Of a stretch of DNA of 64,000 bases, positions 1 to 64,000 are shown piece after piece. A model generated the notes under the pieces. That model saw only the letters and a program-made list of their open reading frames with translations. It ran no database searches and had not been told where the DNA came from. Where the stretch lies: the IMG/VR virus record IMGVR_UViG_3300023174_000124, positions 20,860 to 84,859 of that record; one strand, 5' to 3'. This DNA comes from a virus. The position numbers were made by a program, and so were the translations under genes. The first letter of the stretch is position 1, and each line of letters begins with the position of its first letter.

Positions 1-85
1 TCATAGCTTTAGTCCTAAGTACAAATTTCTTGTTTTTAGAACTAAAGCTAGATCCTGTCATATCGGGTTTTATATTTATAGCCAT
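1..85 (-). CDS. N-terminal fragment of an unknown gene, cut by the window edge
   Basis: Only the first 28 codons are present. The reading frame stays open from the ATG at 85 to the left edge. A GGAGG lies six bases before this ATG, inside the last codons of the upstream gene; a second in-frame ATG at 88 sits too close to it. The visible peptide begins MAINIKPDMTGSSF. It follows the upstream gene with no gap, so it is probably the next gene of the same late operon. No function can be given. Confidence 0.55.
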   Translation of the reverse strand, partial: MAINIKPDMTGSSFSSKNKKFVLRTKAM

Positions 86-87
86 CA

Positions 88-1449
88 TTAACCTCCACTA
101 TTATGGTTTTCCCATACAGCTGTTCTACCTCTAAGTAAATGATCCTTAGAAATATCTTGTCTTCCTGTTTCCATTGGAATTGCTGAATCGGGTTCTGTTT
201 GATATGGAGCATCACCTCTAGGATTATAAGTATCTCTAATAGGTTGATATGTGTATTTAGTCTTTTGCCATGTTATAGGTACACCATCCATAGGAACTTG
301 ATACCTTATATCTGTGACATCAAGATAACCTAAATTAAAGTGTTGTTGTAAAACATTACCTCTAGCATTAGGTCTTCTTACGGGCCCGATACTATATCTG
401 TCATTATTTTGTTTAACTAGAAAATCTCTTTGTTGAACAATAGGACTAGGACCGATATAGGTTTCATAGGAGTGTTCTTTTCTACGACCTTGAACAGATT
501 GACTAATTCGTCTTTCTGCATCATCAGGTGCTATAATTATATCATAGGGACCATCATAACCACCTTCTATACCTGTACCGAAACAAATAATACACCTAGA
601 ATCAGGTTGTTTAGCATATATAAGAGTTCTTCTATTAAAATCCCTACAAGCACAAGGAATACCTACAATCTTTTTTAAGAATAATCTAACTCTTTCACCA
701 CCTTGTTCTAAAGCCCATTGGTTTCTTCTAATCCCCTCTCGCCACATCCAATCTACTTTTTCTATTTCTATATCACTAAAAGGAACAGCATAGTTTATAG
801 GTGTTTCCTGTAAGCCACCTGATATAGGGTCTTCAGCTACTGTAGTTATTCTGTAATAGGTGTTTTTATCTAAGAAATAACCTAGTCTATCTGAATGACT
901 ATAAGCGAGGTATGTAATGGTGACGACACTATTTTCATTTATAATAAGATCAGGTGTAGTGGTGCTATTTATAGGGTCTAATTTATAACCTTGACTAAGT
1001 GTAACTTCACCTGTTTGTCCTACAATATAAGCCACAGGTGTAATACGACCATCTACTTTAACAATAACATCACGACCTGAACTTGTAGGTTCGATAGCAC
1101 TACCTATACGAGCAATAGGGTATTTAGTTTGAAAGGTATAAGTTCCATTTTCTTGATATTTAGATATCCAATGGGTTACTACCTCATCATATTGCATTTC
1201 AGTAAGGCTAACATCTCTATAATATTCACCACCTATAGGGGTTTGATTTATTCTTTTATAGGGACCTCTATCTGAAGTATTTGATCTATAAATATTCACC
1301 CCACGAATAACCCACCCTTCGTTTTGGTGAATATAAGAAGGACTTTCCCACCTTAAGTCTATAACACCTTTTATAAAGGGTGAAAGAGCAGATGTATTTT
1401 TAGGTGGTATAGGATAAGGTGATCTAGATAATTCCCAACCTGCAGTCAT
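88..1449 (-). CDS. Virion structural protein with Fn3-like domain and zinc ribbon
   Basis: About 453 aa. Residues ~20-85 show a fibronectin-III-like pattern (VIDLRWESPS, then IRGVNIYRS, then GGEYYRDVS). Further on, two cysteine pairs (CAC and CIIC, about 18 residues apart) followed by FGTGIEGGYDGPYD form a zinc-ribbon-like element, a pattern I associate with tail or baseplate proteins of large phages. The ATG at 1449 is preferred because GGGGAGA lies six bases before it; an upstream in-frame ATG at 1464 has no ribosome-binding site. It is the leftmost full gene of the minus-strand virion block. The exact place in the particle is inference. Confidence 0.7.
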   Translation of the reverse strand: MTAGWELSRSPYPIPPKNTSALSPFIKGVIDLRWESPSYIHQNEGWVIRGVNIYRSNTSDRGPYKRINQTPIGGEYYRDVSLTEMQYDEVVTHWISKYQENGTYTFQTKYPIARIGSAIEPTSSGRDVIVKVDGRITPVAYIVGQTGEVTLSQGYKLDPINSTTTPDLIINENSVVTITYLAYSHSDRLGYFLDKNTYYRITTVAEDPISGGLQETPINYAVPFSDIEIEKVDWMWREGIRRNQWALEQGGERVRLFLKKIVGIPCACRDFNRRTLIYAKQPDSRCIICFGTGIEGGYDGPYDIIIAPDDAERRISQSVQGRRKEHSYETYIGPSPIVQQRDFLVKQNNDRYSIGPVRRPNARGNVLQQHFNLGYLDVTDIRYQVPMDGVPITWQKTKYTYQPIRDTYNPRGDAPYQTEPDSAIPMETGRQDISKDHLLRGRTAVWENHNSGG

Positions 1450-1512
1450 ATTTAATCTCCCCATATAAAGTATATGATATATAAGGTGATTTTATAAAGG
1501 ATAAAAATAAAC

Positions 1513-1541
1513 TTGACAGCTCTCTATTATCTATATATAAT
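1513..1541 (+). promoter_or_regulatory. Consensus sigma70-type promoter facing a minus-strand gene
   Basis: TTGACA at 1513-1518 and TATAAT at 1536-1541 are separated by 17 bp, a perfect match to the bacterial housekeeping promoter. It points rightward, into the AT-rich gap and then antisense into the minus-strand gene ending at 1663. No plus-strand gene follows before 2849. The sequence match is direct; activity and product are inferred. Confidence 0.6.
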
Positions 1542-1662
1542 ATATTCTGTATATAATATATATTCTGTTATATAGAAAATATAACCAAGTTCTATATATA
1601 AATATTATGTTCTATATATAACTATATTATGCTCTTCTAGAAAACATAACTTATATTCTGAT
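1542..1662. repeat. AT-rich gap with short direct repeats
   Basis: This gap holds repeated ATATTCTGT and GTTCTATATATAA units. Two near-identical copies lie head to tail at 1589-1609 and 1609-1631, each ending in ATTATG. No reading frame or RNA gene is visible. It is the longest gap without a gene in the left half of the window and may be an upstream regulatory region for the minus-strand gene starting at 1449, or a small-RNA locus driven by the promoter at 1513. Confidence 0.5.
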
Positions 1663-2790
1663 CTATAATCTCTTTAAGAGAGATAAAATCTCTGATCTAA
1701 GGTCTTTATTGTTATAAGCCACCTTAATAGCATAAGTTATAAGGTGAGCTTTCTTATTTGTAGGTGATTTATTTGTAGGTGAAGGACTCTTAAAATTATC
1801 TCTTAAAGCATAAACATGATCTGCACCAGGTGTAACTAAAACTCTTTTACCTTGATCCTCATATTCTTTAATTTTCTTAATTATATTCTTACCCCTAAAG
1901 TCATTAGCATAATCCATAAGTTGAGATATCTTCTGTTCAGGTTTATTATAATCTCTAGGAAAAGTTAAAGCATATAATTTTTGAGCATCCTTTTTATTCT
2001 TAGGTGGGAATTTACCATCATAGCCATTATCTTTTAAAAATTTCTCACCCTCTTCTTGCATCTCTTTAGGTAATTCATTAAACCATTCCATCTCTTCTTT
2101 AATGTTATTCCCATGCCCTATATTTAAAGCTAATTGTAAAGTCATTCTCTCAGCTTCAGTAGTGCCTAAATCTTCTTTCATAGCTTTAGCAACAGCTGAG
2201 TTAGCCATACCTAATTGGTTATCTTTACCATCCCAAGTATCTGCTTTACCTCCTGCTTCTAAAACTAAATTCCCTACAAGTTCTTGTTCTCCACCTTCGG
2301 GATAATTATCTCCATCTCCCTGACCTCCTTCACCTAAGAAAACAATTTCTTTACCATCTTTTTTAGCTTGTTCTATAAAGTCTTTAACATTAGGTAATAA
2401 ACTCTTCTCTATCCAATCTTTAGAATCATCATCTAAGTGTTTAGTTCCTAGTAATTGACTACCTTGTGGAGTAGTAGCCATATAATTCTTTTTATATACT
2501 TCAGGGTTTTTAAATGACTCTTCTATTTCTTCATTAGAAAGTTGATTTTTATAGTCAGCTTTGATGTCTTTTAAATCTAATTTCTTTTTAGGTTTTTCTT
2601 TCTTAGTGGTTTCTTTTTTAGACTTCTCCCACTTGTCCCAATATTGTTTTAAAATTTGTTTATGACTGTCAAATTCTTCAGGTCTTAAAGATTTAAGTTT
2701 CACTTTATTTTTAGTTTCAGGGTTTATAACAGTTTCATTCTCAACAGCTTTCCAAAACTCATTAACATTGTCTTTTGAAAATTTCAACAT
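1663..2790 (-). CDS. Tagged protein with possible TraB/EreA-like fold
   Basis: 375 aa. Residues ~17-55 carry a short module (INPETKNKVKLKSL) that recurs in other proteins here. The middle has FLGEGGQGDGDN and, near residue 325, KRVLVTPGADHV. An early acidic/glycine motif plus a late GAxH is reminiscent of TraB/GumN or erythromycin-esterase-like enzymes, but the resemblance is weak and unverified. The C-terminus is a helical tag (AIKVAYNNKDLRSEILSLLK) matching the tags of the large coiled-coil proteins elsewhere. AAGGAG precedes the start. Tag and module are seen directly; the enzyme assignment is a guess. Confidence 0.5.
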   Translation of the reverse strand: MLKFSKDNVNEFWKAVENETVINPETKNKVKLKSLRPEEFDSHKQILKQYWDKWEKSKKETTKKEKPKKKLDLKDIKADYKNQLSNEEIEESFKNPEVYKKNYMATTPQGSQLLGTKHLDDDSKDWIEKSLLPNVKDFIEQAKKDGKEIVFLGEGGQGDGDNYPEGGEQELVGNLVLEAGGKADTWDGKDNQLGMANSAVAKAMKEDLGTTEAERMTLQLALNIGHGNNIKEEMEWFNELPKEMQEEGEKFLKDNGYDGKFPPKNKKDAQKLYALTFPRDYNKPEQKISQLMDYANDFRGKNIIKKIKEYEDQGKRVLVTPGADHVYALRDNFKSPSPTNKSPTNKKAHLITYAIKVAYNNKDLRSEILSLLKRL

Positions 2791-2848
2791 AGCAAGACTC
2801 CTTATTTAATATAATATAAGCTATAAACTTCTTACAAAGGATTTCATT

Positions 2849-4480
2849 ATGAAGTTAGCTACAAATAATCTCTTCTTTCTTGTTAAAGAAGAAGCTCCTC
2901 AAGATAATAAATTAGCTGTTGTCGGAGACAGAGAATACAAAGTCTGTATTGGTGAGAATATCGTATTAGGTGGTAATAAAGATTTTTATTACATCTCAGC
3001 TGTAAATCCTAAAATCTATTCTTATAAAGAGATCAATAAGACTGTTTATGATTCTCTTACAGAGGAAGAAGAATTAGATAGATATTTAACTATCGCTTTC
3101 TCAAGGGTGTTTTTCTCATTAGGTGATTTTTATAATGCAAGAGATACTCTTTATAGAGGTCTAGATCGTGTTTTAATTTCTCGTTTTAAAGATGCAACAA
3201 CAACTAAAGAAGTAATTGTAGCACTTGATCATATTGATGCTTTTCTTTTAAAGAGAAAGCCTAATATTCCCTTTGTGAAAAATCCTGGTCAAATTCCATC
3301 ATGTGATTTAAATACACTCTTTACAGAGATGAAAAAAGCTCGTGCAATGGTAGATATCGTTCAATTAAATAAGATTTATTTGAGAAAATCACCAAGTAAG
3401 AAATATGGTACTTTAGATCCTGAGGGTAATTTCATTCCTTGCTTTTATGAAACAAGGAGTATTACTAAAGAATGGGCAACTTTTGTAAATCATGAATTTA
3501 CTCGTAATGGTGAATTTAATATCTCTCTTAAAGAGAATGTCGTCTTATATCATAATATTTTGAATACAGAGGTAAATCAAGTTGCAGGTATTCCTCTTAA
3601 TTTACAATCTTATAAGTCATATAATCTTTATGATAAAGAAGGGTGTAGAATCAAGACACTATTAGTAAGAGTAGATAATAATTATTTAGATGAATTTGAA
3701 TTGAAGACAGGTTTAAATTATGACTTTTTTGAAGAGGGTCCGCATACAGACCATTTCATGTTTGAAATCAATGTAGAGGATACACCTGTTATATCGGATG
3801 TAGTATATGCGGACACTAATCCTAAAAGACTTATTGCTTTAACAATAACTACAGATTTGTTAAGAGGATTGTTAAAAGAGAATAAAGCAACATCTTATAC
3901 AGATGAACAGATTAAAGAATTGGCTAAGTGTTATATAACACCATCAATGAATTTTAGCCCTCCATCTATAGTAGATAAGACAATTAGTTCACCCAATACC
4001 TCTAGTAAAGTAGATTTTGGTTCAAAAGAATTGAATGTCTTAACAGGTGATTTTAAATCAGGTAATTTTTATTTAGATCGTAGGTTTAAAGTAGACGGTG
4101 TAGAGAAGTTATCTTTACCTATGTTATTAGATAGTAATTTTGATATGTTTTCTTTAACAGAGAAAGTTTTAGGAGCAAGAGCTAAAGTAGATAGTGCTGA
4201 ATCTCTTGTTATAGGAGTATATAAGTATCTTTTCAATTTAAGTGAAGATAAAGGTATTCTAGGAGAATATATAGAAGATCGTTTAAAACAAGCACTCTTA
4301 AAGAAAGACCTTGTAGTTTTAAATCATATTCAAAAAGAGTATAACAAAGAACTAGATAGTTTATATGAGAGTACTTATATACCTATAATTATAGGAAAGA
4401 AGTTAAATGGTATAGATTATGAGAGGGTGTTAAATAAGGATTTAGATAATACAGATTATTTATATGAGATTAAGAGTTAG
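2849..4480 (+). CDS. Unknown 543-aa protein
   Basis: I do not recognise this protein. It is soluble, with no signal peptide, membrane segment, repeat or obvious catalytic motif. AAAGGA stands seven bases before the ATG. It is a single-gene plus-strand island: its start diverges from the minus-strand gene at 2790 with a 58-bp gap, and its end overlaps the convergent 88-aa gene by 11 bp. Codon use matches the surroundings, so it is not an obvious recent import. Its orientation matches the replication and early-type islands, suggesting a non-structural role. Confidence 0.75.
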   Translation: MKLATNNLFFLVKEEAPQDNKLAVVGDREYKVCIGENIVLGGNKDFYYISAVNPKIYSYKEINKTVYDSLTEEEELDRYLTIAFSRVFFSLGDFYNARDTLYRGLDRVLISRFKDATTTKEVIVALDHIDAFLLKRKPNIPFVKNPGQIPSCDLNTLFTEMKKARAMVDIVQLNKIYLRKSPSKKYGTLDPEGNFIPCFYETRSITKEWATFVNHEFTRNGEFNISLKENVVLYHNILNTEVNQVAGIPLNLQSYKSYNLYDKEGCRIKTLLVRVDNNYLDEFELKTGLNYDFFEEGPHTDHFMFEINVEDTPVISDVVYADTNPKRLIALTITTDLLRGLLKENKATSYTDEQIKELAKCYITPSMNFSPPSIVDKTISSPNTSSKVDFGSKELNVLTGDFKSGNFYLDRRFKVDGVEKLSLPMLLDSNFDMFSLTEKVLGARAKVDSAESLVIGVYKYLFNLSEDKGILGEYIEDRLKQALLKKDLVVLNHIQKEYNKELDSLYESTYIPIIIGKKLNGIDYERVLNKDLDNTDYLYEIKS

Positions 4481-4736
4481 GTGTAACGATACGACCATCT
4501 TCTAAAATTTGAAAAGGTGAGTCTTCGGATAGATCAAATTGCATTTTAACTAATTTGAGTAGGCTTTGAGCTTTTTCTTCATTAGCATCAACATCAGCAA
4601 GAAGTCTTGCTTTTTTAACTTCTAAAGCACCGATTTGATTAACAAGTTGAACAGCAGTTTGCTTTAATTCATTGAATTGTGCAAGTTGCTTTTCAGATAG
4701 ATTGCCTACGACTTTGAGATTAGATTGTTCGGACAT
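4470..4736 (-). CDS. Small coiled-coil protein
   Basis: 88 aa, predominantly a single charged helix (LSEKQLAQFNELKQTAVQLVNQ, then KKARLLADVDANEEKAQSLL), with a short C-terminal segment ILEDGRIVTP. AAAGGAG precedes the ATG. Its last codons overlap the convergent 543-aa gene by 11 bp. Small coiled-coil proteins like this are common in large phages and have no assigned function. Confidence 0.75.
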   Translation of the reverse strand: MSEQSNLKVVGNLSEKQLAQFNELKQTAVQLVNQIGALEVKKARLLADVDANEEKAQSLLKLVKMQFDLSEDSPFQILEDGRIVTPNS

Positions 4737-4775
4737 GATATAAACTCCTTTGAGGTTTTTTTATACTATACCAAC

Positions 4776-5165
4776 TTAGAGTTTCTTTTTATCTACAATT
4801 TCATGGTGAGCTTTTTCGATAGCTTTTTTAAGTCTTACTCTTGATTTAATATCTCTAGCTTTATTATTCAAGTTTAGAGTTTCTTTTTTAATTTTATCTA
4901 GTATTAGAGGGTCTACTTTTTTATCTTTAGGTTTAATCATACACATGAAATTTTCTCTATTATTAAACCTCTTAAAGACTATATTGTTTTCTTCAAATAG
5001 TTTCTTTTTCTCAAAATTAAGTTTAATATCTTCAAGTTTTAATTTAGAGGGTATGTTTATTTCTATTTGTTTAGGTTTTTCAAATTGAGAGACGATAAAC
5101 AATCCGATATACAAGAAAAAACTAAGCATTGTATATACAAAAGAAGTGTGAGATTCACTTAACAT
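4776..5165 (-). CDS. Small membrane protein, ExbD-like topology (B)
   Basis: 129 aa with one N-terminal membrane segment (residues ~9-27, FVYTMLSFFLYIGLFIVS), then a charged segment beginning IPSKLKLEDIKL, and a basic C-terminus. The post-membrane segment resembles that of the adjacent 77-aa protein (VPKLKMEEIEL), so the two are probably paralogs. One membrane helix followed by a proline-bearing linker is the ExbD/TolR layout, and would also fit a spanin or other envelope-lysis protein. Its start overlaps the upstream gene by 11 bp, indicating coupled translation. Confidence 0.65.
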   Translation of the reverse strand: MLSESHTSFVYTMLSFFLYIGLFIVSQFEKPKQIEINIPSKLKLEDIKLNFEKKKLFEENNIVFKRFNNRENFMCMIKPKDKKVDPLILDKIKKETLNLNNKARDIKSRVRLKKAIEKAHHEIVDKKKL

Positions 5166-5388
5166 GATACTTCACCTTTACTAGACTTAGTAAGTCTTCA
5201 GATAGAAGTTCTGTATCTTTAGATTTATTTAGAACATCTTTATTAAGTAAAGAAGTATTTTGATTATATAATTCTATTTCTTCCATTTTTAGTTTAGGTA
5301 CATCAGTCTCTTTTTCGGGAGATACAGAGGTACTGACTAAAACAATAACAAAAGATACCGATATAATTGTTAAGTCATTGATTATCAT
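5155..5388 (-). CDS. Small membrane protein, ExbD-like topology (A)
   Basis: 77 aa with an N-terminal membrane segment (residues ~5-23, DLTIISVSFVIVLVSTSV) and a charged, probably periplasmic tail starting VPKLKMEEIEL. It shares that post-membrane motif with the 129-aa product of the next gene. GGGAG precedes the ATG. With its two neighbours it forms a three-gene membrane cassette inside the virion block. A lysis role (spanin-like) is inferred from size, topology and pairing; no lipobox or endolysin is adjacent. Confidence 0.65.
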   Translation of the reverse strand: MIINDLTIISVSFVIVLVSTSVSPEKETDVPKLKMEEIELYNQNTSLLNKDVLNKSKDTELLSEDLLSLVKVKYHVK

Positions 5389-5392
5389 TTGA

Positions 5393-5707
5393 TCATTCTC
5401 CCTTAATGAGAATATTTTGTATATCTACAAGATTTTTTTGAACATTATCTATATTCTTTTCTATATCTTTAATACTCTGTCTTGATTGTGCATCTTGAAT
5501 AGCATCACTGTTTATTTCTTTTTTGATTTCGTAAACTTGGTAGTCAATTCTTTGGATTTGATTTTGTAGGGTATAGAGTTTTGTATTAATAACAGCATTT
5601 TCAACAGAGATACTATTAAGCCAATATAAGAGGGGAATGACAGTAGCAGACAGTCCCTTATAAATCCAAGACATTATCTTTTCTATTTGTTCTGATGAAA
5701 ATTGCAT
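5393..5707 (-). CDS. Membrane protein with coiled coil; holin-like candidate
   Basis: 104 aa. An N-terminal hydrophobic segment (residues ~15-33, YKGLSATVIPLLYWLNSIS) is followed by a long heptad-like helix (NTKLYTLQNQIQRIDYQVYE onward). One membrane helix plus coiled coil recalls XhlA-type haemolysin/holin accessory proteins, though there the membrane helix is C-terminal. The start has only a weak GAAAGA ribosome-binding site. It is first of three small membrane genes transcribed leftward. The holin assignment is tentative. Confidence 0.6.
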   Translation of the reverse strand: MQFSSEQIEKIMSWIYKGLSATVIPLLYWLNSISVENAVINTKLYTLQNQIQRIDYQVYEIKKEINSDAIQDAQSRQSIKDIEKNIDNVQKNLVDIQNILIKGE

Positions 5708-5724
5708 TTTATTATTCTTTCTTA

Positions 5725-6612
5725 TTATATAAAGTTTCTAGGGGATAGGACACCACGACCGACAGCAGGACCGAATGCAGATCTAACACCGATACCATAT
5801 TTAGGTTGGACAAGACCTCTGATGATTTTAGTAGTTCTAGCTTTCATTTCAGTAGCAGTTTGCCATTGGCTTTCAGCAGCACTCTTTAAGCCCTCGTATT
5901 TAGAAGATTTATCTATATTTAGAGAGATACCTCCTATAGAATAATCAAATTCATCAACAATCCAATTAGCTTGTAGAGCCATAGCGGCGAATACAATAGC
6001 ACCTTGTAATATAGGTGTTCTCCAAGCAGGTTTTTGATTGACTAGAACTTCTACTGTACGGTAATTTTCAGTTTCAGGTGGCATCATATTCCACCAGTCT
6101 AAAGCTCTTTCTATATATTCCATTAACTCATAATCTTCCCATACTTGACCAAAGACTCTATTATATTGACCTACAACAGCTTCAGCTTCAGGTGGTCTGA
6201 AATGGTAAAATTTATCAGGGTTTTGGTCTCTTAAAAGTATTCTGAGTTTATCTACCATAGACTTCATAGCTTCAGACATACCGTAGCTTACAATAGAGTC
6301 ATTAGTGACAACACCAAATTCTTGAACTACATTTTGAACAGGACTATTAACAAGTTCCCTAATTGCCCATTTTATTCTATAAGTACCAAAGGAAGCAGTG
6401 GCAGGTATTCTAAGAGAAGCATAATATTCACCGACAGCAGGATTTTCGGGTATTCTAGCAGGGTCGCCTATGAGAACATCTACTTGGTTATCAGAGAAAT
6501 AGATAGCATAGGTTATATCTGCAGCATTAGCGACATTACCACTACTATTAGTCAAGAAGAGGTCTAAATCTCCACGACTAAGGGTTTGTCCTCTTTTAAA
6601 AACTACACTCAT
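5725..6612 (-). CDS. Virion protein with N-terminal Ig-like domain
   Basis: 295 aa. Residues 1-103 form a beta-rich domain that recurs as a stand-alone protein at 11648-11962: both begin FK-x-G-x-T and share a WAIR...NSP...F segment. The C-terminal two thirds are helical (MVDKLRILLRD, YIERALDWWNMMPPET, and a conserved-looking tail ending RGVLSPRNF). The RILLRD...YHFRPP type of helical domain is familiar from structural proteins of other large phages. A connector or baseplate position is inference. Confidence 0.7.
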   Translation of the reverse strand: MSVVFKRGQTLSRGDLDLFLTNSSGNVANAADITYAIYFSDNQVDVLIGDPARIPENPAVGEYYASLRIPATASFGTYRIKWAIRELVNSPVQNVVQEFGVVTNDSIVSYGMSEAMKSMVDKLRILLRDQNPDKFYHFRPPEAEAVVGQYNRVFGQVWEDYELMEYIERALDWWNMMPPETENYRTVEVLVNQKPAWRTPILQGAIVFAAMALQANWIVDEFDYSIGGISLNIDKSSKYEGLKSAAESQWQTATEMKARTTKIIRGLVQPKYGIGVRSAFGPAVGRGVLSPRNFI

Positions 6613-6623
6613 TTTAATACTCG

Positions 6624-6660
6624 CTATTTATGATTTATATATATTGCTATTCATAAATAG
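6624..6660. other. Nine-bp inverted repeat at a gene junction
   Basis: CTATTTATG at 6624-6632 pairs perfectly with CATAAATAG at 6652-6660. The hairpin spans the stop codon of the protease gene and the leader of the 295-aa gene, both on the minus strand. There is no adjacent T-run on the minus-sense side, so an RNA-processing or ribosome-access element is as likely as a terminator. Confidence 0.4.
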
Positions 6661-7716
6661 ATTAATTCTTTTTCTAATACTCGCCACTCTTAAATTTGGA
6701 AATAAAACCTTAGCTTTACCGAGTAATTCGGGTAGGACTGACCTTGTTCCAAAACCTAATATGAAACCTATAACTTCAGCAAAGTTTTCAAATGGGTTTT
6801 GATTACCATATTCAGATACAGGTGATTTATGATATTTATATTTACTAAGTTGTCCTTTTGTTCTAGTCAAAAGTGTAGGTGAGTATAAATCTTGAATAGA
6901 AATTATTTGTACATATCTTCTAGGGTCTTCTTGTTTTATTCTTTTTAAGAAAGAAGATAATGTTTCATAATCATCCATATCATATAGTAATTCTTGTACC
7001 ACATCGCCATCAATACCTTTATTAAATTCACCTTCCCAATATTTTCTAGCTTTCTCATTGAAAATCTCAAAATAGATATAATGTGCCATTTCATGTGCTA
7101 GTGTTTTAACATAGATAGAAATATTTTTAGTGCCATAGTCTTCTTTACTTCTAGCTATGTTGATATTTATTTCTTTACTACCTAAGAAAAAACTAGCATA
7201 AGCATCAGATATGTGAAAATCACTAAAGGTAAATACTAAGGGGATTTTATGTTTTAGTAATTCAGGTAAGTGATGTTTAGCTCTTTTCTCATATACACTT
7301 ATGATTGTAGATATGAGTTCATAGTCATCATTATTTTGTAAGTCATAAGTAATAACATCAAATCCTTTAATTTTAAATTTTTGTTTTTTTCTAGTTTTAG
7401 GGTTAGGAAGGTCATCTTCTTCTATATTACTTAGTAGGACTACATCTTTAGGGTTTATGTTAAAAGAATCTTGGAGAATCGCCCTTTCCATCTTCTCTAC
7501 GACAACTCGGTCTTCGATTATATTATCATCATATCCATAATCCAAATAGGATAGGATTTCTTTCATAATACTTAGTGTATGTAATAAGTCAGCTTTTTCG
7601 GAAGCTAAGAATTTATTAACAAGGATAGCATCTTGGAGTTCAGGGTATCTTGTTTTATAAAGGAAGAAAGCATTATAGTAGTGTGTGTAGTCTTTTATAA
7701 ATTGTTTTTGTAACAC
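6628..7716 (-). CDS. HExxH zinc metallopeptidase-like protein
   Basis: About 362 aa. Near residue 208 is HEMAHYIYFE, the zinc-binding and catalytic motif of zincin peptidases; about 100 residues later ENFAEVIG offers the glutamate expected as third ligand in gluzincins. The region before the motif (GSKEININIARSK) gives the beta strands typical of the family. A GTG at 7716 is chosen because AGAGGT lies five bases upstream; a TTG at 7731 has no ribosome-binding site. No signal peptide is seen. It could process virion proteins or act on the host; the target is unknown. Confidence 0.75.
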   Translation of the reverse strand: MLQKQFIKDYTHYYNAFFLYKTRYPELQDAILVNKFLASEKADLLHTLSIMKEILSYLDYGYDDNIIEDRVVVEKMERAILQDSFNINPKDVVLLSNIEEDDLPNPKTRKKQKFKIKGFDVITYDLQNNDDYELISTIISVYEKRAKHHLPELLKHKIPLVFTFSDFHISDAYASFFLGSKEININIARSKEDYGTKNISIYVKTLAHEMAHYIYFEIFNEKARKYWEGEFNKGIDGDVVQELLYDMDDYETLSSFLKRIKQEDPRRYVQIISIQDLYSPTLLTRTKGQLSKYKYHKSPVSEYGNQNPFENFAEVIGFILGFGTRSVLPELLGKAKVLFPNLRVASIRKRINLFMNSNIYKS

Positions 7717-7799
7717 GATTACCTCTTTCAATAAATAATTTATCTATTATCTCTTTATATAAAGATATAGATGATAAAAAACATTCAAGGAGATATACT

Positions 7800-8360
7800 A
7801 TGTCATATGGTATTATTTTAAGAGTTACCCATGCTGGTTTAAATAATTCTTCAGTTTACATTCCTGACACCCATGATGGTAAAGATGCTAATGGTCGTGT
7901 ACAAAATCAAAAATCACCACAATATGTACCTGTTGGTGGTCATGTAGATATGGTTTTCACAGATCAAATTGCCTTTTCTTTTGAACAAGGTGGTATTCGT
8001 GGTTTGATTAATGAAGGTTATATTACCACACAATTTATTATTGGTAGTACAACAGGAGTATCTGCTTTAGATACCACTATTAATAATATGACTAAGAGTG
8101 CTTTAGGTGCTTTTTCTAAAGTTACTGTAAATGTTGCTAATGGTAATCATACTTCTATAACAGTACCTTTTGCAAATGCTAAATTAGTAGCAGGTGCGAT
8201 TGTTTTAGTTACTATGGATATCCCTGCAGCTAATGTTGCTGTAGCTATCACTCCATATATCAAAACAATTAATGCAGGGGTATCTATTGTTTTGGGTTGT
8301 GATGTCACTTGTACAGGTGCTCAAAATATCGACTTTAATGTTGCTGTAATTTCTGCTTAA
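7800..8360 (+). CDS. Fibre-associated protein with N-terminal domain shared with the 387-aa fibre
   Basis: 186 aa. Residues 1-80 (IILRVTHAG, HDGKDANGR, PQYVPVGG, GGIRGLINEGYI) closely match the N-terminus of the third gene of this island at 9207, so both probably attach to the same partner. The C-terminal half is a beta-rich Thr/Val/Ala sequence without aromatic clusters. AAGGAG lies before the ATG. The three-gene plus-strand island, flanked by minus-strand virion genes, looks like a fibre or surface-decoration locus. Confidence 0.65.
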   Translation: MSYGIILRVTHAGLNNSSVYIPDTHDGKDANGRVQNQKSPQYVPVGGHVDMVFTDQIAFSFEQGGIRGLINEGYITTQFIIGSTTGVSALDTTINNMTKSALGAFSKVTVNVANGNHTSITVPFANAKLVAGAIVLVTMDIPAANVAVAITPYIKTINAGVSIVLGCDVTCTGAQNIDFNVAVISA

Positions 8361-8374
8361 TAATTTTTAAATAT

Positions 8375-8410
8375 AAATCCTATTTAATATTATAGTCTTA
8401 GATAGGGTTT
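8375..8410 (+). terminator. Possible hairpin terminator or leader hairpin between two fibre genes
   Basis: AAATCCTAT at 8375-8383 pairs with ATAGGGTTT at 8402-8410 (one G-U pair), with an 18-base loop. Two further Ts follow. The loop is long and the T tract short, so this is a weak terminator at best. Its right arm is five bases from the next ATG and contains the only purine-rich sequence (AGGG) available as a ribosome-binding site. Confidence 0.35.
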
Positions 8411-8415
8411 TTCAA

Positions 8416-9159
8416 ATGACCATTCATTATCAAAATAATAAAGTAGCTGTTAAAGTTGCAAGTGATGCCACTACTTATACTTTAACAAAATCTGATAGCA
8501 TCTATGTAGGTTATAGTGGTCAAACTATTAACTTACCTGCACCATCATCTGTTTTAGGTTCTAGATATGTGATTAAAGCACCTAGTAATATTTCATCTAC
8601 TATTACTGTTAATGCTTCTACTAATAGTTCTACTATTGATGGTTTAAATTCTTATCTCATGTATGATAAGAATGATACTTTAGAAGTAGTAGCTACAAGT
8701 AGTGGTTGGGTGAGAGTCAGTAACAGTGCTTCTTATATTTGCACAGGTAGGTTATCAGGTGATCAAACAATTACAAGTAGTGAAGATAACATTATTCACT
8801 TTCAAAATAATCAAACATTATCACTAGATCCTTTGAGCTGGTGGAATAATAGTACTTATAAATATCAGCCTACATTACCAGGGTATTATAATATCTGTTA
8901 TAGTGTATGGTTTGCAGCAGGTGCTTCTTCTTTAAACCAAATGAATATACAAATAAGAAAAGGACTAGATTCTGTTGCTATAACTCAATCACCTATTCCA
9001 ACATCTACAGGTGGGTCTTTATTTGCATCAAGCATCACCTATTTAAATGGTTCTACTGACTATATTCAATTTACAGCATATAGTTCTAATCCTACTTCTC
9101 ATGTAGTACAAGGTAGTGGGGCTAGTAATGGTACATATTTCACTGCGATTAAAGTTTAA
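8416..9159 (+). CDS. Tail-fibre-like protein with C1q/TNF-like C-terminal jelly roll
   Basis: 247 aa. The N-terminal ~105 residues are beta-rich (NNKVAVKVASDATTYTLTKS; YVGYSGQTINLPAPSS), resembling the repeat stems of fibre proteins. From ~130 onward the pattern ...YQPTLPGYYNICYSVWF... and the end NGTYFTAIKV fit a C1q-like jelly-roll head, a domain used by several phage fibres to bind surfaces. No SGNH esterase or chaperone domain is seen. It sits between the two genes that share an N-terminal anchoring domain. The receptor is unknown. Confidence 0.65.
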   Translation: MTIHYQNNKVAVKVASDATTYTLTKSDSIYVGYSGQTINLPAPSSVLGSRYVIKAPSNISSTITVNASTNSSTIDGLNSYLMYDKNDTLEVVATSSGWVRVSNSASYICTGRLSGDQTITSSEDNIIHFQNNQTLSLDPLSWWNNSTYKYQPTLPGYYNICYSVWFAAGASSLNQMNIQIRKGLDSVAITQSPIPTSTGGSLFASSITYLNGSTDYIQFTAYSSNPTSHVVQGSGASNGTYFTAIKV

Positions 9160-9174
9160 TATTGATTAAATAGG

Positions 9175-9200
9175 TAACTCTTTATAAACACAAGGAGTTA
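9175..9200 (+). promoter_or_regulatory. Hairpin enclosing a ribosome-binding site
   Basis: TAACTC at 9175-9180 pairs with GAGTTA at 9195-9200. The right arm contains part of the AAGGAG site for the gene starting at 9207, so folding would partly mask translation initiation. It is one of several such arrangements in the window. Confidence 0.4.
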
Positions 9201-9206
9201 TCAAAA

Positions 9207-10370
9207 ATGGCAAATTCATTATCTTTAAGAATTACTAATATCGGATCTTCATCTTCAATATATATAAGTGATATACATGATGGTAAAGATCAAAATGGTC
9301 GTGTCAATAATCGTAAACCATATCAATATGTACCAGCTAATGGTTCAGTAGTAGTGTTATTTACAGAACAAGTGAAGTATAGTTATGAGAATGGTGCAAT
9401 AAGATCATTTATAGATCAAGGTTTAATTGAGACCTTTTTTGTTATGGGGGAAGTAAATCTCTTAAGTACAGATGAAGATGGCAGTTATAAACTCAATGTG
9501 TCTTATGAAGGTAATACTTTTTATTTGAGAGATAACACTAATAGTGATGTTGGTACAAATATTAATGTAAAAGCAGGTAATTCTGTAGATGAAACAGGTG
9601 GAGACATTCAACTACAAGGTGGGAACTCGGACAATAATAATGGTGGTTATATAGGATTGACAGGTGGTGAAGGAACAAATGGTGGTACTGTGACCATATA
9701 TGGTGGTCGAGGTAGTACAGGAACTGCAGGTAATATTACTTTAGCAGCAGGGGATAAACCTACAGGTAATGGTGGTAGTGTAAATATATATGGGGGTCCT
9801 GCTTGGGTAGCAGGTGCAGAAGCAGGTGGTGTGAATATATATGGAGGTAATTCTATTACCACAGGTGAAGCTAGTATTAGTGGTTCAATTTTAATAGAAG
9901 CAGGTGGTATCGGTAATCCTGGTGTAGGTGGTTGGGTAAATACAGGTGGGGATGTCACAATTAAATCAGGTTTAGGGAATGGTGGTGGTCATAGTTCAGG
10001 TGATGTTATATTAGAACCTGTAGCTGGAGCAGGTGGTGCAAGTGATGGTAAAGTAGTCATTAAAAACTATGATGATGGTATCTTAGTGGTTTCGGGAGAA
10101 GATGTTATATCAAGTCCTTATGGTAGATTAGCATTTGTTATTAATGATGGGCAACATGGTACAAGTGTTGTATTAAATAGTAGTTTAATAACAGCAACAA
10201 GTCCTATTCTTGTAACAGTAGAATATCCTGAAGTATTAAATTTAACATTAGATAAAGCACCATATATAGCATCAAGAGTAAATGGTGTTAGTGCAACGAT
10301 TAAATTTGATTTAAATAATCAGAGTGGTGCACAAAGAACTTGTGCGATAAATTATATGATACTTGTTTAA
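9207..10370 (+). CDS. Glycine-rich fibre protein with shared N-terminal anchor
   Basis: 387 aa. Residues 1-80 repeat the anchor of the 186-aa protein (LSLRITNIG, HDGKDQNGR, YQYVPANG, ENGAIRSFIDQGLI). Residues ~125-290 are about a dozen imperfect repeats with GG followed by alternating strands (VTIYGG, VNIYGG, DVTIKSG), as expected of a beta-helical or interdigitated triple-stranded fibre. The last ~90 residues form a separate beta-rich tip. AAGGAG precedes the ATG; the stop is two bases from the stop of the convergent 156-aa gene. Confidence 0.7.
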   Translation: MANSLSLRITNIGSSSSIYISDIHDGKDQNGRVNNRKPYQYVPANGSVVVLFTEQVKYSYENGAIRSFIDQGLIETFFVMGEVNLLSTDEDGSYKLNVSYEGNTFYLRDNTNSDVGTNINVKAGNSVDETGGDIQLQGGNSDNNNGGYIGLTGGEGTNGGTVTIYGGRGSTGTAGNITLAAGDKPTGNGGSVNIYGGPAWVAGAEAGGVNIYGGNSITTGEASISGSILIEAGGIGNPGVGGWVNTGGDVTIKSGLGNGGGHSSGDVILEPVAGAGGASDGKVVIKNYDDGILVVSGEDVISSPYGRLAFVINDGQHGTSVVLNSSLITATSPILVTVEYPEVLNLTLDKAPYIASRVNGVSATIKFDLNNQSGAQRTCAINYMILV

Positions 10371-10372
10371 TA

Positions 10373-10843
10373 TTATTTCTTTTCCAAAAAGAGAATACTG
10401 TTATTTAAGAATTTAGGTAGCTCTCTATGAAGTTTATCTTTCACACCTTTTGCACCATATAGACTAGCAATATCCATTTCTTCTGATTTGCCAAATCTAG
10501 CAGTACCTTCTTTGAAGTATAATGCAATACTTACTGACATAGAAAAATTTCCACGATCTTCTGAATCATCTTGGAAATGTGCTATAAATTTCCAAGTATT
10601 AACAGGTTGTCTTGAAAACTCTGTTTGTGCAGGTAAAGAAAAAAGAATAATAACGGTATGTTCTTCTTTACCATATTTATTTTTCATACCTTCATCAAAT
10701 TTAATAATACTACCACCAATGTCTTTAACAGCATCTTTTAAACCTTGTTTAAAATTTGCCACTGCAGGTTTTAATAATGACTCTAAAAAAGCTATTCTTT
10801 TTTCAAGTTGTGCGATTTTGATTTCTGTTGCATTACGGTACAT
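10373..10843 (-). CDS. Unknown 156-aa protein
   Basis: The first ~40 residues form a coiled coil (EIKIAQLEKRIAFLESLLK), followed by an alpha/beta domain with HTVIILFSLPAQTEF and FSMSVSIALYFKEG. I do not recognise the family. The leader TAATG-type start follows CCTTT on the minus sense (AAAGGAG, seven bases upstream). It sits between the fibre island and a nuclease gene and may be a small structural or accessory protein. Confidence 0.7.
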   Translation of the reverse strand: MYRNATEIKIAQLEKRIAFLESLLKPAVANFKQGLKDAVKDIGGSIIKFDEGMKNKYGKEEHTVIILFSLPAQTEFSRQPVNTWKFIAHFQDDSEDRGNFSMSVSIALYFKEGTARFGKSEEMDIASLYGAKGVKDKLHRELPKFLNNSILFLEKK

Positions 10844-10866
10844 AATGACTCCTTTTTAAAATGAGA

Positions 10867-10890
10867 TTTATACTTAAGGATAAGTATAAA
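10867..10890. other. Nine-bp perfect hairpin between minus-strand genes
   Basis: TTTATACTT at 10867-10875 and AAGTATAAA at 10882-10890 are perfect inverted repeats with a six-base loop. It lies just after the stop of the nuclease gene and before the leader of the 156-aa gene. A weak T-rich stretch follows on the plus-strand side. Terminator, processing site or promoter element are all possible. Confidence 0.45.
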
Positions 10891-10894
10891 TGTT

Positions 10895-11326
10895 TTATTT
10901 AACACCATTTACAGCATCATCTGCTGTAAATTGATCTTTAGTTCCACCATCATATGACTTGGCAAAACCTTTTTCAATCATCAATTCACTTAAAGTCTTA
11001 GGTGCAGGTTGCCATTGGTCATCTAATGTCCAAATATCAGCCAAAGCACGACCATATTTATCAGGTTTATGACTCTTTAAGAGGACTTTCTTATCAAGAG
11101 CTTGTTCTCTGATAAAATCTCTACTAGCAATAGCGAGTTTCTTAACTGATTCATCTTCTGATTTCATTTCAGCAGTATCAATACCCATAAGACGAACTTT
11201 AGTTCTAATAGTTAAACTAAAACCAAGATCAATAGTAACTGTTAAAGTATCACCATCATATACTTCTAAAACATCAGCATAGTAAGTATAAGGTGAAGGG
11301 GGTAAGGTAGCTTTCTTTTTAGCCAT
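10895..11326 (-). CDS. Staphylococcal-nuclease-like (thermonuclease) protein
   Basis: 143 aa. The SNase fold motifs are all present: YDGDTLTV near residue 23, VRLMGIDTAE at 44-53, and DKYGRALADI at 89-98. Arg45, Asp50, Glu53 and Arg93 line up with the catalytic Arg35, Asp40, Glu43 and Arg87 of micrococcal nuclease, so it should be active as a Ca-dependent nuclease. No signal peptide is present, so it acts in the cytoplasm or inside the particle; degradation of host DNA is plausible. It is embedded in the virion gene block rather than in a replication module. Confidence 0.85.
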   Translation of the reverse strand: MAKKKATLPPSPYTYYADVLEVYDGDTLTVTIDLGFSLTIRTKVRLMGIDTAEMKSEDESVKKLAIASRDFIREQALDKKVLLKSHKPDKYGRALADIWTLDDQWQPAPKTLSELMIEKGFAKSYDGGTKDQFTADDAVNGVK

Positions 11327-11335
11327 GATATATTC

Positions 11336-11614
11336 TCAACTTTCAAGTAAGTGTTTATATGCTTCGTCAATAAGGAGAGCAGCATTATCAAGATTTCTAA
11401 GTGCTGTCTTAATATGTTCGTTAGAGTCTTCTTGTGAAATATTAATTCCACCTACATTAGTTTGTAATAAACTACCTGGTCCACTATAACCTAAAGAATT
11501 TCTAATTTGCATAAGGCTTAATTTCATTTGATAGACTTTAGCGATAGCTTCTTTAACATCTTTGGTCTTAGCTTTTTTAAGCATTGCTTTCTTGATAAAA
11601 TATTGCTTATTCAT
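11336..11614 (-). CDS. Small protein with tag-like N-terminus
   Basis: About 92 aa from the ATG at 11614, which has AAGGAGA seven bases upstream; an in-frame ATG at 11635 lacks a ribosome-binding site. The N-terminus MNKQYFIKKAMLKKAK resembles the shorter form of the tag seen on other proteins here (compare MLNKRAYIQRAMIRRAF). The rest is helical with a central SLGYSGPGSLLQ turn. No family recognised. Confidence 0.65.
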   Translation of the reverse strand: MNKQYFIKKAMLKKAKTKDVKEAIAKVYQMKLSLMQIRNSLGYSGPGSLLQTNVGGINISQEDSNEHIKTALRNLDNAALLIDEAYKHLLES

Positions 11615-11615
11615 A

Positions 11616-11644
11616 ATATCTCTCCTTATAAACATATGAGATAT
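11616..11644. promoter_or_regulatory. Hairpin enclosing a ribosome-binding site
   Basis: ATATCTC at 11616-11622 pairs with GAGATAT at 11638-11644. On the minus-strand transcript the GAGATAT arm next to the start contains the end of the AAGGAGAGATATT ribosome-binding site for the gene starting at 11614. Confidence 0.4.
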
Positions 11645-11647
11645 AAA

Positions 11648-11962
11648 CTATTTAATAATAGCAAATTGTTGTCTAAATACTTCAATAGGACTATTAGAAC
11701 TTCTTCTAATAGCCCATTCTACAAAATGATCTCCTACAACAAATCCTGTACTAAATTTCTCACCAACATAATAATAACCTACACTGTCTTTAATAGGTAC
11801 TCTTTCAGACATACCCACACGATATTTACCTTTATTTTTATCATCAGCATAAAAACTATAAGTGATGCTATAAGGGTCAAAAGGTCTATTTTTATCATCA
11901 GTAATGATAATCTTTAAGTCCCATTTATTAGGTGTGTCACCTTGTTTAAATATTACAGCCAT
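11648..11962 (-). CDS. Stand-alone Ig-like virion domain
   Basis: 104 aa, essentially one beta-rich domain. It is a stand-alone version of the N-terminal domain of the 295-aa protein at 5725-6612: FKQGDTPNKWDL against FKRGQTLSRGDL, and EWAIRRSSNSP against KWAIRELVNSP. Such duplications usually mark surface or adaptor domains of virion proteins. GGAG precedes the ATG. Confidence 0.7.
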   Translation of the reverse strand: MAVIFKQGDTPNKWDLKIIITDDKNRPFDPYSITYSFYADDKNKGKYRVGMSERVPIKDSVGYYYVGEKFSTGFVVGDHFVEWAIRRSSNSPIEVFRQQFAIIK

Positions 11963-11964
11963 TT

Positions 11965-11989
11965 TCTATCTCCTCTATATTGAGATAGA
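11965..11989. promoter_or_regulatory. Hairpin enclosing a ribosome-binding site
   Basis: TCTATCTC at 11965-11972 and GAGATAGA at 11982-11989 are perfect eight-base inverted repeats with a nine-base loop. On the minus-strand transcript the GAGGAGATAGA at the start of the 104-aa gene is partly inside the stem. Confidence 0.45.
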
Positions 11990-12139
11990 TTATAAACCTT
12001 TTAGAAATTCCTCTTTTGTTTCTTTAGTATAACCTAAAGCAAAAGCAATATCCCATAATAGTAGTAGTTCATCGGTGCTTAGACCTTGTTTAACAATAGT
12101 CTTGTTTTCCATAAGTTCTTTAATAGCGAGGACAAACAT
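11990..12139 (-). CDS. Small 49-aa protein
   Basis: An open frame from an ATG at 12139 to a TAA at 11990 fills the only gap between the 102-aa and 104-aa genes. The product starts MFVLAIKELMENKTIVKQ and contains DELLLLWDIAFALGYTKE, a plausible three-helix protein. Its ATG lies one base after the stop of the upstream gene, so translation is probably coupled; AGAAGA is the only ribosome-binding candidate. Size, fit in the gap and sensible composition support it. Confidence 0.6.
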   Translation of the reverse strand: MFVLAIKELMENKTIVKQGLSTDELLLLWDIAFALGYTKETKEEFLKGL

Positions 12140-12140
12140 A

Positions 12141-12449
12141 TTAATCTTCTAAGCCATGTTTTTTAAGAAACTTATAAAGTTCTTTTTTAAATGTTTTTAC
12201 ATTTTCATCAGTGACTTCATCAGGCTTAAAACATAGTTGCTTGTTTTTAGAAATAACGCCATCATCAATGTTAATTCTTTTAATTTTAAATCTTGTTTGA
12301 CCCTTGCTATTAAAGTAGTATTTAACATAGACTTGGTTTAAGAAATTCAATTTACCTTTTTCTTTTAATTTAGGAATAGCGTCTTCAGTGCAAGGTAGCA
12401 TTTCTCTAAGGCAGTCAAATATAGGTTGCATTTTAGGATTAAGTTCCAT
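12141..12449 (-). CDS. Unknown 102-aa protein
   Basis: Small basic alpha/beta protein (KMQPIFDCLREMLPCTEDAI at the start; RFKIKRINIDDGVI centrally; a helical C-terminus FKKELYKFLKKHG). AAAGGATATACAC precedes the ATG, and the AAAGG is part of a CTTTGAA/TTCAAAG inverted repeat. No known family recognised. It lies among small virion-block genes and may encode a minor structural or regulatory protein. Confidence 0.7.
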   Translation of the reverse strand: MELNPKMQPIFDCLREMLPCTEDAIPKLKEKGKLNFLNQVYVKYYFNSKGQTRFKIKRINIDDGVISKNKQLCFKPDEVTDENVKTFKKELYKFLKKHGLED

Positions 12450-12481
12450 GTGTATATCCTTTGAATGAAAGTTTCAAAGTA

Positions 12482-12811
12482 TTATACAAAACTTACTTTC
12501 ATACCACGAACAGAATCTATATTAATTGTATATTCTCTTACAAGTCTTTCATCTGCCATATTAGTAGCACTAACTCTTATATATAGAGTATAACCTGCAG
12601 TGCTTTCAGGGATAGTAATAGAAGCCGTCCATGAAGAAGGTTCATCTTCATCGAGGACTTCCATAGCTTGATTAACAAGGAGATTGTTAATAGAGCCATC
12701 ATCATTAAATTTATAGAGTGTATAAACAGCATCTTGGACGAGGATGGGAATACCTTCAGCAGTGGTGAAGAAAACATTATGTGAATAGACATCACCTTCA
12801 TAAATAGCCAT
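12482..12811 (-). CDS. Small Ig-like virion protein
   Basis: 109 aa, beta-rich (VYSHNVFFTTAEG, AVYTLYKFNDDG, WTASITIPESTAGYTLYIRV). The layout matches an Ig-like or BppU-type N-terminal domain and distantly resembles the domains at 5725-6612 and 11648-11962: start of strand, D-x-x-Y-x-x-Y, then a G-x-Y strand. GGAGAATA precedes the ATG. A virion-surface or baseplate adaptor role is inferred. Confidence 0.6.
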   Translation of the reverse strand: MAIYEGDVYSHNVFFTTAEGIPILVQDAVYTLYKFNDDGSINNLLVNQAMEVLDEDEPSSWTASITIPESTAGYTLYIRVSATNMADERLVREYTINIDSVRGMKVSFV

Positions 12812-12812
12812 A

Positions 12813-13058
12813 TTATTCTCCGTCTTTACACATATGTGTTAATGCTTTCATAGATCGTATTTCATCAACGAAAGTGAGAGCAGGAACGAGAGCACTTCTG
12901 TTGAAGTATTCTTTTTTAAGTTCTTTAATAGTACCAGAGTCATTGAAAATGAAAAATATTTTTTTACCTTCGACTTCAGTACCTAAAAGAGGAACACCGA
13001 CCGTCTTTAAGAAAGAGGCGAAATATAAGTCGGAGGTTTTATATTTTTCAGTGTTCAT
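12813..13058 (-). CDS. DUF5659-like small protein
   Basis: 81 aa. The pattern YKTSDLYFASFLKTVGVPLL...FFIFND...ELKKEYFNRSALVPALTF resembles DUF5659-type small proteins found in phages and bacteria, whose function is unknown. The ATG overlaps the TGA of the upstream 69-aa gene (ATGA), so translation is coupled. Confidence 0.6.
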   Translation of the reverse strand: MNTEKYKTSDLYFASFLKTVGVPLLGTEVEGKKIFFIFNDSGTIKELKKEYFNRSALVPALTFVDEIRSMKALTHMCKDGE

Positions 13059-13264
13059 TTTTGGATACTCTTAACTTGGTCTATAATTTGTTTAGTCTTT
13101 TTGCTTTCTGTGTTATAGACAATTTGATTATCTTTCCATTCAGCAACTTGTTCTCCCCATGTAGCGAGGAGTTTAAGACCATCAGAAACAAAGCATCTAG
13201 ATTCAGATGTAGTTTTATTGAAAAATGCTTGGATAACCTTTTTATCAGCGAGATTCAATTTCAT
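13055..13264 (-). CDS. Unknown 69-aa protein
   Basis: Begins MKLNLADKKVIQAFFNKTTSES, then a short beta segment (CFVSDGLKLLATWGEQVAEWKDNQIVY in the centre). Very small proteins of this pattern occur in other large phages without known function. AAGGAT precedes the ATG. Overlaps the following 81-aa gene by four bases. Confidence 0.65.
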   Translation of the reverse strand: MKLNLADKKVIQAFFNKTTSESRCFVSDGLKLLATWGEQVAEWKDNQIVYNTESKKTKQIIDQVKSIQK

Positions 13265-13281
13265 AAGATTAAAAATCCTTA

Positions 13282-14013
13282 TTAGGCATTTGGATTGTAA
13301 ACAGTACCGTCACTGTTATAGATAGCGATACAGTTATTAGCAACACCCTTATAGGTGAAGTTATCGGACAACATAACAGACAAAGCACCTTTAGCAGCAG
13401 ATACAGCAATATCACTAGCTAAGACACGATTATTCTTTTCACCTGAGAAGTAATCATCAATATCAATAACAGCGATAGGTGTAAAGATACCATCAGCATT
13501 TTGGACTTGATGACTTGCAGGAAGAGAGAAAACAGCACCTGTTAGAATAGCGAGAATATCAGCAAGTCTAGCAGTAGAAGATCTAAGACCGATACCATTA
13601 AGATCACCACCAGCAGTATTTGCTTGAATGATAGCATTAAGAGCAGCAGTAGTAAGAGTATTGCTTGTTTGCATACGAGCGATAATAGCGAGAGCGATAG
13701 CATTAGCTTCACTAGCGGTAAGTGCATGGTCATCATCAGTTAAAATATCAACATCTGGACCATCAAAGAAAGCACCACCAACGGTAGCGATAAGATAAGC
13801 AGCAAGACCACTAACATTATTTCTAATAGTTCTAGTATTACCATTAGAAGAAGTAGCAACGGTACTATTAGCAGGTTGTGTTAAATAGAAAGGACCCTGA
13901 GGATAAGCATCAATAACAGGGTTAAATTGAGAAGGGTTAGGAAACAAATCTCTAATTTGAAGAGTAGCATTAGGAATGTCATCTCTTGTAACAGTAATAT
14001 AAACGATAGCCAT
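13282..14013 (-). CDS. Virion structural protein, paralog A
   Basis: 243 aa. It is paralogous to the next gene: both start with a strand and RDDI, then L-Q-I-x-DL-x-x-N-x-SQ, then YPQGP-x-YL, and both end with CIAIYNSDGTV or CVIYLNDGTV. The middle is Ala-rich and helical (EANAIALAIIARMQ). The family is familiar from virion proteins of other large phages; the precise role is unknown. AGGAGATATAGAAA precedes the start. Confidence 0.7.
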   Translation of the reverse strand: MAIVYITVTRDDIPNATLQIRDLFPNPSQFNPVIDAYPQGPFYLTQPANSTVATSSNGNTRTIRNNVSGLAAYLIATVGGAFFDGPDVDILTDDDHALTASEANAIALAIIARMQTSNTLTTAALNAIIQANTAGGDLNGIGLRSSTARLADILAILTGAVFSLPASHQVQNADGIFTPIAVIDIDDYFSGEKNNRVLASDIAVSAAKGALSVMLSDNFTYKGVANNCIAIYNSDGTVYNPNA

Positions 14014-14031
14014 TTTCTATATCTCCTATGA

Positions 14032-14766
14032 TTAAATATCGGCACTAGTGAAAACAGTGCCATCATTAAGATAGATGACACATAAAGGGTTACCATTCCC
14101 ATTAGCTGGGTGGTTAATACCATTTGGATTAACTTCTTGAAGAGAAGGAGTTCTATCAGCACCATAGGAATTAACCACATTGGTGTATTGATATAATTGA
14201 CCTGAAGCAAGACTTTCAACCCAAGCAGTATCTCCTGTTACAAGTCTTCTATCACCTGGAATAGGAAAATTAGAAGAACCTATAAGTAGAGGAACATGGA
14301 CACCACCATCTTCAATAGTGGTATTGGCAGAAACTACAAATTTCTCGCCAGATAATATCTTGATGAGATTTTCAACATCATCCCCATAATGATAATCTCC
14401 GTTAATATCTGCTTGTAAATCTGCTTCGAGGTTATCGAGGTCTTCAGCTGCATATGCTTTATTTACAATATATTCAGCAACTTCAATAGCTTGAGCTAAA
14501 GTTAAAGATGCACCATCATTATCCACTTGTGTAAGAACATAAGCAGTAAGACCTGTGGTTTGGAGAGCGATTTTAATATCGCCTCCAACTGATTTTAATC
14601 TTGGAGCAAGTCTTCCATAACTATTTACATCAATAGGTCTAAGATAGATAGGTCCTTGAGGATAAGGCTCAATGTGGCTTCTAGCTTGAGATTTATTGAA
14701 GTATAAGTCAGTAATCTGGACAGAACCTGCTTGAATATCATCTCTACGGACAACAATATAAGGCAT
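14032..14766 (-). CDS. Virion structural protein, paralog B
   Basis: 244 aa. Shares N-terminal (VVRRDDIQAGSVQITDLYFN; EPYPQGPIYL) and C-terminal (LCVIYLNDGTVFTS) segments with the 243-aa protein encoded immediately downstream, with divergence in the middle, so the two arose by tandem duplication. Predicted mixed alpha/beta. AGGAGTTCTCAA precedes the ATG. Head or tail decoration is possible; nothing in the sequence decides. Confidence 0.7.
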   Translation of the reverse strand: MPYIVVRRDDIQAGSVQITDLYFNKSQARSHIEPYPQGPIYLRPIDVNSYGRLAPRLKSVGGDIKIALQTTGLTAYVLTQVDNDGASLTLAQAIEVAEYIVNKAYAAEDLDNLEADLQADINGDYHYGDDVENLIKILSGEKFVVSANTTIEDGGVHVPLLIGSSNFPIPGDRRLVTGDTAWVESLASGQLYQYTNVVNSYGADRTPSLQEVNPNGINHPANGNGNPLCVIYLNDGTVFTSADI

Positions 14767-14807
14767 TTGAGAACTCCTATTATACTTATTACTAATACAT
14801 TAAAATA

Positions 14808-14837
14808 TATAAATAAAATAAACTCTTTATTAAGAGT
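14808..14837 (-). terminator. Hairpin terminator at the end of the 245-aa gene
   Basis: ACTCTT at 14822-14827 and AAGAGT at 14832-14837 form a six-base stem with a four-base loop that contains the stop codon of the 245-aa gene. On the minus strand it is followed by the T-rich TTATTTTATTTATATATTTT, as in intrinsic terminators. The next minus-strand gene starts about 40 bp further on. Confidence 0.5.
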
Positions 14838-15567
14838 GATTAACCATAGCCATTCTTACAGAGAATCTGACTTCACCTACAGTGCCACCCTCAGTAGCAG
14901 TAGGACTACAACCTACAATAATTTCAGGAGCACCACCACCTGTTAAACTGACTTCACTATAAGGTCTAATAATAGTAGGGTTTAGACCTGGATGGAAAGT
15001 AGTATATAATTCTTGGTCAGGGTCAAGATTAGTGATATTGATTGTATGAGAGAAGTAAGGAAGCATAATATCCATACAACCTGCACCCATAGTATCAGGT
15101 TCGGAAGCTAGGATAGGAGCATTACCTGTAAATGTAAAAATAGGGTGAGCAGTGGTGAAGAAATCGTAAGGAGGGACAGCAATAATCGGACCCCATTCGG
15201 AATAAGTAGTAGGGTTATGTTTATATCTACCTCTTAGGCGAACGAATAAAGATTCACCATCGGAAGGGATTCTAGTATCACCTGCGACATAAGTAGTAGC
15301 ATAGTCACCAAGATCAAAAACAAAACGAGTATTGTTTCTTTTAGATTCTTCAGGTTGTATTCTAGTAGTTTCAATAGCAGGTGATTGAAAAGAACCTCCG
15401 ACTCTGACTTCAAACATTAATCTAGGAGCATTAAAAGCAGTATTGACATTACTAGCACCTGAAACTTGAACGATATCAAAACCTCTGAGTAATTCATTAC
15501 GAATACTCATATCAATAAGACCTTTAGAACGATAATTAAAACTAGCGGCTAATCTACCTCTGGACAT
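14830..15567 (-). CDS. Virion structural protein, beta-rich
   Basis: 245 aa without membrane segments, rich in beta strands (FDIVQVSGAS, RLMFEVRVGG, FVRLRGRYKH, EVRFSVRMAMV). It lies at the head of the run containing the 243/244-aa paralogs, with AAGGAG before the ATG. Composition and position fit a capsid or tail surface protein. No specific family recognised. Confidence 0.65.
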   Translation of the reverse strand: MSRGRLAASFNYRSKGLIDMSIRNELLRGFDIVQVSGASNVNTAFNAPRLMFEVRVGGSFQSPAIETTRIQPEESKRNNTRFVFDLGDYATTYVAGDTRIPSDGESLFVRLRGRYKHNPTTYSEWGPIIAVPPYDFFTTAHPIFTFTGNAPILASEPDTMGAGCMDIMLPYFSHTINITNLDPDQELYTTFHPGLNPTIIRPYSEVSLTGGGAPEIIVGCSPTATEGGTVGEVRFSVRMAMVNHS

Positions 15568-15627
15568 AGAAATTCTCCTTAAAACATAATTGTATATATA
15601 TAGATATTATATAAATCAATTAAGGTC

Positions 15628-16011
15628 TTATTTGCTTTCTTTTTTCACTAGGTCATTATAGCTTTCAGTATTTTTACCTTTAGATTTAGCTAATTTTTGA
15701 GCATCTGACCAGGAATCTACTCTTTCACCATCGACATTGGGGACTAGAGTGACCCCTGGTGCTTCTTTTTTCATTTCATCTTGTTTAATGGTAGCTTTGC
15801 TTCTCCGAGCTTCCATTTGTTTTTTAATACGGCTATTTTTATCACCCCAATCATCGCCTTTAAACATAACTTGGGGCATAGCAGGTATTTTATTACATAT
15901 AGTATCTGGACCACAATCTAAACACACTTCAGGTGTAGAAGATTCTGACATTTTTTTAGTGACTTCAAATTCTAAATCGCACTTAGGGCATTGATATACA
16001 TAAGTAGGCAT
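15628..16011 (-). CDS. FmdB-type zinc-ribbon protein
   Basis: 127 aa. The N-terminus MPTYVYQCPKCDLEFEV and a second CLDC pair (Cys8, Cys11, Cys30, Cys33) match the FmdB/CxxC zinc-ribbon family of putative regulators. A VMFKGDDWGDKN segment near residue 50 is also typical of that family. The rest is charged and probably disordered. AAAAAGGAG precedes the ATG. Its role in a phage is unknown; nucleic-acid or protein binding is likely. Confidence 0.75.
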   Translation of the reverse strand: MPTYVYQCPKCDLEFEVTKKMSESSTPEVCLDCGPDTICNKIPAMPQVMFKGDDWGDKNSRIKKQMEARRSKATIKQDEMKKEAPGVTLVPNVDGERVDSWSDAQKLAKSKGKNTESYNDLVKKESK

Positions 16012-16038
16012 AAGATAAACTCCTTTTTGTTAATCACA

Positions 16039-16338
16039 CTATACCGATTTTATTTTTTTTAAAACAGCATAAGTATGTTTACATAATCTGTTTTCACCTT
16101 CAGGGTCAGTCTTTTTAGGTTTAGTAGCAGTGCCTTGAGGTGAACCTAATAAATACCCGTCTGTTTTTGCATGATACTCACAACCTTGATATACCCAGAA
16201 CCCACAAGTACAATTTATAAAGATATTCTTATCTTGATCTACCTCTAAATTAACCTTTTCATCACCTATAGAAAATGTATTTTTAGTACCTCTGCCTTTA
16301 TATTCTCCCTCAACATCTAAAACTTTGCTTTTTTTTTT
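16039..16338 (-). CDS. SWIM-type zinc-finger ORF in the -1 frame of the preceding gene, no own start
   Basis: Starting at a run of ten A on the minus strand (16329-16338), the -1 frame is open for about 96 codons to a TAG at 16039. It encodes KVLDVEGEYKGRG, then CTCGFWVYQGCEY and, about 40 residues on, CKHTYAVLKKI: the CxC...CxH arrangement of a SWIM zinc finger. The sequence is clearly protein-like, yet no ATG, GTG or TTG exists in this frame between an upstream TGA and the domain. It must therefore be made as a frameshift extension of the 332-aa gene, or the run length is a sequencing error. SWIM domains bind DNA or protein. Confidence 0.65.
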   Translation of the reverse strand, partial: KKKSKVLDVEGEYKGRGTKNTFSIGDEKVNLEVDQDKNIFINCTCGFWVYQGCEYHAKTDGYLLGSPQGTATKPKKTDPEGENRLCKHTYAVLKKIKSV

Positions 16339-17315
16339 ACTTCAGGATTAAGACCTGACAAGATTTCTTTTTTAAGCATAGCTGTTCTAATCATTTGAGA
16401 AGCTAATCTTTTAGATGGTGGGATATAGTCTTTAATGCCATATTCTAGGGTGTCTACTATATCCATATCAAAAGTCCCATCTTCTTTAATACCTGTATAT
16501 TTGATAACGGACAGCTCACACTTAGGTTTTTTAACATTGTTATTTTTGTAGTATCCTAAGAATTTAACTTTTCTAGGAATGAGATAGAGATACATTTTTT
16601 TATTACTTAAATCCATAACGACTTGAGAAGTGGATTTCATATCTACTTTTTCTTTACTATCTCTTACCATATTTAAAGGATTAAAGGGGTCTTTACCTAC
16701 ACGATATCCATATACTGTGGGTGCTACATCTTCAACATATTGAACTTCTTTTAATTTACGGATAGCTCTATTTCTTCTCATAACAGAACTGTCTCTTTTA
16801 ATCCCTTCTTGATAACCTGCTTCTTCATGATTAATACCATGATTAGTTCTTACATGGATACCACCATTTCTAAGGGTTTTAACAACACAGCCATGTTCTT
16901 TAGTGAGTTCAATAGATTTAGTGGTAGTGCCATCAGATATAAAAGTATGACCTGTTAAGCCACCGAGATAATCACAAATGACACTAACTGCTTCATCTAA
17001 AGTTTTTTGTTGGAGAGCTTTGAGAACTTTTTTAGGGTCTTTGTTTAGGATAACTATTTTAGGGTTAGTGACTCTATTTTTTTCTTTTTCATCATCATTA
17101 ACTGAGAGAGCTGCATTTACAATACCGATACCATATTCATTCATGCCTTCAGTCCACCCTGTGAGTTCATCTTTATAATAAAGAATTTCAACACCATTAA
17201 TAACTTCATGGTAGACTTTCAAAGGGGGCAAGTAATTTCTATCTCTATTTTTAAATAGTACACGACTACCACCCCACTCACCAGTCGCTATAATACAAGC
17301 TTCTTTATTCATCAT
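16317..17315 (-). CDS. Ntn-hydrolase / acyl-CoA:6-APA acyltransferase-like protein
   Basis: 332 aa. Near the N-terminus EACIIATGEWGG gives a candidate nucleophile Cys7, followed by LFKNRDRNY, GMNEYGIGIVNAAL, GHTFISDG and RTNHGINH, the order expected in the C45/AAT family of N-terminal-nucleophile hydrolases, where the Cys becomes N-terminal after self-cleavage. The substrate in a phage is unknown; amide or ester cleavage is likely. A C-terminal segment MIRTAMLKKEIL resembles the short tag. The end contains ten A in a row, followed two codons later by TAG, and the -1 frame continues into a zinc finger. Confidence 0.75.
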   Translation of the reverse strand: MMNKEACIIATGEWGGSRVLFKNRDRNYLPPLKVYHEVINGVEILYYKDELTGWTEGMNEYGIGIVNAALSVNDDEKEKNRVTNPKIVILNKDPKKVLKALQQKTLDEAVSVICDYLGGLTGHTFISDGTTTKSIELTKEHGCVVKTLRNGGIHVRTNHGINHEEAGYQEGIKRDSSVMRRNRAIRKLKEVQYVEDVAPTVYGYRVGKDPFNPLNMVRDSKEKVDMKSTSQVVMDLSNKKMYLYLIPRKVKFLGYYKNNNVKKPKCELSVIKYTGIKEDGTFDMDIVDTLEYGIKDYIPPSKRLASQMIRTAMLKKEILSGLNPEVKKKAKF

Positions 17316-17362
17316 TTTATTAAACTCACTTTATAAACACTAATCTCTAAAACTATATTCAT

Positions 17363-17785
17363 TTATAAAGAATTTATATAAGCATCTATAAGGTTCTTTT
17401 TATCAAACCCATAAATATCATACCATAACATTATTTCTTCAAAATAATCACAATCTGGTTCATTTTGAATATGACTTATAGCAATATAAGTAAATGCTTC
17501 ACCATAAGGTGTTTGAAATTTCATTTTCTTATACCTATTGGGGTATCCTTCTATTCTATCTAAGTTATGTATATCTATATAAGGAATATCCCAAAGTATA
17601 CCTTCAACATAATAGTTTTTATAAGGGATAATAGTAGAAGCACCTCTTCCATGATGTTTTGATGAGACCCCAATAAAACAAATATGGTAGTTATTAAGTT
17701 TATAAACACCTTTGTTTTTAGCTAAGGGGCATCTCTTTAAAAACTTATTTTGATCTATATTAGCCCCATATGCGAAATATAGCAT
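17363..17785 (-). CDS. AIG2/gamma-glutamylcyclotransferase-like protein
   Basis: 140 aa. YFAYGANI at residues 3-10 is the substrate-binding loop of the GGCT/AIG2 fold, and LDRIEGYP near 75-82 provides the catalytic glutamate (Glu79). VEGILWDIP fits the family's third strand. It may act on gamma-glutamyl amines or peptides. GAAGG overlaps the stop of the upstream membrane-protein gene, so translation is probably coupled. Confidence 0.75.
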   Translation of the reverse strand: MLYFAYGANIDQNKFLKRCPLAKNKGVYKLNNYHICFIGVSSKHHGRGASTIIPYKNYYVEGILWDIPYIDIHNLDRIEGYPNRYKKMKFQTPYGEAFTYIAISHIQNEPDCDYFEEIMLWYDIYGFDKKNLIDAYINSL

Positions 17786-17787
17786 TT

Positions 17788-18783
17788 TTAGATACCTTCT
17801 TGAACATAAAGACCTAAGTTATACTCACATTCAAAAGCAGTTCTAATTAAATTCAATCTAGCAGTTCTACTTTTAGTAAGACTCATGTTCATTATATTTA
17901 ATAATCTTTGTTTTTCTTTATCATCAGCTCTTAGTTTTTGTAGGTAATTAGCAGCACTTTCTCCATATTTATATCTATCACTTAACCACTTAGATAAATC
18001 TATAGTACTTTCTGATATATCTAACAAGGTAGCTAAGATTTTAGGTAAGACATTTGTGCCTGTATATTTAATAGCTTCTAATAGAAATTTGCCCCCAAAT
18101 TGAAGACCTTTCAATAGAAGTTCACCTGCTTGACCTAGACCTTTAAGGAGCATTTTTCCACCTTCTATTAAAACAGGAGTTCCTACTTCTATTGTTTTGT
18201 TTATACCTATAACAAGCCATTTATAACTAGTAGCTAATACTTTGCCTAGTATCACCCCTAAGTTTTTTATTTTCTTTAATCCTGAATTAAGTATTTTTTT
18301 AGCTTTTTTAGGGTTTTTATAGATGAGGTAAGTAATAATAAAAGCTACAATAAAACCTATAGCCCAGGGAGCATAAGCGGTTAGAGTAGCAATAAAAGGA
18401 GTTTGGTGGGCATTTTTTTGAAAGTGTTGAATTAGGGTCTTTTGTAAATCAGGTGGAAGACTGTCTATTAGTTTCTCGACTATTTTTTCATTTCCTTCTT
18501 GAGTCAATTTTGCCATTTCACTAGGACTTATATTTTCTTTAATTATATGATTAATATGAGAAACATTTAATTTGAGAGATTCAGACACAACAAATTCAGA
18601 AGCAAATTTATTGCTATAGTCTTTTCCAATTTCAGATACCCAAAACATTTCATCTGCTGAGTCAAGAGAGGATTTTTTAAAACTATTGTGAATATACCCA
18701 TATTGTAAACTAGCTTTTCTTAACTTATCTCCATTAGGTAGGTTGTAAGATTCCTTGATAAGTGTTCTTAGTATTTTGCTCAT
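17788..18783 (-). CDS. Membrane protein of the 17.8-22.1 kb cluster, tag-like C-terminus
   Basis: 331 aa. After a charged N-terminal half there is a strong membrane segment (WAIGFIVAFIITYLIY, ~140-155), followed by long Gly/Leu/Lys-rich amphipathic helices (GKMLLKGLGQAGELLLKGL). The C-terminus LNLIRTAFECEYNLGLYV is a degenerate form of the helical tag. AGGAG lies nine bases before the ATG, which is inside the last 50 bp of the upstream gene. No family recognised. Membrane action by a virion protein during DNA entry is one hypothesis. Confidence 0.6.
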   Translation of the reverse strand: MSKILRTLIKESYNLPNGDKLRKASLQYGYIHNSFKKSSLDSADEMFWVSEIGKDYSNKFASEFVVSESLKLNVSHINHIIKENISPSEMAKLTQEGNEKIVEKLIDSLPPDLQKTLIQHFQKNAHQTPFIATLTAYAPWAIGFIVAFIITYLIYKNPKKAKKILNSGLKKIKNLGVILGKVLATSYKWLVIGINKTIEVGTPVLIEGGKMLLKGLGQAGELLLKGLQFGGKFLLEAIKYTGTNVLPKILATLLDISESTIDLSKWLSDRYKYGESAANYLQKLRADDKEKQRLLNIMNMSLTKSRTARLNLIRTAFECEYNLGLYVQEGI

Positions 18784-19663
18784 TATTACTAACTCCTATG
18801 TATTTTAGTATAGGTTTAATAATAGAGAAAATAAAATTTTTAATCTTCTTGTAAGACCACCCAATAAGTCTAAATAAGTCATTAATAAGAGCAAAGAAAC
18901 CCCCACCTGCCATAAGTATTATTTTCTTAGGCACACTCCCCCTAGCTCTATTACTGCCAAATAAGAATAACATAACAAGTTGAGCAAGATATTGTTTTGT
19001 AGTCATTTCTGTGGATGCCCAAGCAGCTAGATACATAGGCAAAGTTATTTTTGTAGCTATGAGATTAAGTAAGAATGGGATAGCTACTATAACTAATGCT
19101 AGTTTCCTATCATTAAGATCAACAACATAATTTAAACTATCTTTGATAACTTCCGACCCTGGTATTAAAGACATGACATCTCTAGTTTTACCTTGAAGTA
19201 GTTCTTTTTTAGTAGGTTTAGTAAATAGGATACCTGTTTTTTTCTTAAGTTCACTAGTGCTGTCTGCTACTAGGATTTCAAACAAGTAATGAATTAAGTC
19301 TGATGTGTCGGTGAATTTTTTTAAGGTGTCTCTAAATTTCTCTGCAAATTCCGTTTTAGGTTCTCTAAAACCTTCTTCTTCTATATAGTCTAAGAAAGCA
19401 GGGAAATTTAGATTAACAGACCCATCACCTTTTGTCTCAAACGCTTCCCAAGCACCTGAGAAAAACTCATATGCACCTGAACCTAATAACTTATCAAGAT
19501 CGAATTTTTTAATAAAAGAATTTGCCCATACCTCTAAAAGTTTCTCTTTCATCTTAAAAGGAATGGACTTAGATAAGACTTCTTGTTCAGCTAAAGTCAT
19601 ATCCTTATTTTCAAAGGCTCTTCTTATCATAGCTCTTTGAATATAAGCTCTTTTATTTAACAT
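18734..19663 (-). CDS. Multi-membrane-segment protein with N-terminal tag
   Basis: 309 aa. The N-terminus MLNKRAYIQRAMIRRAFENK is a form of the recurrent tag. The middle is soluble and helical; from ~178 on there are three or four hydrophobic segments (LALVIVAIPFLLNLIATKI; LAQLVMLFLFG; KIILMAGGGFFALINDLF; FIFSIIKPILKYIG). GAGGAAAGATT stands directly before the ATG, formed by the last codons of the upstream gene. Part of four consecutive membrane-protein genes. Confidence 0.65.
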   Translation of the reverse strand: MLNKRAYIQRAMIRRAFENKDMTLAEQEVLSKSIPFKMKEKLLEVWANSFIKKFDLDKLLGSGAYEFFSGAWEAFETKGDGSVNLNFPAFLDYIEEEGFREPKTEFAEKFRDTLKKFTDTSDLIHYLFEILVADSTSELKKKTGILFTKPTKKELLQGKTRDVMSLIPGSEVIKDSLNYVVDLNDRKLALVIVAIPFLLNLIATKITLPMYLAAWASTEMTTKQYLAQLVMLFLFGSNRARGSVPKKIILMAGGGFFALINDLFRLIGWSYKKIKNFIFSIIKPILKYIGVSNNEQNTKNTYQGILQPT

Positions 19664-20658
19664 AATCTTTCCTCAAGCATTCTATAAAACACTGGATTAT
19701 ATGAAGCAAGTTTTATAGCTTCGGATAAAACTTCTTGTTTTCTATCAAATAGAGATAAGGTTTTATTCTTAGCCCAGTCATATCCTTTAGAGATATTTAG
19801 AGAGAGGTCTTTAAGAACATCAGATATTTTATTGTAGGCTAATTTCAGGTGAGGAATTAATCTAGCAATAAGAACAGCTGGGATAACTGTAGTCGCAATA
19901 CCAAATTTTTTAACAAGATTGGCTGTTGTATCGACATCTGTTAAAATCGCCATCAATAATATACTACCTATCATAGGCATTAAATGTAAAAGAACACCTA
20001 CTACAGGAGCACCGAATAAAAACACTTTTACAAGAATGACTTTACTTAAAGCAAAAAGACCATTAACAGCAAAAAATTTAGTGTTGTCTAAAAATAAGAA
20101 TGCCTCATTAGAAGATTCTGTTAGGTCTATACTTTTTTCTATTTGTTTATTCATTAGAGATTCTTGTTTTAAAATATCTCTTACTTCCAATAAAGACACT
20201 TTTGTCAAGGATGCAATTTCTTCTGGAGTTTTAGCAGCTATTAATTGACTTGTGAATCTAAATAAAGAATAGATGTCTTTACGATTCACAAAAGTATTTA
20301 AGATTTGAACAATAGCTTTTTGAATGATGTTTACAGGTTTTTTTAATTTGGCACTTACAATGTTTTTACCATTAAAAAGTCCTTTTTCTACTATATAGTT
20401 TTTAACAATATCTACATTCTCTCTTACTGTAGAAGTTACATCATTTTTTACTTGATCTAGGTGAGCAACTAAAACATCAAATTTTAATTTTTCTTGTTTC
20501 TCTTCAGGTAGAGATTCGATTAACTCAGGTGTAATATCCATAGCATTAGCTTGTTTAGTGTTTAAACACATTAAACAAGCTCTTCTAAGGTTTTCCCCAC
20601 CTTTAACTTTGAAACTCATTCTATACAAATCAGAGATAATATTCGCTTTATTTTTCAT
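19657..20658 (-). CDS. Multi-membrane-segment protein, tandem duplicate A
   Basis: 333 aa, a duplicate of the C-terminal 330 residues of the gene immediately upstream: they share KVKGGENLRRACLMCLNTKQ, LIESLPEEKQEKLKFDVLVA, VIPAVLIARLIPHLKLAYNK and the C-terminal SEAIKLASYNPVFYRMLEER. Residues ~205-280 contain three or four hydrophobic segments. The C-terminal AIKLASYNPVFYRML is related to the tag. Near-identity at the DNA level at both ends shows recent duplication. The ATG overlaps the upstream TGA (ATGA). Confidence 0.7.
   Translation of the reverse strand: MKNKANIISDLYRMSFKVKGGENLRRACLMCLNTKQANAMDITPELIESLPEEKQEKLKFDVLVAHLDQVKNDVTSTVRENVDIVKNYIVEKGLFNGKNIVSAKLKKPVNIIQKAIVQILNTFVNRKDIYSLFRFTSQLIAAKTPEEIASLTKVSLLEVRDILKQESLMNKQIEKSIDLTESSNEAFLFLDNTKFFAVNGLFALSKVILVKVFLFGAPVVGVLLHLMPMIGSILLMAILTDVDTTANLVKKFGIATTVIPAVLIARLIPHLKLAYNKISDVLKDLSLNISKGYDWAKNKTLSLFDRKQEVLSEAIKLASYNPVFYRMLEERLC
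20548..20581. repeat. 34-bp near-perfect palindrome, copy 1
   Basis: AGCTTGTTTA at 20548-20557 pairs with TAAACAAGCT at 20572-20581, enclosing GTGTTTAAACAC, itself a perfect palindrome, and two extra bases. It lies inside the coding sequence of the duplicated membrane protein, and its partner is at 21519-21552. Confidence 0.7.
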
Positions 20659-22079
20659 AATCTTTCCTCAAGCATTCTATAAAACACTGGATTATATGAA
20701 GCAAGTTTTATAGCTTCACTTAAAACTTCTTGTTTTCTATCAAATAGGGACATAGTTTTATTTTTAGCCCAATCGTAACCTTTAGAAATATTTAGAGCTA
20801 TGTCTTTAAACACATCAGAGATTTTATTGTAGGCTAATTTTAGGTGTGGGATTAATCTAGCAATAAGAACAGCTGGTATGACAGAGGTTGCGATACCCAT
20901 TTTTTTTAAGAAATTAGCTGTTGTTTTAGAGTCTGTTAAGATAGTCATTAATAGAATAACAATAAGGACAGGAACTAGGTGCATTAAAGCACCTGTAATA
21001 GTAGCCCCTAGAAACACGACTTGTATTAAGACTACTTTAAGTAAACTCATAGAACAATTAACAGCAAAAAATTTTAAATCATCCATACCCATAATAAAAG
21101 AAACCATTTTTTCACTTTTTTCACCTAAGCTATTTAAAGGTATCTCTTTTTGTATTTCTGAAACAGGCACTTTGATTAAGTTAGCTACTTCTTCAGGTGT
21201 GTCTGCTGCTATTAAAGCACTCGTAAATTTTAACAAAGAATAAGGGTCTTTTTTTTGAGCAAAAGAATTTAAGATTTGAATAGTAGCTTTTTGTTGAATA
21301 TTAACAGGTTTTTTTAGTTTCATACTCAAAAGGTTTTTACCATTAAAAAGACCTTTTTCATCTAAATAGGATTTGATAATATTAATGCTCATCCCAATTT
21401 TAGAACTTATGTCATTTTTTACTTGATCTAGGTGGGCTACTAAAACATCAAATTTTAATTTTTCTTGTTTCTCTTCAGGTAGAGACTCAATTAATTCAGG
21501 TGTGATAGTCATAGCACTAGCTTGTTTAGTGTTTAAACACATTAAACAAGCTCTTCTAAGGTTTTCCCCACCTTTAACTTTGAAGCTCATTTTATATAAA
21601 TCTAGTATAAGATTTGCTTTCTTTTTCTTAGCGAGACTCATTTTAATTTCTTCCTCGTTTTCTTTCTTCCATTTTTTCCATTTAGCATATGAAGGACTAT
21701 TAGGTTTACTAGGGTCATGTCCCCAGTTTCTTAATGAGATTTCCCATTTACTCATACCTGTAGAACCAACAGGTTTACCAGGATTTCCACCGAGCATACG
21801 ACCATTAAACCCATTTTCTTGACTAGCATTATCAAAATCTTGTGCAGACCAATCTTCAAATGGTTTATCTTTTCTTCTCTTAATACGATGAAAGGAATCA
21901 TAACCTGATTGTATTTTCCCATTTTGTTTAGCTTCTTCTCTATTTAAAGATGCTTCAAGATGGTCAGGGTCTTTGCCCCAATCTTTTAATTCTTTTTCAG
22001 ACATATTGATAAGACTCTTCCACTTATCATATATCTCTTTTTTTTCATCATCAGATCGTTCTTTAGCGATGTGTTTCAT
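20655..22079 (-). CDS. Membrane protein, tandem duplicate B with extra N-terminal domain
   Basis: 474 aa. Residues 1-~145 form a soluble domain with SGYDSFHRIKRRKDKPFEDW and two W-G-x-DP segments (KDWGKDPDH, RNWGHDPSKP), a pattern I associate with DUF5824-like domains in other phages. The remaining ~330 residues duplicate the downstream 333-aa protein, with hydrophobic segments around 335-430 and the same tag-like C-terminus. GAGGTCTTC precedes the ATG inside a hairpin (22086-22110). The extra domain may confer a specific partner. Confidence 0.7.
   Translation of the reverse strand: MKHIAKERSDDEKKEIYDKWKSLINMSEKELKDWGKDPDHLEASLNREEAKQNGKIQSGYDSFHRIKRRKDKPFEDWSAQDFDNASQENGFNGRMLGGNPGKPVGSTGMSKWEISLRNWGHDPSKPNSPSYAKWKKWKKENEEEIKMSLAKKKKANLILDLYKMSFKVKGGENLRRACLMCLNTKQASAMTITPELIESLPEEKQEKLKFDVLVAHLDQVKNDISSKIGMSINIIKSYLDEKGLFNGKNLLSMKLKKPVNIQQKATIQILNSFAQKKDPYSLLKFTSALIAADTPEEVANLIKVPVSEIQKEIPLNSLGEKSEKMVSFIMGMDDLKFFAVNCSMSLLKVVLIQVVFLGATITGALMHLVPVLIVILLMTILTDSKTTANFLKKMGIATSVIPAVLIARLIPHLKLAYNKISDVFKDIALNISKGYDWAKNKTMSLFDRKQEVLSEAIKLASYNPVFYRMLEERL
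21519..21552. repeat. 34-bp near-perfect palindrome, copy 2
   Basis: Identical to the palindrome at 20548-20581 and at the equivalent position of the paralogous gene. Outer arms AGCTTGTTTA and TAAACAAGCT flank GTGTTTAAACAC plus AT. Confidence 0.7.
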
Positions 22080-22085
22080 GAAGAC

Positions 22086-22110
22086 CTCATTCGTTATCTA
22101 TAAGAATGAG
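22086..22110. promoter_or_regulatory. Hairpin enclosing a ribosome-binding site
   Basis: CTCATTC at 22086-22092 pairs with GAATGAG at 22104-22110. On the minus-strand transcript the GAATGAGG arm carries the GAGG used by the 474-aa gene. Confidence 0.4.
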
Positions 22111-22126
22111 ACATATAAAAGAAAAA

Positions 22127-25100
22127 TCAAATGTGATTAAGAATAATATTTTTGATTTCAGGCTTAGAAGATAAAGCTATTTTGATAAGTTTATTTTTTA
22201 TAGATGCTTGTTTTTGTTGTGTCATCTTTTGCATCTGTTTCTTTAGTATCATCATATCTACTTTAGTTTTTCTTAACTCCAATTTATCTTTTCGAGCTTC
22301 AATCTCTTTATCTCTTTCTTTATTCTTTTCTAATCTTCCTTTTTTCTTATCTTCTAAGTATTTCTCTTTATCAAATTCTAAGTTATCATTGAAATAAGGT
22401 TTAAGTTCTTCAAAATCACTCTCTTCAAATTTACTCATTTCTCTAATCTTTTGTTTGATTTGTTCTTTCTTATCTTCTTTAGAAGTAATATAAATACTAG
22501 CTTTCTTATTTGTCTTTGCTTGTTGTTTATATTCTTTTTTAGCATCTTCATATTGTTCTATGACTTGATCTGTATATTCTTCATCATAGGGGTTATTTTT
22601 ACTTTTTGCCTTTTTATATGCACTAAGTAATTTTTTAAAATCTAAGGTGTCTGTTTTTTTCCTTCCTGTACTTAAAGTGCCTACAATATCCCAAGTTCTA
22701 TCTCCAAAGTATTGGGTCATACTCAAATCTTCTTTGCTTGGTTTTTCCTCTTCCTTGACTTTTTTATCTGAAGAAGGTTCGGTCTTCTTTTGTGGTTTTT
22801 TATTTTTTAAACTTTGTAAGAGTATTCTAGCTGCAAATACAGCTTCATCATCGTCTGGTATCTCACTAAATAGTTTACGATTATTATTAACAAAATCTAC
22901 ACTTTCTTCTTCTATTTCTTCATCAGTTAATTTCTTTTTCTTTTTCTTTATCGTCTTCTTCATCTTCTCTTCTATTTTATCTTGTTTTTCTTCACTTAAT
23001 TCATCTAACACCATTTCTTGAAAATGTAAGTCTATTCCCTCTTCTTCACTAAGTTCTTCATCATGTTGTTTAGAGATATTTTTTATTCTTGTGGTTAATT
23101 CCTTTTGTTTATCTTTTATTTGTTTCTTATGTTCATTATCTGTGTTTTTCATAGTATCTTCGTGACTTGAATATTCTTGTGTCTTTTTAGCATTATATTC
23201 ATTTTCAGCATCTATTTTAGATTGATTATAATCCTCATCTGCTTTTGTTTTAGCTAATGCCGTTTCATCTTCTAATTGTTTAAGAGCTTTTTCTTTTGCT
23301 TTTTCTTTATTCGTTATCTCTATAGGTTTCTTTTGTAAGCTATTTAAAGACTTAGTTAAACTTGTATTCTTTTTTTGGGCATCTGGGTTATTGTTAATAA
23401 TTTCTTTTCTTTTTTCTTCTAGGGATTTCAAGTCCTTTTGTTTTTCTTCTTCTTTTAATTTTTCACCCTCATCACCTTGATATTTAGGGTCAAGAGCAAG
23501 AACTAAATACTTTTCATCTATTTTCTTTTGTTCTCCTTCCACATCTAATTCATTTTTGATGATTTCATTTATTTCTTTATCACCTTCTTCTTTTCTTTTT
23601 TTGACTCTTGTTTCATGATCAGAATTTAATTTTGCTATATCTTGAGCTACACCTTCTTCAATTTTCTTTTTCTCAGTTTCATAGTGAGTGTCTATATCTT
23701 TCTTTTTATTAGTATAGGTATCTTCAATTTCTTTTTGTTTAGTAGCATGACTATCATCAATATCTTTGATCTTTTTAGTATGTTCTTCATTTAAAGAAGT
23801 CTTTTTCTTTTCATGTTCTTCGACAAGTTTATTCTTTTCTTCTTCATGTTCTTTATATACTTGTTCTTTTACTTCTTTAGCATCTGCTTCTAATTCACCC
23901 GATAGGGATTTCTTCAAGCCATCTAAAGTTTTAGCTGCCCATGCTTGTTTAGCGGGATTAGAAGAGTCTTCTGCCAAATCATATACTTCTTCTATTGTAT
24001 ATTTATTACCTGTATCGTCTTTAATTTTGAGAGGTTTTCCACCTTCTTGTTCAGGTTTGAATAAGGCTTCTATTTGTTCTCTTTGTTTTTGTTGAGTGAT
24101 AGTTTTCTTTTTTATATCTTCATCATATTCTTTTTCTATGCTTTTTAATTTCTCTTTAGCCCAAGCACTATCATCAGGGTCTTTTGATTTAGACATCTCT
24201 ACTATTTGATCATAAGAGATAGGAGGAGCATCAAATAAAGTATCATCTTTGTATTGTTTAGTAGATGCAAATTCTTTAATTTGTTCTTTTTTATCTTTAT
24301 CTAGTTTTAGTTTTTTAAAAGAATCTAAGGCATTATCTCCTCTTTCTAAAAGAAGTTTCTCATCTGTATCTAATTCTTTGTTTAAAACCTTACCTAGCAA
24401 ATCTGTGTCTTTCTCTGTTATCTTTCCATTCATGAACTCTTTAGTTATCTGTCTTTTTAAACTATCTTCGATGTTTTTATCTTTTAGAAATTCATTTGCT
24501 TTGTTTAAAATTTCAATCTTTGATTCATCTCTAGCTATGTCTTCATAGTTAACACCTAATTTTTTAGCCTTATCCATTAGTTCTTTGTGTTTTTCAAATT
24601 CTTCTTTAAAATCCTCTGCTTCACCTACATAGCTATTTTGATCTTCTTCTGTAATCTTTTTTCCGTTACCACCTAAAGTTAAAGATACTAATTTTTCAAA
24701 GTCTCTGTCTTTTAACTTACCTTTGAGACTAGCCATTTCATTTATTAGATTAGGACTTAAAGGAGTACTTACACCTTTAGGTAAATGTTCTTTTAACAAA
24801 TCTTCAGTATGCTTTATATCTTTTACTTTATTTAAAACATCAAGAACTTCTTTTCTTTTATCACCATAAAGATCTTCTTTAGTGAGACCTTTCTCTTCTA
24901 AGTATTCCTTAGTTTTTTCAGAATCAATAATATCTTTTCCAAATTTAAGACTGTCTGTCATATTTTGGAATGTTTCCATCATCCCTTTAAACCAACCTTT
25001 TTTCTTGGGTTCTGAAGGAGTTTCTAATTCTTCTATTCTCTCTTCATAGTAATCACCATAATAATTTTGAGGGTTTTCTACTGTTTCAGACACCATCTCT

Positions 25101-26335
25101 GCGGTTGCAACTACTATTGCAACTGTCTCACGATTAGCACCATTTTCTTTTAATTCTTCTACTATTTCTGTTTGTATTGGACCAGGAAGGTTATTTACGA
25201 CTGTATTAATATTCTCAAGTGTGGGGTTTTCTCTTACACTCTTGGCACTTTCATTTAATACTTTACTGATATCTTCAGGGACATGAAAGTAAGCCTCTTC
25301 ATCATCATTCCATTTTATATCTTTTTCAATATTATCAAAGACTTCTGGCATTATATCTTCAAAGTCAAGAAGTTCTTCTTCCATCTCATCATAAGTGTCT
25401 TTAGTTCTACTAGCAAAAGTAGCATTAATTTGTTGTTTAGTTTCTTGAGCTTGTTTCTTTTCTTCTTCATCTAATGCTTTTAGTTTTTGTTCATGCTCTT
25501 CTTTTTCTTTTTTCTCTTCTTTTCTATTTTCAATAACACCATCACCTACTTCTTCAGCATTAGGTACACCTAAATTTTCAAACATATCTGTAACCGTACC
25601 TGCTAAAGTTCCATAAGCAGTATCTTCTATTTCTTGTTCTTGTTGTTCCTCAGGTAAATCTACAATCTCATCTACTTTAGTGTCTATTTTTTCTTCTAGT
25701 TCTTGAGATTTTTGTTCAGCTATACTTTGAGGTGAACCTTCAACAGCTTTTTCTTTAGGTTGTTCTATTGTTGTTTCTTCACCTCCTTCTTCCTTACCCT
25801 TTTCTTTTCCTTTTTCACCAGTTTCTTTTTCATATGTTTGGGTAATACGATCCATAAATTCTTTTAGTATATTTTTAGAATCTTCAAAGTAGGGGTCGTT
25901 TTTATTAGTAGCATGGTTTAGGATAGTGGATATAGCAACTTCTTTTTGAGCATTAGGATTATCTTTTAAAGCAGGGTTCTTTATTTTTTGTTTGCCTAAT
26001 TCGGATTTAAGATATGTTTGGAGACCGAAATTACTATAGGTTTCATTTTTAGCTGCATCATAAACATTTTGGGGGATAGTAGAGGGTGCTTTCTTTTTTT
26101 GAGCTTGACCTTCAGCTATTGCTTTATCCATACTTTTATAAGTACCTTTAGTAGCAGCTAGTTTTTCTATATAAGGCAAAATGTCTTTTCTCATACTAGG
26201 ATTGAAATAAGCAATCTTGACAAGACCTTTAATTAAATGTTCTTTGTTATTACTATCAACAATATTAATAATATCTTTTCTTAAATTAGGGTTTTGATAT
26301 GCAATTTTAATAAGTGATTTTTTAATGTCGTTCAT
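22127..26335 (-). CDS. 1402-aa coiled-coil tagged protein, probably virion-internal
   Basis: Two tags lie in tandem at the N-terminus (residues ~7-26 SLIKIAYQNPNLRKDIINIV, ~37-56 GLVKIAYFNPSMRKDILPYI), and a variant ends the protein (NKLIKIALSSKPEIKNIIL). Between them are long, highly charged coiled coils, with a stretch at ~828-900 of short repeats of the type EHxKKxxxID. Two copies of a small module with TI-EEV-DLA...WA-K-L-LKK occur at ~706-735 and ~775-812. No membrane segment or enzyme motif is seen. Size, tags and context fit a virion scaffold, inner-body or ejected protein. GGAAGG precedes the ATG. Confidence 0.65.
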   Translation of the reverse strand: MNDIKKSLIKIAYQNPNLRKDIINIVDSNNKEHLIKGLVKIAYFNPSMRKDILPYIEKLAATKGTYKSMDKAIAEGQAQKKKAPSTIPQNVYDAAKNETYSNFGLQTYLKSELGKQKIKNPALKDNPNAQKEVAISTILNHATNKNDPYFEDSKNILKEFMDRITQTYEKETGEKGKEKGKEEGGEETTIEQPKEKAVEGSPQSIAEQKSQELEEKIDTKVDEIVDLPEEQQEQEIEDTAYGTLAGTVTDMFENLGVPNAEEVGDGVIENRKEEKKEKEEHEQKLKALDEEEKKQAQETKQQINATFASRTKDTYDEMEEELLDFEDIMPEVFDNIEKDIKWNDDEEAYFHVPEDISKVLNESAKSVRENPTLENINTVVNNLPGPIQTEIVEELKENGANRETVAIVVATAEMVSETVENPQNYYGDYYEERIEELETPSEPKKKGWFKGMMETFQNMTDSLKFGKDIIDSEKTKEYLEEKGLTKEDLYGDKRKEVLDVLNKVKDIKHTEDLLKEHLPKGVSTPLSPNLINEMASLKGKLKDRDFEKLVSLTLGGNGKKITEEDQNSYVGEAEDFKEEFEKHKELMDKAKKLGVNYEDIARDESKIEILNKANEFLKDKNIEDSLKRQITKEFMNGKITEKDTDLLGKVLNKELDTDEKLLLERGDNALDSFKKLKLDKDKKEQIKEFASTKQYKDDTLFDAPPISYDQIVEMSKSKDPDDSAWAKEKLKSIEKEYDEDIKKKTITQQKQREQIEALFKPEQEGGKPLKIKDDTGNKYTIEEVYDLAEDSSNPAKQAWAAKTLDGLKKSLSGELEADAKEVKEQVYKEHEEEKNKLVEEHEKKKTSLNEEHTKKIKDIDDSHATKQKEIEDTYTNKKKDIDTHYETEKKKIEEGVAQDIAKLNSDHETRVKKRKEEGDKEINEIIKNELDVEGEQKKIDEKYLVLALDPKYQGDEGEKLKEEEKQKDLKSLEEKRKEIINNNPDAQKKNTSLTKSLNSLQKKPIEITNKEKAKEKALKQLEDETALAKTKADEDYNQSKIDAENEYNAKKTQEYSSHEDTMKNTDNEHKKQIKDKQKELTTRIKNISKQHDEELSEEEGIDLHFQEMVLDELSEEKQDKIEEKMKKTIKKKKKKLTDEEIEEESVDFVNNNRKLFSEIPDDDEAVFAARILLQSLKNKKPQKKTEPSSDKKVKEEEKPSKEDLSMTQYFGDRTWDIVGTLSTGRKKTDTLDFKKLLSAYKKAKSKNNPYDEEYTDQVIEQYEDAKKEYKQQAKTNKKASIYITSKEDKKEQIKQKIREMSKFEESDFEELKPYFNDNLEFDKEKYLEDKKKGRLEKNKERDKEIEARKDKLELRKTKVDMMILKKQMQKMTQQKQASIKNKLIKIALSSKPEIKNIILNHI

Positions 26336-26387
26336 AAAGACCTTCCTATATTCATACTATCTTTATACAAGTATGATTATAGAAAGT

Positions 26388-28529
26388 TTATTTAAGCAAT
26401 AATTTTAAAATTTGACTTCTTTTATCAGGATTATAATAAGCGAGTTTAATCAAAGATTCTCTACTAAGACTAGCTTTTTTCTTGGTGCTTTCTTCTGAGT
26501 TTAATAACTTACCTAATTCAGATACCCCTTTCATAATCTCTTCTAATTTCCCTTCGTCAAATTTCCCATCAGTACTTACAGATTTAAAAAGTTCTATAAT
26601 TGTAGGGTCTACTGTCAATGCACTTTCAAATTTATCTTTAACGATCTTATTTATTTCTTTGTCTTGGTCAGCACCTTTCTTATTTATCTTGCTCTTTAAT
26701 CTCTTCCATTCAGATACTGCCCAATCGTGATGTTTATGAGTAGAGTCCCCAAATATTTTCTTTAAAGTGTTAAATTTAATTATTCTACCTTCTGGGTTTT
26801 CCCAAGTTTCGTTCTTATATTTATCTTCCATGCTTTCTTGTTCTTTTCTAATTTTACTAATAGCCTCTAAAACTGTTTTTGCATCTTCGGAAGAAATACC
26901 TGAGTCTGATTTAGTAGTAGTTCTTTTCTTTTTGTTTATAGGCGCTTTAGGTTCTCTTTTCTTTTTAGTTTGTTTCATTAGGTCTTCTTGAACATCGTTT
27001 ACTTCATCGAATGACATTAAAGCCAAATCCCTCTCCAAATCGGATTCAGTCTTATCTTGAATTGTGGACATATCTAATTGTCCTCTTTGTCTTAAAATCC
27101 TATCTTCTTTTTCTTTTTCGCTTTCTTCTTCACCTAATTCTTCTGGTCCTTCAATAGTGTGTCTTAGGTCTTTTAATTTATTAGTTGCCCAACTATCTCC
27201 TTCTTCTTCCATATCTATCATTTCTTTAACGGTAATTCTTTTTCCATCGGGTGTTTTAAATTTTTTATTCTTAGTTTCTTGGAGTAATAGCTTTTCACGA
27301 GTATATTTAGCCCCCATATATTCTTTCTTTTTTTCTTCAAGAATTTTTTTGGCTCTTTCTTTTTCTTCGATGTCTCCATCTTGAGAAATATCTAACAATT
27401 CTTTGATTGTTAAATCATCGCCTAAAATATCATCATCAAAAGTCTCGTCTTTAAAAAATTCTTTAATCCCCTCATTAGTGGCTTCTTCTTTACCTATGTC
27501 TTCATATTTTCTTTCTCTCTCTAATTTTTTAACTAACTCTTCTTTTTTCTTATTAAATTCTTCTTTGAGTTTAGCTCTTTTTTCACCTTCAGGTGTGTTC
27601 TTATAGTTTTGATATACTCTATAAGATAAAGCAAGACCTGCACCAATAACAAAAGGAGATGCAACTAAAGCGGTAGCACCACTTACAATACTACTAAGTA
27701 TACCACCTGTCGCAACAGCTTTAGCTCCTACCGCAACAACAGGAGCAACAGCTTTAGCTCCTACAGCAACAGGAGCAACAGCAACAGGAGCTACAGCAGA
27801 ACCTCCTCCTAAAAGACCTCCCACTGAAGAAGCTATCTGAGCAAAGAGACCTACACCTGCTATTTCTTTTGCACCAATATTTTTAGGTGCAGATGGCTTT
27901 AAAACATTTGCAAGTTTATCCAAACCCATTTCTTCAAAAGTTTTACTTAAGGCTTTTTTCACCCCTGTACCTAATAAACCTTCTGATGCTTTCTTAAATT
28001 CTTGATCAACTAATCCTGTTGCTTTCTTTATTCTTTCTCTATAGACTTCTTCTTGAGCAGGTCTTAGTTTTTCATCTAAGTATGCTTCAAACTCTGCCCT
28101 ATCTTTAGGATTAGTAATATCTTTACCTGCACCCTTAAATTTTTTAATTTCAGATTCTACTTCTCCCTTTAATTTCTTAACTATCTTATTTTGTATCTTT
28201 GTGTCTCCACCACCTTCACTTGCACCTTCTTGTTTTTTATATTCTTCCGTCACCTTCTTTACAATAGCCTTAGCCCACATCTTATCTTGAGTGGCTAATT
28301 CCATTACACGATCCAAACCGATTAAATTACTTGTTTCAGGGTTCTTCCATTTTCTATCCCCTGCAAATTGTTTCAATTTGTTTGTTGAATTGTCTGCTAC
28401 TATTCTCATAGCAGCATATCTTAAATCAGGATTTAAATAAGCAACTCTAATGAGTTTCTTATCCATCTCACTTAAAGGGCGAGATAGAACTAGTTGCTTA
28501 TCTTCATCTATTGTGCCTTTATATGTCAT
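26388..28529 (-). CDS. 713-aa tagged protein with hydrophobic Ala/Val segment
   Basis: Tags lie at both ends (~25-45 KKLIRVAYLNPDLRYAAMRI; ~692-712 ESLIKLAYYNPDKRSQILKL). A module beginning WKNPETSNLIGL follows at ~61-98, and related copies lie near 365, 423 (FKTPDGKRITVKEM) and 572 (WENPEGRIIKFNTL). Residues ~226-310 are Gly/Ala/Val-rich with repeats of VAPVAVGAKA, able to span a membrane. The rest is charged coiled coil. AAGGATAAAAAA precedes the ATG. A virion protein that meets a membrane during entry is a reasonable inference. Confidence 0.65.
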   Translation of the reverse strand: MTYKGTIDEDKQLVLSRPLSEMDKKLIRVAYLNPDLRYAAMRIVADNSTNKLKQFAGDRKWKNPETSNLIGLDRVMELATQDKMWAKAIVKKVTEEYKKQEGASEGGGDTKIQNKIVKKLKGEVESEIKKFKGAGKDITNPKDRAEFEAYLDEKLRPAQEEVYRERIKKATGLVDQEFKKASEGLLGTGVKKALSKTFEEMGLDKLANVLKPSAPKNIGAKEIAGVGLFAQIASSVGGLLGGGSAVAPVAVAPVAVGAKAVAPVVAVGAKAVATGGILSSIVSGATALVASPFVIGAGLALSYRVYQNYKNTPEGEKRAKLKEEFNKKKEELVKKLERERKYEDIGKEEATNEGIKEFFKDETFDDDILGDDLTIKELLDISQDGDIEEKERAKKILEEKKKEYMGAKYTREKLLLQETKNKKFKTPDGKRITVKEMIDMEEEGDSWATNKLKDLRHTIEGPEELGEEESEKEKEDRILRQRGQLDMSTIQDKTESDLERDLALMSFDEVNDVQEDLMKQTKKKREPKAPINKKKRTTTKSDSGISSEDAKTVLEAISKIRKEQESMEDKYKNETWENPEGRIIKFNTLKKIFGDSTHKHHDWAVSEWKRLKSKINKKGADQDKEINKIVKDKFESALTVDPTIIELFKSVSTDGKFDEGKLEEIMKGVSELGKLLNSEESTKKKASLSRESLIKLAYYNPDKRSQILKLLLK

Positions 28530-28533
28530 TTTT

Positions 28534-29010
28534 TTATCCTTTTAATACTTCTTTAGCAAGTTCTATGGGATAACTTTCAAGTATCATTTTAGAGTATGGA
28601 CAATTCACTTCTTTTAAGTGAGTTTCTAAGAAGGGAATGTGATCTCTATTCTTACTATAAAGATTACAAGCAACTTCACCTGATTTCAAGGTTAAGTCAT
28701 TTATAGCCTTTAAACAAGCCTTAACTAAATTAGGTTTAAATCCTAAAACACCACCATATAATTTAGTTGGCTTGTCAAACATTACACACCCTCTAACTAA
28801 TGCTTGAGAATATGGACACCCTGTTACTTTTGCTTTATGCTTAAAAAAAGTTCCAGCTTCAGGATGCTTTAATTCTAAGGTACGAGAGATATCAGTCATA
28901 TATCTTTCAAGTTTTTTAGTAGCTGTGCTAACATCGTTTTGTACAGCTTTAGTAAAACCATACATACCATTAGCAGCAACCCTATTTAACATCGCTGTTC
29001 TGTTATACAT
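28534..29010 (-). CDS. Unknown 158-aa protein with internal repeat
   Basis: The N-terminus MYNRTAMLNRVAANGMYGF is tag-like in composition. Two similar segments, KAKVTGCPYSQALVRGCVMF and HLKEVNCPYSKMILESYPIE, share the CPYS motif, suggesting an internal duplication. Four further cysteines are present but do not form a standard zinc pattern. GGAGG lies 12 bases before the ATG. Function unknown. Confidence 0.65.
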   Translation of the reverse strand: MYNRTAMLNRVAANGMYGFTKAVQNDVSTATKKLERYMTDISRTLELKHPEAGTFFKHKAKVTGCPYSQALVRGCVMFDKPTKLYGGVLGFKPNLVKACLKAINDLTLKSGEVACNLYSKNRDHIPFLETHLKEVNCPYSKMILESYPIELAKEVLKG

Positions 29011-29012
29011 GA

Positions 29013-29834
29013 TTATTTATGTCCTCCATAATAAAAATAAGAAGCTAAATCACCTAAGATTTGATGAGCATGAGCAATCTTACTCTCTACCCAATCTTCC
29101 ATAGGCATACCACTCTGTATTTTATCTCCTAAAACACCTAACATATCTTGCATTTCACTGATATGTTGTACACTCATATAATTACCATCTACATCAGCTT
29201 GTTGTTCAGAAGCATATCTTCTTAAACCTCTTGCTTTAGAACGACATTCTAAAGCTTTAGATTGTAATGCTGTAATTTTATCTCTTACTAGATTTGTTGC
29301 TTCATATAAAGCACTAATCCCATTCTTTACAGCAGATGCCAAATCTTCACTAATTACACCATGACTTAATAATGTATCTACATCTTGAGTGTCTAATGCT
29401 GATTCTAAAGAAGAAGCCATTTCTTCACATTGGTCAGCTTGAGTTAATAAGTCTTCCATAGACAAATTATAATCAAGACTTCCTAATAAATCATCAGCCA
29501 ATTTACCTTCTTTACTCGCTGTTAAATATCTTTGTTTCAACTTAGCTAATCTAATATATCTAGCTGTCTTAACAGGTTCTACTTTACCTTCATTGATTTC
29601 TTTAATCTTACCTGCATTACCCTCCCATGCTTTAGCTGCTTCAGGATTTCCATGTTCTTTAAGATATTTAGGAACATTTACTTTCTTGCCTGTTTCAAAA
29701 CGACCATATAATTCTTCAGCATCTATTTCATCTGCATATAATTCGGACAAGTCTTGTTCTTCATAAGAACCATAATCATGTCTCATCATTAAAGGTTGTG
29801 TTAAACTAGCTCTTCTACGATTACTATTTCTCAT
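29013..29834 (-). CDS. Helical virion-associated protein of unknown function
   Basis: 273 aa, nearly all helical. The C-terminal segment MEDWVESKIAHAHQILGDLA resembles a WVESKI...-A-D-L ending that occurs on many proteins of large phages and may be an assembly signal. The N-terminus is Arg-rich (MRNSNRRRASL). AAGGAGAAAAATAAA precedes the ATG and overlaps the end of the preceding short frame. Confidence 0.65.
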   Translation of the reverse strand: MRNSNRRRASLTQPLMMRHDYGSYEEQDLSELYADEIDAEELYGRFETGKKVNVPKYLKEHGNPEAAKAWEGNAGKIKEINEGKVEPVKTARYIRLAKLKQRYLTASKEGKLADDLLGSLDYNLSMEDLLTQADQCEEMASSLESALDTQDVDTLLSHGVISEDLASAVKNGISALYEATNLVRDKITALQSKALECRSKARGLRRYASEQQADVDGNYMSVQHISEMQDMLGVLGDKIQSGMPMEDWVESKIAHAHQILGDLASYFYYGGHK

Positions 29835-30079
29835 TTTATTTTTCTCCTTTGTTCAGCTTCTTCTTGTGCTGATTCAAAGTCTTCAAAGATGTAAGGGTTT
29901 CTTTTATAAATAGCTCCTATATCACCTATTTTCATAAATAAAATAAATTTTATAAAGGAGCTAAAATGTATGATGTTATGAACATCACTTGAACTTAGAG
30001 CATCTAAAACTAACCAAAATTCACTATTTAAGTTAATTTTATTCTTATGTGGCTTAAAAAATAAACCACATATCTTCAC
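29831..30079 (-). CDS. Possible small protein (GTG start)
   Basis: An 82-codon frame fills the gap between the peptidase gene and the 273-aa gene and ends overlapping the latter by four bases. It would need a GTG start one base beyond the peptidase stop, with no clear ribosome-binding site. The C-terminal part from an internal ATG (MKIGDIGAIYKRNPYIFEDF) looks protein-like, whereas the first half is Phe/Ile/Asn-rich and could be chance. A shorter protein, or none, is possible. Confidence 0.35.
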   Translation of the reverse strand: MKICGLFFKPHKNKINLNSEFWLVLDALSSSDVHNIIHFSSFIKFILFMKIGDIGAIYKRNPYIFEDFESAQEEAEQRRKIK

Positions 30080-30640
30080 TTAAAATCTTCTCTTTCTAAG
30101 TGAAGCCATTACTTGACGACCCTCAGGAGTGATTTCATTATCTACCATAAGAGCAGACCTACGAATTAAATATCCATTGTATTTTTCATACCACTTACTA
30201 TAAAATTCTTTACCATCGACTATTCTTACTGTTTCTTCAGGGTCAGGTATATTTGAGTCTGCTACATATACATCATACCCACCACCCTCTTTACCTACAA
30301 CATCAAATATTAAAGAAGCATGACTCCATTCACGACCTTCTGGGTTCCACCCAATAAGTACAGGTTTACCTGCATCTGTCCATTCTTTAACTTGCTTTAA
30401 TGTTGCAGGTGTAACTAAAGTCCCTCTACAACCATAATGTTGAACACAAGCTAATACTGATTCCCAAGATGCTCCTGTCATTGGTCTCGCACCTATAACT
30501 TCATTCACCTCATCTTCATTACATTTAACACCTAAAGCATTTAATGCCATAGCTGTTGATGCAGCTACACATGAAAATTGTGTTCTTTGTCTGATCGGAT
30601 TCACATTAGCTTTCGCTATTCTTCTATTAAACCCATACAT
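30080..30640 (-). CDS. C39/papain-like cysteine peptidase
   Basis: 186 aa. QRTQFSCVAASTAMALNALG at 18-37 supplies the oxyanion Gln and Cys24; WSHASLIFDV gives His107, and YVADSN gives Asp128, completing a C39-like catalytic triad. RPMTGASWESVLACVQHYG is also usual in this family. No signal peptide is seen. The C-terminal basic tail (ITPEGRQVMASLRKRRF) follows the domain. It might process virion precursors, which would fit the many tagged proteins around it, or act on host peptides. AGGAG precedes the ATG. Confidence 0.75.
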   Translation of the reverse strand: MYGFNRRIAKANVNPIRQRTQFSCVAASTAMALNALGVKCNEDEVNEVIGARPMTGASWESVLACVQHYGCRGTLVTPATLKQVKEWTDAGKPVLIGWNPEGREWSHASLIFDVVGKEGGGYDVYVADSNIPDPEETVRIVDGKEFYSKWYEKYNGYLIRRSALMVDNEITPEGRQVMASLRKRRF

Positions 30641-30698
30641 CTTTATATGCTCCTGTAATAAGTTCTTTTTACCTTATAGAAAAATTATTAAAACACTA

Positions 30699-30727
30699 TT
30701 GACAACACTGGGCTTTGTGTGTATAAT
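30699..30727 (+). promoter_or_regulatory. Perfect sigma70-type promoter of the first DUF2325-like gene
   Basis: TTGACA at 30699-30704, 17-bp spacer, TATAAT at 30722-30727, with an upstream TG as in extended -10 elements. It lies 31 bp before the ATG at 30759. Such exact consensus is expected of a gene read by unmodified host RNA polymerase soon after infection. Confidence 0.8.
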
Positions 30728-30737
30728 ACAAACATAC
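30726..30737 (+). promoter_or_regulatory. ATACAAACA(T/C)AC motif, site 1
   Basis: ATACAAACATAC overlaps the last two bases of the -10 box and the expected start of transcription, a usual operator position. The same element occurs at 31762, 52355 (reverse) and 57047 (reverse), each time in the leader of a plus-strand gene. Confidence 0.55.
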
Positions 30738-30758
30738 TAACCCTAAAGGAGTCAAACA

Positions 30759-31751
30759 ATGAAGTTAGTAAATAAGATAGCGATAGAAATGTTTGTCATC
30801 GCAAGTAAAACAGATTACCCATTCCTTAGAGATACCTTGTTGCCTAAACTAACAGAAGAATGTGGTGTCCCTATTCTAGTTAATGGTTTTATCTCAATAG
30901 AAGATAAAGAAGCCCTTACCCCACCAAATAGCACAGGTGCTATTTTAATAGCTACTGAAAATACAAAATTACCCTTGTCTTTAAATAAACTAGTTTCAAG
31001 TTCTATTTTGTCTTTATCTGTTCCTGCGATCTTCACCACCACAAGAGACCCTGTTGTTTTAAAGGAAGAGATTTTTGAAGCCTTCCCACCTTTTAGTATA
31101 TATGCTGAAACTGCCAAAGCACTAAAAAAAGGAATACTCCCATCAGCCTTTACTTTTGAAAGTTTTAAAAATCTCCTATTAGAAAATAGAGATTTACTCT
31201 TTAAATTTTTTCCTCTCTCAGAAGATCAATTAAATCCTAATACCAATAAGAAAAAACAAGGTAAATACAAAGAAAACATGGATTTACTTGTTAAGTTTGT
31301 TGAACAAAAAGTACAAGAGTTATGTTCACCTACACTTGTTCTAACTCCTCATTTACTTTTACAATATTTTAAAGATGTTTTCTCATTCTTAAATGAAAAT
31401 CCAAATGATACTTTTACAATAGAGTTTATGAAAACTTGGTTACATGGTGTTCATTTAACATACCCTGAAAAAGATATGTCTTTTTATGAAATGCTTTTCA
31501 CTGATCACTTTCAGTGTGAGATTCCTCTTATATATAGAGAATATTTAAATGATCTACTACCTAAAGTAGTTAATGAGACCCCTATTGATGATACTAAGAG
31601 TATTGAATTTGATACCTTTAACATTTCTTATACTCATGGGGTTTCTCTTTCAATTAAAGAAGTTATCTCATCTAGCTTAAAAACTAATGGATCAATTTCT
31701 ATTGATTCCCTAGAAAATAATAAAATTATCAATTTGCTATTGACAGAATAG
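30759..31751 (+). CDS. DUF2325-like protein A, probably early
   Basis: 330 aa. The N-terminal ~110 residues (FVIASKTDYPFLRDTLLPKL, CGVPILVNGF, ILIATENT) align in layout with the next gene and with the Rossmann-like DUF2325 domain, but the glycine/histidine motif is lost (ASKTD for GGHH). The rest is helical and unrecognised, with a C-terminal beta-rich segment resembling the end of its neighbour. AAAGGAG precedes the ATG. It has its own perfect promoter and a shared motif. An early regulatory or host-interaction role is inferred. Confidence 0.65.
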   Translation: MKLVNKIAIEMFVIASKTDYPFLRDTLLPKLTEECGVPILVNGFISIEDKEALTPPNSTGAILIATENTKLPLSLNKLVSSSILSLSVPAIFTTTRDPVVLKEEIFEAFPPFSIYAETAKALKKGILPSAFTFESFKNLLLENRDLLFKFFPLSEDQLNPNTNKKKQGKYKENMDLLVKFVEQKVQELCSPTLVLTPHLLLQYFKDVFSFLNENPNDTFTIEFMKTWLHGVHLTYPEKDMSFYEMLFTDHFQCEIPLIYREYLNDLLPKVVNETPIDDTKSIEFDTFNISYTHGVSLSIKEVISSSLKTNGSISIDSLENNKIINLLLTE

Positions 31752-31768
31752 CCTAGAAATGATACAAA
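31740..31768 (+). promoter_or_regulatory. Sigma70-type promoter of the second DUF2325-like gene
   Basis: TTGACA at 31740-31745, 17-bp spacer, TACAAA at 31763-31768, preceded by TGA as in an extended -10 element. The -35 box lies in the last codons of the preceding gene. The -10 is only a partial match, so the promoter is likely weaker than that at 30699. Confidence 0.55.
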
Positions 31769-31773
31769 CACAC
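31762..31773 (+). promoter_or_regulatory. ATACAAACA(T/C)AC motif, site 2
   Basis: ATACAAACACAC coincides with the -10 region. The 16-base AATGATACAAACACAC here is identical to the reverse complement of site 3 at 52355-52370, which exceeds chance for unrelated leaders. Confidence 0.55.
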
Positions 31774-31805
31774 TAAATGCGTACCCTTAAAAAAAAGGAC
31801 AAAAA

Positions 31806-33104
31806 ATGAAAGACGATCAAATAGCAACAATGCTAATGAGAGCTAATGAAAACACTGTGGTATTAAGTCAACACAGAGCGATAACTGAATCTTATAATGC
31901 TATCAAAGAAGCAGAAGATAAGTTAAAAAAAGAGAATAAGATTAAAACCTTTGTAGTCGGTGGACATCATCCTTTAATTAGAGATACATGGTTGCCACAA
32001 ATGAGTGAACAGATTGGTTTAAATTTTGTTATGGTAGGGCATAAACTACCAGCAAGAAGAGCAGTAGGGTTTATGCCTGATTGTACTGAATTTGTTTTCT
32101 TAATGAAAGACATGGCAAGTCATGCACTCAGAAATTGGGCAAAAAAAGAAGCTCAGAAATTAAACATTCCTATGCTTGAAACTACTCAAAAAGTTTTAAA
32201 TGCAGTGGAAGATTTTAAGAACTGGTCTACTCGTATGTATGATTTAGGTCAAGAATTGAAAAAACAAAAAGCGATTGCTATCCAAGAAGCATTAGAAAGA
32301 GGGGAAGCAGTGCCTGAAACAGTTAAAGATAATGGCAACTATCTCTATTATGATACTTTCAAATCCCTAGTAGATAATAATATCTATTCTTTTTTCCCTT
32401 ATCATTCCTCTGATGATAAAGAAAATAGAGATTTTTGGTTTGATAAAATTAGAGAGAGCTTAGGTTCTTCTTATACCTACTATATTGACGAACTTGAAGA
32501 ATATATGGATAAGTATTTAACTGAAATCCGTAAAAAGTGTCCTCTTTCTCTCAAATCTAAATGGGTGTATTCCTTCTTTGATGATAAAAACCTTGATCCT
32601 GAAAACCTTAAAAACCCTTCAAGGGTCAATAATTCTTTCAAAGTTATTTTCAATACTCGTTTACCTGATGAATTGAGAAAAGAAGTTTCCGATTTACTTC
32701 ACCTACTACATGGCAGTGATACCCCCCCTGTTGTTGTAGAGGAGGCTCAAGTTCAAGAAACCACAGCTGTTGTAGAACAAACACAAGTAGAAGTTGTTGA
32801 ACAGCCTAAACCTATTGAACCACCTAAACCTATTGAACCACCTAAACCTGTTGAACCACCTAAACCTGTTGAACCACCTAAACCTGTTGAGACTAAGGTT
32901 ATTATTGAACAACCTAAAGTTGTTGAAAATGAAGAAAGAACTATCTCTTTCACTGATTTAAGCCTTACCTTAAAGAAAGGCTCTCAAATTCTACTTAAAC
33001 AAGTTAAAGCTAATAAGCTAGATTTGACACAATCTCAAGGATTAGATGTTTCAATAGATAAAGTTGAAGATGGTATCTTATATAATGTGTTAATTAAATA
33101 CTAA
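31806..33104 (+). CDS. DUF2325-like protein B with proline repeat
   Basis: 432 aa. Residues ~47-130 show the DUF2325 pattern: TFVVGGHHPLIRDTWLPQM, then CTEFVFLMKDMASHALRNW and KKEAQKLNIPML. The paired His in GGHH and the Rossmann-like layout are family hallmarks; the function is not established. A helical middle follows, then five repeats of PKP(I/V)EP (~334-363), and a C-terminal beta-rich domain resembling the end of the previous gene. Its stop overlaps the convergent gene by four bases. It is probably a paralog of the neighbour with a linker insertion. Confidence 0.7.
   Translation: MKDDQIATMLMRANENTVVLSQHRAITESYNAIKEAEDKLKKENKIKTFVVGGHHPLIRDTWLPQMSEQIGLNFVMVGHKLPARRAVGFMPDCTEFVFLMKDMASHALRNWAKKEAQKLNIPMLETTQKVLNAVEDFKNWSTRMYDLGQELKKQKAIAIQEALERGEAVPETVKDNGNYLYYDTFKSLVDNNIYSFFPYHSSDDKENRDFWFDKIRESLGSSYTYYIDELEEYMDKYLTEIRKKCPLSLKSKWVYSFFDDKNLDPENLKNPSRVNNSFKVIFNTRLPDELRKEVSDLLHLLHGSDTPPVVVEEAQVQETTAVVEQTQVEVVEQPKPIEPPKPIEPPKPVEPPKPVEPPKPVETKVIIEQPKVVENEERTISFTDLSLTLKKGSQILLKQVKANKLDLTQSQGLDVSIDKVEDGILYNVLIKY
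32805..32894 (+). repeat. Five 18-bp tandem repeats
   Basis: The unit CCTAAACCTATTGAACCA is repeated five times with T/G variation at one position and a diverged last copy. It encodes the PKP(I/V)EP linker of the DUF2325-like protein B. Copy number is likely to vary between related phages. Confidence 0.85.
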
Positions 33105-33340
33105 ACTTTCTTTTTCTTACGACCTTTAAAATATTGGCTAGGTCTCATATGACAATGCTCTGATTTAGGATTTGAATATTTACAATAGATGCTCCAAGAC
33201 ACTGCCCATGCTTTACCTACATCATAACCTTTATCTATAAGTAATTTAGCTTTTTCTTCTACTTCTTTAGGTAAATTTTTAGCTTGTTTTTTCAACATCG
33301 CTAAACGAATCATCTTTAACTTTTCAGCTTGTGTAAACAT
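33101..33340 (-). CDS. Small phage protein with tag-like N-terminus
   Basis: 79 aa. The N-terminus has MIRLAMLKKQAK, close to the short tag. The rest (LPKEVEEKAKLLIDKGYDVG, AWAVSWSIYCKYSNP) matches a small protein type seen in many large phages, with cysteines in CKYSNPKSEHC and a lysine-rich end. AAGG precedes the ATG, with its leader inside a GATAGC/GCTATC inverted repeat. Function unknown. Confidence 0.7.
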   Translation of the reverse strand: MFTQAEKLKMIRLAMLKKQAKNLPKEVEEKAKLLIDKGYDVGKAWAVSWSIYCKYSNPKSEHCHMRPSQYFKGRKKKKV

Positions 33341-33390
33341 TTAGATAGCCTTTCATATTTGTATTCTATATAAGCTATCTTATAAACAAA

Positions 33391-33966
33391 TTATACCTTA
33401 CGAGATTTCTTTCTCCATTCCCACCTATCATTCTTCATCTTATTTTCTCTTTGGTGTAAATCGTATGCTTTATTCTTTTGTAAAGCATTTAATTTCATAT
33501 TCCCTTCAACAGTCAAATCACCTGTGTCTTTATCTTGTCTACGAGAAGTAAGACCAATTGTTTGTGGCATAAGAGATTTAATCAACTTAGGGTCAATAGC
33601 ATTAATAGATATATCCCATACCATTTCTAATTGAACACCTTGACATACACTTAAAGGTTTACCATCATAATCACAAGGTAGCTTTTGTCTAAATAGACTA
33701 ATACCTGATCTTGTTTTTAATTCTAATTCAAAAAACCATACAGGCATAGGAGCTTCAGGTCTATCAAATGCCATAGTAAAATATAAGTGTAGGTTCTTAT
33801 CACCGAAAGTAGCTCTACACTGATGTACAATACCCCATTCATGAATAAGAATATATAAGTCATTTGATTCCACAAGGCGACTGATAAATTCTCTTTCAAT
33901 TTCAGTAAGGGGGATATATAAAGATAGGGCATTACCACCACCGAATATATTAGTATCTTGACTCAT
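33391..33966 (-). CDS. Unknown 191-aa protein, probably virion-associated
   Basis: Mixed alpha/beta, with ALSLYIPLTEIEREFISRLV, LHLYFTMAFDRPEAPMPVWF, FRQKLPCDYDGKPLSVCQG and GLTSRRQDKDTGDL. The pattern is familiar from uncharacterised proteins of other large phages; I cannot name a role. AAAGGTAAAAAG precedes the start, which overlaps the end of the upstream secreted-protein gene by four bases. Confidence 0.65.
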   Translation of the reverse strand: MSQDTNIFGGGNALSLYIPLTEIEREFISRLVESNDLYILIHEWGIVHQCRATFGDKNLHLYFTMAFDRPEAPMPVWFFELELKTRSGISLFRQKLPCDYDGKPLSVCQGVQLEMVWDISINAIDPKLIKSLMPQTIGLTSRRQDKDTGDLTVEGNMKLNALQKNKAYDLHQRENKMKNDRWEWRKKSRKV

Positions 33967-34220
33967 TTCTTTTTACCTTTTTTGTCATGTACTTCTAAAT
34001 CTTCTTCTATTTCACCTAGACAAGCATCTTTATCTTTAAAACAAGTATTAGAACAATCGCCACAGACTTTAAATGCTTCACCTTCTCTTAATTTCTTTTT
34101 ATCGGCAGGTAAAGCACAATATTCTAAACAAGTTCTAATCTCATCATGTGTAGGATACTTGTTTTCTTGAGCATATAATAAGGTGAAACATAAGAGTGAA
34201 AGTATAAAGAGATATTTCAT
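33963..34220 (-). CDS. Secreted cysteine-rich small protein
   Basis: 85 aa from the ATG at 34220, which has AGGAG seven bases upstream; an earlier ATG at 34277 lacks a site. The N-terminus MKYLFILSLLCFTLLYAQ is a good signal peptide with cleavage near YA-Q; an internal Cys does not form a clear lipobox. The mature part has six cysteines (CLEYC, CGDCSNTC and one more C) followed by a lysine-rich tail, so disulfide bonding or metal binding in the periplasm is likely. Phage proteins of this sort may alter the envelope. Confidence 0.65.
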   Translation of the reverse strand: MKYLFILSLLCFTLLYAQENKYPTHDEIRTCLEYCALPADKKKLREGEAFKVCGDCSNTCFKDKDACLGEIEEDLEVHDKKGKKK

Positions 34221-34292
34221 TTTAGCTCCTATTGATTGTATAATGAATTTATATACACTATACAAGTATAAATACACAAATGGAGTAATAAA

Positions 34293-34481
34293 ATGGCTAT
34301 GATGAGAACAGGTTCACCTGCTAGTGCTATTAACACAGAAACAATTAGGGGTTATCAAGATGGTTTAGCAGGGAAACATGAACCACCTACAGAAGCAACA
34401 GCACTAGAATTTTATACTAAGGGACATAATTTAGGTAAAGATGTAAAAGAAGGTAAAGCACAACCACCAGCATGGGCATAA
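34293..34481 (+). CDS. Small 62-aa protein
   Basis: Starts MAMMRTGSPASAINTETIRG and contains GYQDGLAGKHEPP and FYTKGHNLGKDV, a short GxxDG motif seen in ribosome-modulation-factor-like small proteins, though the match is slight. TGGAG precedes the ATG. It is first in the plus-strand group containing the primase core. Confidence 0.6.
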   Translation: MAMMRTGSPASAINTETIRGYQDGLAGKHEPPTEATALEFYTKGHNLGKDVKEGKAQPPAWA

Positions 34482-34490
34482 TATAATATA

Positions 34491-34511
34491 TCTCAGTATT
34501 TCTTGCTGAGA
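34491..34511 (+). promoter_or_regulatory. Hairpin enclosing a ribosome-binding site
   Basis: TCTCAG at 34491-34496 pairs with CTGAGA at 34506-34511. The right arm includes the GAGAGG used by the primase-core gene starting at 34525. Confidence 0.45.
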
Positions 34512-34524
34512 GGATAAATTCTAT

Positions 34525-35211
34525 ATGTATGAATGGTTAGAAGAAATTTTATCTACCATGTTTGTAAGTCCTACCCATTATGCTTACTTAAAATCTCGTG
34601 GTGTAGATGAAAATACAGGTATCTTATTTCATACCTTTGATCCTAATAAAATTAAAATCAATATCCCTTGCCAAAGATTTGTTAATAACTTTGGTGCTAG
34701 AGGTGAGAGATTAAAAGACCACCTTATTATACCTGTGTCTTGTCCTAGAAATAAAATCATAGGATTTGAAGCTAGAACTTGGGACACAGAAGGTAATAAG
34801 AGAGTTCATAAATATATGTTAGATCGTAGCCAATGGCTACCTACTCTTATTAATTCTCATAAAGTAGTTGAGTCTTTATGGAATGGTGATGATATTTATG
34901 TAGTAGAAGGTATCTTTGATTTAGTAGCTTTACAAAAAGCTATTTTACCTCCTCATACAGTATGCTCTACAATGAGAGCAGGTATGGATGAAAATACGAT
35001 TAAACTCTTTGAGAGATTTTATACACCTATGTCATCTATTTATATGTGTTATGATAATGATGAAGCAGGTAAATCTAAATCTCAAGAAGTAGTAAGGAAG
35101 TTAAGTAAATTAGGTATGAGGATTTTTGAATGTAAATATAGGGGTAAAGACCCTAATGATTTATGGACAAGAGAGGGTCTTGAAGGGTTGAATAAATACT
35201 TTATGTTTTAA
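34525..35211 (+). CDS. DnaG-type primase core with TOPRIM domain, lacking the zinc domain
   Basis: 228 aa. IYVVEGIFDLVAL at 124-136 gives the TOPRIM glutamate (Glu128) and YDNDEAGKSK at 176-185 the DxD motif; KDPNDL follows at 208. IGFEARTWDTEGNKRVHKYM upstream is the substrate-side part of DnaG-type cores. The protein starts without a CHC2 zinc finger and ends without a helicase-binding domain. A separate CHC2 protein is encoded at 57078, so the primase appears split over two genes 22 kb apart. It should make RNA primers with the DnaB-type helicase at 55254. Confidence 0.8.
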   Translation: MYEWLEEILSTMFVSPTHYAYLKSRGVDENTGILFHTFDPNKIKINIPCQRFVNNFGARGERLKDHLIIPVSCPRNKIIGFEARTWDTEGNKRVHKYMLDRSQWLPTLINSHKVVESLWNGDDIYVVEGIFDLVALQKAILPPHTVCSTMRAGMDENTIKLFERFYTPMSSIYMCYDNDEAGKSKSQEVVRKLSKLGMRIFECKYRGKDPNDLWTREGLEGLNKYFMF

Positions 35212-35234
35212 TCTCCTTATATGAGGAGAGATTA
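35209..35234 (+). promoter_or_regulatory. Hairpin enclosing a ribosome-binding site
   Basis: TAATCTC at 35209-35215 pairs with GAGATTA at 35228-35234, starting on the stop codon of the primase gene. The AGGAGAG used by the following gene lies in loop and stem. Confidence 0.45.
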
Positions 35235-35237
35235 AAT

Positions 35238-36083
35238 ATGAATACACAAATTAGAATAAGATATGCTTGTTATATAGCAATAAAAAACACACCTTTAAAG
35301 AAGAGTGCAAATATAGTAAGAAGAGAATTGAATATAAATACACTTGAGGTTTTTGGAAAGCATATAGTAAAGACAGCAGGGTTTGGGTCTTTATCTATTA
35401 AACTTAAACAATTATATGAGGGTTTTCAAAATATGCCTGAATATTGGAATAAGTTTAAAGAGATGATAGGAATGACAGCAGTATCTACATGGGAACAGAT
35501 TAAAGAATTTGATAAGAAATTTGGTGCTTTTTTAGAGATGGGGAAATTAAAACTTAAATATTTAGGTTCTAAATTAAAAAGAGAGTCTGAATTATTGTCA
35601 ATATTTATGAAAGTGTATAGTGATATTCCTTCTTTTACTACTTTATTAGATTCTCTAGTAGAGAAATTGCCTATAAAAGTACAAGCTATACTTAAAGGGG
35701 TAGGTAAAAAAGTAAAACCTTTTGCAAAATTTTTAGATGATCTTTTAAGTCGTAGTGCAACATTAAAAGCCTTGTCTGTACCTATTAAGGCTTACATTTA
35801 TTGGAAGATATGGGTGAGTGTTACTGAAATTTCTTGGAATATTGTAGGTATTATAAAAGGTATGTTAGGTATGATTTCTTGGGAAGAATTATTAGATTCT
35901 TTACCTGAATCAGGTGTAGGCTACTTATTAACTCTCTTATTCCCTGACTTACCTGGTGGTTTAATTTTAAAGTCTTTGCAAATAGGTTGGAATATATTAT
36001 TACCAGCTGCCATAACATTCCAAATGTATTGGCTATATAAAAATGGGTATGTAGATAAAAATTTAAATCCTATTAACCAATAG
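35238..36083 (+). CDS. Unknown protein with C-terminal hydrophobic segments
   Basis: 281 aa. The first half is basic and helical; the second half has hydrophobic stretches (IKAYIYWKIWVSVTEISWNIVG near 190-210, and LQIGWNILLPAAITFQMYWLY near 245-265), separated by SWEELLDSLPESGVGYLLTL. It resembles the membrane proteins of the 17.8-22.1 kb cluster in composition but lies on the opposite strand. AGGAGAGATTAAAT precedes the ATG. Its end overlaps the convergent spike gene by 11 bp. Confidence 0.6.
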   Translation: MNTQIRIRYACYIAIKNTPLKKSANIVRRELNINTLEVFGKHIVKTAGFGSLSIKLKQLYEGFQNMPEYWNKFKEMIGMTAVSTWEQIKEFDKKFGAFLEMGKLKLKYLGSKLKRESELLSIFMKVYSDIPSFTTLLDSLVEKLPIKVQAILKGVGKKVKPFAKFLDDLLSRSATLKALSVPIKAYIYWKIWVSVTEISWNIVGIIKGMLGMISWEELLDSLPESGVGYLLTLLFPDLPGGLILKSLQIGWNILLPAAITFQMYWLYKNGYVDKNLNPINQ

Positions 36084-38298
36084 CTAAATTTTGACCTCTT
36101 GGTATCATAGTCGCTAAGAATGGTGTTCCTGTTATAGGATTTATATCACTCCCACACATAATAGGACCCACTGAAGCACCTGGACTTAATAATGTAATAG
36201 CTGTCCCTCTTAATAGGAGTGCTGCAGGTGTTGTTATACTTACACCTGCATTACCTATAATAGTTGTAAGACCTGCTAATGCTGTTATATTAACATTACC
36301 TACTACTGCTGTATGGGATATACCTGCAGGTGAAATAGAACTAATATTACCATTGGCTGTTTGTGTTATAGTCCCCACACCTACTGTTTGTGTTATTGCA
36401 CCTGTAGGTATTGTCGTTATATCATTTAAGTTAGTTAAAGCGATTGTATTCCTAGTCCCTGCTGTATATGTAGTTTGATCTACAATACCTGGTCCACCTA
36501 TAATCTTAACATCTCTAGGTGGTACAAGAGGATTTAAAGAACTAAAAGCAGAACTTTGTCCCCCCATAACAGTCTGTTTCATTGTATTTGTCTTTATACT
36601 TACAGATTCACCACTATTAATATCAAAATTACTCTGACTTGAGAAAGATAAAGCACTCGCATTTCTTAATCTCACTGAAGGAGCATCTAATACAATCACA
36701 TCACTTGACTTTAATGCTATACTCCCTTTACCCTCTAAGACTATACTATTTCCACCACCATCACCTTTAAAAGTCCCACCTGCAAACATATAGATACTAT
36801 TTCTATTACTCTTAATATCTAAACTACCATCTCCACTTATACTTAATCCTGTACCATATAGAATATCAGTTCCACCTAAGACTTCTAGTCCTAAACCACC
36901 TTCTACTTTAAGTTTAGCACCTAATTCTTCTCTTGTGCCTATATACCCTCTAAAAGCACCACCTTTAGTAAAACCCATATATGTAGGAGCATCTTCACCT
37001 ATAATAGGTTTTATTCTAAATAAAGTAGCTAGGTGGTTTTCTATAGGTAAGTCAGTAGCATCGTCTATAAACCCAAAATCATTTGAATATAAAGGTTTCC
37101 CATATAGCTTTTTACCACCATCAGTAAAAGCATCATTACCTACAACAGTACCTAAAACCCATTCTATATAAGGAGCTTTATCTGAAGCTCCTCTTTCATT
37201 AGGTATTCGGTCTATATCCATACCATCAGTTTGTTCAGTGACAGGTAAAGTACCATCTGTGGTATGATTTAATTCAATACGATATTCGGTAGTAGCTTGA
37301 GTAAAAGTCTTTTTACCTTCAACATCATATCTAAGAATAGCTTTACCACCATAGACATTAAAATCAATTTCTGAACTTGTCTTTAGATTTTCATCTATAA
37401 GGTTAGCTGAGTACATTAACTTATAGGGGTCTATGAATGTAGGAAGATTTTGACCTACATCGTTTTCAAAAGCAGATTTACTGTTTAAACTACCTTTTCT
37501 AAATAAAGGGTGGGGTTGGTAGCTGTCTGTACTATTATCTGCTTTTAAATCAAATTGGGTGATAGGTTTACCTGCTGAGTCAAGTTGAGTAGGGCTGTCC
37601 CAAGCACGACCATCAGAGATAAGATCATAGGGGATAATTCTAGCATCTCTTTGAACCATCCCACCATAAATTCTAGCACCACTCATAGCATGGAATTGTT
37701 GGAGTGATCTAACAACAAGAGCTTGATCTTGGTCTCTTAATCTGATTTCATTAGCTCTTCTATTAGATAATAAGACACCTTCGTCTAGGACAAGATCAGA
37801 GCCTTGAGAAGAAGAAGCACCGATATTACCAGGTTCATAGTGTCTCATTTTATGACGGATACGGTTAATAGTGCCGTCTAGGATTTTTCTATCTTTGGGG
37901 TTATTTAAAAGACCCTCTTCTTCATTAAATGCTTGAGTAGGAATCCATTCATGACCGAGATAGTGTGCTTTGGGAAGCCAAGCGAGAATAGCAGGTCTTT
38001 TATTACCTGCAGCACCTGTAGAGTCGATAACAAACCAACCGACAACACACATATCACCTACTTCAGGAATAGCACCGAGAAAGTGTCTTGAGCCTATACT
38101 AGGGAAGAGTAATTCAACACCATCATAAATAGGTTCTTCTTTTTCACCTTCAAGAACTTTAATAGTGCATCTAAATTCTTCCCAATTGATAGATTGTATT
38201 TTAGCAGTACCTAAAGAAAGAGCTGACCAGCCTGTACTAGGATTATTAGGTCTAGTTAAACTACTCTTAAATTCAGATTTCATTTGACCTTTATCCAT
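36073..38298 (-). CDS. Baseplate spike with OB-fold-like N-terminus and beta-helical tail
   Basis: About 741 aa from the ATG at 38298 (AAAGGAACTAAATAAA upstream; the first 20 codons of the longer frame lie inside the upstream gene). Residues ~20-110 (IQSINWEEFRCTIKVLEG, IPEVGDMCVVGWFV) fit the OB-fold at the start of gp5/VgrG-like spikes. The final ~280 residues are repetitive and beta-rich (SLDIKSNRNSIYMFAGG; GSIALKSSDVIVLDAPSVRL; NISSISPAGISHTAVVGNVN), as in central spike needles, ending in MCGSDINPITGTPF. It follows the hub gene with a one-base gap, as expected for hub and spike partners. Confidence 0.75.
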   Translation of the reverse strand: MDKGQMKSEFKSSLTRPNNPSTGWSALSLGTAKIQSINWEEFRCTIKVLEGEKEEPIYDGVELLFPSIGSRHFLGAIPEVGDMCVVGWFVIDSTGAAGNKRPAILAWLPKAHYLGHEWIPTQAFNEEEGLLNNPKDRKILDGTINRIRHKMRHYEPGNIGASSSQGSDLVLDEGVLLSNRRANEIRLRDQDQALVVRSLQQFHAMSGARIYGGMVQRDARIIPYDLISDGRAWDSPTQLDSAGKPITQFDLKADNSTDSYQPHPLFRKGSLNSKSAFENDVGQNLPTFIDPYKLMYSANLIDENLKTSSEIDFNVYGGKAILRYDVEGKKTFTQATTEYRIELNHTTDGTLPVTEQTDGMDIDRIPNERGASDKAPYIEWVLGTVVGNDAFTDGGKKLYGKPLYSNDFGFIDDATDLPIENHLATLFRIKPIIGEDAPTYMGFTKGGAFRGYIGTREELGAKLKVEGGLGLEVLGGTDILYGTGLSISGDGSLDIKSNRNSIYMFAGGTFKGDGGGNSIVLEGKGSIALKSSDVIVLDAPSVRLRNASALSFSSQSNFDINSGESVSIKTNTMKQTVMGGQSSAFSSLNPLVPPRDVKIIGGPGIVDQTTYTAGTRNTIALTNLNDITTIPTGAITQTVGVGTITQTANGNISSISPAGISHTAVVGNVNITALAGLTTIIGNAGVSITTPAALLLRGTAITLLSPGASVGPIMCGSDINPITGTPFLATMIPRGQNLAIG

Positions 38299-38299
38299 T

Positions 38300-41200
38300 T
38301 TATTTAGTTCCTTTCTTTTCAGTCCACAGAATACCACTACCTGTAAACACATCTCCACTAGATTCTAAAGCAGCTTTTTCTAATGCTGATTTTTCTTTTT
38401 GATCTATTGCTTCTAAATTAGAAGAATAGGTTTCAGTAAGAGTTCGTAATCTATCTGTAGCTGTATTAGTATTATTTAAAATTCTATTTATGTTAGTATC
38501 AAGAGTACTCTTAAAAGAAGAGAGATTTGTTTCACTGAGTTCCTCTGCACCTCTATAATTATCTTGATCTATCTTCCATTCAATACCTTTTTCTATCATT
38601 ACATCATGTAATTTTTGAGAGAAGGTATCATGTTCAGCACCACTAAAATCTAATTTAACATAAGGTGTGTTATATTCCGTTAGGTTTTCTAAATCTAAAT
38701 CTGAATCATAACCTCTACATTGACAAACAGACCCACTATTTTTAATACCACCTGGAGCTATTTGATTAAGTGCTTTGGGGACATTACTAGCGACTACATA
38801 TTTATTCGTTTCTGATTCACTTAAAATTCTATTTGTTAAACCTGACATAAATGCTTCTCTAATAGCTTCACTTGTATTTTCTTTAGGTTTTTCAAAACCT
38901 GTGCTATTAAATATAACATCTCTTTCTTCAGGAGACATATTAACAAATTTATCAGCAGATGAACCTAACACTTCTTGGATTTCTTTTGTATCTTTTGTGT
39001 TTTTAAGTATCTTATACAGACTTTCAATTTCTGCTGTGCCTAATAATCTAGTAAAGTCTTGTTCTACTAAAGACATATAAGTACCATTTACTTTTAAATC
39101 TAAACCTCTACCATATGCTTGAAAACCATATACTTCATAACCTTCTTCATCGGAGACAGGGAATACCATACTCTTTTTTGTCTTTTTAGTGAAAGAACTA
39201 TTAAGAGTACTAGGATTAACCCCATCCTTTTTCAAATTTATAGGATTACCTTTAGCATTAAGTGCTGTTATGGTTTCATTTAGTTTTTGATATTCTATTT
39301 GAGAATTTTCAAGTTCGGATGGTGTTCTTTGTGCAGGAGTTTTAGCTGTTAAATCAAAATAGGCTTTATGTCCTTTTTCAATAGCAGTCCATAGGTTACC
39401 TGCAGCATATTGTATTTGTTTATATAATTCATTTCTAAATGCTGTACTTTGAACATCTTCTTCAACAATAGCAGGTGGTGGAATAAGGAAGTTTTCTCTA
39501 ACTCTATATACAAATCTAATTTCAGTCACAGACCTTGTTCTATTTAAAACACCTTGACTATGAGGTTTAAGGGTATTATCTATCCCTTTAACAGGTGGAT
39601 ATTCTCCTGAATCTCCTGAGGTATTCCCTTCTAGGGTTTTAAAATTCCCTTGTCCATTTACAGGTGGTTCTTGGCATAAAGTTATATGTTTACCATATTT
39701 ATCTTCAAGTTTGCCAACAACAATAATATCACCTACTCTAATATCTTCACCACTTAAATTTTTACCATTCTGCCATTCCATTCTATATAAAGCACTAGTA
39801 GTGTCATCTTTTTTATCTGACACAGTAAACCCACCTAATCCCCCTTGATATAATCTTGTTGTAGAAGGGAATAGGCTTTTAATTAGGTTTATATCTGTAA
39901 CAAAATTTTGATAACAAAAAGCTGCAAATGACCCACACCATTCATTATCTAAGGCTTTATTTCCATTCTTCCATGCTTCAAGGTCTTCCCATGACTTATT
40001 AACAGTGAAAGTACTTCCGAATATAGCTTGAAAGTAATTACTATCTATATATTCATTACCTGCATTTAAAATAGCATATTCAGGGTTATTCACAGCATTA
40101 GCTCCCCCTCTTGCTTTCATCCATTCATATTTAGTGGGATGAAACCATTCAAAAGCAAGTCCTCTTTGAAACTCTTGATAAGCAATATCTATTATTTGAC
40201 TTGCTACTATATCTGTATTTTTAAGAGGTGCTTTTTTGCTCTCTTGTACAACACCATTAGGGGCAAATAATTTAGCAGGGTCTTTAATTAAATCTTTTAC
40301 ATCATTAGGAATACTAGGATTTGCTATTATAAGAGATACATCTAATAACTTAGCTATCAATTCTTCTGTTGGGCTTGAATTTCTTATATTTTTATAACTA
40401 GCTTCTTTAATAAAGTTCTCAATAAAATCATTCCTAGTGACAACTTTATTCGACCTATAAAAATCAGCAGGAACATCTATATAGATTTCTTCTTTTTTGT
40501 TTTTATCTACTTTTACAAAAACTTCATGTTCTTGAAAAGTTAGAGATGTAATTTCATTAGTAGCAATTACTTCAGTTTTTTTAGTAAAAGAGTTTTTTAC
40601 TTTAAGACCTGCTTTAGGAAAATCTTGAGTAAATACTACTGTATCGCCATCTCCACTAGGATCAGGTTTTACAATATTGATTTTATTTCCATTAAAACGA
40701 TCTTCGGATGTTCTTAGTAGTCTTTCACCTACACTTACAATTTCATTACTTTGTACATCAAATGCAATTTCAGTAGCACCTTGCATTTTAGGGTCAGGGT
40801 GAGAACTACTATAATATCTAAAATAACCTGGGACATGAGGTGAGAAAGCATTTTTTTTATTAGAAAGTAATTCTAAAATACTAGCAGTACTTCCCATACC
40901 TGTAGATGTTTCATTTGCTCTTTGTTTGTTTATTCTAACCGCATTGATTAAATCTAATAATGTTAAAGCAGGTAATTGTCCTTCAGGTGGGTTTAATAAA
41001 GTTCTTTCATATTCTTCATTATAAATAAAACTTACATTTTCTGATTGGTCTTGGGCTCTAGTTTCTACATTAGTGAGATTATTATAAGCCTTTTCCATAT
41101 TGTCTTTTACTTGTTGTTGTTCTTCTGCCTTTTGATCAGGTGATAGTTTTTTATTCTTTTTACTTACAGCTGATTGTAAGTCTTTTTGATACTCTGTGTT

Positions 41201-43360
41201 TATACTAGAAATATCTTTTTGCCCTTGACTAATATCTTTACCTGATATTGTCCCTATTTGTTGTGGTGCACCATCATCAACAGGATTAAGCACTACAAAT
41301 TTAGCATTCTCATCAAAGATGTCTTCAACACTATCGGGAGCTAAAGATAAAACCTTTAAATTCATAGCTTCTACAATAAGCATATTTTTAAAGTGAGGTT
41401 TATCTATTTCAAGAGTTTCAGTACCCATATAAAAGAAATTAGGGTCTATACGAGTCATATCAAGACCCATAACAACATTAGGAAAACCTGTTACTTTATA
41501 TTTAATTTCATTTTCTAAACCTGTAGTGCCTACAATCTCTTCTTTCTTTTTAAGATATTTAGAACCTTTATAGGTATTTATAAGGTCAACAGCTCTACTA
41601 GGGTCATCTTTATAAGAAACATTTTCATCACCTGGTGGCATAAATCTTTTTCTTCTAGCTTTAATTTCTATTGTAGTGCTACAAGAAGATCCATAACTAA
41701 AATCGTGAGATACAGATGTGACATAATAGAAACAGTCTATATGTTCTATATATACAGGGTAGCCAGGTTTAATTTCAGGTCGGAGGGTGATAGAAACGGA
41801 AGCTGTTTCGGCTTCTTGGTTTTGTCTATCTAATTCAGCGGCGGCATAATAGAAAGCAGAAGTAGTGTTAGTATGTATATTACTATCTATATCTAAAGGT
41901 CTCCACCCATATTTAGCGACAAGTTTATAATCTATATAGGTGGATTTAGGTGCTACAAATTCATCATCTACAACACCATTAATGTTTTTAAAGTTAACAC
42001 CTTTAACCACAGCATAAGTATACTGAGGTTCTTTAACAGAGAAGTTCATACTAATAATATCTTCGGGTTTAAGAACATAAACTCTACTAGCTTTGGTGTT
42101 AAGATTATATAAAGGTGGTTTAAAAACTAAATCGCCATCTACATCTTGATAAAATTCAAAATTGGCTTTTTCGGCAACAGTAGAAGCGATTTGTTGTTTA
42201 GTTTCATAAGTAGATTCCCACATATTAATACTAGCTAAATTACCTATATCTAAAACATACGCTTGCATATCTGATGTGAGAGAACCCCTACCACTTTCTG
42301 AGGTAGCATTTACTTCAATAATATCAGGACCTCTTTCTAAAATTTGAGAACTTGTACCTGCTCCATTAATTCTTACAATATTTCTTTGTCTAAATAGATT
42401 AGCACCACTTGCCCCATTGGCAGTTCCTGTTTGAGATTGGGCTCTATTTACAGTTTTTAAACTATCTGAGACCATTTTACTTGTGGAAGCACCTCCATAA
42501 TAAACTTGTTCTAGACTAGAAAACAATCTGCCTGAAGTACCGTGCATTCTTAAACCATACATACCTTGAGAGAATCTTCGTTCCCAATATCTAAGACTTA
42601 AACTGAAAGCATCTTGCTTACCTACACGAGCATTAACATTTGTCTTTTTATTAAGACCTGCAACAATACCTTGAGCAGACCCACCTGAATCTCTATATAA
42701 TTTATAGATAATTTGGTGGGGTGTCATACCTGTAAAAATATGACCATTCATTTGAACTTGTCCAGGTGATTCACTAGGTCTAGCTGCCATAGATGCAGTA
42801 TTTGTATCTATATGTTGATATTGCCAAAAATGAAGTAAATTATTACAACTAAAAGAACCATTATAAAACCCACCACTATAAGCATAACTTATAGATGTCA
42901 CTACACCATGAAAAACAGGATAATAAGGTTTCATTTTCAAATCTTTAAGATTATAACTCTCATCTTCATATTCTACTATCTCATTAGCATTTAATTCTTT
43001 AACATCAAATACACCACGAATATAAACATTTACTTCAAGACCAGGTGTAATAAGAAAAGCACCATCTTTAAAGATACTATCTCCATGATGTTTAGGTATA
43101 GAAAAGTTAATAGTAGAATCACCACTACTAGAATCTACACCTGCACCTGCTGAAACAGATGTTATATAAGGTTGAAAATCTATTCTATTATTACAATCTT
43201 TACAACCTACAAGAGAAGTATCCCCATTTATATAAACGAGAGCATCAGGTGAATAAGATAAGACTTTTCTAAAATTGGGTTTCCATAAACCAACATAAGG
43301 TCTATCTAGTATTTTACCTGTAGTGGTAGCACTATTACCACCTTTAACACTGATAGTCAT
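38300..43360 (-). CDS. Giant baseplate/tail hub with embedded CHAP-like peptidoglycan hydrolase
   Basis: 1686 aa. The N-terminal ~570 residues have CKDC (53-56) and NRIDFQPYITSVSAGAGVDS, as in hub proteins of large phages, and a gp27-like layout (PGYPVYIEHIDCFYYVTSVS). Around 1142 NEWCGSFAAFCYQN and at ~1225 GKHITLCQEP give Cys1142 and His1225 of a CHAP/NlpC-type peptidase, with FKTLEGNTSG following as usual; it probably cuts peptidoglycan during entry. Coiled coils flank it, and a CQCRGYDSD segment precedes the helical C-terminus. AGGAG precedes the ATG. Confidence 0.8.
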   Translation of the reverse strand: MTISVKGGNSATTTGKILDRPYVGLWKPNFRKVLSYSPDALVYINGDTSLVGCKDCNNRIDFQPYITSVSAGAGVDSSSGDSTINFSIPKHHGDSIFKDGAFLITPGLEVNVYIRGVFDVKELNANEIVEYEDESYNLKDLKMKPYYPVFHGVVTSISYAYSGGFYNGSFSCNNLLHFWQYQHIDTNTASMAARPSESPGQVQMNGHIFTGMTPHQIIYKLYRDSGGSAQGIVAGLNKKTNVNARVGKQDAFSLSLRYWERRFSQGMYGLRMHGTSGRLFSSLEQVYYGGASTSKMVSDSLKTVNRAQSQTGTANGASGANLFRQRNIVRINGAGTSSQILERGPDIIEVNATSESGRGSLTSDMQAYVLDIGNLASINMWESTYETKQQIASTVAEKANFEFYQDVDGDLVFKPPLYNLNTKASRVYVLKPEDIISMNFSVKEPQYTYAVVKGVNFKNINGVVDDEFVAPKSTYIDYKLVAKYGWRPLDIDSNIHTNTTSAFYYAAAELDRQNQEAETASVSITLRPEIKPGYPVYIEHIDCFYYVTSVSHDFSYGSSCSTTIEIKARRKRFMPPGDENVSYKDDPSRAVDLINTYKGSKYLKKKEEIVGTTGLENEIKYKVTGFPNVVMGLDMTRIDPNFFYMGTETLEIDKPHFKNMLIVEAMNLKVLSLAPDSVEDIFDENAKFVVLNPVDDGAPQQIGTISGKDISQGQKDISSINTEYQKDLQSAVSKKNKKLSPDQKAEEQQQVKDNMEKAYNNLTNVETRAQDQSENVSFIYNEEYERTLLNPPEGQLPALTLLDLINAVRINKQRANETSTGMGSTASILELLSNKKNAFSPHVPGYFRYYSSSHPDPKMQGATEIAFDVQSNEIVSVGERLLRTSEDRFNGNKINIVKPDPSGDGDTVVFTQDFPKAGLKVKNSFTKKTEVIATNEITSLTFQEHEVFVKVDKNKKEEIYIDVPADFYRSNKVVTRNDFIENFIKEASYKNIRNSSPTEELIAKLLDVSLIIANPSIPNDVKDLIKDPAKLFAPNGVVQESKKAPLKNTDIVASQIIDIAYQEFQRGLAFEWFHPTKYEWMKARGGANAVNNPEYAILNAGNEYIDSNYFQAIFGSTFTVNKSWEDLEAWKNGNKALDNEWCGSFAAFCYQNFVTDINLIKSLFPSTTRLYQGGLGGFTVSDKKDDTTSALYRMEWQNGKNLSGEDIRVGDIIVVGKLEDKYGKHITLCQEPPVNGQGNFKTLEGNTSGDSGEYPPVKGIDNTLKPHSQGVLNRTRSVTEIRFVYRVRENFLIPPPAIVEEDVQSTAFRNELYKQIQYAAGNLWTAIEKGHKAYFDLTAKTPAQRTPSELENSQIEYQKLNETITALNAKGNPINLKKDGVNPSTLNSSFTKKTKKSMVFPVSDEEGYEVYGFQAYGRGLDLKVNGTYMSLVEQDFTRLLGTAEIESLYKILKNTKDTKEIQEVLGSSADKFVNMSPEERDVIFNSTGFEKPKENTSEAIREAFMSGLTNRILSESETNKYVVASNVPKALNQIAPGGIKNSGSVCQCRGYDSDLDLENLTEYNTPYVKLDFSGAEHDTFSQKLHDVMIEKGIEWKIDQDNYRGAEELSETNLSSFKSTLDTNINRILNNTNTATDRLRTLTETYSSNLEAIDQKEKSALEKAALESSGDVFTGSGILWTEKKGTK

Positions 43361-44356
43361 TTAGCTTACTCCTGATTTAATAAGGTTGTTTAAAGGTGTG
43401 ATATTTATAGGTTGACCTGTATATGCTTTAGCATCTGCAGGTGAGTATAAAGAATTTGTAACATTTCGTGTTTCAAAATAATCCATTTGTAGAATTTCAA
43501 AACCCATTTCAAAATCTATACCACCATTAGCTTGTTCTGTAGCTATACTCCAGTTAAAAGAGTTAATATGCCCTGTATATCGAGTACCATCATATTCTAT
43601 AACATGATACCCTACTTGGTGTATCATTTCAGTTCTACCTAATCTATCTCTAATAGTAGCACCATTCTTAAATAAAGCTAATAGGTTCATAAGTTGTCTA
43701 TAAGAAGCACTATCTTTTCTACTTGTATGGTGCAACCCTCTTGATTTTTTAGGGTCTACATTATCAGAGATATAAGGACCCACTTTACAACTTAAAGTCA
43801 TAGTAGGCACATCTTCACCCCATGCTTGATATATATAACCTACTCTTGTTGTATCTTGATATGCTTGTATCTTGTTATATTGAATAGTCATATTTTGGGG
43901 GTTAATGAGAAGAGTAATGGGAGGTAAGTCTTTTAATTGTTTGTATTGATCAAGAATATCGAGAGCAACTAATCTGTCATTTAAGTATGTAGGAAGAGTC
44001 ATAAACCTAGTATCTTCTGTTCTATTAGAAGTAGGTGGTCCTGCAATACTACTAATAGTAGCACCGAATAAGTTATTGGGGTTTAGTTTAAGGTAAGATC
44101 TATTTTTAACAGGTGAAGCAAAAGGTGCACTTTTAACAATTTTGTCTTGTATGAGTTTATCTTTTTCGGTGTTAGTTAGAGCTTGAATAATATTAGGTGG
44201 TTCGGCATATATAACAAAGGGAGCATAACCTCTCAATAAAGCATTAGAAGTATCGACAGGGAAAGCACCGACTTCATCATCGGGGTAGAGTTGAAAGAGT
44301 TCGCCTGTGGCGAGTTCTACAAAGGGGAGAGTTTGTAGGTAATCAGGTGTTTTAGC
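43361..44356 (-). CDS. Baseplate/tail protein, paralog of the 202-aa protein
   Basis: About 331 aa from the ATG at 44356, supported by AAGGATTTTATAT. The C-terminal ~180 residues match the 202-aa protein just upstream: SYRQLMNLLALFKNGATIRDR against GYQQYLDLLALFHNNGAFYD, and TGHINSFNWSIATEQ against FGWFQNFSVADSAE. PPITLLINPQNMTIQYNKIQ near residue 165 is typical of tail proteins next to the tape measure, some of which carry LysM domains. It lies between hub and tape-measure genes, so a baseplate-hub or tail-tip position is likely. Confidence 0.7.
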   Translation of the reverse strand, partial: AKTPDYLQTLPFVELATGELFQLYPDDEVGAFPVDTSNALLRGYAPFVIYAEPPNIIQALTNTEKDKLIQDKIVKSAPFASPVKNRSYLKLNPNNLFGATISSIAGPPTSNRTEDTRFMTLPTYLNDRLVALDILDQYKQLKDLPPITLLINPQNMTIQYNKIQAYQDTTRVGYIYQAWGEDVPTMTLSCKVGPYISDNVDPKKSRGLHHTSRKDSASYRQLMNLLALFKNGATIRDRLGRTEMIHQVGYHVIEYDGTRYTGHINSFNWSIATEQANGGIDFEMGFEILQMDYFETRNVTNSLYSPADAKAYTGQPINITPLNNLIKSGVS

Positions 44357-44370
44357 CATATATAAAATCC

Positions 44371-44979
44371 TTATACGATTTGGGTTCTGATACCATGAAC
44401 TTCTCTTTCGACTTGGAAACCGAGAGAGCATTTAAACAAGTGAGGTGCTTCAGCACTATCTGCAACAGAGAAGTTTTGAAACCAACCGAACCAAACCCCA
44501 CCATCAAAAGACATTTTAATACGACCTGTAACAACAATATTGCCATTACGGTCATAGAAAGCACCATTGTTATGGAAGAGAGCTAATAAGTCTAGGTATT
44601 GTTGGTAGCCTATGGTATCTCGTCTAGTATGACCTTGATCAATACCACCTACTTTAGGGACAGGGCCTGAAGTAGCGACAAGACCTCTTTGTTTATGTAT
44701 AAAACCACCTGTAGTAGCTGCTAGGGTGATAGTGATAGGTTTATCTGCCCAGTGTTCTTCAATCCATCCACCCATAGTTTGTTGTCGTTCGATAGATTTC
44801 TCATAGGATATAGAAATATCTTGGACATTAGCATGGAGAACCATACGGTAGTCATTAACACCATCTGATAGTAGAGAAGTTTGACCATCAGGGGCGATAA
44901 TATCAAATATAATAGGTCTAACACCTCTCCCCCCAAAGTCATCATTAGGGGAAGCAATAATAGGTTGGATATAAGCCAT
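44371..44979 (-). CDS. Tail/baseplate protein, shorter paralog
   Basis: 202 aa. VLHANVQDISISYEKSIERQ and GWIEEHWADKPITITLAATT begin a beta-rich fold shared with the downstream 331-aa protein, followed by the common DTIGYQQYLDLLALF segment. A perfect AAGGAGG precedes the ATG, the strongest ribosome-binding site in the window, suggesting high copy. The start overlaps the tape-measure stop by one base. Confidence 0.7.
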   Translation of the reverse strand: MAYIQPIIASPNDDFGGRGVRPIIFDIIAPDGQTSLLSDGVNDYRMVLHANVQDISISYEKSIERQQTMGGWIEEHWADKPITITLAATTGGFIHKQRGLVATSGPVPKVGGIDQGHTRRDTIGYQQYLDLLALFHNNGAFYDRNGNIVVTGRIKMSFDGGVWFGWFQNFSVADSAEAPHLFKCSLGFQVEREVHGIRTQIV

Positions 44980-47900
44980 TATCTACCTCCTTGAGTAACA
45001 ACACCTGCTGATTGCATAGCTTTTTTAACGACTTCAAAGATACGAGCTTCGTCACCACCATTAATATTGATAGTAACACTACCTGCACCTTTACCTTTCA
45101 TATATTGGTCAATAGCACCACCTGGTTTCATAGCAACAACATCGTCTTTAGAATCGAGTTTGAAAGCCCCTTTACTAGAAATGAGGAGGTCTTGAACGGG
45201 TGTAGGTTGTGGTGGGGTTACAAGTGGTGCAGTAGGCGTTGCACCACCTACTGCATCTACATATTGCAAAAGGCTTTCTGGTGACCAACCACTACCTATT
45301 TGTGAATATCCATATGCAGATTCTAGTTTCTTTTTAAAATCTTCACTTTGAATATTAGTGCCTTTGCTTTGAGCAAATTTAGTAAAAGCCTCTTCAAACT
45401 CTTTTTTCTTTTCTTCTTTTTGTTTTTTAATTAAATCATCATTAGCTGCTTTTTGTTGCTCTTCATTCCATTTCTTATATTGAGTGGATTGAGCTAGTTC
45501 CTCTAATCTAGCTTTTTCATCTTTTTTAATAGAATCTGAACTAAGAGCATCTATAGATGCTTTAGCACTTTCGGCAATGATTTTATTTTCTTCTTTTTTT
45601 TTCTCTGCCTCTTCGTCTGCTTTTTTCGCCTCTTCGGCATCTTTATCTGCTTTTTTTGATGCATCTAGTTTGGAGATGGCGGACTGACTTTCACTACCAA
45701 ATCGTTTAGCTTTAGCTTCTTCAAGTTGTTGTTTAAGTTTGCTTTCACGGTCAGCTAAATTTTTGTCTAATGGTAAACCTGTAAGAGGGTCTCTTGTTGC
45801 ATTTTTAGTCAATTTTAATTGGTTTTCTAATTGCTTTTTTTCTTCCTCAAAAGCAGACCCCCCACCTCCTCCACTTTCAAGCTCTTTTAATTTTCGTGAA
45901 TATAGATTATCCCCTCCTCCTAGTCTCTCGCTTTCTTTTTTTAGTTTTTCTCTAGCTTGAAGTTCTGCAACAGCCCACCCACCAGGCATTGCTTGTTCAA
46001 CAGCAGCATATTTCGCTTTTTCGTCTCCTTCAGTTGATTCAAAAATAGATTTTGCAGACTCATATCTAGCAATATTTTTAGCTGTACCGACATCACTAAC
46101 CCCTACGCCTCTAAAAGCCCTAGATGTTCCTTGTAGGTATTCTATCTCAGTTTGTCTTCCTTTTAAACCTGCTTCCGCATCTTCTAATTTCTTTTTTAAA
46201 TCTGCCTTCTTTGTAGGGTCTTTTTCGGCATTAACTTGTTTTTTAAGATCATTTACATAATTTTTATCCTCTGATCTTTGTTTTTCTAATTCACGGATTT
46301 CATTTTTTAATTTTTCTTGTTCTTGAATTTTCTTTTCTCTATCTGTCCCACCTGATAACCAAGAGAAAATCCAAGAAGTATAATCACCTAGAAAGTCTAG
46401 TTTTTCTTTAAGGATAGTAGCAATTACATCACTAGAAGAAACAGTAGCATCAATACTTTCTTGTAAAAGGTCTTCTTGTGTTTTTTGGTGATTTTCCATA
46501 TCTTCAGGTTTTTGGAATTGTTCAGGAAAAGACTGAATAAAGTCGGTGAGAGAATTTATAGCGAGACCTGTAGATGAAGCAATTAATTGATTGCCCTTTA
46601 TCTCCATACCTTTAGCTTTTAAGTCTGCTTCTATTTTATCTTTTTCTGTTTGATCTGTAGTTTCCCTATATTTTTTAACTAACTCATTTGCACTAAGATA
46701 ATCCCCTCTACTTCTTTCCATAAGGTCTCTCATGGCTTCAGCAGTCTCTCCAAATTCATCTTCTAATAATTTTTGATTGACTTCAGAAGTTAAATCTATT
46801 TTAGCGAGTTCCTCAGGGGTAAGACTTAGAAAATTAAATTTACTTGCTCTCATAGCTAAATTACCCCCCATACTTACTTTACCTAATGCTTGAGTTTGAG
46901 CACCTATTGTTCCACCTCTAGCACCTTGAGCGATACTAATTAAGTCTTGTAAGGTATTAGCAACATCTGCACCTTGTTTTGTCCTTACCTCACCTAAGAA
47001 TTTTGCTCTATCTTCAATACTCATTTTAGAGAGTTTTGTTATTTGTTCCTTATTCCCTTCGGTGAGAGATTTAATATCCACACCTATCTTCGTAAATAGT
47101 TCTTGTATCTCTTTACCTTGTTCTCCTCCATAAATACCCCCTTTTCCTCCTTTACCAAATAAGCTAATAGATTTAGTAAGGGCTTCTCTTTCTAAGATTT
47201 TTTTTGTATCTCTTTGACCTACTTTAAAAACATCTGTGTATTTTTCTTGAAAAGATTTACCCTCATAACCTTGTTTAGCTTCTTCAAATAATTTCTCACC
47301 TTTCTTACCCATAAGTTTTTTAAGTTTGAGGAATAAAGTCCCTGCTTCAGCAACACGACCGTTCATAGAATTAACTTCATTAGTGACACCAATAATAGTA
47401 CTAAAGAATTTTTTATTACTATAACCTGCTTGGGTGGCAGCATCTCTAATACTATCAAAAGCATTTTTAATGTTTTTCATGTCTTCAGCATCATCTAAAG
47501 TTTTACCTAAATTAGTATGTAATGTTTCAACATGGCTTGTTGCTTCATCCATACTAAGACCAAAAACAGTAGATATGGTTTTTAATTCTTTCATTACACC
47601 TATTGCACCACTTAATTGTTCTTTAATACTAGCTCCTGCTGGTGCCATTTCTTTTAAAGTAATATTAGCTTCTTGTAAGCTAATTAAAGTGGATCTTACT
47701 TCATCTGCTCCCATACCCATTTCTGTTAAATTTGTATAATCTAACATACCTTTTCTTAAGACATTTAAATTTTCATGTAAGCTATCTGTTCCTTTAGACA
47801 TATAATCTAAAGCACCACCACCTTCGAGAATTTGTTTATTAAAGTCTTTTTGTTCTTTTTCGGCTGACATTAAAGTTTCGGCAATAGATACGAGTGTACC

Positions 47901-48740
47901 TATGGGACCCATAGCTTTAGTAATCATACTACCCATACCTGATAAAGTTCTACCTAAACGACCTCCACCTATAGCTTCAATAGTAGCACCAACTTTTTCA
48001 AAACTTTCACCTATACTTTTAGCTCCTCTACCTAAATCCCCAAGAGAACTCATTTTAGAAATTTCAGTTAAATGAGTATCTATCCCACCAAGTGCTTCTT
48101 CTAGACCTTTAAAAGATTTTTCTCCTAATTTACCTGTTTTCTTAAATGTCTCATCTACTTTAGACATTCTTTCATTATAAAGTTTTTCTTCATCTTTGAT
48201 ACTTTCTTGTAATATCTTATTCTTTCTACCATTTTGTTTTTCAAATTCATCAACAGCTTCTTTCTGAAGAGCTATATGTTTTTTTACCTCTTCTTCTTCT
48301 TTCTTAAGAGCTTTTTCTTTAAGTTTGATCTCTCCTTGTATTCGCTTTCGATCTGAAGCATCAGCCTCTTCTTCCGTTTTTTGTAAATCTTTTATCTCTT
48401 CTTTTAGGTCTTGTATATTCCTAGCGGTTGTACTTATGTTTAGAGAATGCTCTTTTACTGTTTCATTATAATTTCTTTGAATCTCTTCGATTTTCTCAAA
48501 TTCTTTTTGCAGATATTTAAAAGCAGGTTGATATTTTTTAGCAATGATCTCCGATGCTTTACTATTTGCATCATTTGCTTTTTTTACAGCTTCTGCATTT
48601 TTTCTTTGTTCTTGTGTTAAATCATCTATGTTAGCAGTTAAGTACTTTATAGCTTTGCCTAATTCATTTAATTGGGTAACATTCTTTTTAGCACTATCTG
48701 TACTTCCCCCTATACTAAAACCACCTCTACTTTTTGCCAT
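44979..48740 (-). CDS. Tape measure protein
   Basis: 1253 aa. Long coiled coils in the first ~215 residues and last ~450 flank a central Gly/Ala-rich helical region (SLGDLGRGAKSIGESFEKVG; GRLGRTLSGMGSMITKAMGP). The C-terminus VTININGGDEARIFEVVKKA is a motif usual at the end of tape measures of large phages. It lies downstream of two probable chaperone genes and the tube gene. At about 1.5 angstrom per residue the tail would be near 190 nm. No peptidase domain is seen here; that function lies in the hub. Confidence 0.85.
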   Translation of the reverse strand: MAKSRGGFSIGGSTDSAKKNVTQLNELGKAIKYLTANIDDLTQEQRKNAEAVKKANDANSKASEIIAKKYQPAFKYLQKEFEKIEEIQRNYNETVKEHSLNISTTARNIQDLKEEIKDLQKTEEEADASDRKRIQGEIKLKEKALKKEEEEVKKHIALQKEAVDEFEKQNGRKNKILQESIKDEEKLYNERMSKVDETFKKTGKLGEKSFKGLEEALGGIDTHLTEISKMSSLGDLGRGAKSIGESFEKVGATIEAIGGGRLGRTLSGMGSMITKAMGPIGTLVSIAETLMSAEKEQKDFNKQILEGGGALDYMSKGTDSLHENLNVLRKGMLDYTNLTEMGMGADEVRSTLISLQEANITLKEMAPAGASIKEQLSGAIGVMKELKTISTVFGLSMDEATSHVETLHTNLGKTLDDAEDMKNIKNAFDSIRDAATQAGYSNKKFFSTIIGVTNEVNSMNGRVAEAGTLFLKLKKLMGKKGEKLFEEAKQGYEGKSFQEKYTDVFKVGQRDTKKILEREALTKSISLFGKGGKGGIYGGEQGKEIQELFTKIGVDIKSLTEGNKEQITKLSKMSIEDRAKFLGEVRTKQGADVANTLQDLISIAQGARGGTIGAQTQALGKVSMGGNLAMRASKFNFLSLTPEELAKIDLTSEVNQKLLEDEFGETAEAMRDLMERSRGDYLSANELVKKYRETTDQTEKDKIEADLKAKGMEIKGNQLIASSTGLAINSLTDFIQSFPEQFQKPEDMENHQKTQEDLLQESIDATVSSSDVIATILKEKLDFLGDYTSWIFSWLSGGTDREKKIQEQEKLKNEIRELEKQRSEDKNYVNDLKKQVNAEKDPTKKADLKKKLEDAEAGLKGRQTEIEYLQGTSRAFRGVGVSDVGTAKNIARYESAKSIFESTEGDEKAKYAAVEQAMPGGWAVAELQAREKLKKESERLGGGDNLYSRKLKELESGGGGGSAFEEEKKQLENQLKLTKNATRDPLTGLPLDKNLADRESKLKQQLEEAKAKRFGSESQSAISKLDASKKADKDAEEAKKADEEAEKKKEENKIIAESAKASIDALSSDSIKKDEKARLEELAQSTQYKKWNEEQQKAANDDLIKKQKEEKKKEFEEAFTKFAQSKGTNIQSEDFKKKLESAYGYSQIGSGWSPESLLQYVDAVGGATPTAPLVTPPQPTPVQDLLISSKGAFKLDSKDDVVAMKPGGAIDQYMKGKGAGSVTININGGDEARIFEVVKKAMQSAGVVTQGGR

Positions 48741-48744
48741 TTTA

Positions 48745-49833
48745 TTACTCCATTGAAGGTCGTCTATTAGCTATTTTATCCATTAAAGAAGGTTCAGTGT
48801 AGTTTCCTTTAACTTCACCGTCTTCTATGGTTAAATTGCCTGTTGTTGTTGGTTTCATAAAGAAGTTTTCTATAACAGATTTATTACCCTCATTTATAGT
48901 TGGTGCTTGAAATATATCTTTCTTAACTCTACTTCTTATTTGTTCTTCTGTTAATCCTATTAAACTCATACCTGTTACAACATTCTCTAATTCTGCCCTC
49001 TTCTCTCTATTTCTCTTTTTCATCTCTTCAGCTTGTCTTTTCATTTCATTTACTGTGTTTTGTACTTCTTCTTTATGTTCTCTTACTGCCCTATCATGTT
49101 CATCTTCTTCACCTGCTACCCATTTTCTCATTTCTTCTTTTAATTCATCAGCTGATTTTGATCTGTTATAGTTTTTTTGTTGTACATACTTTTTCTTAGA
49201 TGGGTCTTCTAATGCTCCCTTTTTAGCCATCTCTATAATTTCTTCTCTTCTATCCATTTCAGATTTATCTTTAGCTTTCCATTTCTTTTGTACTGACTCG
49301 ACACCTTTAGCATTACTTGCCGATGCTATAAAAAATGCCTTTTCCCAGTCTCTATCCGATTCTAATCTTTCATCTTCGGCTTCATTCCATATCACCCAGG
49401 ATAATTGAAGATTATTAATATCTTCTAATTTATAAGAAGTGAAAAGACTTCTTGCTTTCCATGCTTTCCATAAATATCTTGATTCGTCAGTATAACAAAA
49501 GGCTTCGAGGTATTTATTAGCTTTGGTGGCGGTATACATGAGGTAGTCCGCATAGACCCTCAATTTGTCTAAAACACTAAAACAATATGAATTTATAAAC
49601 GATTCATATAATTCAAAATATAAATTTCTAGTATCTATTCCTGAAATAGATACTATACACTTACATAATAAAATGAGCTTCTTTTCTATTAAATTTGAAG
49701 AAAACTCATCTGACCAATCTAATAATTGTAGATTGGGGTTTTTAATTTTTATAGAAACATCATTTAATTTAAAAGATTTACTTAAGTGTCCTGTTTCTAT
49801 AATTTCTCTAATGTGTTGAAAGCAATCAGACAT
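48745..49833 (-). CDS. Probable second tail-assembly chaperone or tape-measure partner
   Basis: About 362 aa. The first ~150 residues are helical and Cys/Tyr-rich (LLDWSDEFSSNLIEKKLILL, YFELYESFINSYCFSVLDKL, SRYLWKAWKAR); the rest is a charged coiled coil. It lies immediately before the tape measure, the usual place of the longer tail-assembly chaperone. The frame is open upstream to a TTG at 49854, inside the preceding gene; neither that nor the ATG at 49833 has a good ribosome-binding site, so production by frameshifting from the preceding gene is possible. Confidence 0.6.
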   Translation of the reverse strand: MSDCFQHIREIIETGHLSKSFKLNDVSIKIKNPNLQLLDWSDEFSSNLIEKKLILLCKCIVSISGIDTRNLYFELYESFINSYCFSVLDKLRVYADYLMYTATKANKYLEAFCYTDESRYLWKAWKARSLFTSYKLEDINNLQLSWVIWNEAEDERLESDRDWEKAFFIASASNAKGVESVQKKWKAKDKSEMDRREEIIEMAKKGALEDPSKKKYVQQKNYNRSKSADELKEEMRKWVAGEEDEHDRAVREHKEEVQNTVNEMKRQAEEMKKRNREKRAELENVVTGMSLIGLTEEQIRSRVKKDIFQAPTINEGNKSVIENFFMKPTTTGNLTIEDGEVKGNYTEPSLMDKIANRRPSME

Positions 49834-49837
49834 AAAA

Positions 49838-50455
49838 TCATACCGACTCTTCAACCTTCTTTAATTGACCTGATAACGAATCTTGTCCTTTAACCTTGAG
49901 TATGTTATTCGTACTCTTAGCTACATTCTCATCTAGTTTTTGACTCTCTTTTTGCATTTTTAATTGATGTATTCTTTTTTCAAGAGAATCAATTTCTACA
50001 TCAAGATTCACCGAATCAGGTTTTAAAAGTTTATTTGTTTTCTCTTCAACTTCTTCTGTCAATTTACTCATTTCTTCAAAAACTTTACCTAAGAGTATTC
50101 TAGGTAAGTCTTCTATCATAATAGCAACAGCTTCTTGTCTTGGTATAGAAACAGGAATACCATTTTCTAAAATTTCACCTGTTTCTACTTTATCTATATT
50201 TCTAAGATCAATATTATTGATCTGAATAATAGCACGACTTAAAGTTTCTTTTCTTACTTCATCTACAAATTCAAGTGTAGTGACATCTTCTTGTCTTGAT
50301 AAATCAGAAATGATTTTTTGTAATTCAGATTCTTCTTTAGGTGTGAGAGTTTTAATAGTAATACTATTTTCACCTAAAGATACGATTTTCTCTTGATAAC
50401 CAGCATTTGTAATTTTATTCATAGCTGATTTAAGTTGATTTAATGATATAGTCAT
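49838..50455 (-). CDS. Probable tail-assembly chaperone (first)
   Basis: About 205 aa from the ATG at 50455 (GGAG nine bases upstream; an ATG at 50461 is too close to it). Begins MTISLNQLKSAMNKITNAGY, then ITIKTLTPKEESELQKIISD, IQINNIDLRNIDKVETGEIL and a coiled-coil end. Mid-size proteins with this ...IKTLTPKEE... layout, encoded between tube and tape measure, are usually tail-assembly chaperones or baseplate chaperones. Role inferred from position. Confidence 0.6.
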   Translation of the reverse strand: MTISLNQLKSAMNKITNAGYQEKIVSLGENSITIKTLTPKEESELQKIISDLSRQEDVTTLEFVDEVRKETLSRAIIQINNIDLRNIDKVETGEILENGIPVSIPRQEAVAIMIEDLPRILLGKVFEEMSKLTEEVEEKTNKLLKPDSVNLDVEIDSLEKRIHQLKMQKESQKLDENVAKSTNNILKVKGQDSLSGQLKKVEESV

Positions 50456-50503
50456 ATACATAATCTCCGTTTATTGTTAAAGGGTCGTCACCCGTTTTAT
50501 CTA

Positions 50504-51292
50504 TTAGGCTAAGTTAGTTACACCTGTAGTAACTCTTGAACCTGAAGCTGAAGCTGCAGTTCTAGTTCTTACACTATTACCACGACCACCTGTAGCAAGA
50601 AATTCTCCATAGGTGGTGAATAAGTCATGTACATCTGTTATACCAAGACTTGCACTTTCACTTAATATACCACCTTCTGCTGATCTTTCAGGCATATCTA
50701 TACTATGTAACCAACAACCTTCATAAAAAGTAATCAATGCTTTATGTGTTTGTGCGTAAGGATTACCTGCATCGTCTTTCTTTTCTACATTGGTAACATT
50801 TTGAGAAGAAAAGTCAATATTTACTAAACCATCAGCTGTTGAGTCACTTGCTAAATCATCAGCAATAAATGTAAATACCATTTGTTCTTCAATATCAAAG
50901 GGCCAGCGAGTGTGCATTACTGAACGAACAGGACCATCTACACCACCAGCAAAACCTAATGATTGAAATAAATTACTTACATACATCAAAGTTCTACCTA
51001 TTGTAGCTGAATACTCACCTGTTACACCAGGTACACGATCAGCAATAATATCTCCAAAACCGATACCTCTTATAATTTCAGTACTTCTCTCACCTGCAGA
51101 GGGTGCAAATGAACTAACTACACCTAATTGGTATCTTTGTCCAGCTACACCTTTATAGGTAGGGGTTAATAATCTTACTTTTTGACTTAATACTGCACGA
51201 GAATCAGGAGACATACCAAACTTGTATATTTCTGATGACCCTTGTGCATTCATGGGGTTATTGGCTTGTGGATTTTGATCTAAATTAGCCAT
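50504..51292 (-). CDS. Tail tube-like protein
   Basis: About 262 aa from the ATG at 51292 (AGGAG seven bases upstream). The pattern of beta strands and SATIGRTLMYVSNLFQSLG, MHTRWPFDIEEQMVFTFIAD, ITFYEGCWLHSIDMP fits the gp19-like tube fold: a strand-rich core that joins to NVTNVEKKDD-type loops. Gene order tube, chaperones, tape measure supports it. The sheath gene expected next to a contractile tube is not in the window. Neck or tail-terminator roles are less likely alternatives. Confidence 0.6.
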   Translation of the reverse strand: MANLDQNPQANNPMNAQGSSEIYKFGMSPDSRAVLSQKVRLLTPTYKGVAGQRYQLGVVSSFAPSAGERSTEIIRGIGFGDIIADRVPGVTGEYSATIGRTLMYVSNLFQSLGFAGGVDGPVRSVMHTRWPFDIEEQMVFTFIADDLASDSTADGLVNIDFSSQNVTNVEKKDDAGNPYAQTHKALITFYEGCWLHSIDMPERSAEGGILSESASLGITDVHDLFTTYGEFLATGGRGNSVRTRTAASASGSRVTTGVTNLA

Positions 51293-51333
51293 TTTTCTAC
51301 TCCTATAAAAGAAATTCACATATATATACACTA

Positions 51334-51353
51334 ATAATTTATAGATAAATTAT
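51334..51353. promoter_or_regulatory. Perfect nine-bp palindrome between divergent genes
   Basis: ATAATTTAT at 51334-51342 and ATAAATTAT at 51345-51353 with a two-base centre. It lies midway between the tube-like gene (minus) and the replication island (plus), the expected place for an operator controlling either. Confidence 0.45.
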
Positions 51354-51377
51354 ATATAGTATATAGGAGTTCTTATT

Positions 51378-51881
51378 ATGCTTACAAAAAATGAAAAATC
51401 TTGGGGTGGTTATTCCACCAGCCCCCTCCCCACTAGAAATGCTGACACTGCTCTAGAATCATCCGACAATATCTCTTTTCTCTTAGATATTTATCAAGAT
51501 ATAGAAAAATCAGATCCCTTATATGGTGAAGATATTGTAAATGCTTTAATGAAAAAAGAGTTTAAAAAAGCTCTACACCTAGCTAAAAACCCTAACACTA
51601 TAAAATTTGTCACCTCAGCAATAGAACTAAACTCTAATAGTAATAAATTAAGATTAGCTAAAAATGAACTTGTGTGTAAACTTATCACCCTAGATATAAA
51701 AAACCAAATTCATTTTTATGACCCTATGAATAACACCATTGTCTTAGCTTATCTTAATAAAGGTAAATTCGATGATGCTTTTAATAGCACTGACAATGAA
51801 CAAGTTAAAGAAATTGTTCTCGGTGTTAAAAAACAATACGAAAAAGAAATCAAAAATCTAAAAAGGCTACTTGAAAAATGA
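51378..51881 (+). CDS. Unknown 167-aa protein
   Basis: Helical, with KKEFKKALHLAKNPNTIKFV and a repeat-like LNKGKFDDAFNSTDNEQV further on, suggesting paired helices as in HEAT or TPR folds. The N-terminus SWGGYSTSPLPTRNAD is probably disordered. TAGGAG precedes the ATG. First gene of the replication island; overlaps the next gene by four bases. Confidence 0.65.
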   Translation: MLTKNEKSWGGYSTSPLPTRNADTALESSDNISFLLDIYQDIEKSDPLYGEDIVNALMKKEFKKALHLAKNPNTIKFVTSAIELNSNSNKLRLAKNELVCKLITLDIKNQIHFYDPMNNTIVLAYLNKGKFDDAFNSTDNEQVKEIVLGVKKQYEKEIKNLKRLLEK

Positions 51882-52333
51882 TAAATGACATTCATAGAGT
51901 TCTTGATATATCTGTGAAAATGGCTTTCCATAAATTAGAAGATAGCTTTCTTGAACTCGAATCTCCTAGAATTACCCAACATGGTATTCGTAAACTATAT
52001 ATAAAAGAATACCCTTTTGCCTATAGAGATAAAATTTCTCTTTATAGGAATGTTTCTATCATCTCTTTACATTATGCTGATGAGATGCCTAAAAGATTAG
52101 ATGAGATTACCGATTTTGAAGAATATGTAGCTACTAAAGGAATTACAGAATTTATAAAATGGCTTAATAGAACTTGGTCTAAAGTTCTATTTGAAAAAAT
52201 CTTTTCTATGGTAGATGAAAATGTTATTGAATATCAAAAGGTTATGGATAGCATAAGACACTCTAATTTACCTTGTGCTACAAATTATGCTAATATTTTA
52301 GATACTATTTTTAGTCTTAATCATATAATATAA
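51878..52333 (+). CDS. Unknown 151-aa protein
   Basis: Helical protein without recognised motifs (MAFHKLEDSFLELESPRITQ; DEMPKRLDEITDFEEYVATK; IKWLNRTWSKVLFEKIFSMV). Its ATG overlaps the stop of the preceding gene. Because it lies before the SNF2-type helicase, an accessory role in replication or early takeover is possible but not shown. Confidence 0.65.
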   Translation: MINDIHRVLDISVKMAFHKLEDSFLELESPRITQHGIRKLYIKEYPFAYRDKISLYRNVSIISLHYADEMPKRLDEITDFEEYVATKGITEFIKWLNRTWSKVLFEKIFSMVDENVIEYQKVMDSIRHSNLPCATNYANILDTIFSLNHII

Positions 52334-52354
52334 GTATAAACACTTTCATTGTGG

Positions 52355-52366
52355 GTGTGTTTGTAT
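52355..52366 (-). promoter_or_regulatory. ATACAAACA(T/C)AC motif, site 3 (reverse)
   Basis: GTGTGTTTGTAT on the plus strand is the reverse complement of the motif at sites 1 and 2. It lies 25 bp before the ATG of the SNF2-type helicase. No good -35 box accompanies it; TATCAT at 52364 is a weak -10 candidate. Confidence 0.5.
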
Positions 52367-52391
52367 CATTTATAAATCAATAAGGACAGGT

Positions 52392-54569
52392 ATGAGTTAT
52401 TTAGATGACCCAAAGCTACAACAGACGATAGCTAAATTAAGAGAAATTAGAACAAGAGAAGAATTAAAAGCACCAGCTAGTAAGATCTTAAGAACCACTA
52501 TGCCTAATGGTAAACCTTTAACTCTCAGAAACTATCAAGTTCAAGGTATTATGCACCTCCTAGCTATGCCTAGATTCGTTCTTGGCGATGATACCGGGCT
52601 TGGCAAGTGTGTGACAGGCGATACTCTTATTAAGACAAGTAAGGGTTTACTTGAAATTTCAAGTCTCAACCCTAATATCACAGAAGCAGACACCTTTGCT
52701 CCTTTACAAGAACCCTTAGATGTGATTGTAAGGGGAGAAAAAAGACCTATAAAGAGTTTTTATTATGGTGGTGTAAAACCTACTATTAAAATTCAAACAA
52801 GATATGGCTATGAAATTGAAGGGTCACAAGTTCACCCCGTCTTAGTCCGTCAAAAAGACGGCACGGAACAATGGGTGAGATTATCTGAAGTTAAAGAAGG
52901 CGATTTCATTTGTATTGATAAGTGTCCTAACCCTTTCTTTAAAGAAACACCCTATACTTCTATACAAACAGAAAAAGAAGCTAAGACACAACAAATCATT
53001 TTACTTTCTCATGGTTTAGTCTCTTTTAGAGATGGTTTAAATGTCTTTAGTATACAAGAAACAGATACTAATCATTATTTTTATGACCCTATTGTTAAAA
53101 TAGAATCCTCTGAAAAAGAAGTTTTTGATATTGAAGTAGACCACCCTGAGCATTCCTTTGTAGGTAATGGTATCACTAGCCATAACACTTTGCAGACGAT
53201 TTCTGCCTTAAGCTACCTATGGGATAAATACCCTGAAACACCTGTTGTCATTATGACTACTAAATCTGCACTTAATCAATGGGCAAGTGAATTTGATAAA
53301 TTCACCACAGGTGTTAAATGCTTTGTTATCAGTGGCACTAAAGCTAAAAGACAAAAAGTCTATGATGAGTTCTTTGCCTATACAGGTCTTAAAGCTCTGA
53401 TTATGGGTTATAGAACTGCTTGTATGGACTTCGATATCCTACAAAACTTAAAAGGTCATGTTCAAGTCTTTGATGAAGCTACTGCCTTTAAGAATGAAAC
53501 TACACAAGTTCACCAAGTTTGTGCTCACCTTAGTGGTGCTGCTCAAAAAGTATGGTCTCTCTCTGCTACTATTATTAAAAATAGACTTATGGAAGCATGG
53601 GCTATTTATAGAGTTACTGTCCCAGGTCTTATGCCTAGTAAAAATGTCTTTATGTCTAACTATTGTATCTGTGTAGATAAACAAATAGGTAGAAAGAGAA
53701 TTAAATTCGTTGTAGGTCATAGAAAATCAGATATTGAAGCTTTTAGAATTAAAATCGACCCTTTCTTTATCGGTAGACCTAAACATGAAGTAGCTCATGA
53801 ATTACCACCTTTAACCACTAAGAGAATTGAAGCTCCTTTATCGGATGTTCAAATCTCTAAGTATAAAGAAGCACTTAGTGGTATTTTAGAAAAGTATGAT
53901 CCTACTACAGGTGAAATGACAGAAAAAGAAGTAACTAAACTTACAGCTGTTATGTATTGTCAACAAATTGTAAACCATCCTGAACTTGTAGATGTTAAAG
54001 GCGATAGTGGTAAATTAGAAATTCTAATGGAATTACTAGAAGAAGAATTTGATGGTGAGAAAGTCATTATTTTCTCTAGGTTTAGAAAGATGATTGATAT
54101 TCTCGATAGGGAACTTTCAGCTAAGGGGATTAAGTGTGTAAGAATTACAGGTGGAGAGAAAGATGATGAGAGAAAGAAATCTCAAGAGTCTTTCCAAGAT
54201 GAAAAATCAGATGTTAGAGTGGTGTTGATTACAATGGCGGCGGCAGAAGGTGTTAATCTCCAACTTGCTAAAGCTACTATTTTCTATGATAGTCCCTGGT
54301 CAGCAGGTGATTACCTACAAATTATCGGTCGTATGATTCGTATCGGTAGTATTCATGATCGTGTATACTGTTATCACTTAGTATGTCCTAAGACAGTAGA
54401 TGACAGAGTTATGAAAGCCTTACATAATAAAATGGATTTAATTGAAAATGTTTTAGGAAAAAGGCTCAAGAACGATGAGGAATCAGATAAAATAATAGGT
54501 GTATCAGAGAACGAATTGAAAGATATTTTCAATGATTTAGTAGAGGATGCTAAAGAAAATGCCAGATAA
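52392..54569 (+). CDS. SNF2/SF2-type helicase interrupted by a mini-intein
   Basis: 725 aa as translated, ~532 after splicing. LRNYQVQGIMHLL at ~45 is the Q-motif region; the P-loop DDTGLGK (66-72) is interrupted by an intein and resumes TLQTISALSYLW (266 on). Motif II is FDEATAFKN (360-368), motif III SLSATIIKN, motif V EGVNLQLAKATI and motif VI QIIGRMIRIGS (643-653), the order of SNF2-family ATPases. Such proteins act on DNA in phage replication or recombination. The ribosome-binding site is AAGGACAGGT. Splicing should be required for ATP binding. Confidence 0.85.
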   Translation: MSYLDDPKLQQTIAKLREIRTREELKAPASKILRTTMPNGKPLTLRNYQVQGIMHLLAMPRFVLGDDTGLGKCVTGDTLIKTSKGLLEISSLNPNITEADTFAPLQEPLDVIVRGEKRPIKSFYYGGVKPTIKIQTRYGYEIEGSQVHPVLVRQKDGTEQWVRLSEVKEGDFICIDKCPNPFFKETPYTSIQTEKEAKTQQIILLSHGLVSFRDGLNVFSIQETDTNHYFYDPIVKIESSEKEVFDIEVDHPEHSFVGNGITSHNTLQTISALSYLWDKYPETPVVIMTTKSALNQWASEFDKFTTGVKCFVISGTKAKRQKVYDEFFAYTGLKALIMGYRTACMDFDILQNLKGHVQVFDEATAFKNETTQVHQVCAHLSGAAQKVWSLSATIIKNRLMEAWAIYRVTVPGLMPSKNVFMSNYCICVDKQIGRKRIKFVVGHRKSDIEAFRIKIDPFFIGRPKHEVAHELPPLTTKRIEAPLSDVQISKYKEALSGILEKYDPTTGEMTEKEVTKLTAVMYCQQIVNHPELVDVKGDSGKLEILMELLEEEFDGEKVIIFSRFRKMIDILDRELSAKGIKCVRITGGEKDDERKKSQESFQDEKSDVRVVLITMAAAEGVNLQLAKATIFYDSPWSAGDYLQIIGRMIRIGSIHDRVYCYHLVCPKTVDDRVMKALHNKMDLIENVLGKRLKNDEESDKIIGVSENELKDIFNDLVEDAKENAR
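52608..53186 (+). other. Mini-intein in the helicase P-loop
   Basis: Residues 73-265 of the helicase, 193 aa. Block A CVTGDTLIKTSKG starts with the Cys1 nucleophile; a block B equivalent GSQVHPVL contains the conserved His; block F/G FDIEVDHPEHSFVGNGITSHN-type end gives the His-Asn pair, and Thr266 is the +1 nucleophile. No LAGLIDADG or HNH endonuclease motif is seen in the ~80 residues between the splicing halves. It sits exactly between the Lys and Thr of the Walker A motif, a favoured insertion point. Confidence 0.9.
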
Positions 54570-55257
54570 GAACTGTCCTAAATGTAAAGGTTATGGCTTT
54601 GTTATAACAGAAGAAACCTATATGGGAACACCTTTAACTCAACCTTGTATCTGTATGCTTAAAGAAGCCTTAAAGCTACAATGTGAGAGAGCATGGAAAG
54701 ATTTATCTCAAGTACCAGTAGATCGTAAAAGTCCGATGATTGGTAAATTGAAAGAAAGTCTTAGAATGGTAGCAAGTCAATCTAACCTAGCTACACACCT
54801 TAGAACAGCTATCTTAAGTGAAAGAAACCCTAGTCTTTCTATTAGGGTAGTGTCCGATGCTACATTAGTGAGTGCATGGTTATCTAATGTAAGTGAAGAT
54901 AATAAGGTAGACCCTGATCTCGTAAGAGATATAAATGTTCGTGGGTTAGAAGATTTAGCAGAATCACCTGATTTACTTATAGTGAGATTAGGTGTAAAGA
55001 GAGCTAGAAATTCGGCTACAAGTGAAGTGTTAATTGAAACAATAGAATTAAGACAACATTTGAATAAAGCGACATGGATTATAGAAGAACCTAATAAACC
55101 TTTGAAAGAAGGACACTTGGCATGGTCTTCAGCATTAGAAGAGATGCTAGAGGGTTGGAAAATCTATAATGTAACAGGATTGGATTCCTTCCCTACAACA
55201 ACAGCAAAGAAACCTAATTTAAACCTATCACAAGATTTTAAGAAAGTTCAATTATGA
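54559..55257 (+). CDS. Zinc-ribbon protein, possible helicase-loader analogue
   Basis: About 232 aa from the ATG at 54559 (GAGG upstream; an ATG at 54547 has no room for a ribosome-binding site). NCPKCKGYGFVI and PCICM near the N-terminus form a DnaJ-type CxxCxGxG/CxC zinc element. The rest contains LSIRVVSDATLVSAWLSN and SPDLLIVRLGVKRARNSATS, an alpha/beta layout resembling AAA-type loaders, but no Walker A motif is present. It lies between two helicase genes and overlaps both by four to eleven bases. Confidence 0.6.
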   Translation: MPDKNCPKCKGYGFVITEETYMGTPLTQPCICMLKEALKLQCERAWKDLSQVPVDRKSPMIGKLKESLRMVASQSNLATHLRTAILSERNPSLSIRVVSDATLVSAWLSNVSEDNKVDPDLVRDINVRGLEDLAESPDLLIVRLGVKRARNSATSEVLIETIELRQHLNKATWIIEEPNKPLKEGHLAWSSALEEMLEGWKIYNVTGLDSFPTTTAKKPNLNLSQDFKKVQL

Positions 55258-56777
55258 AAATCCTAAGAAGTGTTATACCTGACACAAGAGTGGGGGATGA
55301 TCCCTTACAAATGCAAGTGAATTATAGTGTATTGAGAGATAGTATATATGTCTTTGATACAAAAGAAGATAATGAGATTTGGGATTATGTAAAAACCTTT
55401 ATGGCTAATCATGGGCATTTACCTGATCAAGATACTCTAGTAAAGAACTTTGAAGCTAAGACAGAGTTAGAAGTAGCTGACAGAGTAAGAGTATTAACAG
55501 CAGTTAAACCTGTATATAAGGGTGATTTTGTATCTGAACTTGAATTACAAGTAGAAGCAGTAAGAGTAAGGCGATTACTTCAAGTTATGAATGAAGCTAA
55601 AGACATCGTTCGTTCAGGTGTAGAGATTAAAGAAAAAGGTAAAAAGAGAGTTTTAAAAGGACCTCGTGATGCAAGTCGCTATCTATCAAATAGCCTTGTA
55701 GATATTTTAACACCTACATTCGGTTCTCGTATAGGTGGTGAAGCGATGTCTGATATTTCTGATTTGAAAGATCAATATCAGAAAGCACAAGCATCAGGTA
55801 AAGAAATTCTTCCTATCAGTGGACTTAAACCTATTGATGATGCTTTAGGTGGGTTTAGAAAGAAAGAGTTATATTTACTTGCAGGATTTACAGGACATAT
55901 GAAATCCAAGAGTGCTTTGAATTTTGTATATAACCAAGCTGTAATGAGTGTGGTGAATACAAATACTTTATATTTCAGTTTAGAAATGCACTATGATCAA
56001 TGCCGTAGAGCAATTCATACAATTCATTCAATGCACCCTAAATTTAGACCACAGAGAATAGCATTAGGTTTACAAGACCCTACAAGTCCTGTAGATTTTG
56101 GTATTGACCCTGTTAAGTTGAGAAATGGGTGTTTAACACCTGAAGAATACACCTTTTATTTTGATTATGTCCTACCTGACTTAGAAGAGGGAAAGAATAA
56201 AGGGACTTATGGGTCAATTCATTTTGAGGGTGATAATCCAGATAGTTTTGATTTCACAGTAGAAGATTTGAAAGCTAAAGCTGAGATTTATGCACAGAAA
56301 GAAAAGATAGACTTAATAGTAGTAGATCATGCTTTGTTATTGGCGAGTCGTAATAAGTATAGTTCAACCACAGAGAAGTTGAATGAAGTAATTAGAGATT
56401 TGAAGAGAATGGCTATGAATTTCAATCGTGGTCAAGGTATACCTGTCTTGTGTTTATTTCAAATCAGTCGTGAAGGTTATACTCATGCTTTAAAGAATAA
56501 GGGTGAATATCACTTAACACACTTGTCTTATGCAAATGAAGCCGAGAGAAGTGCAGATGTTGTAATAGCGAATTGGTTTGGAGATGATATGAGATCACAG
56601 AATTGTATACAATATCAGTGTTTAAAGAGTAGAGATCAAGCACCCTTCCCCACTTTTCAATCAAATATAGCATTTCCTACAGGTAAGATTTATAGTCCTA
56701 GTAGTTTACCTATAATGAGCATTAATAAGAGAACTGGTAATCAGTTAGCAGATGATCCTTTAAGTGATGTGTTATAG
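55254..56777 (+). CDS. DnaB-type replicative helicase
   Basis: 507 aa. An N-terminal helical domain is followed by ISGLKPIDDALGGFRKKELY (188-207), the P-loop GFTGHMKSK (211-219, a GxxGxxKS variant), TLYFSLEMHYDQCRRA (238-253), Walker B KIDLIVVDH (351-359) and LCLFQISREGY. The order and the FSLEM motif are those of RecA-type DnaB helicases. It should unwind the phage fork with the split primase encoded at 34525 and 57078. Overlaps the preceding gene by four bases. Confidence 0.85.
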   Translation: MKILRSVIPDTRVGDDPLQMQVNYSVLRDSIYVFDTKEDNEIWDYVKTFMANHGHLPDQDTLVKNFEAKTELEVADRVRVLTAVKPVYKGDFVSELELQVEAVRVRRLLQVMNEAKDIVRSGVEIKEKGKKRVLKGPRDASRYLSNSLVDILTPTFGSRIGGEAMSDISDLKDQYQKAQASGKEILPISGLKPIDDALGGFRKKELYLLAGFTGHMKSKSALNFVYNQAVMSVVNTNTLYFSLEMHYDQCRRAIHTIHSMHPKFRPQRIALGLQDPTSPVDFGIDPVKLRNGCLTPEEYTFYFDYVLPDLEEGKNKGTYGSIHFEGDNPDSFDFTVEDLKAKAEIYAQKEKIDLIVVDHALLLASRNKYSSTTEKLNEVIRDLKRMAMNFNRGQGIPVLCLFQISREGYTHALKNKGEYHLTHLSYANEAERSADVVIANWFGDDMRSQNCIQYQCLKSRDQAPFPTFQSNIAFPTGKIYSPSSLPIMSINKRTGNQLADDPLSDVL

Positions 56778-56780
56778 AAA

Positions 56781-57041
56781 ATGAATAAACAAGGAAGAGA
56801 CCTTTATATAATAGAGTGTGAGGGTACAAATTTAATAAAGATAGGCAGGACTAATAATCCTAAATTAAGATTAGCGAATTTACAATCGGGATGTCCTTAT
56901 AGACTATCTATTTTAGTAGTCTTAAAAGGTGAAGGGCATAGAGAAAAAGAAATCCATAAACATTTAAGTCCTTTTTTGCATGACAGAGAATGGTTTAAAA
57001 AAGAGGGTTTAAAGTATATTCCTTTAAGCCTAAAACTATAA
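56781..57041 (+). CDS. T5orf172/MUG113-type GIY-YIG-like protein
   Basis: 86 aa. LYIIECEGTNLIKIGRTNNP then LRLANLQSGCPYRLSILVVL and a HREKEIHKHLSPFLHDREWF end match the T5orf172/MUG113 branch of the GIY-YIG nuclease superfamily, which keeps the KIGRT and RL motifs. It starts three bases after the helicase stop. Free-standing homing or repair endonucleases of this type are common in phages; its target is unknown. Confidence 0.75.
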   Translation: MNKQGRDLYIIECEGTNLIKIGRTNNPKLRLANLQSGCPYRLSILVVLKGEGHREKEIHKHLSPFLHDREWFKKEGLKYIPLSLKL

Positions 57042-57046
57042 TATAG

Positions 57047-57061
57047 GTATGTTTGTATAAT
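57047..57061 (+). promoter_or_regulatory. ATACAAACA(T/C)AC motif, site 4 (reverse), with -10-like box
   Basis: GTATGTTTGTAT (57047-57058) is the reverse complement of site 1. TATAAT at 57056-57061 overlaps it, with TG upstream; no clear -35 box. It lies about 20 bp before the ATG of the CHC2 gene and may drive it separately from the helicase operon. Confidence 0.5.
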
Positions 57062-57077
57062 AAGGAAGTGATTATAA

Positions 57078-57608
57078 ATGAGTATAAGATCAGATAGGAT
57101 AAAGAAGGCAGTACCTTTAGATAAGTTATTAAAGGATTATGGTTATGATATATATTTGAATGGGTCGGATCAGCAATTTAAGTGTGATTTGCATGGTAGT
57201 GGTAGAGATAATAAACCAAGTGCGAGATATTATCATAGTACACAGACATGGTATTGTTTTGCTTGTGGTAAGGTGAGAGATGTAATCTCAACAACAATGG
57301 AAAAGGGAGGGTTAGAGTATAATGATGCTTGTAGGTATTTAGAGAAAAGATATGATATAGGAGAGTGGGTAGAAAAGAAATCTATATTAGATAATGAAGA
57401 GAGATATGAAATAGAAGAGAATATAGATTGGCAGAAGAGGGTGGTAGTGAGATTAAAATCTTTGGTGAAAGATAGATTAATAAGTTTGGATGCTTCGTTA
57501 AAATTTTGGGAAGCGATTGATATTTTAATGGTAAATAATAATACTGAAGAGAGTAAATGGAAAAATATATTTGATAAGTTAGAGAGTATAGCAAATGATA
57601 GAAGATGA
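57078..57608 (+). CDS. Stand-alone CHC2 zinc domain of a split primase
   Basis: 176 aa. Residues 1-100 match the DnaG N-terminal zinc domain: IKKAVPLDKLLKDYG, then Cys36-x2-His39 (CDLHG), KPSARYYHSTQTWYC and Cys60-x2-Cys63 (CFACG), followed by DVISTTMEKGGLEYNDACRY. No TOPRIM domain follows; a helical C-terminus replaces it. The catalytic core is probably the 228-aa protein encoded at 34525. The zinc domain of DnaG recognises the priming trinucleotide. Confidence 0.85.
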   Translation: MSIRSDRIKKAVPLDKLLKDYGYDIYLNGSDQQFKCDLHGSGRDNKPSARYYHSTQTWYCFACGKVRDVISTTMEKGGLEYNDACRYLEKRYDIGEWVEKKSILDNEERYEIEENIDWQKRVVVRLKSLVKDRLISLDASLKFWEAIDILMVNNNTEESKWKNIFDKLESIANDRR

Positions 57609-57951
57609 CGATTTACCTCCAGTGAGAGAAGATTTGATGGAGGAAGAATTATTTCAATGGGTTTTAACACAACTATGTTCAGCCTATTTTAGTGGGGAGT
57701 CTGAGTTAGAAACACAAACACAAGCTTTTAACTTATGGTTAAAGTTAGGTGATTTATTGAATGTATTTCATTTTTTACCTTATCATAAGGCGATAGTGTT
57801 AGAAGATACGAATATAGAAGACAGACCTATCTTAGCTTATATGCTAACAACGAATAAAGAAGTGTTAGAAGATTTAACAGAAGAAATAAATGACAAGGTA
57901 GTGGAGAAGTTATCTGAAAGTATAGAAGAAAGAAAGAAGAAATACTCATGA
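57595..57951 (+). CDS. Unknown 118-aa acidic protein
   Basis: Acidic helical protein (MIEDDDLPPVREDLMEEELF; WLKLGDLLNVFHFLPYHKAI; LTEEINDKVVEKLSESIEER). Overlaps the CHC2 gene by 14 bases and the next gene by four, so it belongs to the same operon. No family recognised. Confidence 0.65.
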   Translation: MIEDDDLPPVREDLMEEELFQWVLTQLCSAYFSGESELETQTQAFNLWLKLGDLLNVFHFLPYHKAIVLEDTNIEDRPILAYMLTTNKEVLEDLTEEINDKVVEKLSESIEERKKKYS

Positions 57952-58379
57952 TGTATCGAGAGAATGGGTTTATATTTATACATATAACAGACAAGTCATA
58001 TGGTAATCCTAAGATAGCGAGGATATTACAGAGAGATGAGCATGATAGTTGGGGTGAGTATAAAACATTAGAGGGAACAGAGATAGGTGATTTAATAGGA
58101 TTGGTTAAGGAATCTGATGTCGATAGGGCGATGAGGGGAGATGCAAGTGGGGTGATGAAATCGGGGGTGAGAGAACCTAAAGGGTGTTTAAAGAAGATAA
58201 AGAGGAATAGTGTATGTGAAGATAGTAAGACTTGTTTAGCCTATGATGAGAGTAAATGTGATTTTAAATTAAGAGGGTGTCCTGATTGTTTTGTGGTAGG
58301 GGGTGATTTAGGGGAATTAGAAAAGAGGGTGATAGATGCTTGGAGAAAAGGCTATATGGTGGTGAGGGTTATTTTTTAG
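57948..58379 (+). CDS. Unknown 143-aa cysteine-containing protein
   Basis: Residues 1-65 are alpha/beta (FIFIHITDKSYGNPKIARIL). Cysteines follow in GCLKKIKRNSVC, TCLAYDESKC and GCPDCF, possibly a zinc site, then a Rossmann-like end GDLGELEKRVIDAWRKGYMV. ATGA overlap with the preceding gene; the end overlaps the convergent tagged gene by 11 bases. Last gene of the replication island. Confidence 0.6.
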   Translation: MMYRENGFIFIHITDKSYGNPKIARILQRDEHDSWGEYKTLEGTEIGDLIGLVKESDVDRAMRGDASGVMKSGVREPKGCLKKIKRNSVCEDSKTCLAYDESKCDFKLRGCPDCFVVGGDLGELEKRVIDAWRKGYMVVRVIF

Positions 58380-59436
58380 CTTTAGCTTTATTAGATTCCC
58401 GAATTAATTCTTCTACGAACTCTTCGGATTGGAATATTTTTTCAGCTTCAACTTGGTTTTGAAGTTGTTTTTTTAGCATACGGATATTAACAAGTTGAGA
58501 TGGGGTATCATCTTCAGCAGCTAATTTCTTATTTGAAGATTCAAAGAAAGAATTTAATTTTCCATTTTCATAAGAACCATTTTCATTCTTTTTGAAACCC
58601 ACTGAAGTTAGGGCTTTTTCAATACCTGGTTTTACTTTCTCTTTATATTCTTTTTCAATTTTTTCTATTTCTCCAAGAGCTTTTTCAGGAGACATTTTAC
58701 CTTTAAAGATAGAATCTTCAATATCAGAGACTTTTTTAGCATACTCTTTATTGATTTTATTGGGAGTGTATTTTCCTAAGAGAATATCCATAGACACATC
58801 TGAGATGTCTTCTTTTTCTTCTATTTTCTTTTTTCCTCTATTCTCTAGTGCTTTTTTGGCAACAACAGTGGTTGCAGAAGCTAATACGACACTTGCTAAA
58901 CTCACACCTAAACCTGCACCTCCCGTTGCAAGACCTAGTGTAGCTAGAAAAATAGGTTTAGTTACAAGATAAGTAGACATCCCTGCAAGATTGCGAGAGA
59001 AACTTGTTCTGTCGTTAATTACTTTTGCTGCACCTTTAACTTCTTTAGGTAGTTCTTTCATTTCACTTGTGAAATTAATATTTCTCGTCACAAAATCAAC
59101 TTTAGAAGCAATTTGATCTCTTTGTTTTTTTTCTTCTTCTGCGGATTCCGCAAAACCTTCATTAAAAGTAGATTTTAATTTAGTGGATTTTTGTTTAATT
59201 TTAGCAAGAATATCACCTTTAAGTTTTTTATCTTCAGGTGAAAGTTCTTTTTTTGCCTCACTTTTAGAGTTCTCTTTAACCGAGTGATTCTTGGGGTCCG
59301 CATTCGGATGGTCTTTAAGATATTGTTGAAGTTCTTCTTTAGAAGAGAACTCCATAGCACTTTTAATCATGGGGATTAAAATAGGTCTTAGAGATGGATT
59401 ATTATAAGCTAATTTCACAGCATATTTTTTAGACAT
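58369..59436 (-). CDS. Tagged protein with hydrophobic segment
   Basis: 355 aa. The N-terminal tag (YAVKLAYNNPSLRPILIPMI, 5-24) is followed by MEFSSKEELQQYLKDHPNAD and PKNHSV, a small domain recurrent after such tags in phage proteins. A hydrophobic stretch at ~160-195 (TKPIFLATLGLATGGAGLGV; SLASVVLASATTVVA) could cross a membrane, and coiled coils follow. The leader lies in a 21-bp inverted repeat shared with the divergent gene at 59502. Confidence 0.65.
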   Translation of the reverse strand: MSKKYAVKLAYNNPSLRPILIPMIKSAMEFSSKEELQQYLKDHPNADPKNHSVKENSKSEAKKELSPEDKKLKGDILAKIKQKSTKLKSTFNEGFAESAEEEKKQRDQIASKVDFVTRNINFTSEMKELPKEVKGAAKVINDRTSFSRNLAGMSTYLVTKPIFLATLGLATGGAGLGVSLASVVLASATTVVAKKALENRGKKKIEEKEDISDVSMDILLGKYTPNKINKEYAKKVSDIEDSIFKGKMSPEKALGEIEKIEKEYKEKVKPGIEKALTSVGFKKNENGSYENGKLNSFFESSNKKLAAEDDTPSQLVNIRMLKKQLQNQVEAEKIFQSEEFVEELIRESNKAKAKK

Positions 59437-59442
59437 AGTAAG

Positions 59443-59495
59443 TATCCTTTTTTTCTTTTATATGAAAGACTTTTATATAAAAGAAAAAAAGGATA
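59443..59495. repeat. 21-bp perfect inverted repeat spanning divergent leaders
   Basis: The arms 59443-59463 and 59475-59495 are exact reverse complements (TATCC, seven T, C, TTTTATAT on the left), with an 11-base centre. Each arm carries the ribosome-binding site AAAAAAAGGATA of one of two divergent genes, so both have the same 5' leader. A self-complementary leader could also pair between the two transcripts. Confidence 0.85.
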
Positions 59496-59501
59496 TCAAA
59501 A

Positions 59502-59708
59502 ATGTATCGTAGGTTCGCTCAAGATCAAAAATTAACCTTACAAAAGGTTTCTGATGCTAGATCTTATTTAATGATGTTAGTAAGTTCCTTGATGGAATTA
59601 CAAAAAGTACAAAAAGAATCAAGTCTTTCTATATCTGTTGATATAGATATGGCTATCAATGAACTCGCTCTATTAGATGAAGCTTTAGAAGAAACACAAG
59701 GAAAATAA
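59502..59708 (+). CDS. Small helical protein
   Basis: 68 aa, two helices (FAQDQKLTLQKVSDARSYLM and MAINELALLDEALEETQ). AAAAAGGATATCAAAA precedes the ATG, the ribosome-binding site lying in the inverted repeat. One base separates its stop from the following gene. Confidence 0.65.
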   Translation: MYRRFAQDQKLTLQKVSDARSYLMMLVSSLMELQKVQKESSLSISVDIDMAINELALLDEALEETQGK

Positions 59709-59709
59709 G

Positions 59710-60360
59710 ATGAATAAAGATGCAGGTTTAGTGGATAATCCACTTTTACTACCCACTTTGTTGGGAGTTATTAAGTTATATCAGAGTTTAAACAAAAATT
59801 TAAGTCCTCAAATAATAAAGCAATATAACATTTTATTTTCTGCAGCAGAAGATAGTGTTATGAAATACGATGAGAATTTTAGTTTAAAAGGAGATGAAGG
59901 CATAGACATTAAAGTTGTCAGTATGTTGAAACTTGCTTTATTAAACTTAAAAAGATTTAATGCTATATTAGAAGATTTTCAAGAAGTATCTCAAACAGGA
60001 TATTCCATCTATACCGAATTAACAAAAAGAAAAAGATTTGCATCTAATCAAATCCCTTTATTAGAACAATCTTTAAAGAGAATGGTGAACTTATACGATA
60101 TGATTTCAGACGATCAAATCTTTAGTGAACCTAATCTTAGAAAGTTAAAAACTAATTGTACTAAATTATCAAATTTTCTTGAACCTCATATAGAAGTAGC
60201 AAATGAAAATTTAAGTTTCTTTTTTGAAGATAGTGCAAGTTTAATAGGGGATTTAAATGTTGCTTTAAATTCTATTGACCGAAAACAACCAGGTATGTTT
60301 ATTGTGTCTTATCAAGCTATGGAAATGCTTGAAGATTTAAAAAGTAAAATCTTTATGTAG
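59710..60360 (+). CDS. Unknown 216-aa helical protein
   Basis: Nearly all-helical (LLLPTLLGVIKLYQSLNKNL; LKLALLNLKRFNAILEDFQ; LEQSLKRMVNLYDMISDDQI). No motif recognised. The N-terminus MNKDAGLVDNPLL resembles KKA-type starts of neighbouring tagged proteins only slightly. Its end overlaps the convergent 1183-aa gene by eight bases. Confidence 0.6.
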   Translation: MNKDAGLVDNPLLLPTLLGVIKLYQSLNKNLSPQIIKQYNILFSAAEDSVMKYDENFSLKGDEGIDIKVVSMLKLALLNLKRFNAILEDFQEVSQTGYSIYTELTKRKRFASNQIPLLEQSLKRMVNLYDMISDDQIFSEPNLRKLKTNCTKLSNFLEPHIEVANENLSFFFEDSASLIGDLNVALNSIDRKQPGMFIVSYQAMEMLEDLKSKIFM

Positions 60361-63300
60361 TATATTTTTCTTTAAGTCTCTTTTTGGTGATGTCTTTAGT
60401 CAATTCAAAAGAAGTTTTATCTAATGGTTTCTTACCCTTAAAGGTCTTTTGAATATCTTTATTTTTAAAACTTTTTAACTTTTTTTTGTCTATTTCTTGT
60501 TTTAAAGTTAATCCTATAATAGAAACTTTCATTTGTTGTAGTAAAGGTGTTTTATTTTCTTCTTCACTTGCCATTTTGAAATGTCTCTTATGTTTTTCTA
60601 ATCCTTCTACTTGTTCACTTTCTTCATCTCTCCTACCTTGTAAGTATAGGCTTCTAAACATAGCGACTTTAGTTATCATTTCATATTCTTTGTGAATATC
60701 GTGCATTTCTTTAATTACTTGTTCTCTATTATTACTTTCATCATAAACACTATGCCCTTCTTCTTCTGCTTCTTTTGCTTTTTCATAAAGTTCTTCCATC
60801 TCTTCTAATTCTTTTTTGTCTATATTTTTCTTTTTTAAGAGTTTTATAATTTTATCTACTTGACCTTCTCTTAAATCAGCAAGAGCTTCTATTTTACCTT
60901 TTTTAAGTTTTTCACATAAGGGTTTATAATTATCATCTCTTGTGAGAATGGTATAGAACTTAGAATTTTCACTAAAAAGTTGTTTAGCTTTAGAGGATGC
61001 TTCTTTTCTTTTTACTCCTCTAAGTTCAGCTGTAATAGGAACTTCTTTTTTATTTTTTCCATAAAACATACCCTCTTCTTCTATAGTAGTAGTCTGACCT
61101 CTATATTTATCAGCCCATTGTTCATCTGTTAATAATGAGTCTTCTAGTATTTGTATTCTCTTTCTATATTTTTCTTCTAATTCTTTGGGTGTTTTGTCTT
61201 CATTATATAATTCTTGGATGAGTTTTTCTTTGGGGTCATCAAATAGAGCATAGTATTTTTCTTCAAAAAAACTTTCAATAAATTCACCTGCTAGGTACAT
61301 CGAACCTGCTTTGATAACACCACCTGCAAGATTACCTACTTGGTCAGCCAAGAAATCTACGGATTCATGGTCAGCTAAAAAACTGAGCCCTCCCATTTTA
61401 TCTGCTATACTACTACTTAAATCAGAGATTGAATTGAGTCCTTCACTTAGGAGATGAGAGCCTTTTAAAAAGTAATCCATAACATCGCCAATTTTACCTG
61501 CTTTATGAAGTTCATCTATCATAGAAGCTATTAATTTAGGTTGTTCTTTACTTGCCATCTCTAATAAAGATGCAATATTCCCTGTCTTTCCTAATTGTTT
61601 ACTTAAAAATTCCGTTGCTAGTTTCTCAATCTCTGAATTACCAATAAGGGCAGAACCTAGTTCTTTAACACCCTTTGAAATACCTATTGTACTCAAATCT
61701 ATTACTCTATCTGGAATTTTTTCACCTAAAAAATCACTAACAGGTTTCTCTAAAGACCCCATAATAGATGATCGAATAACATCATATAAAATATTTCCTT
61801 TATTTCCAGCTGACATCTCATTAAGTGAAGATATCATTTCTTCTTTCTTTTCTTCTAATTTTTTTACTGCAAGTTCTCTTTTCTTTTTAGCTTGTTCCGA
61901 TAATTTAGATATCATTCCATCTTGTGCTATTTGAGAATCAGAACCTAAATCAGATTCACTTTCAAGCGACTCTTTTTTAAAAGCATCTTTTAATGATGCC
62001 ATAAGTACTTTTGAAGTCTTCCTATTACTATCTCTTACTTCTTTATTTACATTTTGTACATATTTCTCATCTAAATAACTATCTATCTCGCTTATAAAAT
62101 TTGATATGTCAGGGACAAGACCTAAAGATACTCGATCAAATATTTCTTCAATCTCATACTTACCTAGCTTATGTTCTTTTTCAGATTGTTTTTTTGCAAG
62201 TCCCTTAAGAATAGCTTCTCTTTTTTCTATTAGTCTTTCTTTTTCATCTTCATCTGATGTTCTTTTTATCTCTTGACTAATATCAAAAACTTCATTTATT
62301 TTTTTCTTTAAATAGTCTTTCTCTTTTTTCTTAAGTTCTAAGAAAGAATCTTTAGCATTATATTCTGTTTTTATAGAATCATCTAAAGAAGATAATATGT
62401 GAGTATCTCCACTTAATAATGTTTCACCTTGACTTTCTATCGCGGCTATTACTAATTGCTGTTTTTGTTTTTCTTCTTCATCTTCAAGATTTTGAATTAC
62501 CTTTTCTACTCTTTCTTTTTCTTCATTCAAAATATAATTTTCTTGTGTCTTTTTTTTATTGAGGAGTCTCTTTATTTTTAATTTAATCCGTTTTTTTTCT
62601 AATGCTCCCATATCATCAGTTATTTTTGACCTAAGATTTTCAATCTCTCTTCCATTTTCACTTAAAGTATCAAAAATCTTTAAATCTATATCTTCTATAT
62701 GCTTTTTATTAACCAATTTTTCAAATTGTTCTTCTACTACACTTTCTTTCTCTGTTTCTTCCGCTTCAGTAAAAGAATCTACCATCTCCTTATAACTTTT
62801 TTTAATACTCTTTTTGTTGTATGCCATATTTGACCACTCAGTGGCTCTTATTAGAGAACTTGCCCACTGCTCCTTCACTTCCACCATTTTCTTACTTCCT
62901 CCTAGAATACTTCCTAAAATAGAATCTCCTATTTTTTTTACTCCTGATAGCTCTTCATATCCTGCAACATTATTCATTCTATTTTGAACCACTTCGGACA
63001 TCTTACTCACTGTTTTCTCTAAAACCATATTTACAGCTTCTTCATCTTCTTCACTCAAATCTAATTTCTTCACAAATAACTCACCATCTATTTCTTGTAT
63101 ACTTCTCTCCATATAATCTATTATTCTATCCACTTTCATATTTATTCTTTTTTCTCTTATTTGATTAAATTTTTTCTTATCTTGTCTTTTACCCTGTTCT
63201 ATTTCTTTTTCTTTCAAAGACTCTTCGGTCTCTTTTTTCTCTTTATCTACCTTGTCATAATCTTCTTTAAATTCAGGGTATAACTTTTGAACCAATTTCG

Positions 63301-63904
63301 TAGCATCATTTTTTAACTTATTATTTCCTGAATTATAATAAGATTGATAAGTTGAAAATAATACTTCTTTCCCTTCCTCTCTCAATGAAGGATACTTTTT
63401 CTCCCCATACTTATTCTTATGCCAATCTATCATTAAATCCCATGTCTTTCTTGGTATGTTCCCTTTCTCTACAGATTCTCTTTCTTCAGCATACGCTTTC
63501 TTTAATATTCCCAATAAAGATTTTCTTAATCCTTTATTCTCATAAGCTATCTTTATTAAATCCTCCAAAGGAATTTCCATATTGTCTTTTTGAAATTCTA
63601 CATATGCTCTCTTTATAACTCCCTTAGCTTCTTTTTTAACTTCCACATCTTTACTTTTATAGTAGTTAATATAAGTATCAAACCCCACTTTCTTACCTTC
63701 TAAGAATAAACTAGGATACTTTAAATTACCACCATACTTCTCTTTGTGCCATTCACCTAATTTCTTCAAGACCCCTCCACTAAACTCCTCTCTACTTAAA
63801 GCCTTCTTATAATTAGTTTTTATTATAGGCAATAAATACTCTCTTGATTCTTTATTCTCAAAAGCATATTTAATCATTTTTCTTATTAAATTACGACTGC
63901 TCAT
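60353..63904 (-). CDS. 1183-aa coiled-coil protein with duplicated tag and module
   Basis: The N-terminus holds a tandem unit of tag plus module twice: tag 6-28 (LIRKMIKYAFENKESREYLL), module 40-104 (KYPSLFLEGKKVGFDTYINY); tag 115-137 (DLIKIAYENKGLRKSLLGIL), module 150-212 (KYPSLREEGKEVLFSTYQSY). Charged coiled coils fill most of the rest, with a moderately hydrophobic region near 730-880 (SISDLSSSIADKMGGLSFLA; GNLAGGVIKAGSMYLAGEF). AGAGG lies before the ATG. It is probably a virion-internal or ejected protein, like the 1402- and 713-aa proteins. Confidence 0.65.
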   Translation of the reverse strand: MSSRNLIRKMIKYAFENKESREYLLPIIKTNYKKALSREEFSGGVLKKLGEWHKEKYGGNLKYPSLFLEGKKVGFDTYINYYKSKDVEVKKEAKGVIKRAYVEFQKDNMEIPLEDLIKIAYENKGLRKSLLGILKKAYAEERESVEKGNIPRKTWDLMIDWHKNKYGEKKYPSLREEGKEVLFSTYQSYYNSGNNKLKNDATKLVQKLYPEFKEDYDKVDKEKKETEESLKEKEIEQGKRQDKKKFNQIREKRINMKVDRIIDYMERSIQEIDGELFVKKLDLSEEDEEAVNMVLEKTVSKMSEVVQNRMNNVAGYEELSGVKKIGDSILGSILGGSKKMVEVKEQWASSLIRATEWSNMAYNKKSIKKSYKEMVDSFTEAEETEKESVVEEQFEKLVNKKHIEDIDLKIFDTLSENGREIENLRSKITDDMGALEKKRIKLKIKRLLNKKKTQENYILNEEKERVEKVIQNLEDEEEKQKQQLVIAAIESQGETLLSGDTHILSSLDDSIKTEYNAKDSFLELKKKEKDYLKKKINEVFDISQEIKRTSDEDEKERLIEKREAILKGLAKKQSEKEHKLGKYEIEEIFDRVSLGLVPDISNFISEIDSYLDEKYVQNVNKEVRDSNRKTSKVLMASLKDAFKKESLESESDLGSDSQIAQDGMISKLSEQAKKKRELAVKKLEEKKEEMISSLNEMSAGNKGNILYDVIRSSIMGSLEKPVSDFLGEKIPDRVIDLSTIGISKGVKELGSALIGNSEIEKLATEFLSKQLGKTGNIASLLEMASKEQPKLIASMIDELHKAGKIGDVMDYFLKGSHLLSEGLNSISDLSSSIADKMGGLSFLADHESVDFLADQVGNLAGGVIKAGSMYLAGEFIESFFEEKYYALFDDPKEKLIQELYNEDKTPKELEEKYRKRIQILEDSLLTDEQWADKYRGQTTTIEEEGMFYGKNKKEVPITAELRGVKRKEASSKAKQLFSENSKFYTILTRDDNYKPLCEKLKKGKIEALADLREGQVDKIIKLLKKKNIDKKELEEMEELYEKAKEAEEEGHSVYDESNNREQVIKEMHDIHKEYEMITKVAMFRSLYLQGRRDEESEQVEGLEKHKRHFKMASEEENKTPLLQQMKVSIIGLTLKQEIDKKKLKSFKNKDIQKTFKGKKPLDKTSFELTKDITKKRLKEKYTT

Positions 63905-63952
63905 TTATCTTATACCTCTATCTACTACTATATAAAGATAGATATAAAAGAC

Positions 63953-64000
63953 TTAATTAAAGATATGTGCTTGACTCTCACCATATGCCATATTACTAAT
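63953..64000 (-). CDS. C-terminal fragment of a gene cut by the right edge
   Basis: The minus strand is open from the right edge to a TAA at 63953, encoding MAYGESQAHIFN at its end. Too short to judge; included because it ends cleanly about 50 bp before the next minus-strand start and the genome is gene-dense. Confidence 0.3.
   Translation of the reverse strand: MSNMAYGESQAHIFN

Follow-up and report, generated by a model that had tools for sequence, protein, structure and literature searches.

The locus and its reading frames

We have analyzed a window of 64,000 nucleotides from an 84.9-kb uncultured viral contig. Two overlapping frames of its minus strand meet at a run of ten A, the longest homopolymer of the whole window, and the features of the locus are the following:

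16317..17315, minus strand: 0-frame ORF of 332 aa, an AAT/Ntn-hydrolase-like enzyme (about residues 1-300) followed by the SWIM leader helix, with the C-terminus NPEVKKKAKF and a stop
16339..16394, minus strand: SWIM leader MIRTAMLKKEILSGLNPEV, read in the enzyme frame, which aligns to the start of the standalone SWIM genes of relatives
16338-16329, minus strand: A10 run, in the 0-frame GT A AAA AAA AAA G by direct reading, site of the -1 frame change
16039..16341, minus strand: -1 frame ORF of 100 codons plus stop, lacking a canonical start, with the SWIM zinc-finger core (CxC...CKH); predicted SWIM peptide TDGYLLGSPQGTATKPK

Read directly, the 3' end of the 0-frame gene is GAA GTA AAA AAA AAA GCA AAG TTT TAG, confirming at 16338-16329 the GTA plus nine A, GCA AAG TTT TAG and ten consecutive A of an earlier note on this DNA. 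With its stop (TAG, 16319-16317) the enzyme gene ends 12 bases after the run. The -1 frame begins AGT AAA AAA AAA AGC AAA GTT TTA GAT and is bounded by a TGA at 16344-16342 and a TAG at 16041-16039. The position of the shift is confined to 25 bases between two stops, with A10 inside. The same note had placed a SWIM zinc finger in the -1 frame, open for about 96 codons; we count 100, and the Pfam profile PF04434 scores 22.5 bits there against a curated cut-off of 19.6. The three C and the H of the finger are invariant in 12 aligned sequences.

From the TGA at 16344-16342 to the CxC (CTC...CKH in the -1 frame) we found no ATG, GTG or TTG, and therefore SWIM is readable only through the enzyme frame, in agreement with the earlier note, which saw no start of its own for this ORF between the upstream TGA and the finger; a -1 shift is needed. 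Relatives do carry standalone SWIM genes, and one could imagine a separate gene here too, with a non-canonical start past the enzyme stop, but with ATG, GTG and TTG absent ahead of the finger, and a conserved leader that would be lost, we regard this as very improbable. Codon usage, scored per codon with the other genes of the window as reference, gave 0.247 for the -1 frame past A10 and 0.246 for the enzyme frame, and about -0.9 or lower for the remaining frames. Since the score after the run equals that of the enzyme and the alternatives are strongly negative, the coding in the -1 frame is not due to chance. Direct reading of the SWIM -1 frame found no second defect. No other copy of the same virus appeared when viral contigs were scanned with the protein sequence of the enzyme or of SWIM, or when the exact DNA pattern was sought with an A run of variable length.

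The enzyme part

The enzyme half had been called Ntn-hydrolase-like from its sequence, and this class is borne out. The AAT profile PF03417 (Pfam) scores 24.3 bits in the 332-aa ORF, against a curated cut-off of 23.2, and 28.9 bits in the relative L101. An AlphaFold2 model (pLDDT 75, pTM 0.76) has as its top Foldseek match isopenicillin-N acyltransferase (2x1c, E 5e-9, TM 0.54), followed by bile salt hydrolases and penicillin V acylase, so the modelled product has the Ntn-hydrolase fold. Cys7, the expected nucleophile, which self-processing may free as in this family, is kept in 59/59 distinct aligned phage sequences. A PDB sequence search with the enzyme and SWIM parts gave no convincing solved relative, the enzyme being matched by fold comparison only. 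The fold and an invariant Cys near the N-terminus are shared with the AAT/isopenicillin-N acyltransferase family (PF03417, PDB 2x1c), whose phage members have a short peptide ahead of the Cys; the window enzyme differs in carrying the SWIM leader and finger as well.

A gamma-glutamyl-cyclotransferase-like gene adjoins the enzyme gene, as it also does in L101:

17363..17785, minus strand: gamma-glutamyl-cyclotransferase-like gene

In several other phages (L021-L027, L024, L026, L009) the AAT enzyme is an internal domain of proteins of 475-961 aa, and therefore it has been fused repeatedly to differing partners.

The SWIM module in related phages

Relatives encode the SWIM leader and finger without interruption, in some as a gene by itself and in others at the C-terminal end of another protein. 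Homology to these phage proteins spans both sides of A10, taking in the leader in the 0-frame and the finger in the -1 frame. With the leader helix in the enzyme frame and the rest of the module in the -1 frame, A10 therefore interrupts one homologous module and not two genes. The partner of SWIM varies: in one set of relatives SWIM stands alone, as a gene of about 125 aa that has a start codon, and in others it forms the C-terminal domain at the end of long proteins unrelated to one another. A separate start for the zinc finger in related phages, which the earlier note had named as evidence that would refute its reading, exists in many distant relatives and not in this phage, so that this objection applies in part.

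A scan of genome contigs gave no close SWIM relatives. The contigs of the nearest relatives at this locus measure 45, 196 and 316 kb. The three nearest (L101, L104 and L214) are 49-52% identical, and in them a protein that we call X runs on without a break into SWIM at its C-terminus, with the AAT enzyme as a separate gene directly after X-SWIM in two of the three. The window has its X domain at 20655-22079, joined to another protein, and the AAT enzyme now precedes SWIM. Synteny in these viruses places SWIM ahead of a Zn-ribbon gene and a conserved 245-aa protein, which here are:

15628..16011, minus strand: FmdB/Zn-ribbon gene, downstream of SWIM in near relatives, a synteny anchor
14830..15567, minus strand: conserved neighbour protein, a synteny anchor for locating relatives

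The A run is absent from the SWIM junction of all three nearest relatives, which have a VASDKQ- or VPSTKQ-type sequence instead. It follows that only this lineage has the run and that the site itself is unconserved. The earlier note had looked to related phages for a conserved A run or a continuous ORF; the former was not found in the nearest three, where the ORF is continuous, and among the sequences compared the strongest argument for programming, conservation at the SWIM locus, is missing.

Two side observations concern the same region. The proteins at 20655-22079 and 19657-20658 are tandem paralogues of membrane-like type, the first with the N-terminal X domain. Besides, a tag-like motif (R/K-V/L/I-A-S/Y) seems to be concentrated toward the N- and C-termini of proteins in G001 and G002 and in the window (16317-17315, 19657-22079), and the slippage leaders also contain it.

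Long A runs and the possibility of an error

A run of ten A can also be a miscount. The locus might encode a continuous AAT-SWIM fusion (or a mixed population), with A10 standing for an assembly under-count of A11 or for a one-base deletion that recently inactivated the gene at a hypermutable run. The longest run is where a break of frame would be expected, a single missing A accounts for the -1 relation, and the nearest SWIM relatives have a continuous ORF and no run. Against this, a comparison of every ORF with two related genomes found no other frame jump in the contig of about 85 kb (the cases flagged were paralogue pairs), the -1 frame holds no second defect, and the long coding runs of other phage contigs are intact. 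We judge such an error or deletion rather unlikely, although it is the main rival to slippage.

The run counts are as follows. Across twelve phage contigs whose base composition is similar, coding runs of A9, A8 and A7 are almost always read through and 7/9 coding runs of at least ten A are intact, the exceptions being the SWIM site and an A11 in a relative. Within the close AT-rich clade, 4/5 coding runs of at least ten A are -1 junctions, at two loci, and elsewhere 0/8 are junctions and 8/8 are intact. The excess in the clade gives a Fisher probability of 0.007 by run, and of 0.055 with the second locus (DN, see below) counted once. The same clade also has an A10 within a long intact coding frame (G002:303039, L212 3039), a natural slippage control.

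A/T runs of at least nine are strongly depleted both within and between genes in the record of the window and in G001, G002 and G015, where runs of 6-7 are in excess between genes. We had considered the depletion of coding runs of at least nine A as selection against slippage and dropped this, because the intergenic depletion is the same; it may be mutational, a matter of run instability, and was not used as proof. Such instability of long A/T runs would also favour a recent one-base deletion at this copy. Separately, an A8 slippage candidate in L064/L069 was rejected, having a GTG start in the downstream frame.

A second poly-A junction in the same clade

We have found a similar arrangement in a different gene, here called DN. 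It was first spotted in a relative as an A11 in a HAD-like gene (PF10307, HAD_SAK_1) with DN in the -1 frame. In general, a 0-frame leader or an inserted HAD enzyme comes first; A10/A11 follows, and past it the conserved DN lies in the -1 frame with no start. The junctions are:

L302, 1470-1513: DN junction
L305, 300-345: DN junction
L306, 1460-1510: DN junction
G002, near 295,762, minus strand: DN junction

In L302, L303 and L304 the junction is A10 and its sequence is identical across three different metagenomes. L305 has A10 at 86.5% nucleotide identity and L306 has A11 at 80-84%. All of L302-L306 read TT-A10/A11, with the 0-frame stop 1-3 codons from the run. In L299-L301 DN is continuous with its own start, and in the relative G001 it is a normal gene, again with its own start. 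Codon differences in DN between L302 and L305 are 41 synonymous and 18 non-synonymous; being mostly synonymous, they indicate that DN is kept as a protein. L305 lacks the HAD gene and has only a short leader, MENLNFLASRLTTLKKKL followed by a stop, ahead of the run, so that the enzyme partner is inessential to the slippage device.

On these sequences assembly error is excluded for the DN junction, and its reproduction across independent assemblies also speaks against an under-count or deletion at the SWIM site. The DN junction is a stronger case for slippage than the window's own. A poly-A -1 junction conserved in the same clade makes real slippage likely at the SWIM site too, by an analogy that backs a habit of the clade and is no proof for this particular copy. 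The slippage site proposed in the earlier note gains its credibility here.

Runs of this length mutate fast, and a homopolymer placed at a fusion junction might act as a phase-variation switch, replication slippage toggling the SWIM fusion between virions. Fast mutation of such runs would suit it. At the SWIM site only one sequence is available, but the DN run has a constant length across three metagenomes and its slippage-type copies are never in-frame, and we consider a switch of this kind improbable.

RNA polymerase or ribosome

Slippage could be the work of either machinery. Both the SWIM site and DN contain the heptamer A AAA AAA in the correct frame, and ribosomes have been reported to slide on iterated AAA codons (PMC4363877). 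Programmed -1 ribosomal frameshifting on A AAA AAA would be a sub-case of slippage with a different agent, and our confidences in the two overlap, since either agent would slip on this one run. However, no downstream RNA structure at the SWIM site surpassed shuffled sequences (z +0.5, +1.4 and +0.4, for pseudoknot-free structures), and no consistent one did so at DN (z -1.2, -0.6 and -2.6). The description of the run as a "classical" site, in the ribosomal sense, is thus not supported, and ribosomal frameshifting as the agent appears unlikely. A bare A10 with no downstream structure fits transcriptional slippage at least as well.

In sign, every junction is repaired by one added A. In A/T runs transcription insertions prevail and rise exponentially with run length (PMC5574713), and one study of E. 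coli RNA polymerase found insertions about three times as frequent as deletions (PMC6260861). The A11 near the 0-frame stop of Citrobacter rodentium tssM1 is read with one more A at a level of about 20-25%, the two products both being required (PMC4256274). Thermus dnaX and IS elements make the same use of nine-A runs, and disrupted genes that contain runs of this kind have been recorded (PMC1088944). We favour slippage by RNA polymerase because the sign of the junctions fits an added A together with this insertion bias and the tssM1 and dnaX/IS precedents. RNA polymerase is most likely the main agent, though sequence cannot separate it from ribosomal sliding. As expected of a transcriptional slippage gene, the SWIM junction has a run of at least nine A (here ten) with homologous coding on both sides; conservation of the run among homologues is found at DN and is lacking at SWIM.

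Interpretation

We read the AAT-SWIM locus as one gene with a poly-A slippage site, the most likely of the explanations and one that we hold with moderate confidence. Most transcripts, with ten A, would give an AAT-type N-terminal-nucleophile hydrolase/acyltransferase whose last part is a leader helix cut short. In some transcripts RNA polymerase would slip on A10 and add one A, or alternatively ribosomes would slide back one base on AAA AAA AAA, in either case passing to the -1 frame. The -1 product would be a fusion, the enzyme being joined to the whole SWIM zinc-finger module. Judging from the sequence, this fusion is probably made, and the poly-A junction is probably a genuine means of expression, as opposed to an error of sequencing. 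The interpretation of the earlier note is thus partly supported: its fixed ratio of fusion to short form, and the fusion as the purpose, stay conjectural, and the partner of SWIM is not conserved. We infer slippage in vivo at this copy, the ratio of the products and a role of the fusion beyond low-level SWIM expression.

Common to the SWIM and DN loci are a conserved phage protein read only after slippage and a captured enzyme (AAT or HAD) as the variable first part. More tentatively, and with somewhat less than even confidence, bare A10/A11 may be a recurrent device of an AT-rich jumbo phage clade, in which slippage is required for the reading of DN and SWIM, an enzyme inserted upstream becomes part of a slippage fusion and the host (or phage) polymerase sets the rate of chimaeras. 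The conserved DN junction is the more general finding. A standard gene caller would report the enzyme and miss the zinc finger; alternatively, sites of this kind would be thrown out as faults of assembly. If true, a conserved poly-A slippage junction would add transcriptional slippage to the tail chaperone frameshift in the repertoire of tailed phages, and phage sequence could report on the polymerase fidelity of an unknown host. The DN gene makes poly-A slippage directly testable.

Comparison with known systems

The class of mechanism is known and the phage instance apparently new; our search of the openly licensed literature turned up no account of poly-A slippage for these phages, which is weak evidence of novelty. 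The closest parallel is tssM1 of C. rodentium (PMC4256274), with an A11 near the 0-frame stop, a conserved C-terminal domain in the other frame and restoration by one added A. There two products were shown experimentally, whereas for AAT-SWIM they are proposed from sequence; moreover, tssM1 is a bacterial secretion gene and AAT-SWIM a phage enzyme with a zinc finger. Thermus dnaX and the IS poly-A genes (PMC1088944) likewise have a coding run of at least nine A and two products, and their runs are conserved among homologues or tested, whereas the run of the SWIM locus is unconserved and that of DN conserved. The -1 frameshift of phage tail assembly chaperones (PMC10885494) also links a phage gene pair by a -1 shift, but it involves different genes and uses a short heptamer with stimulators, where AAT-SWIM has a bare A10.
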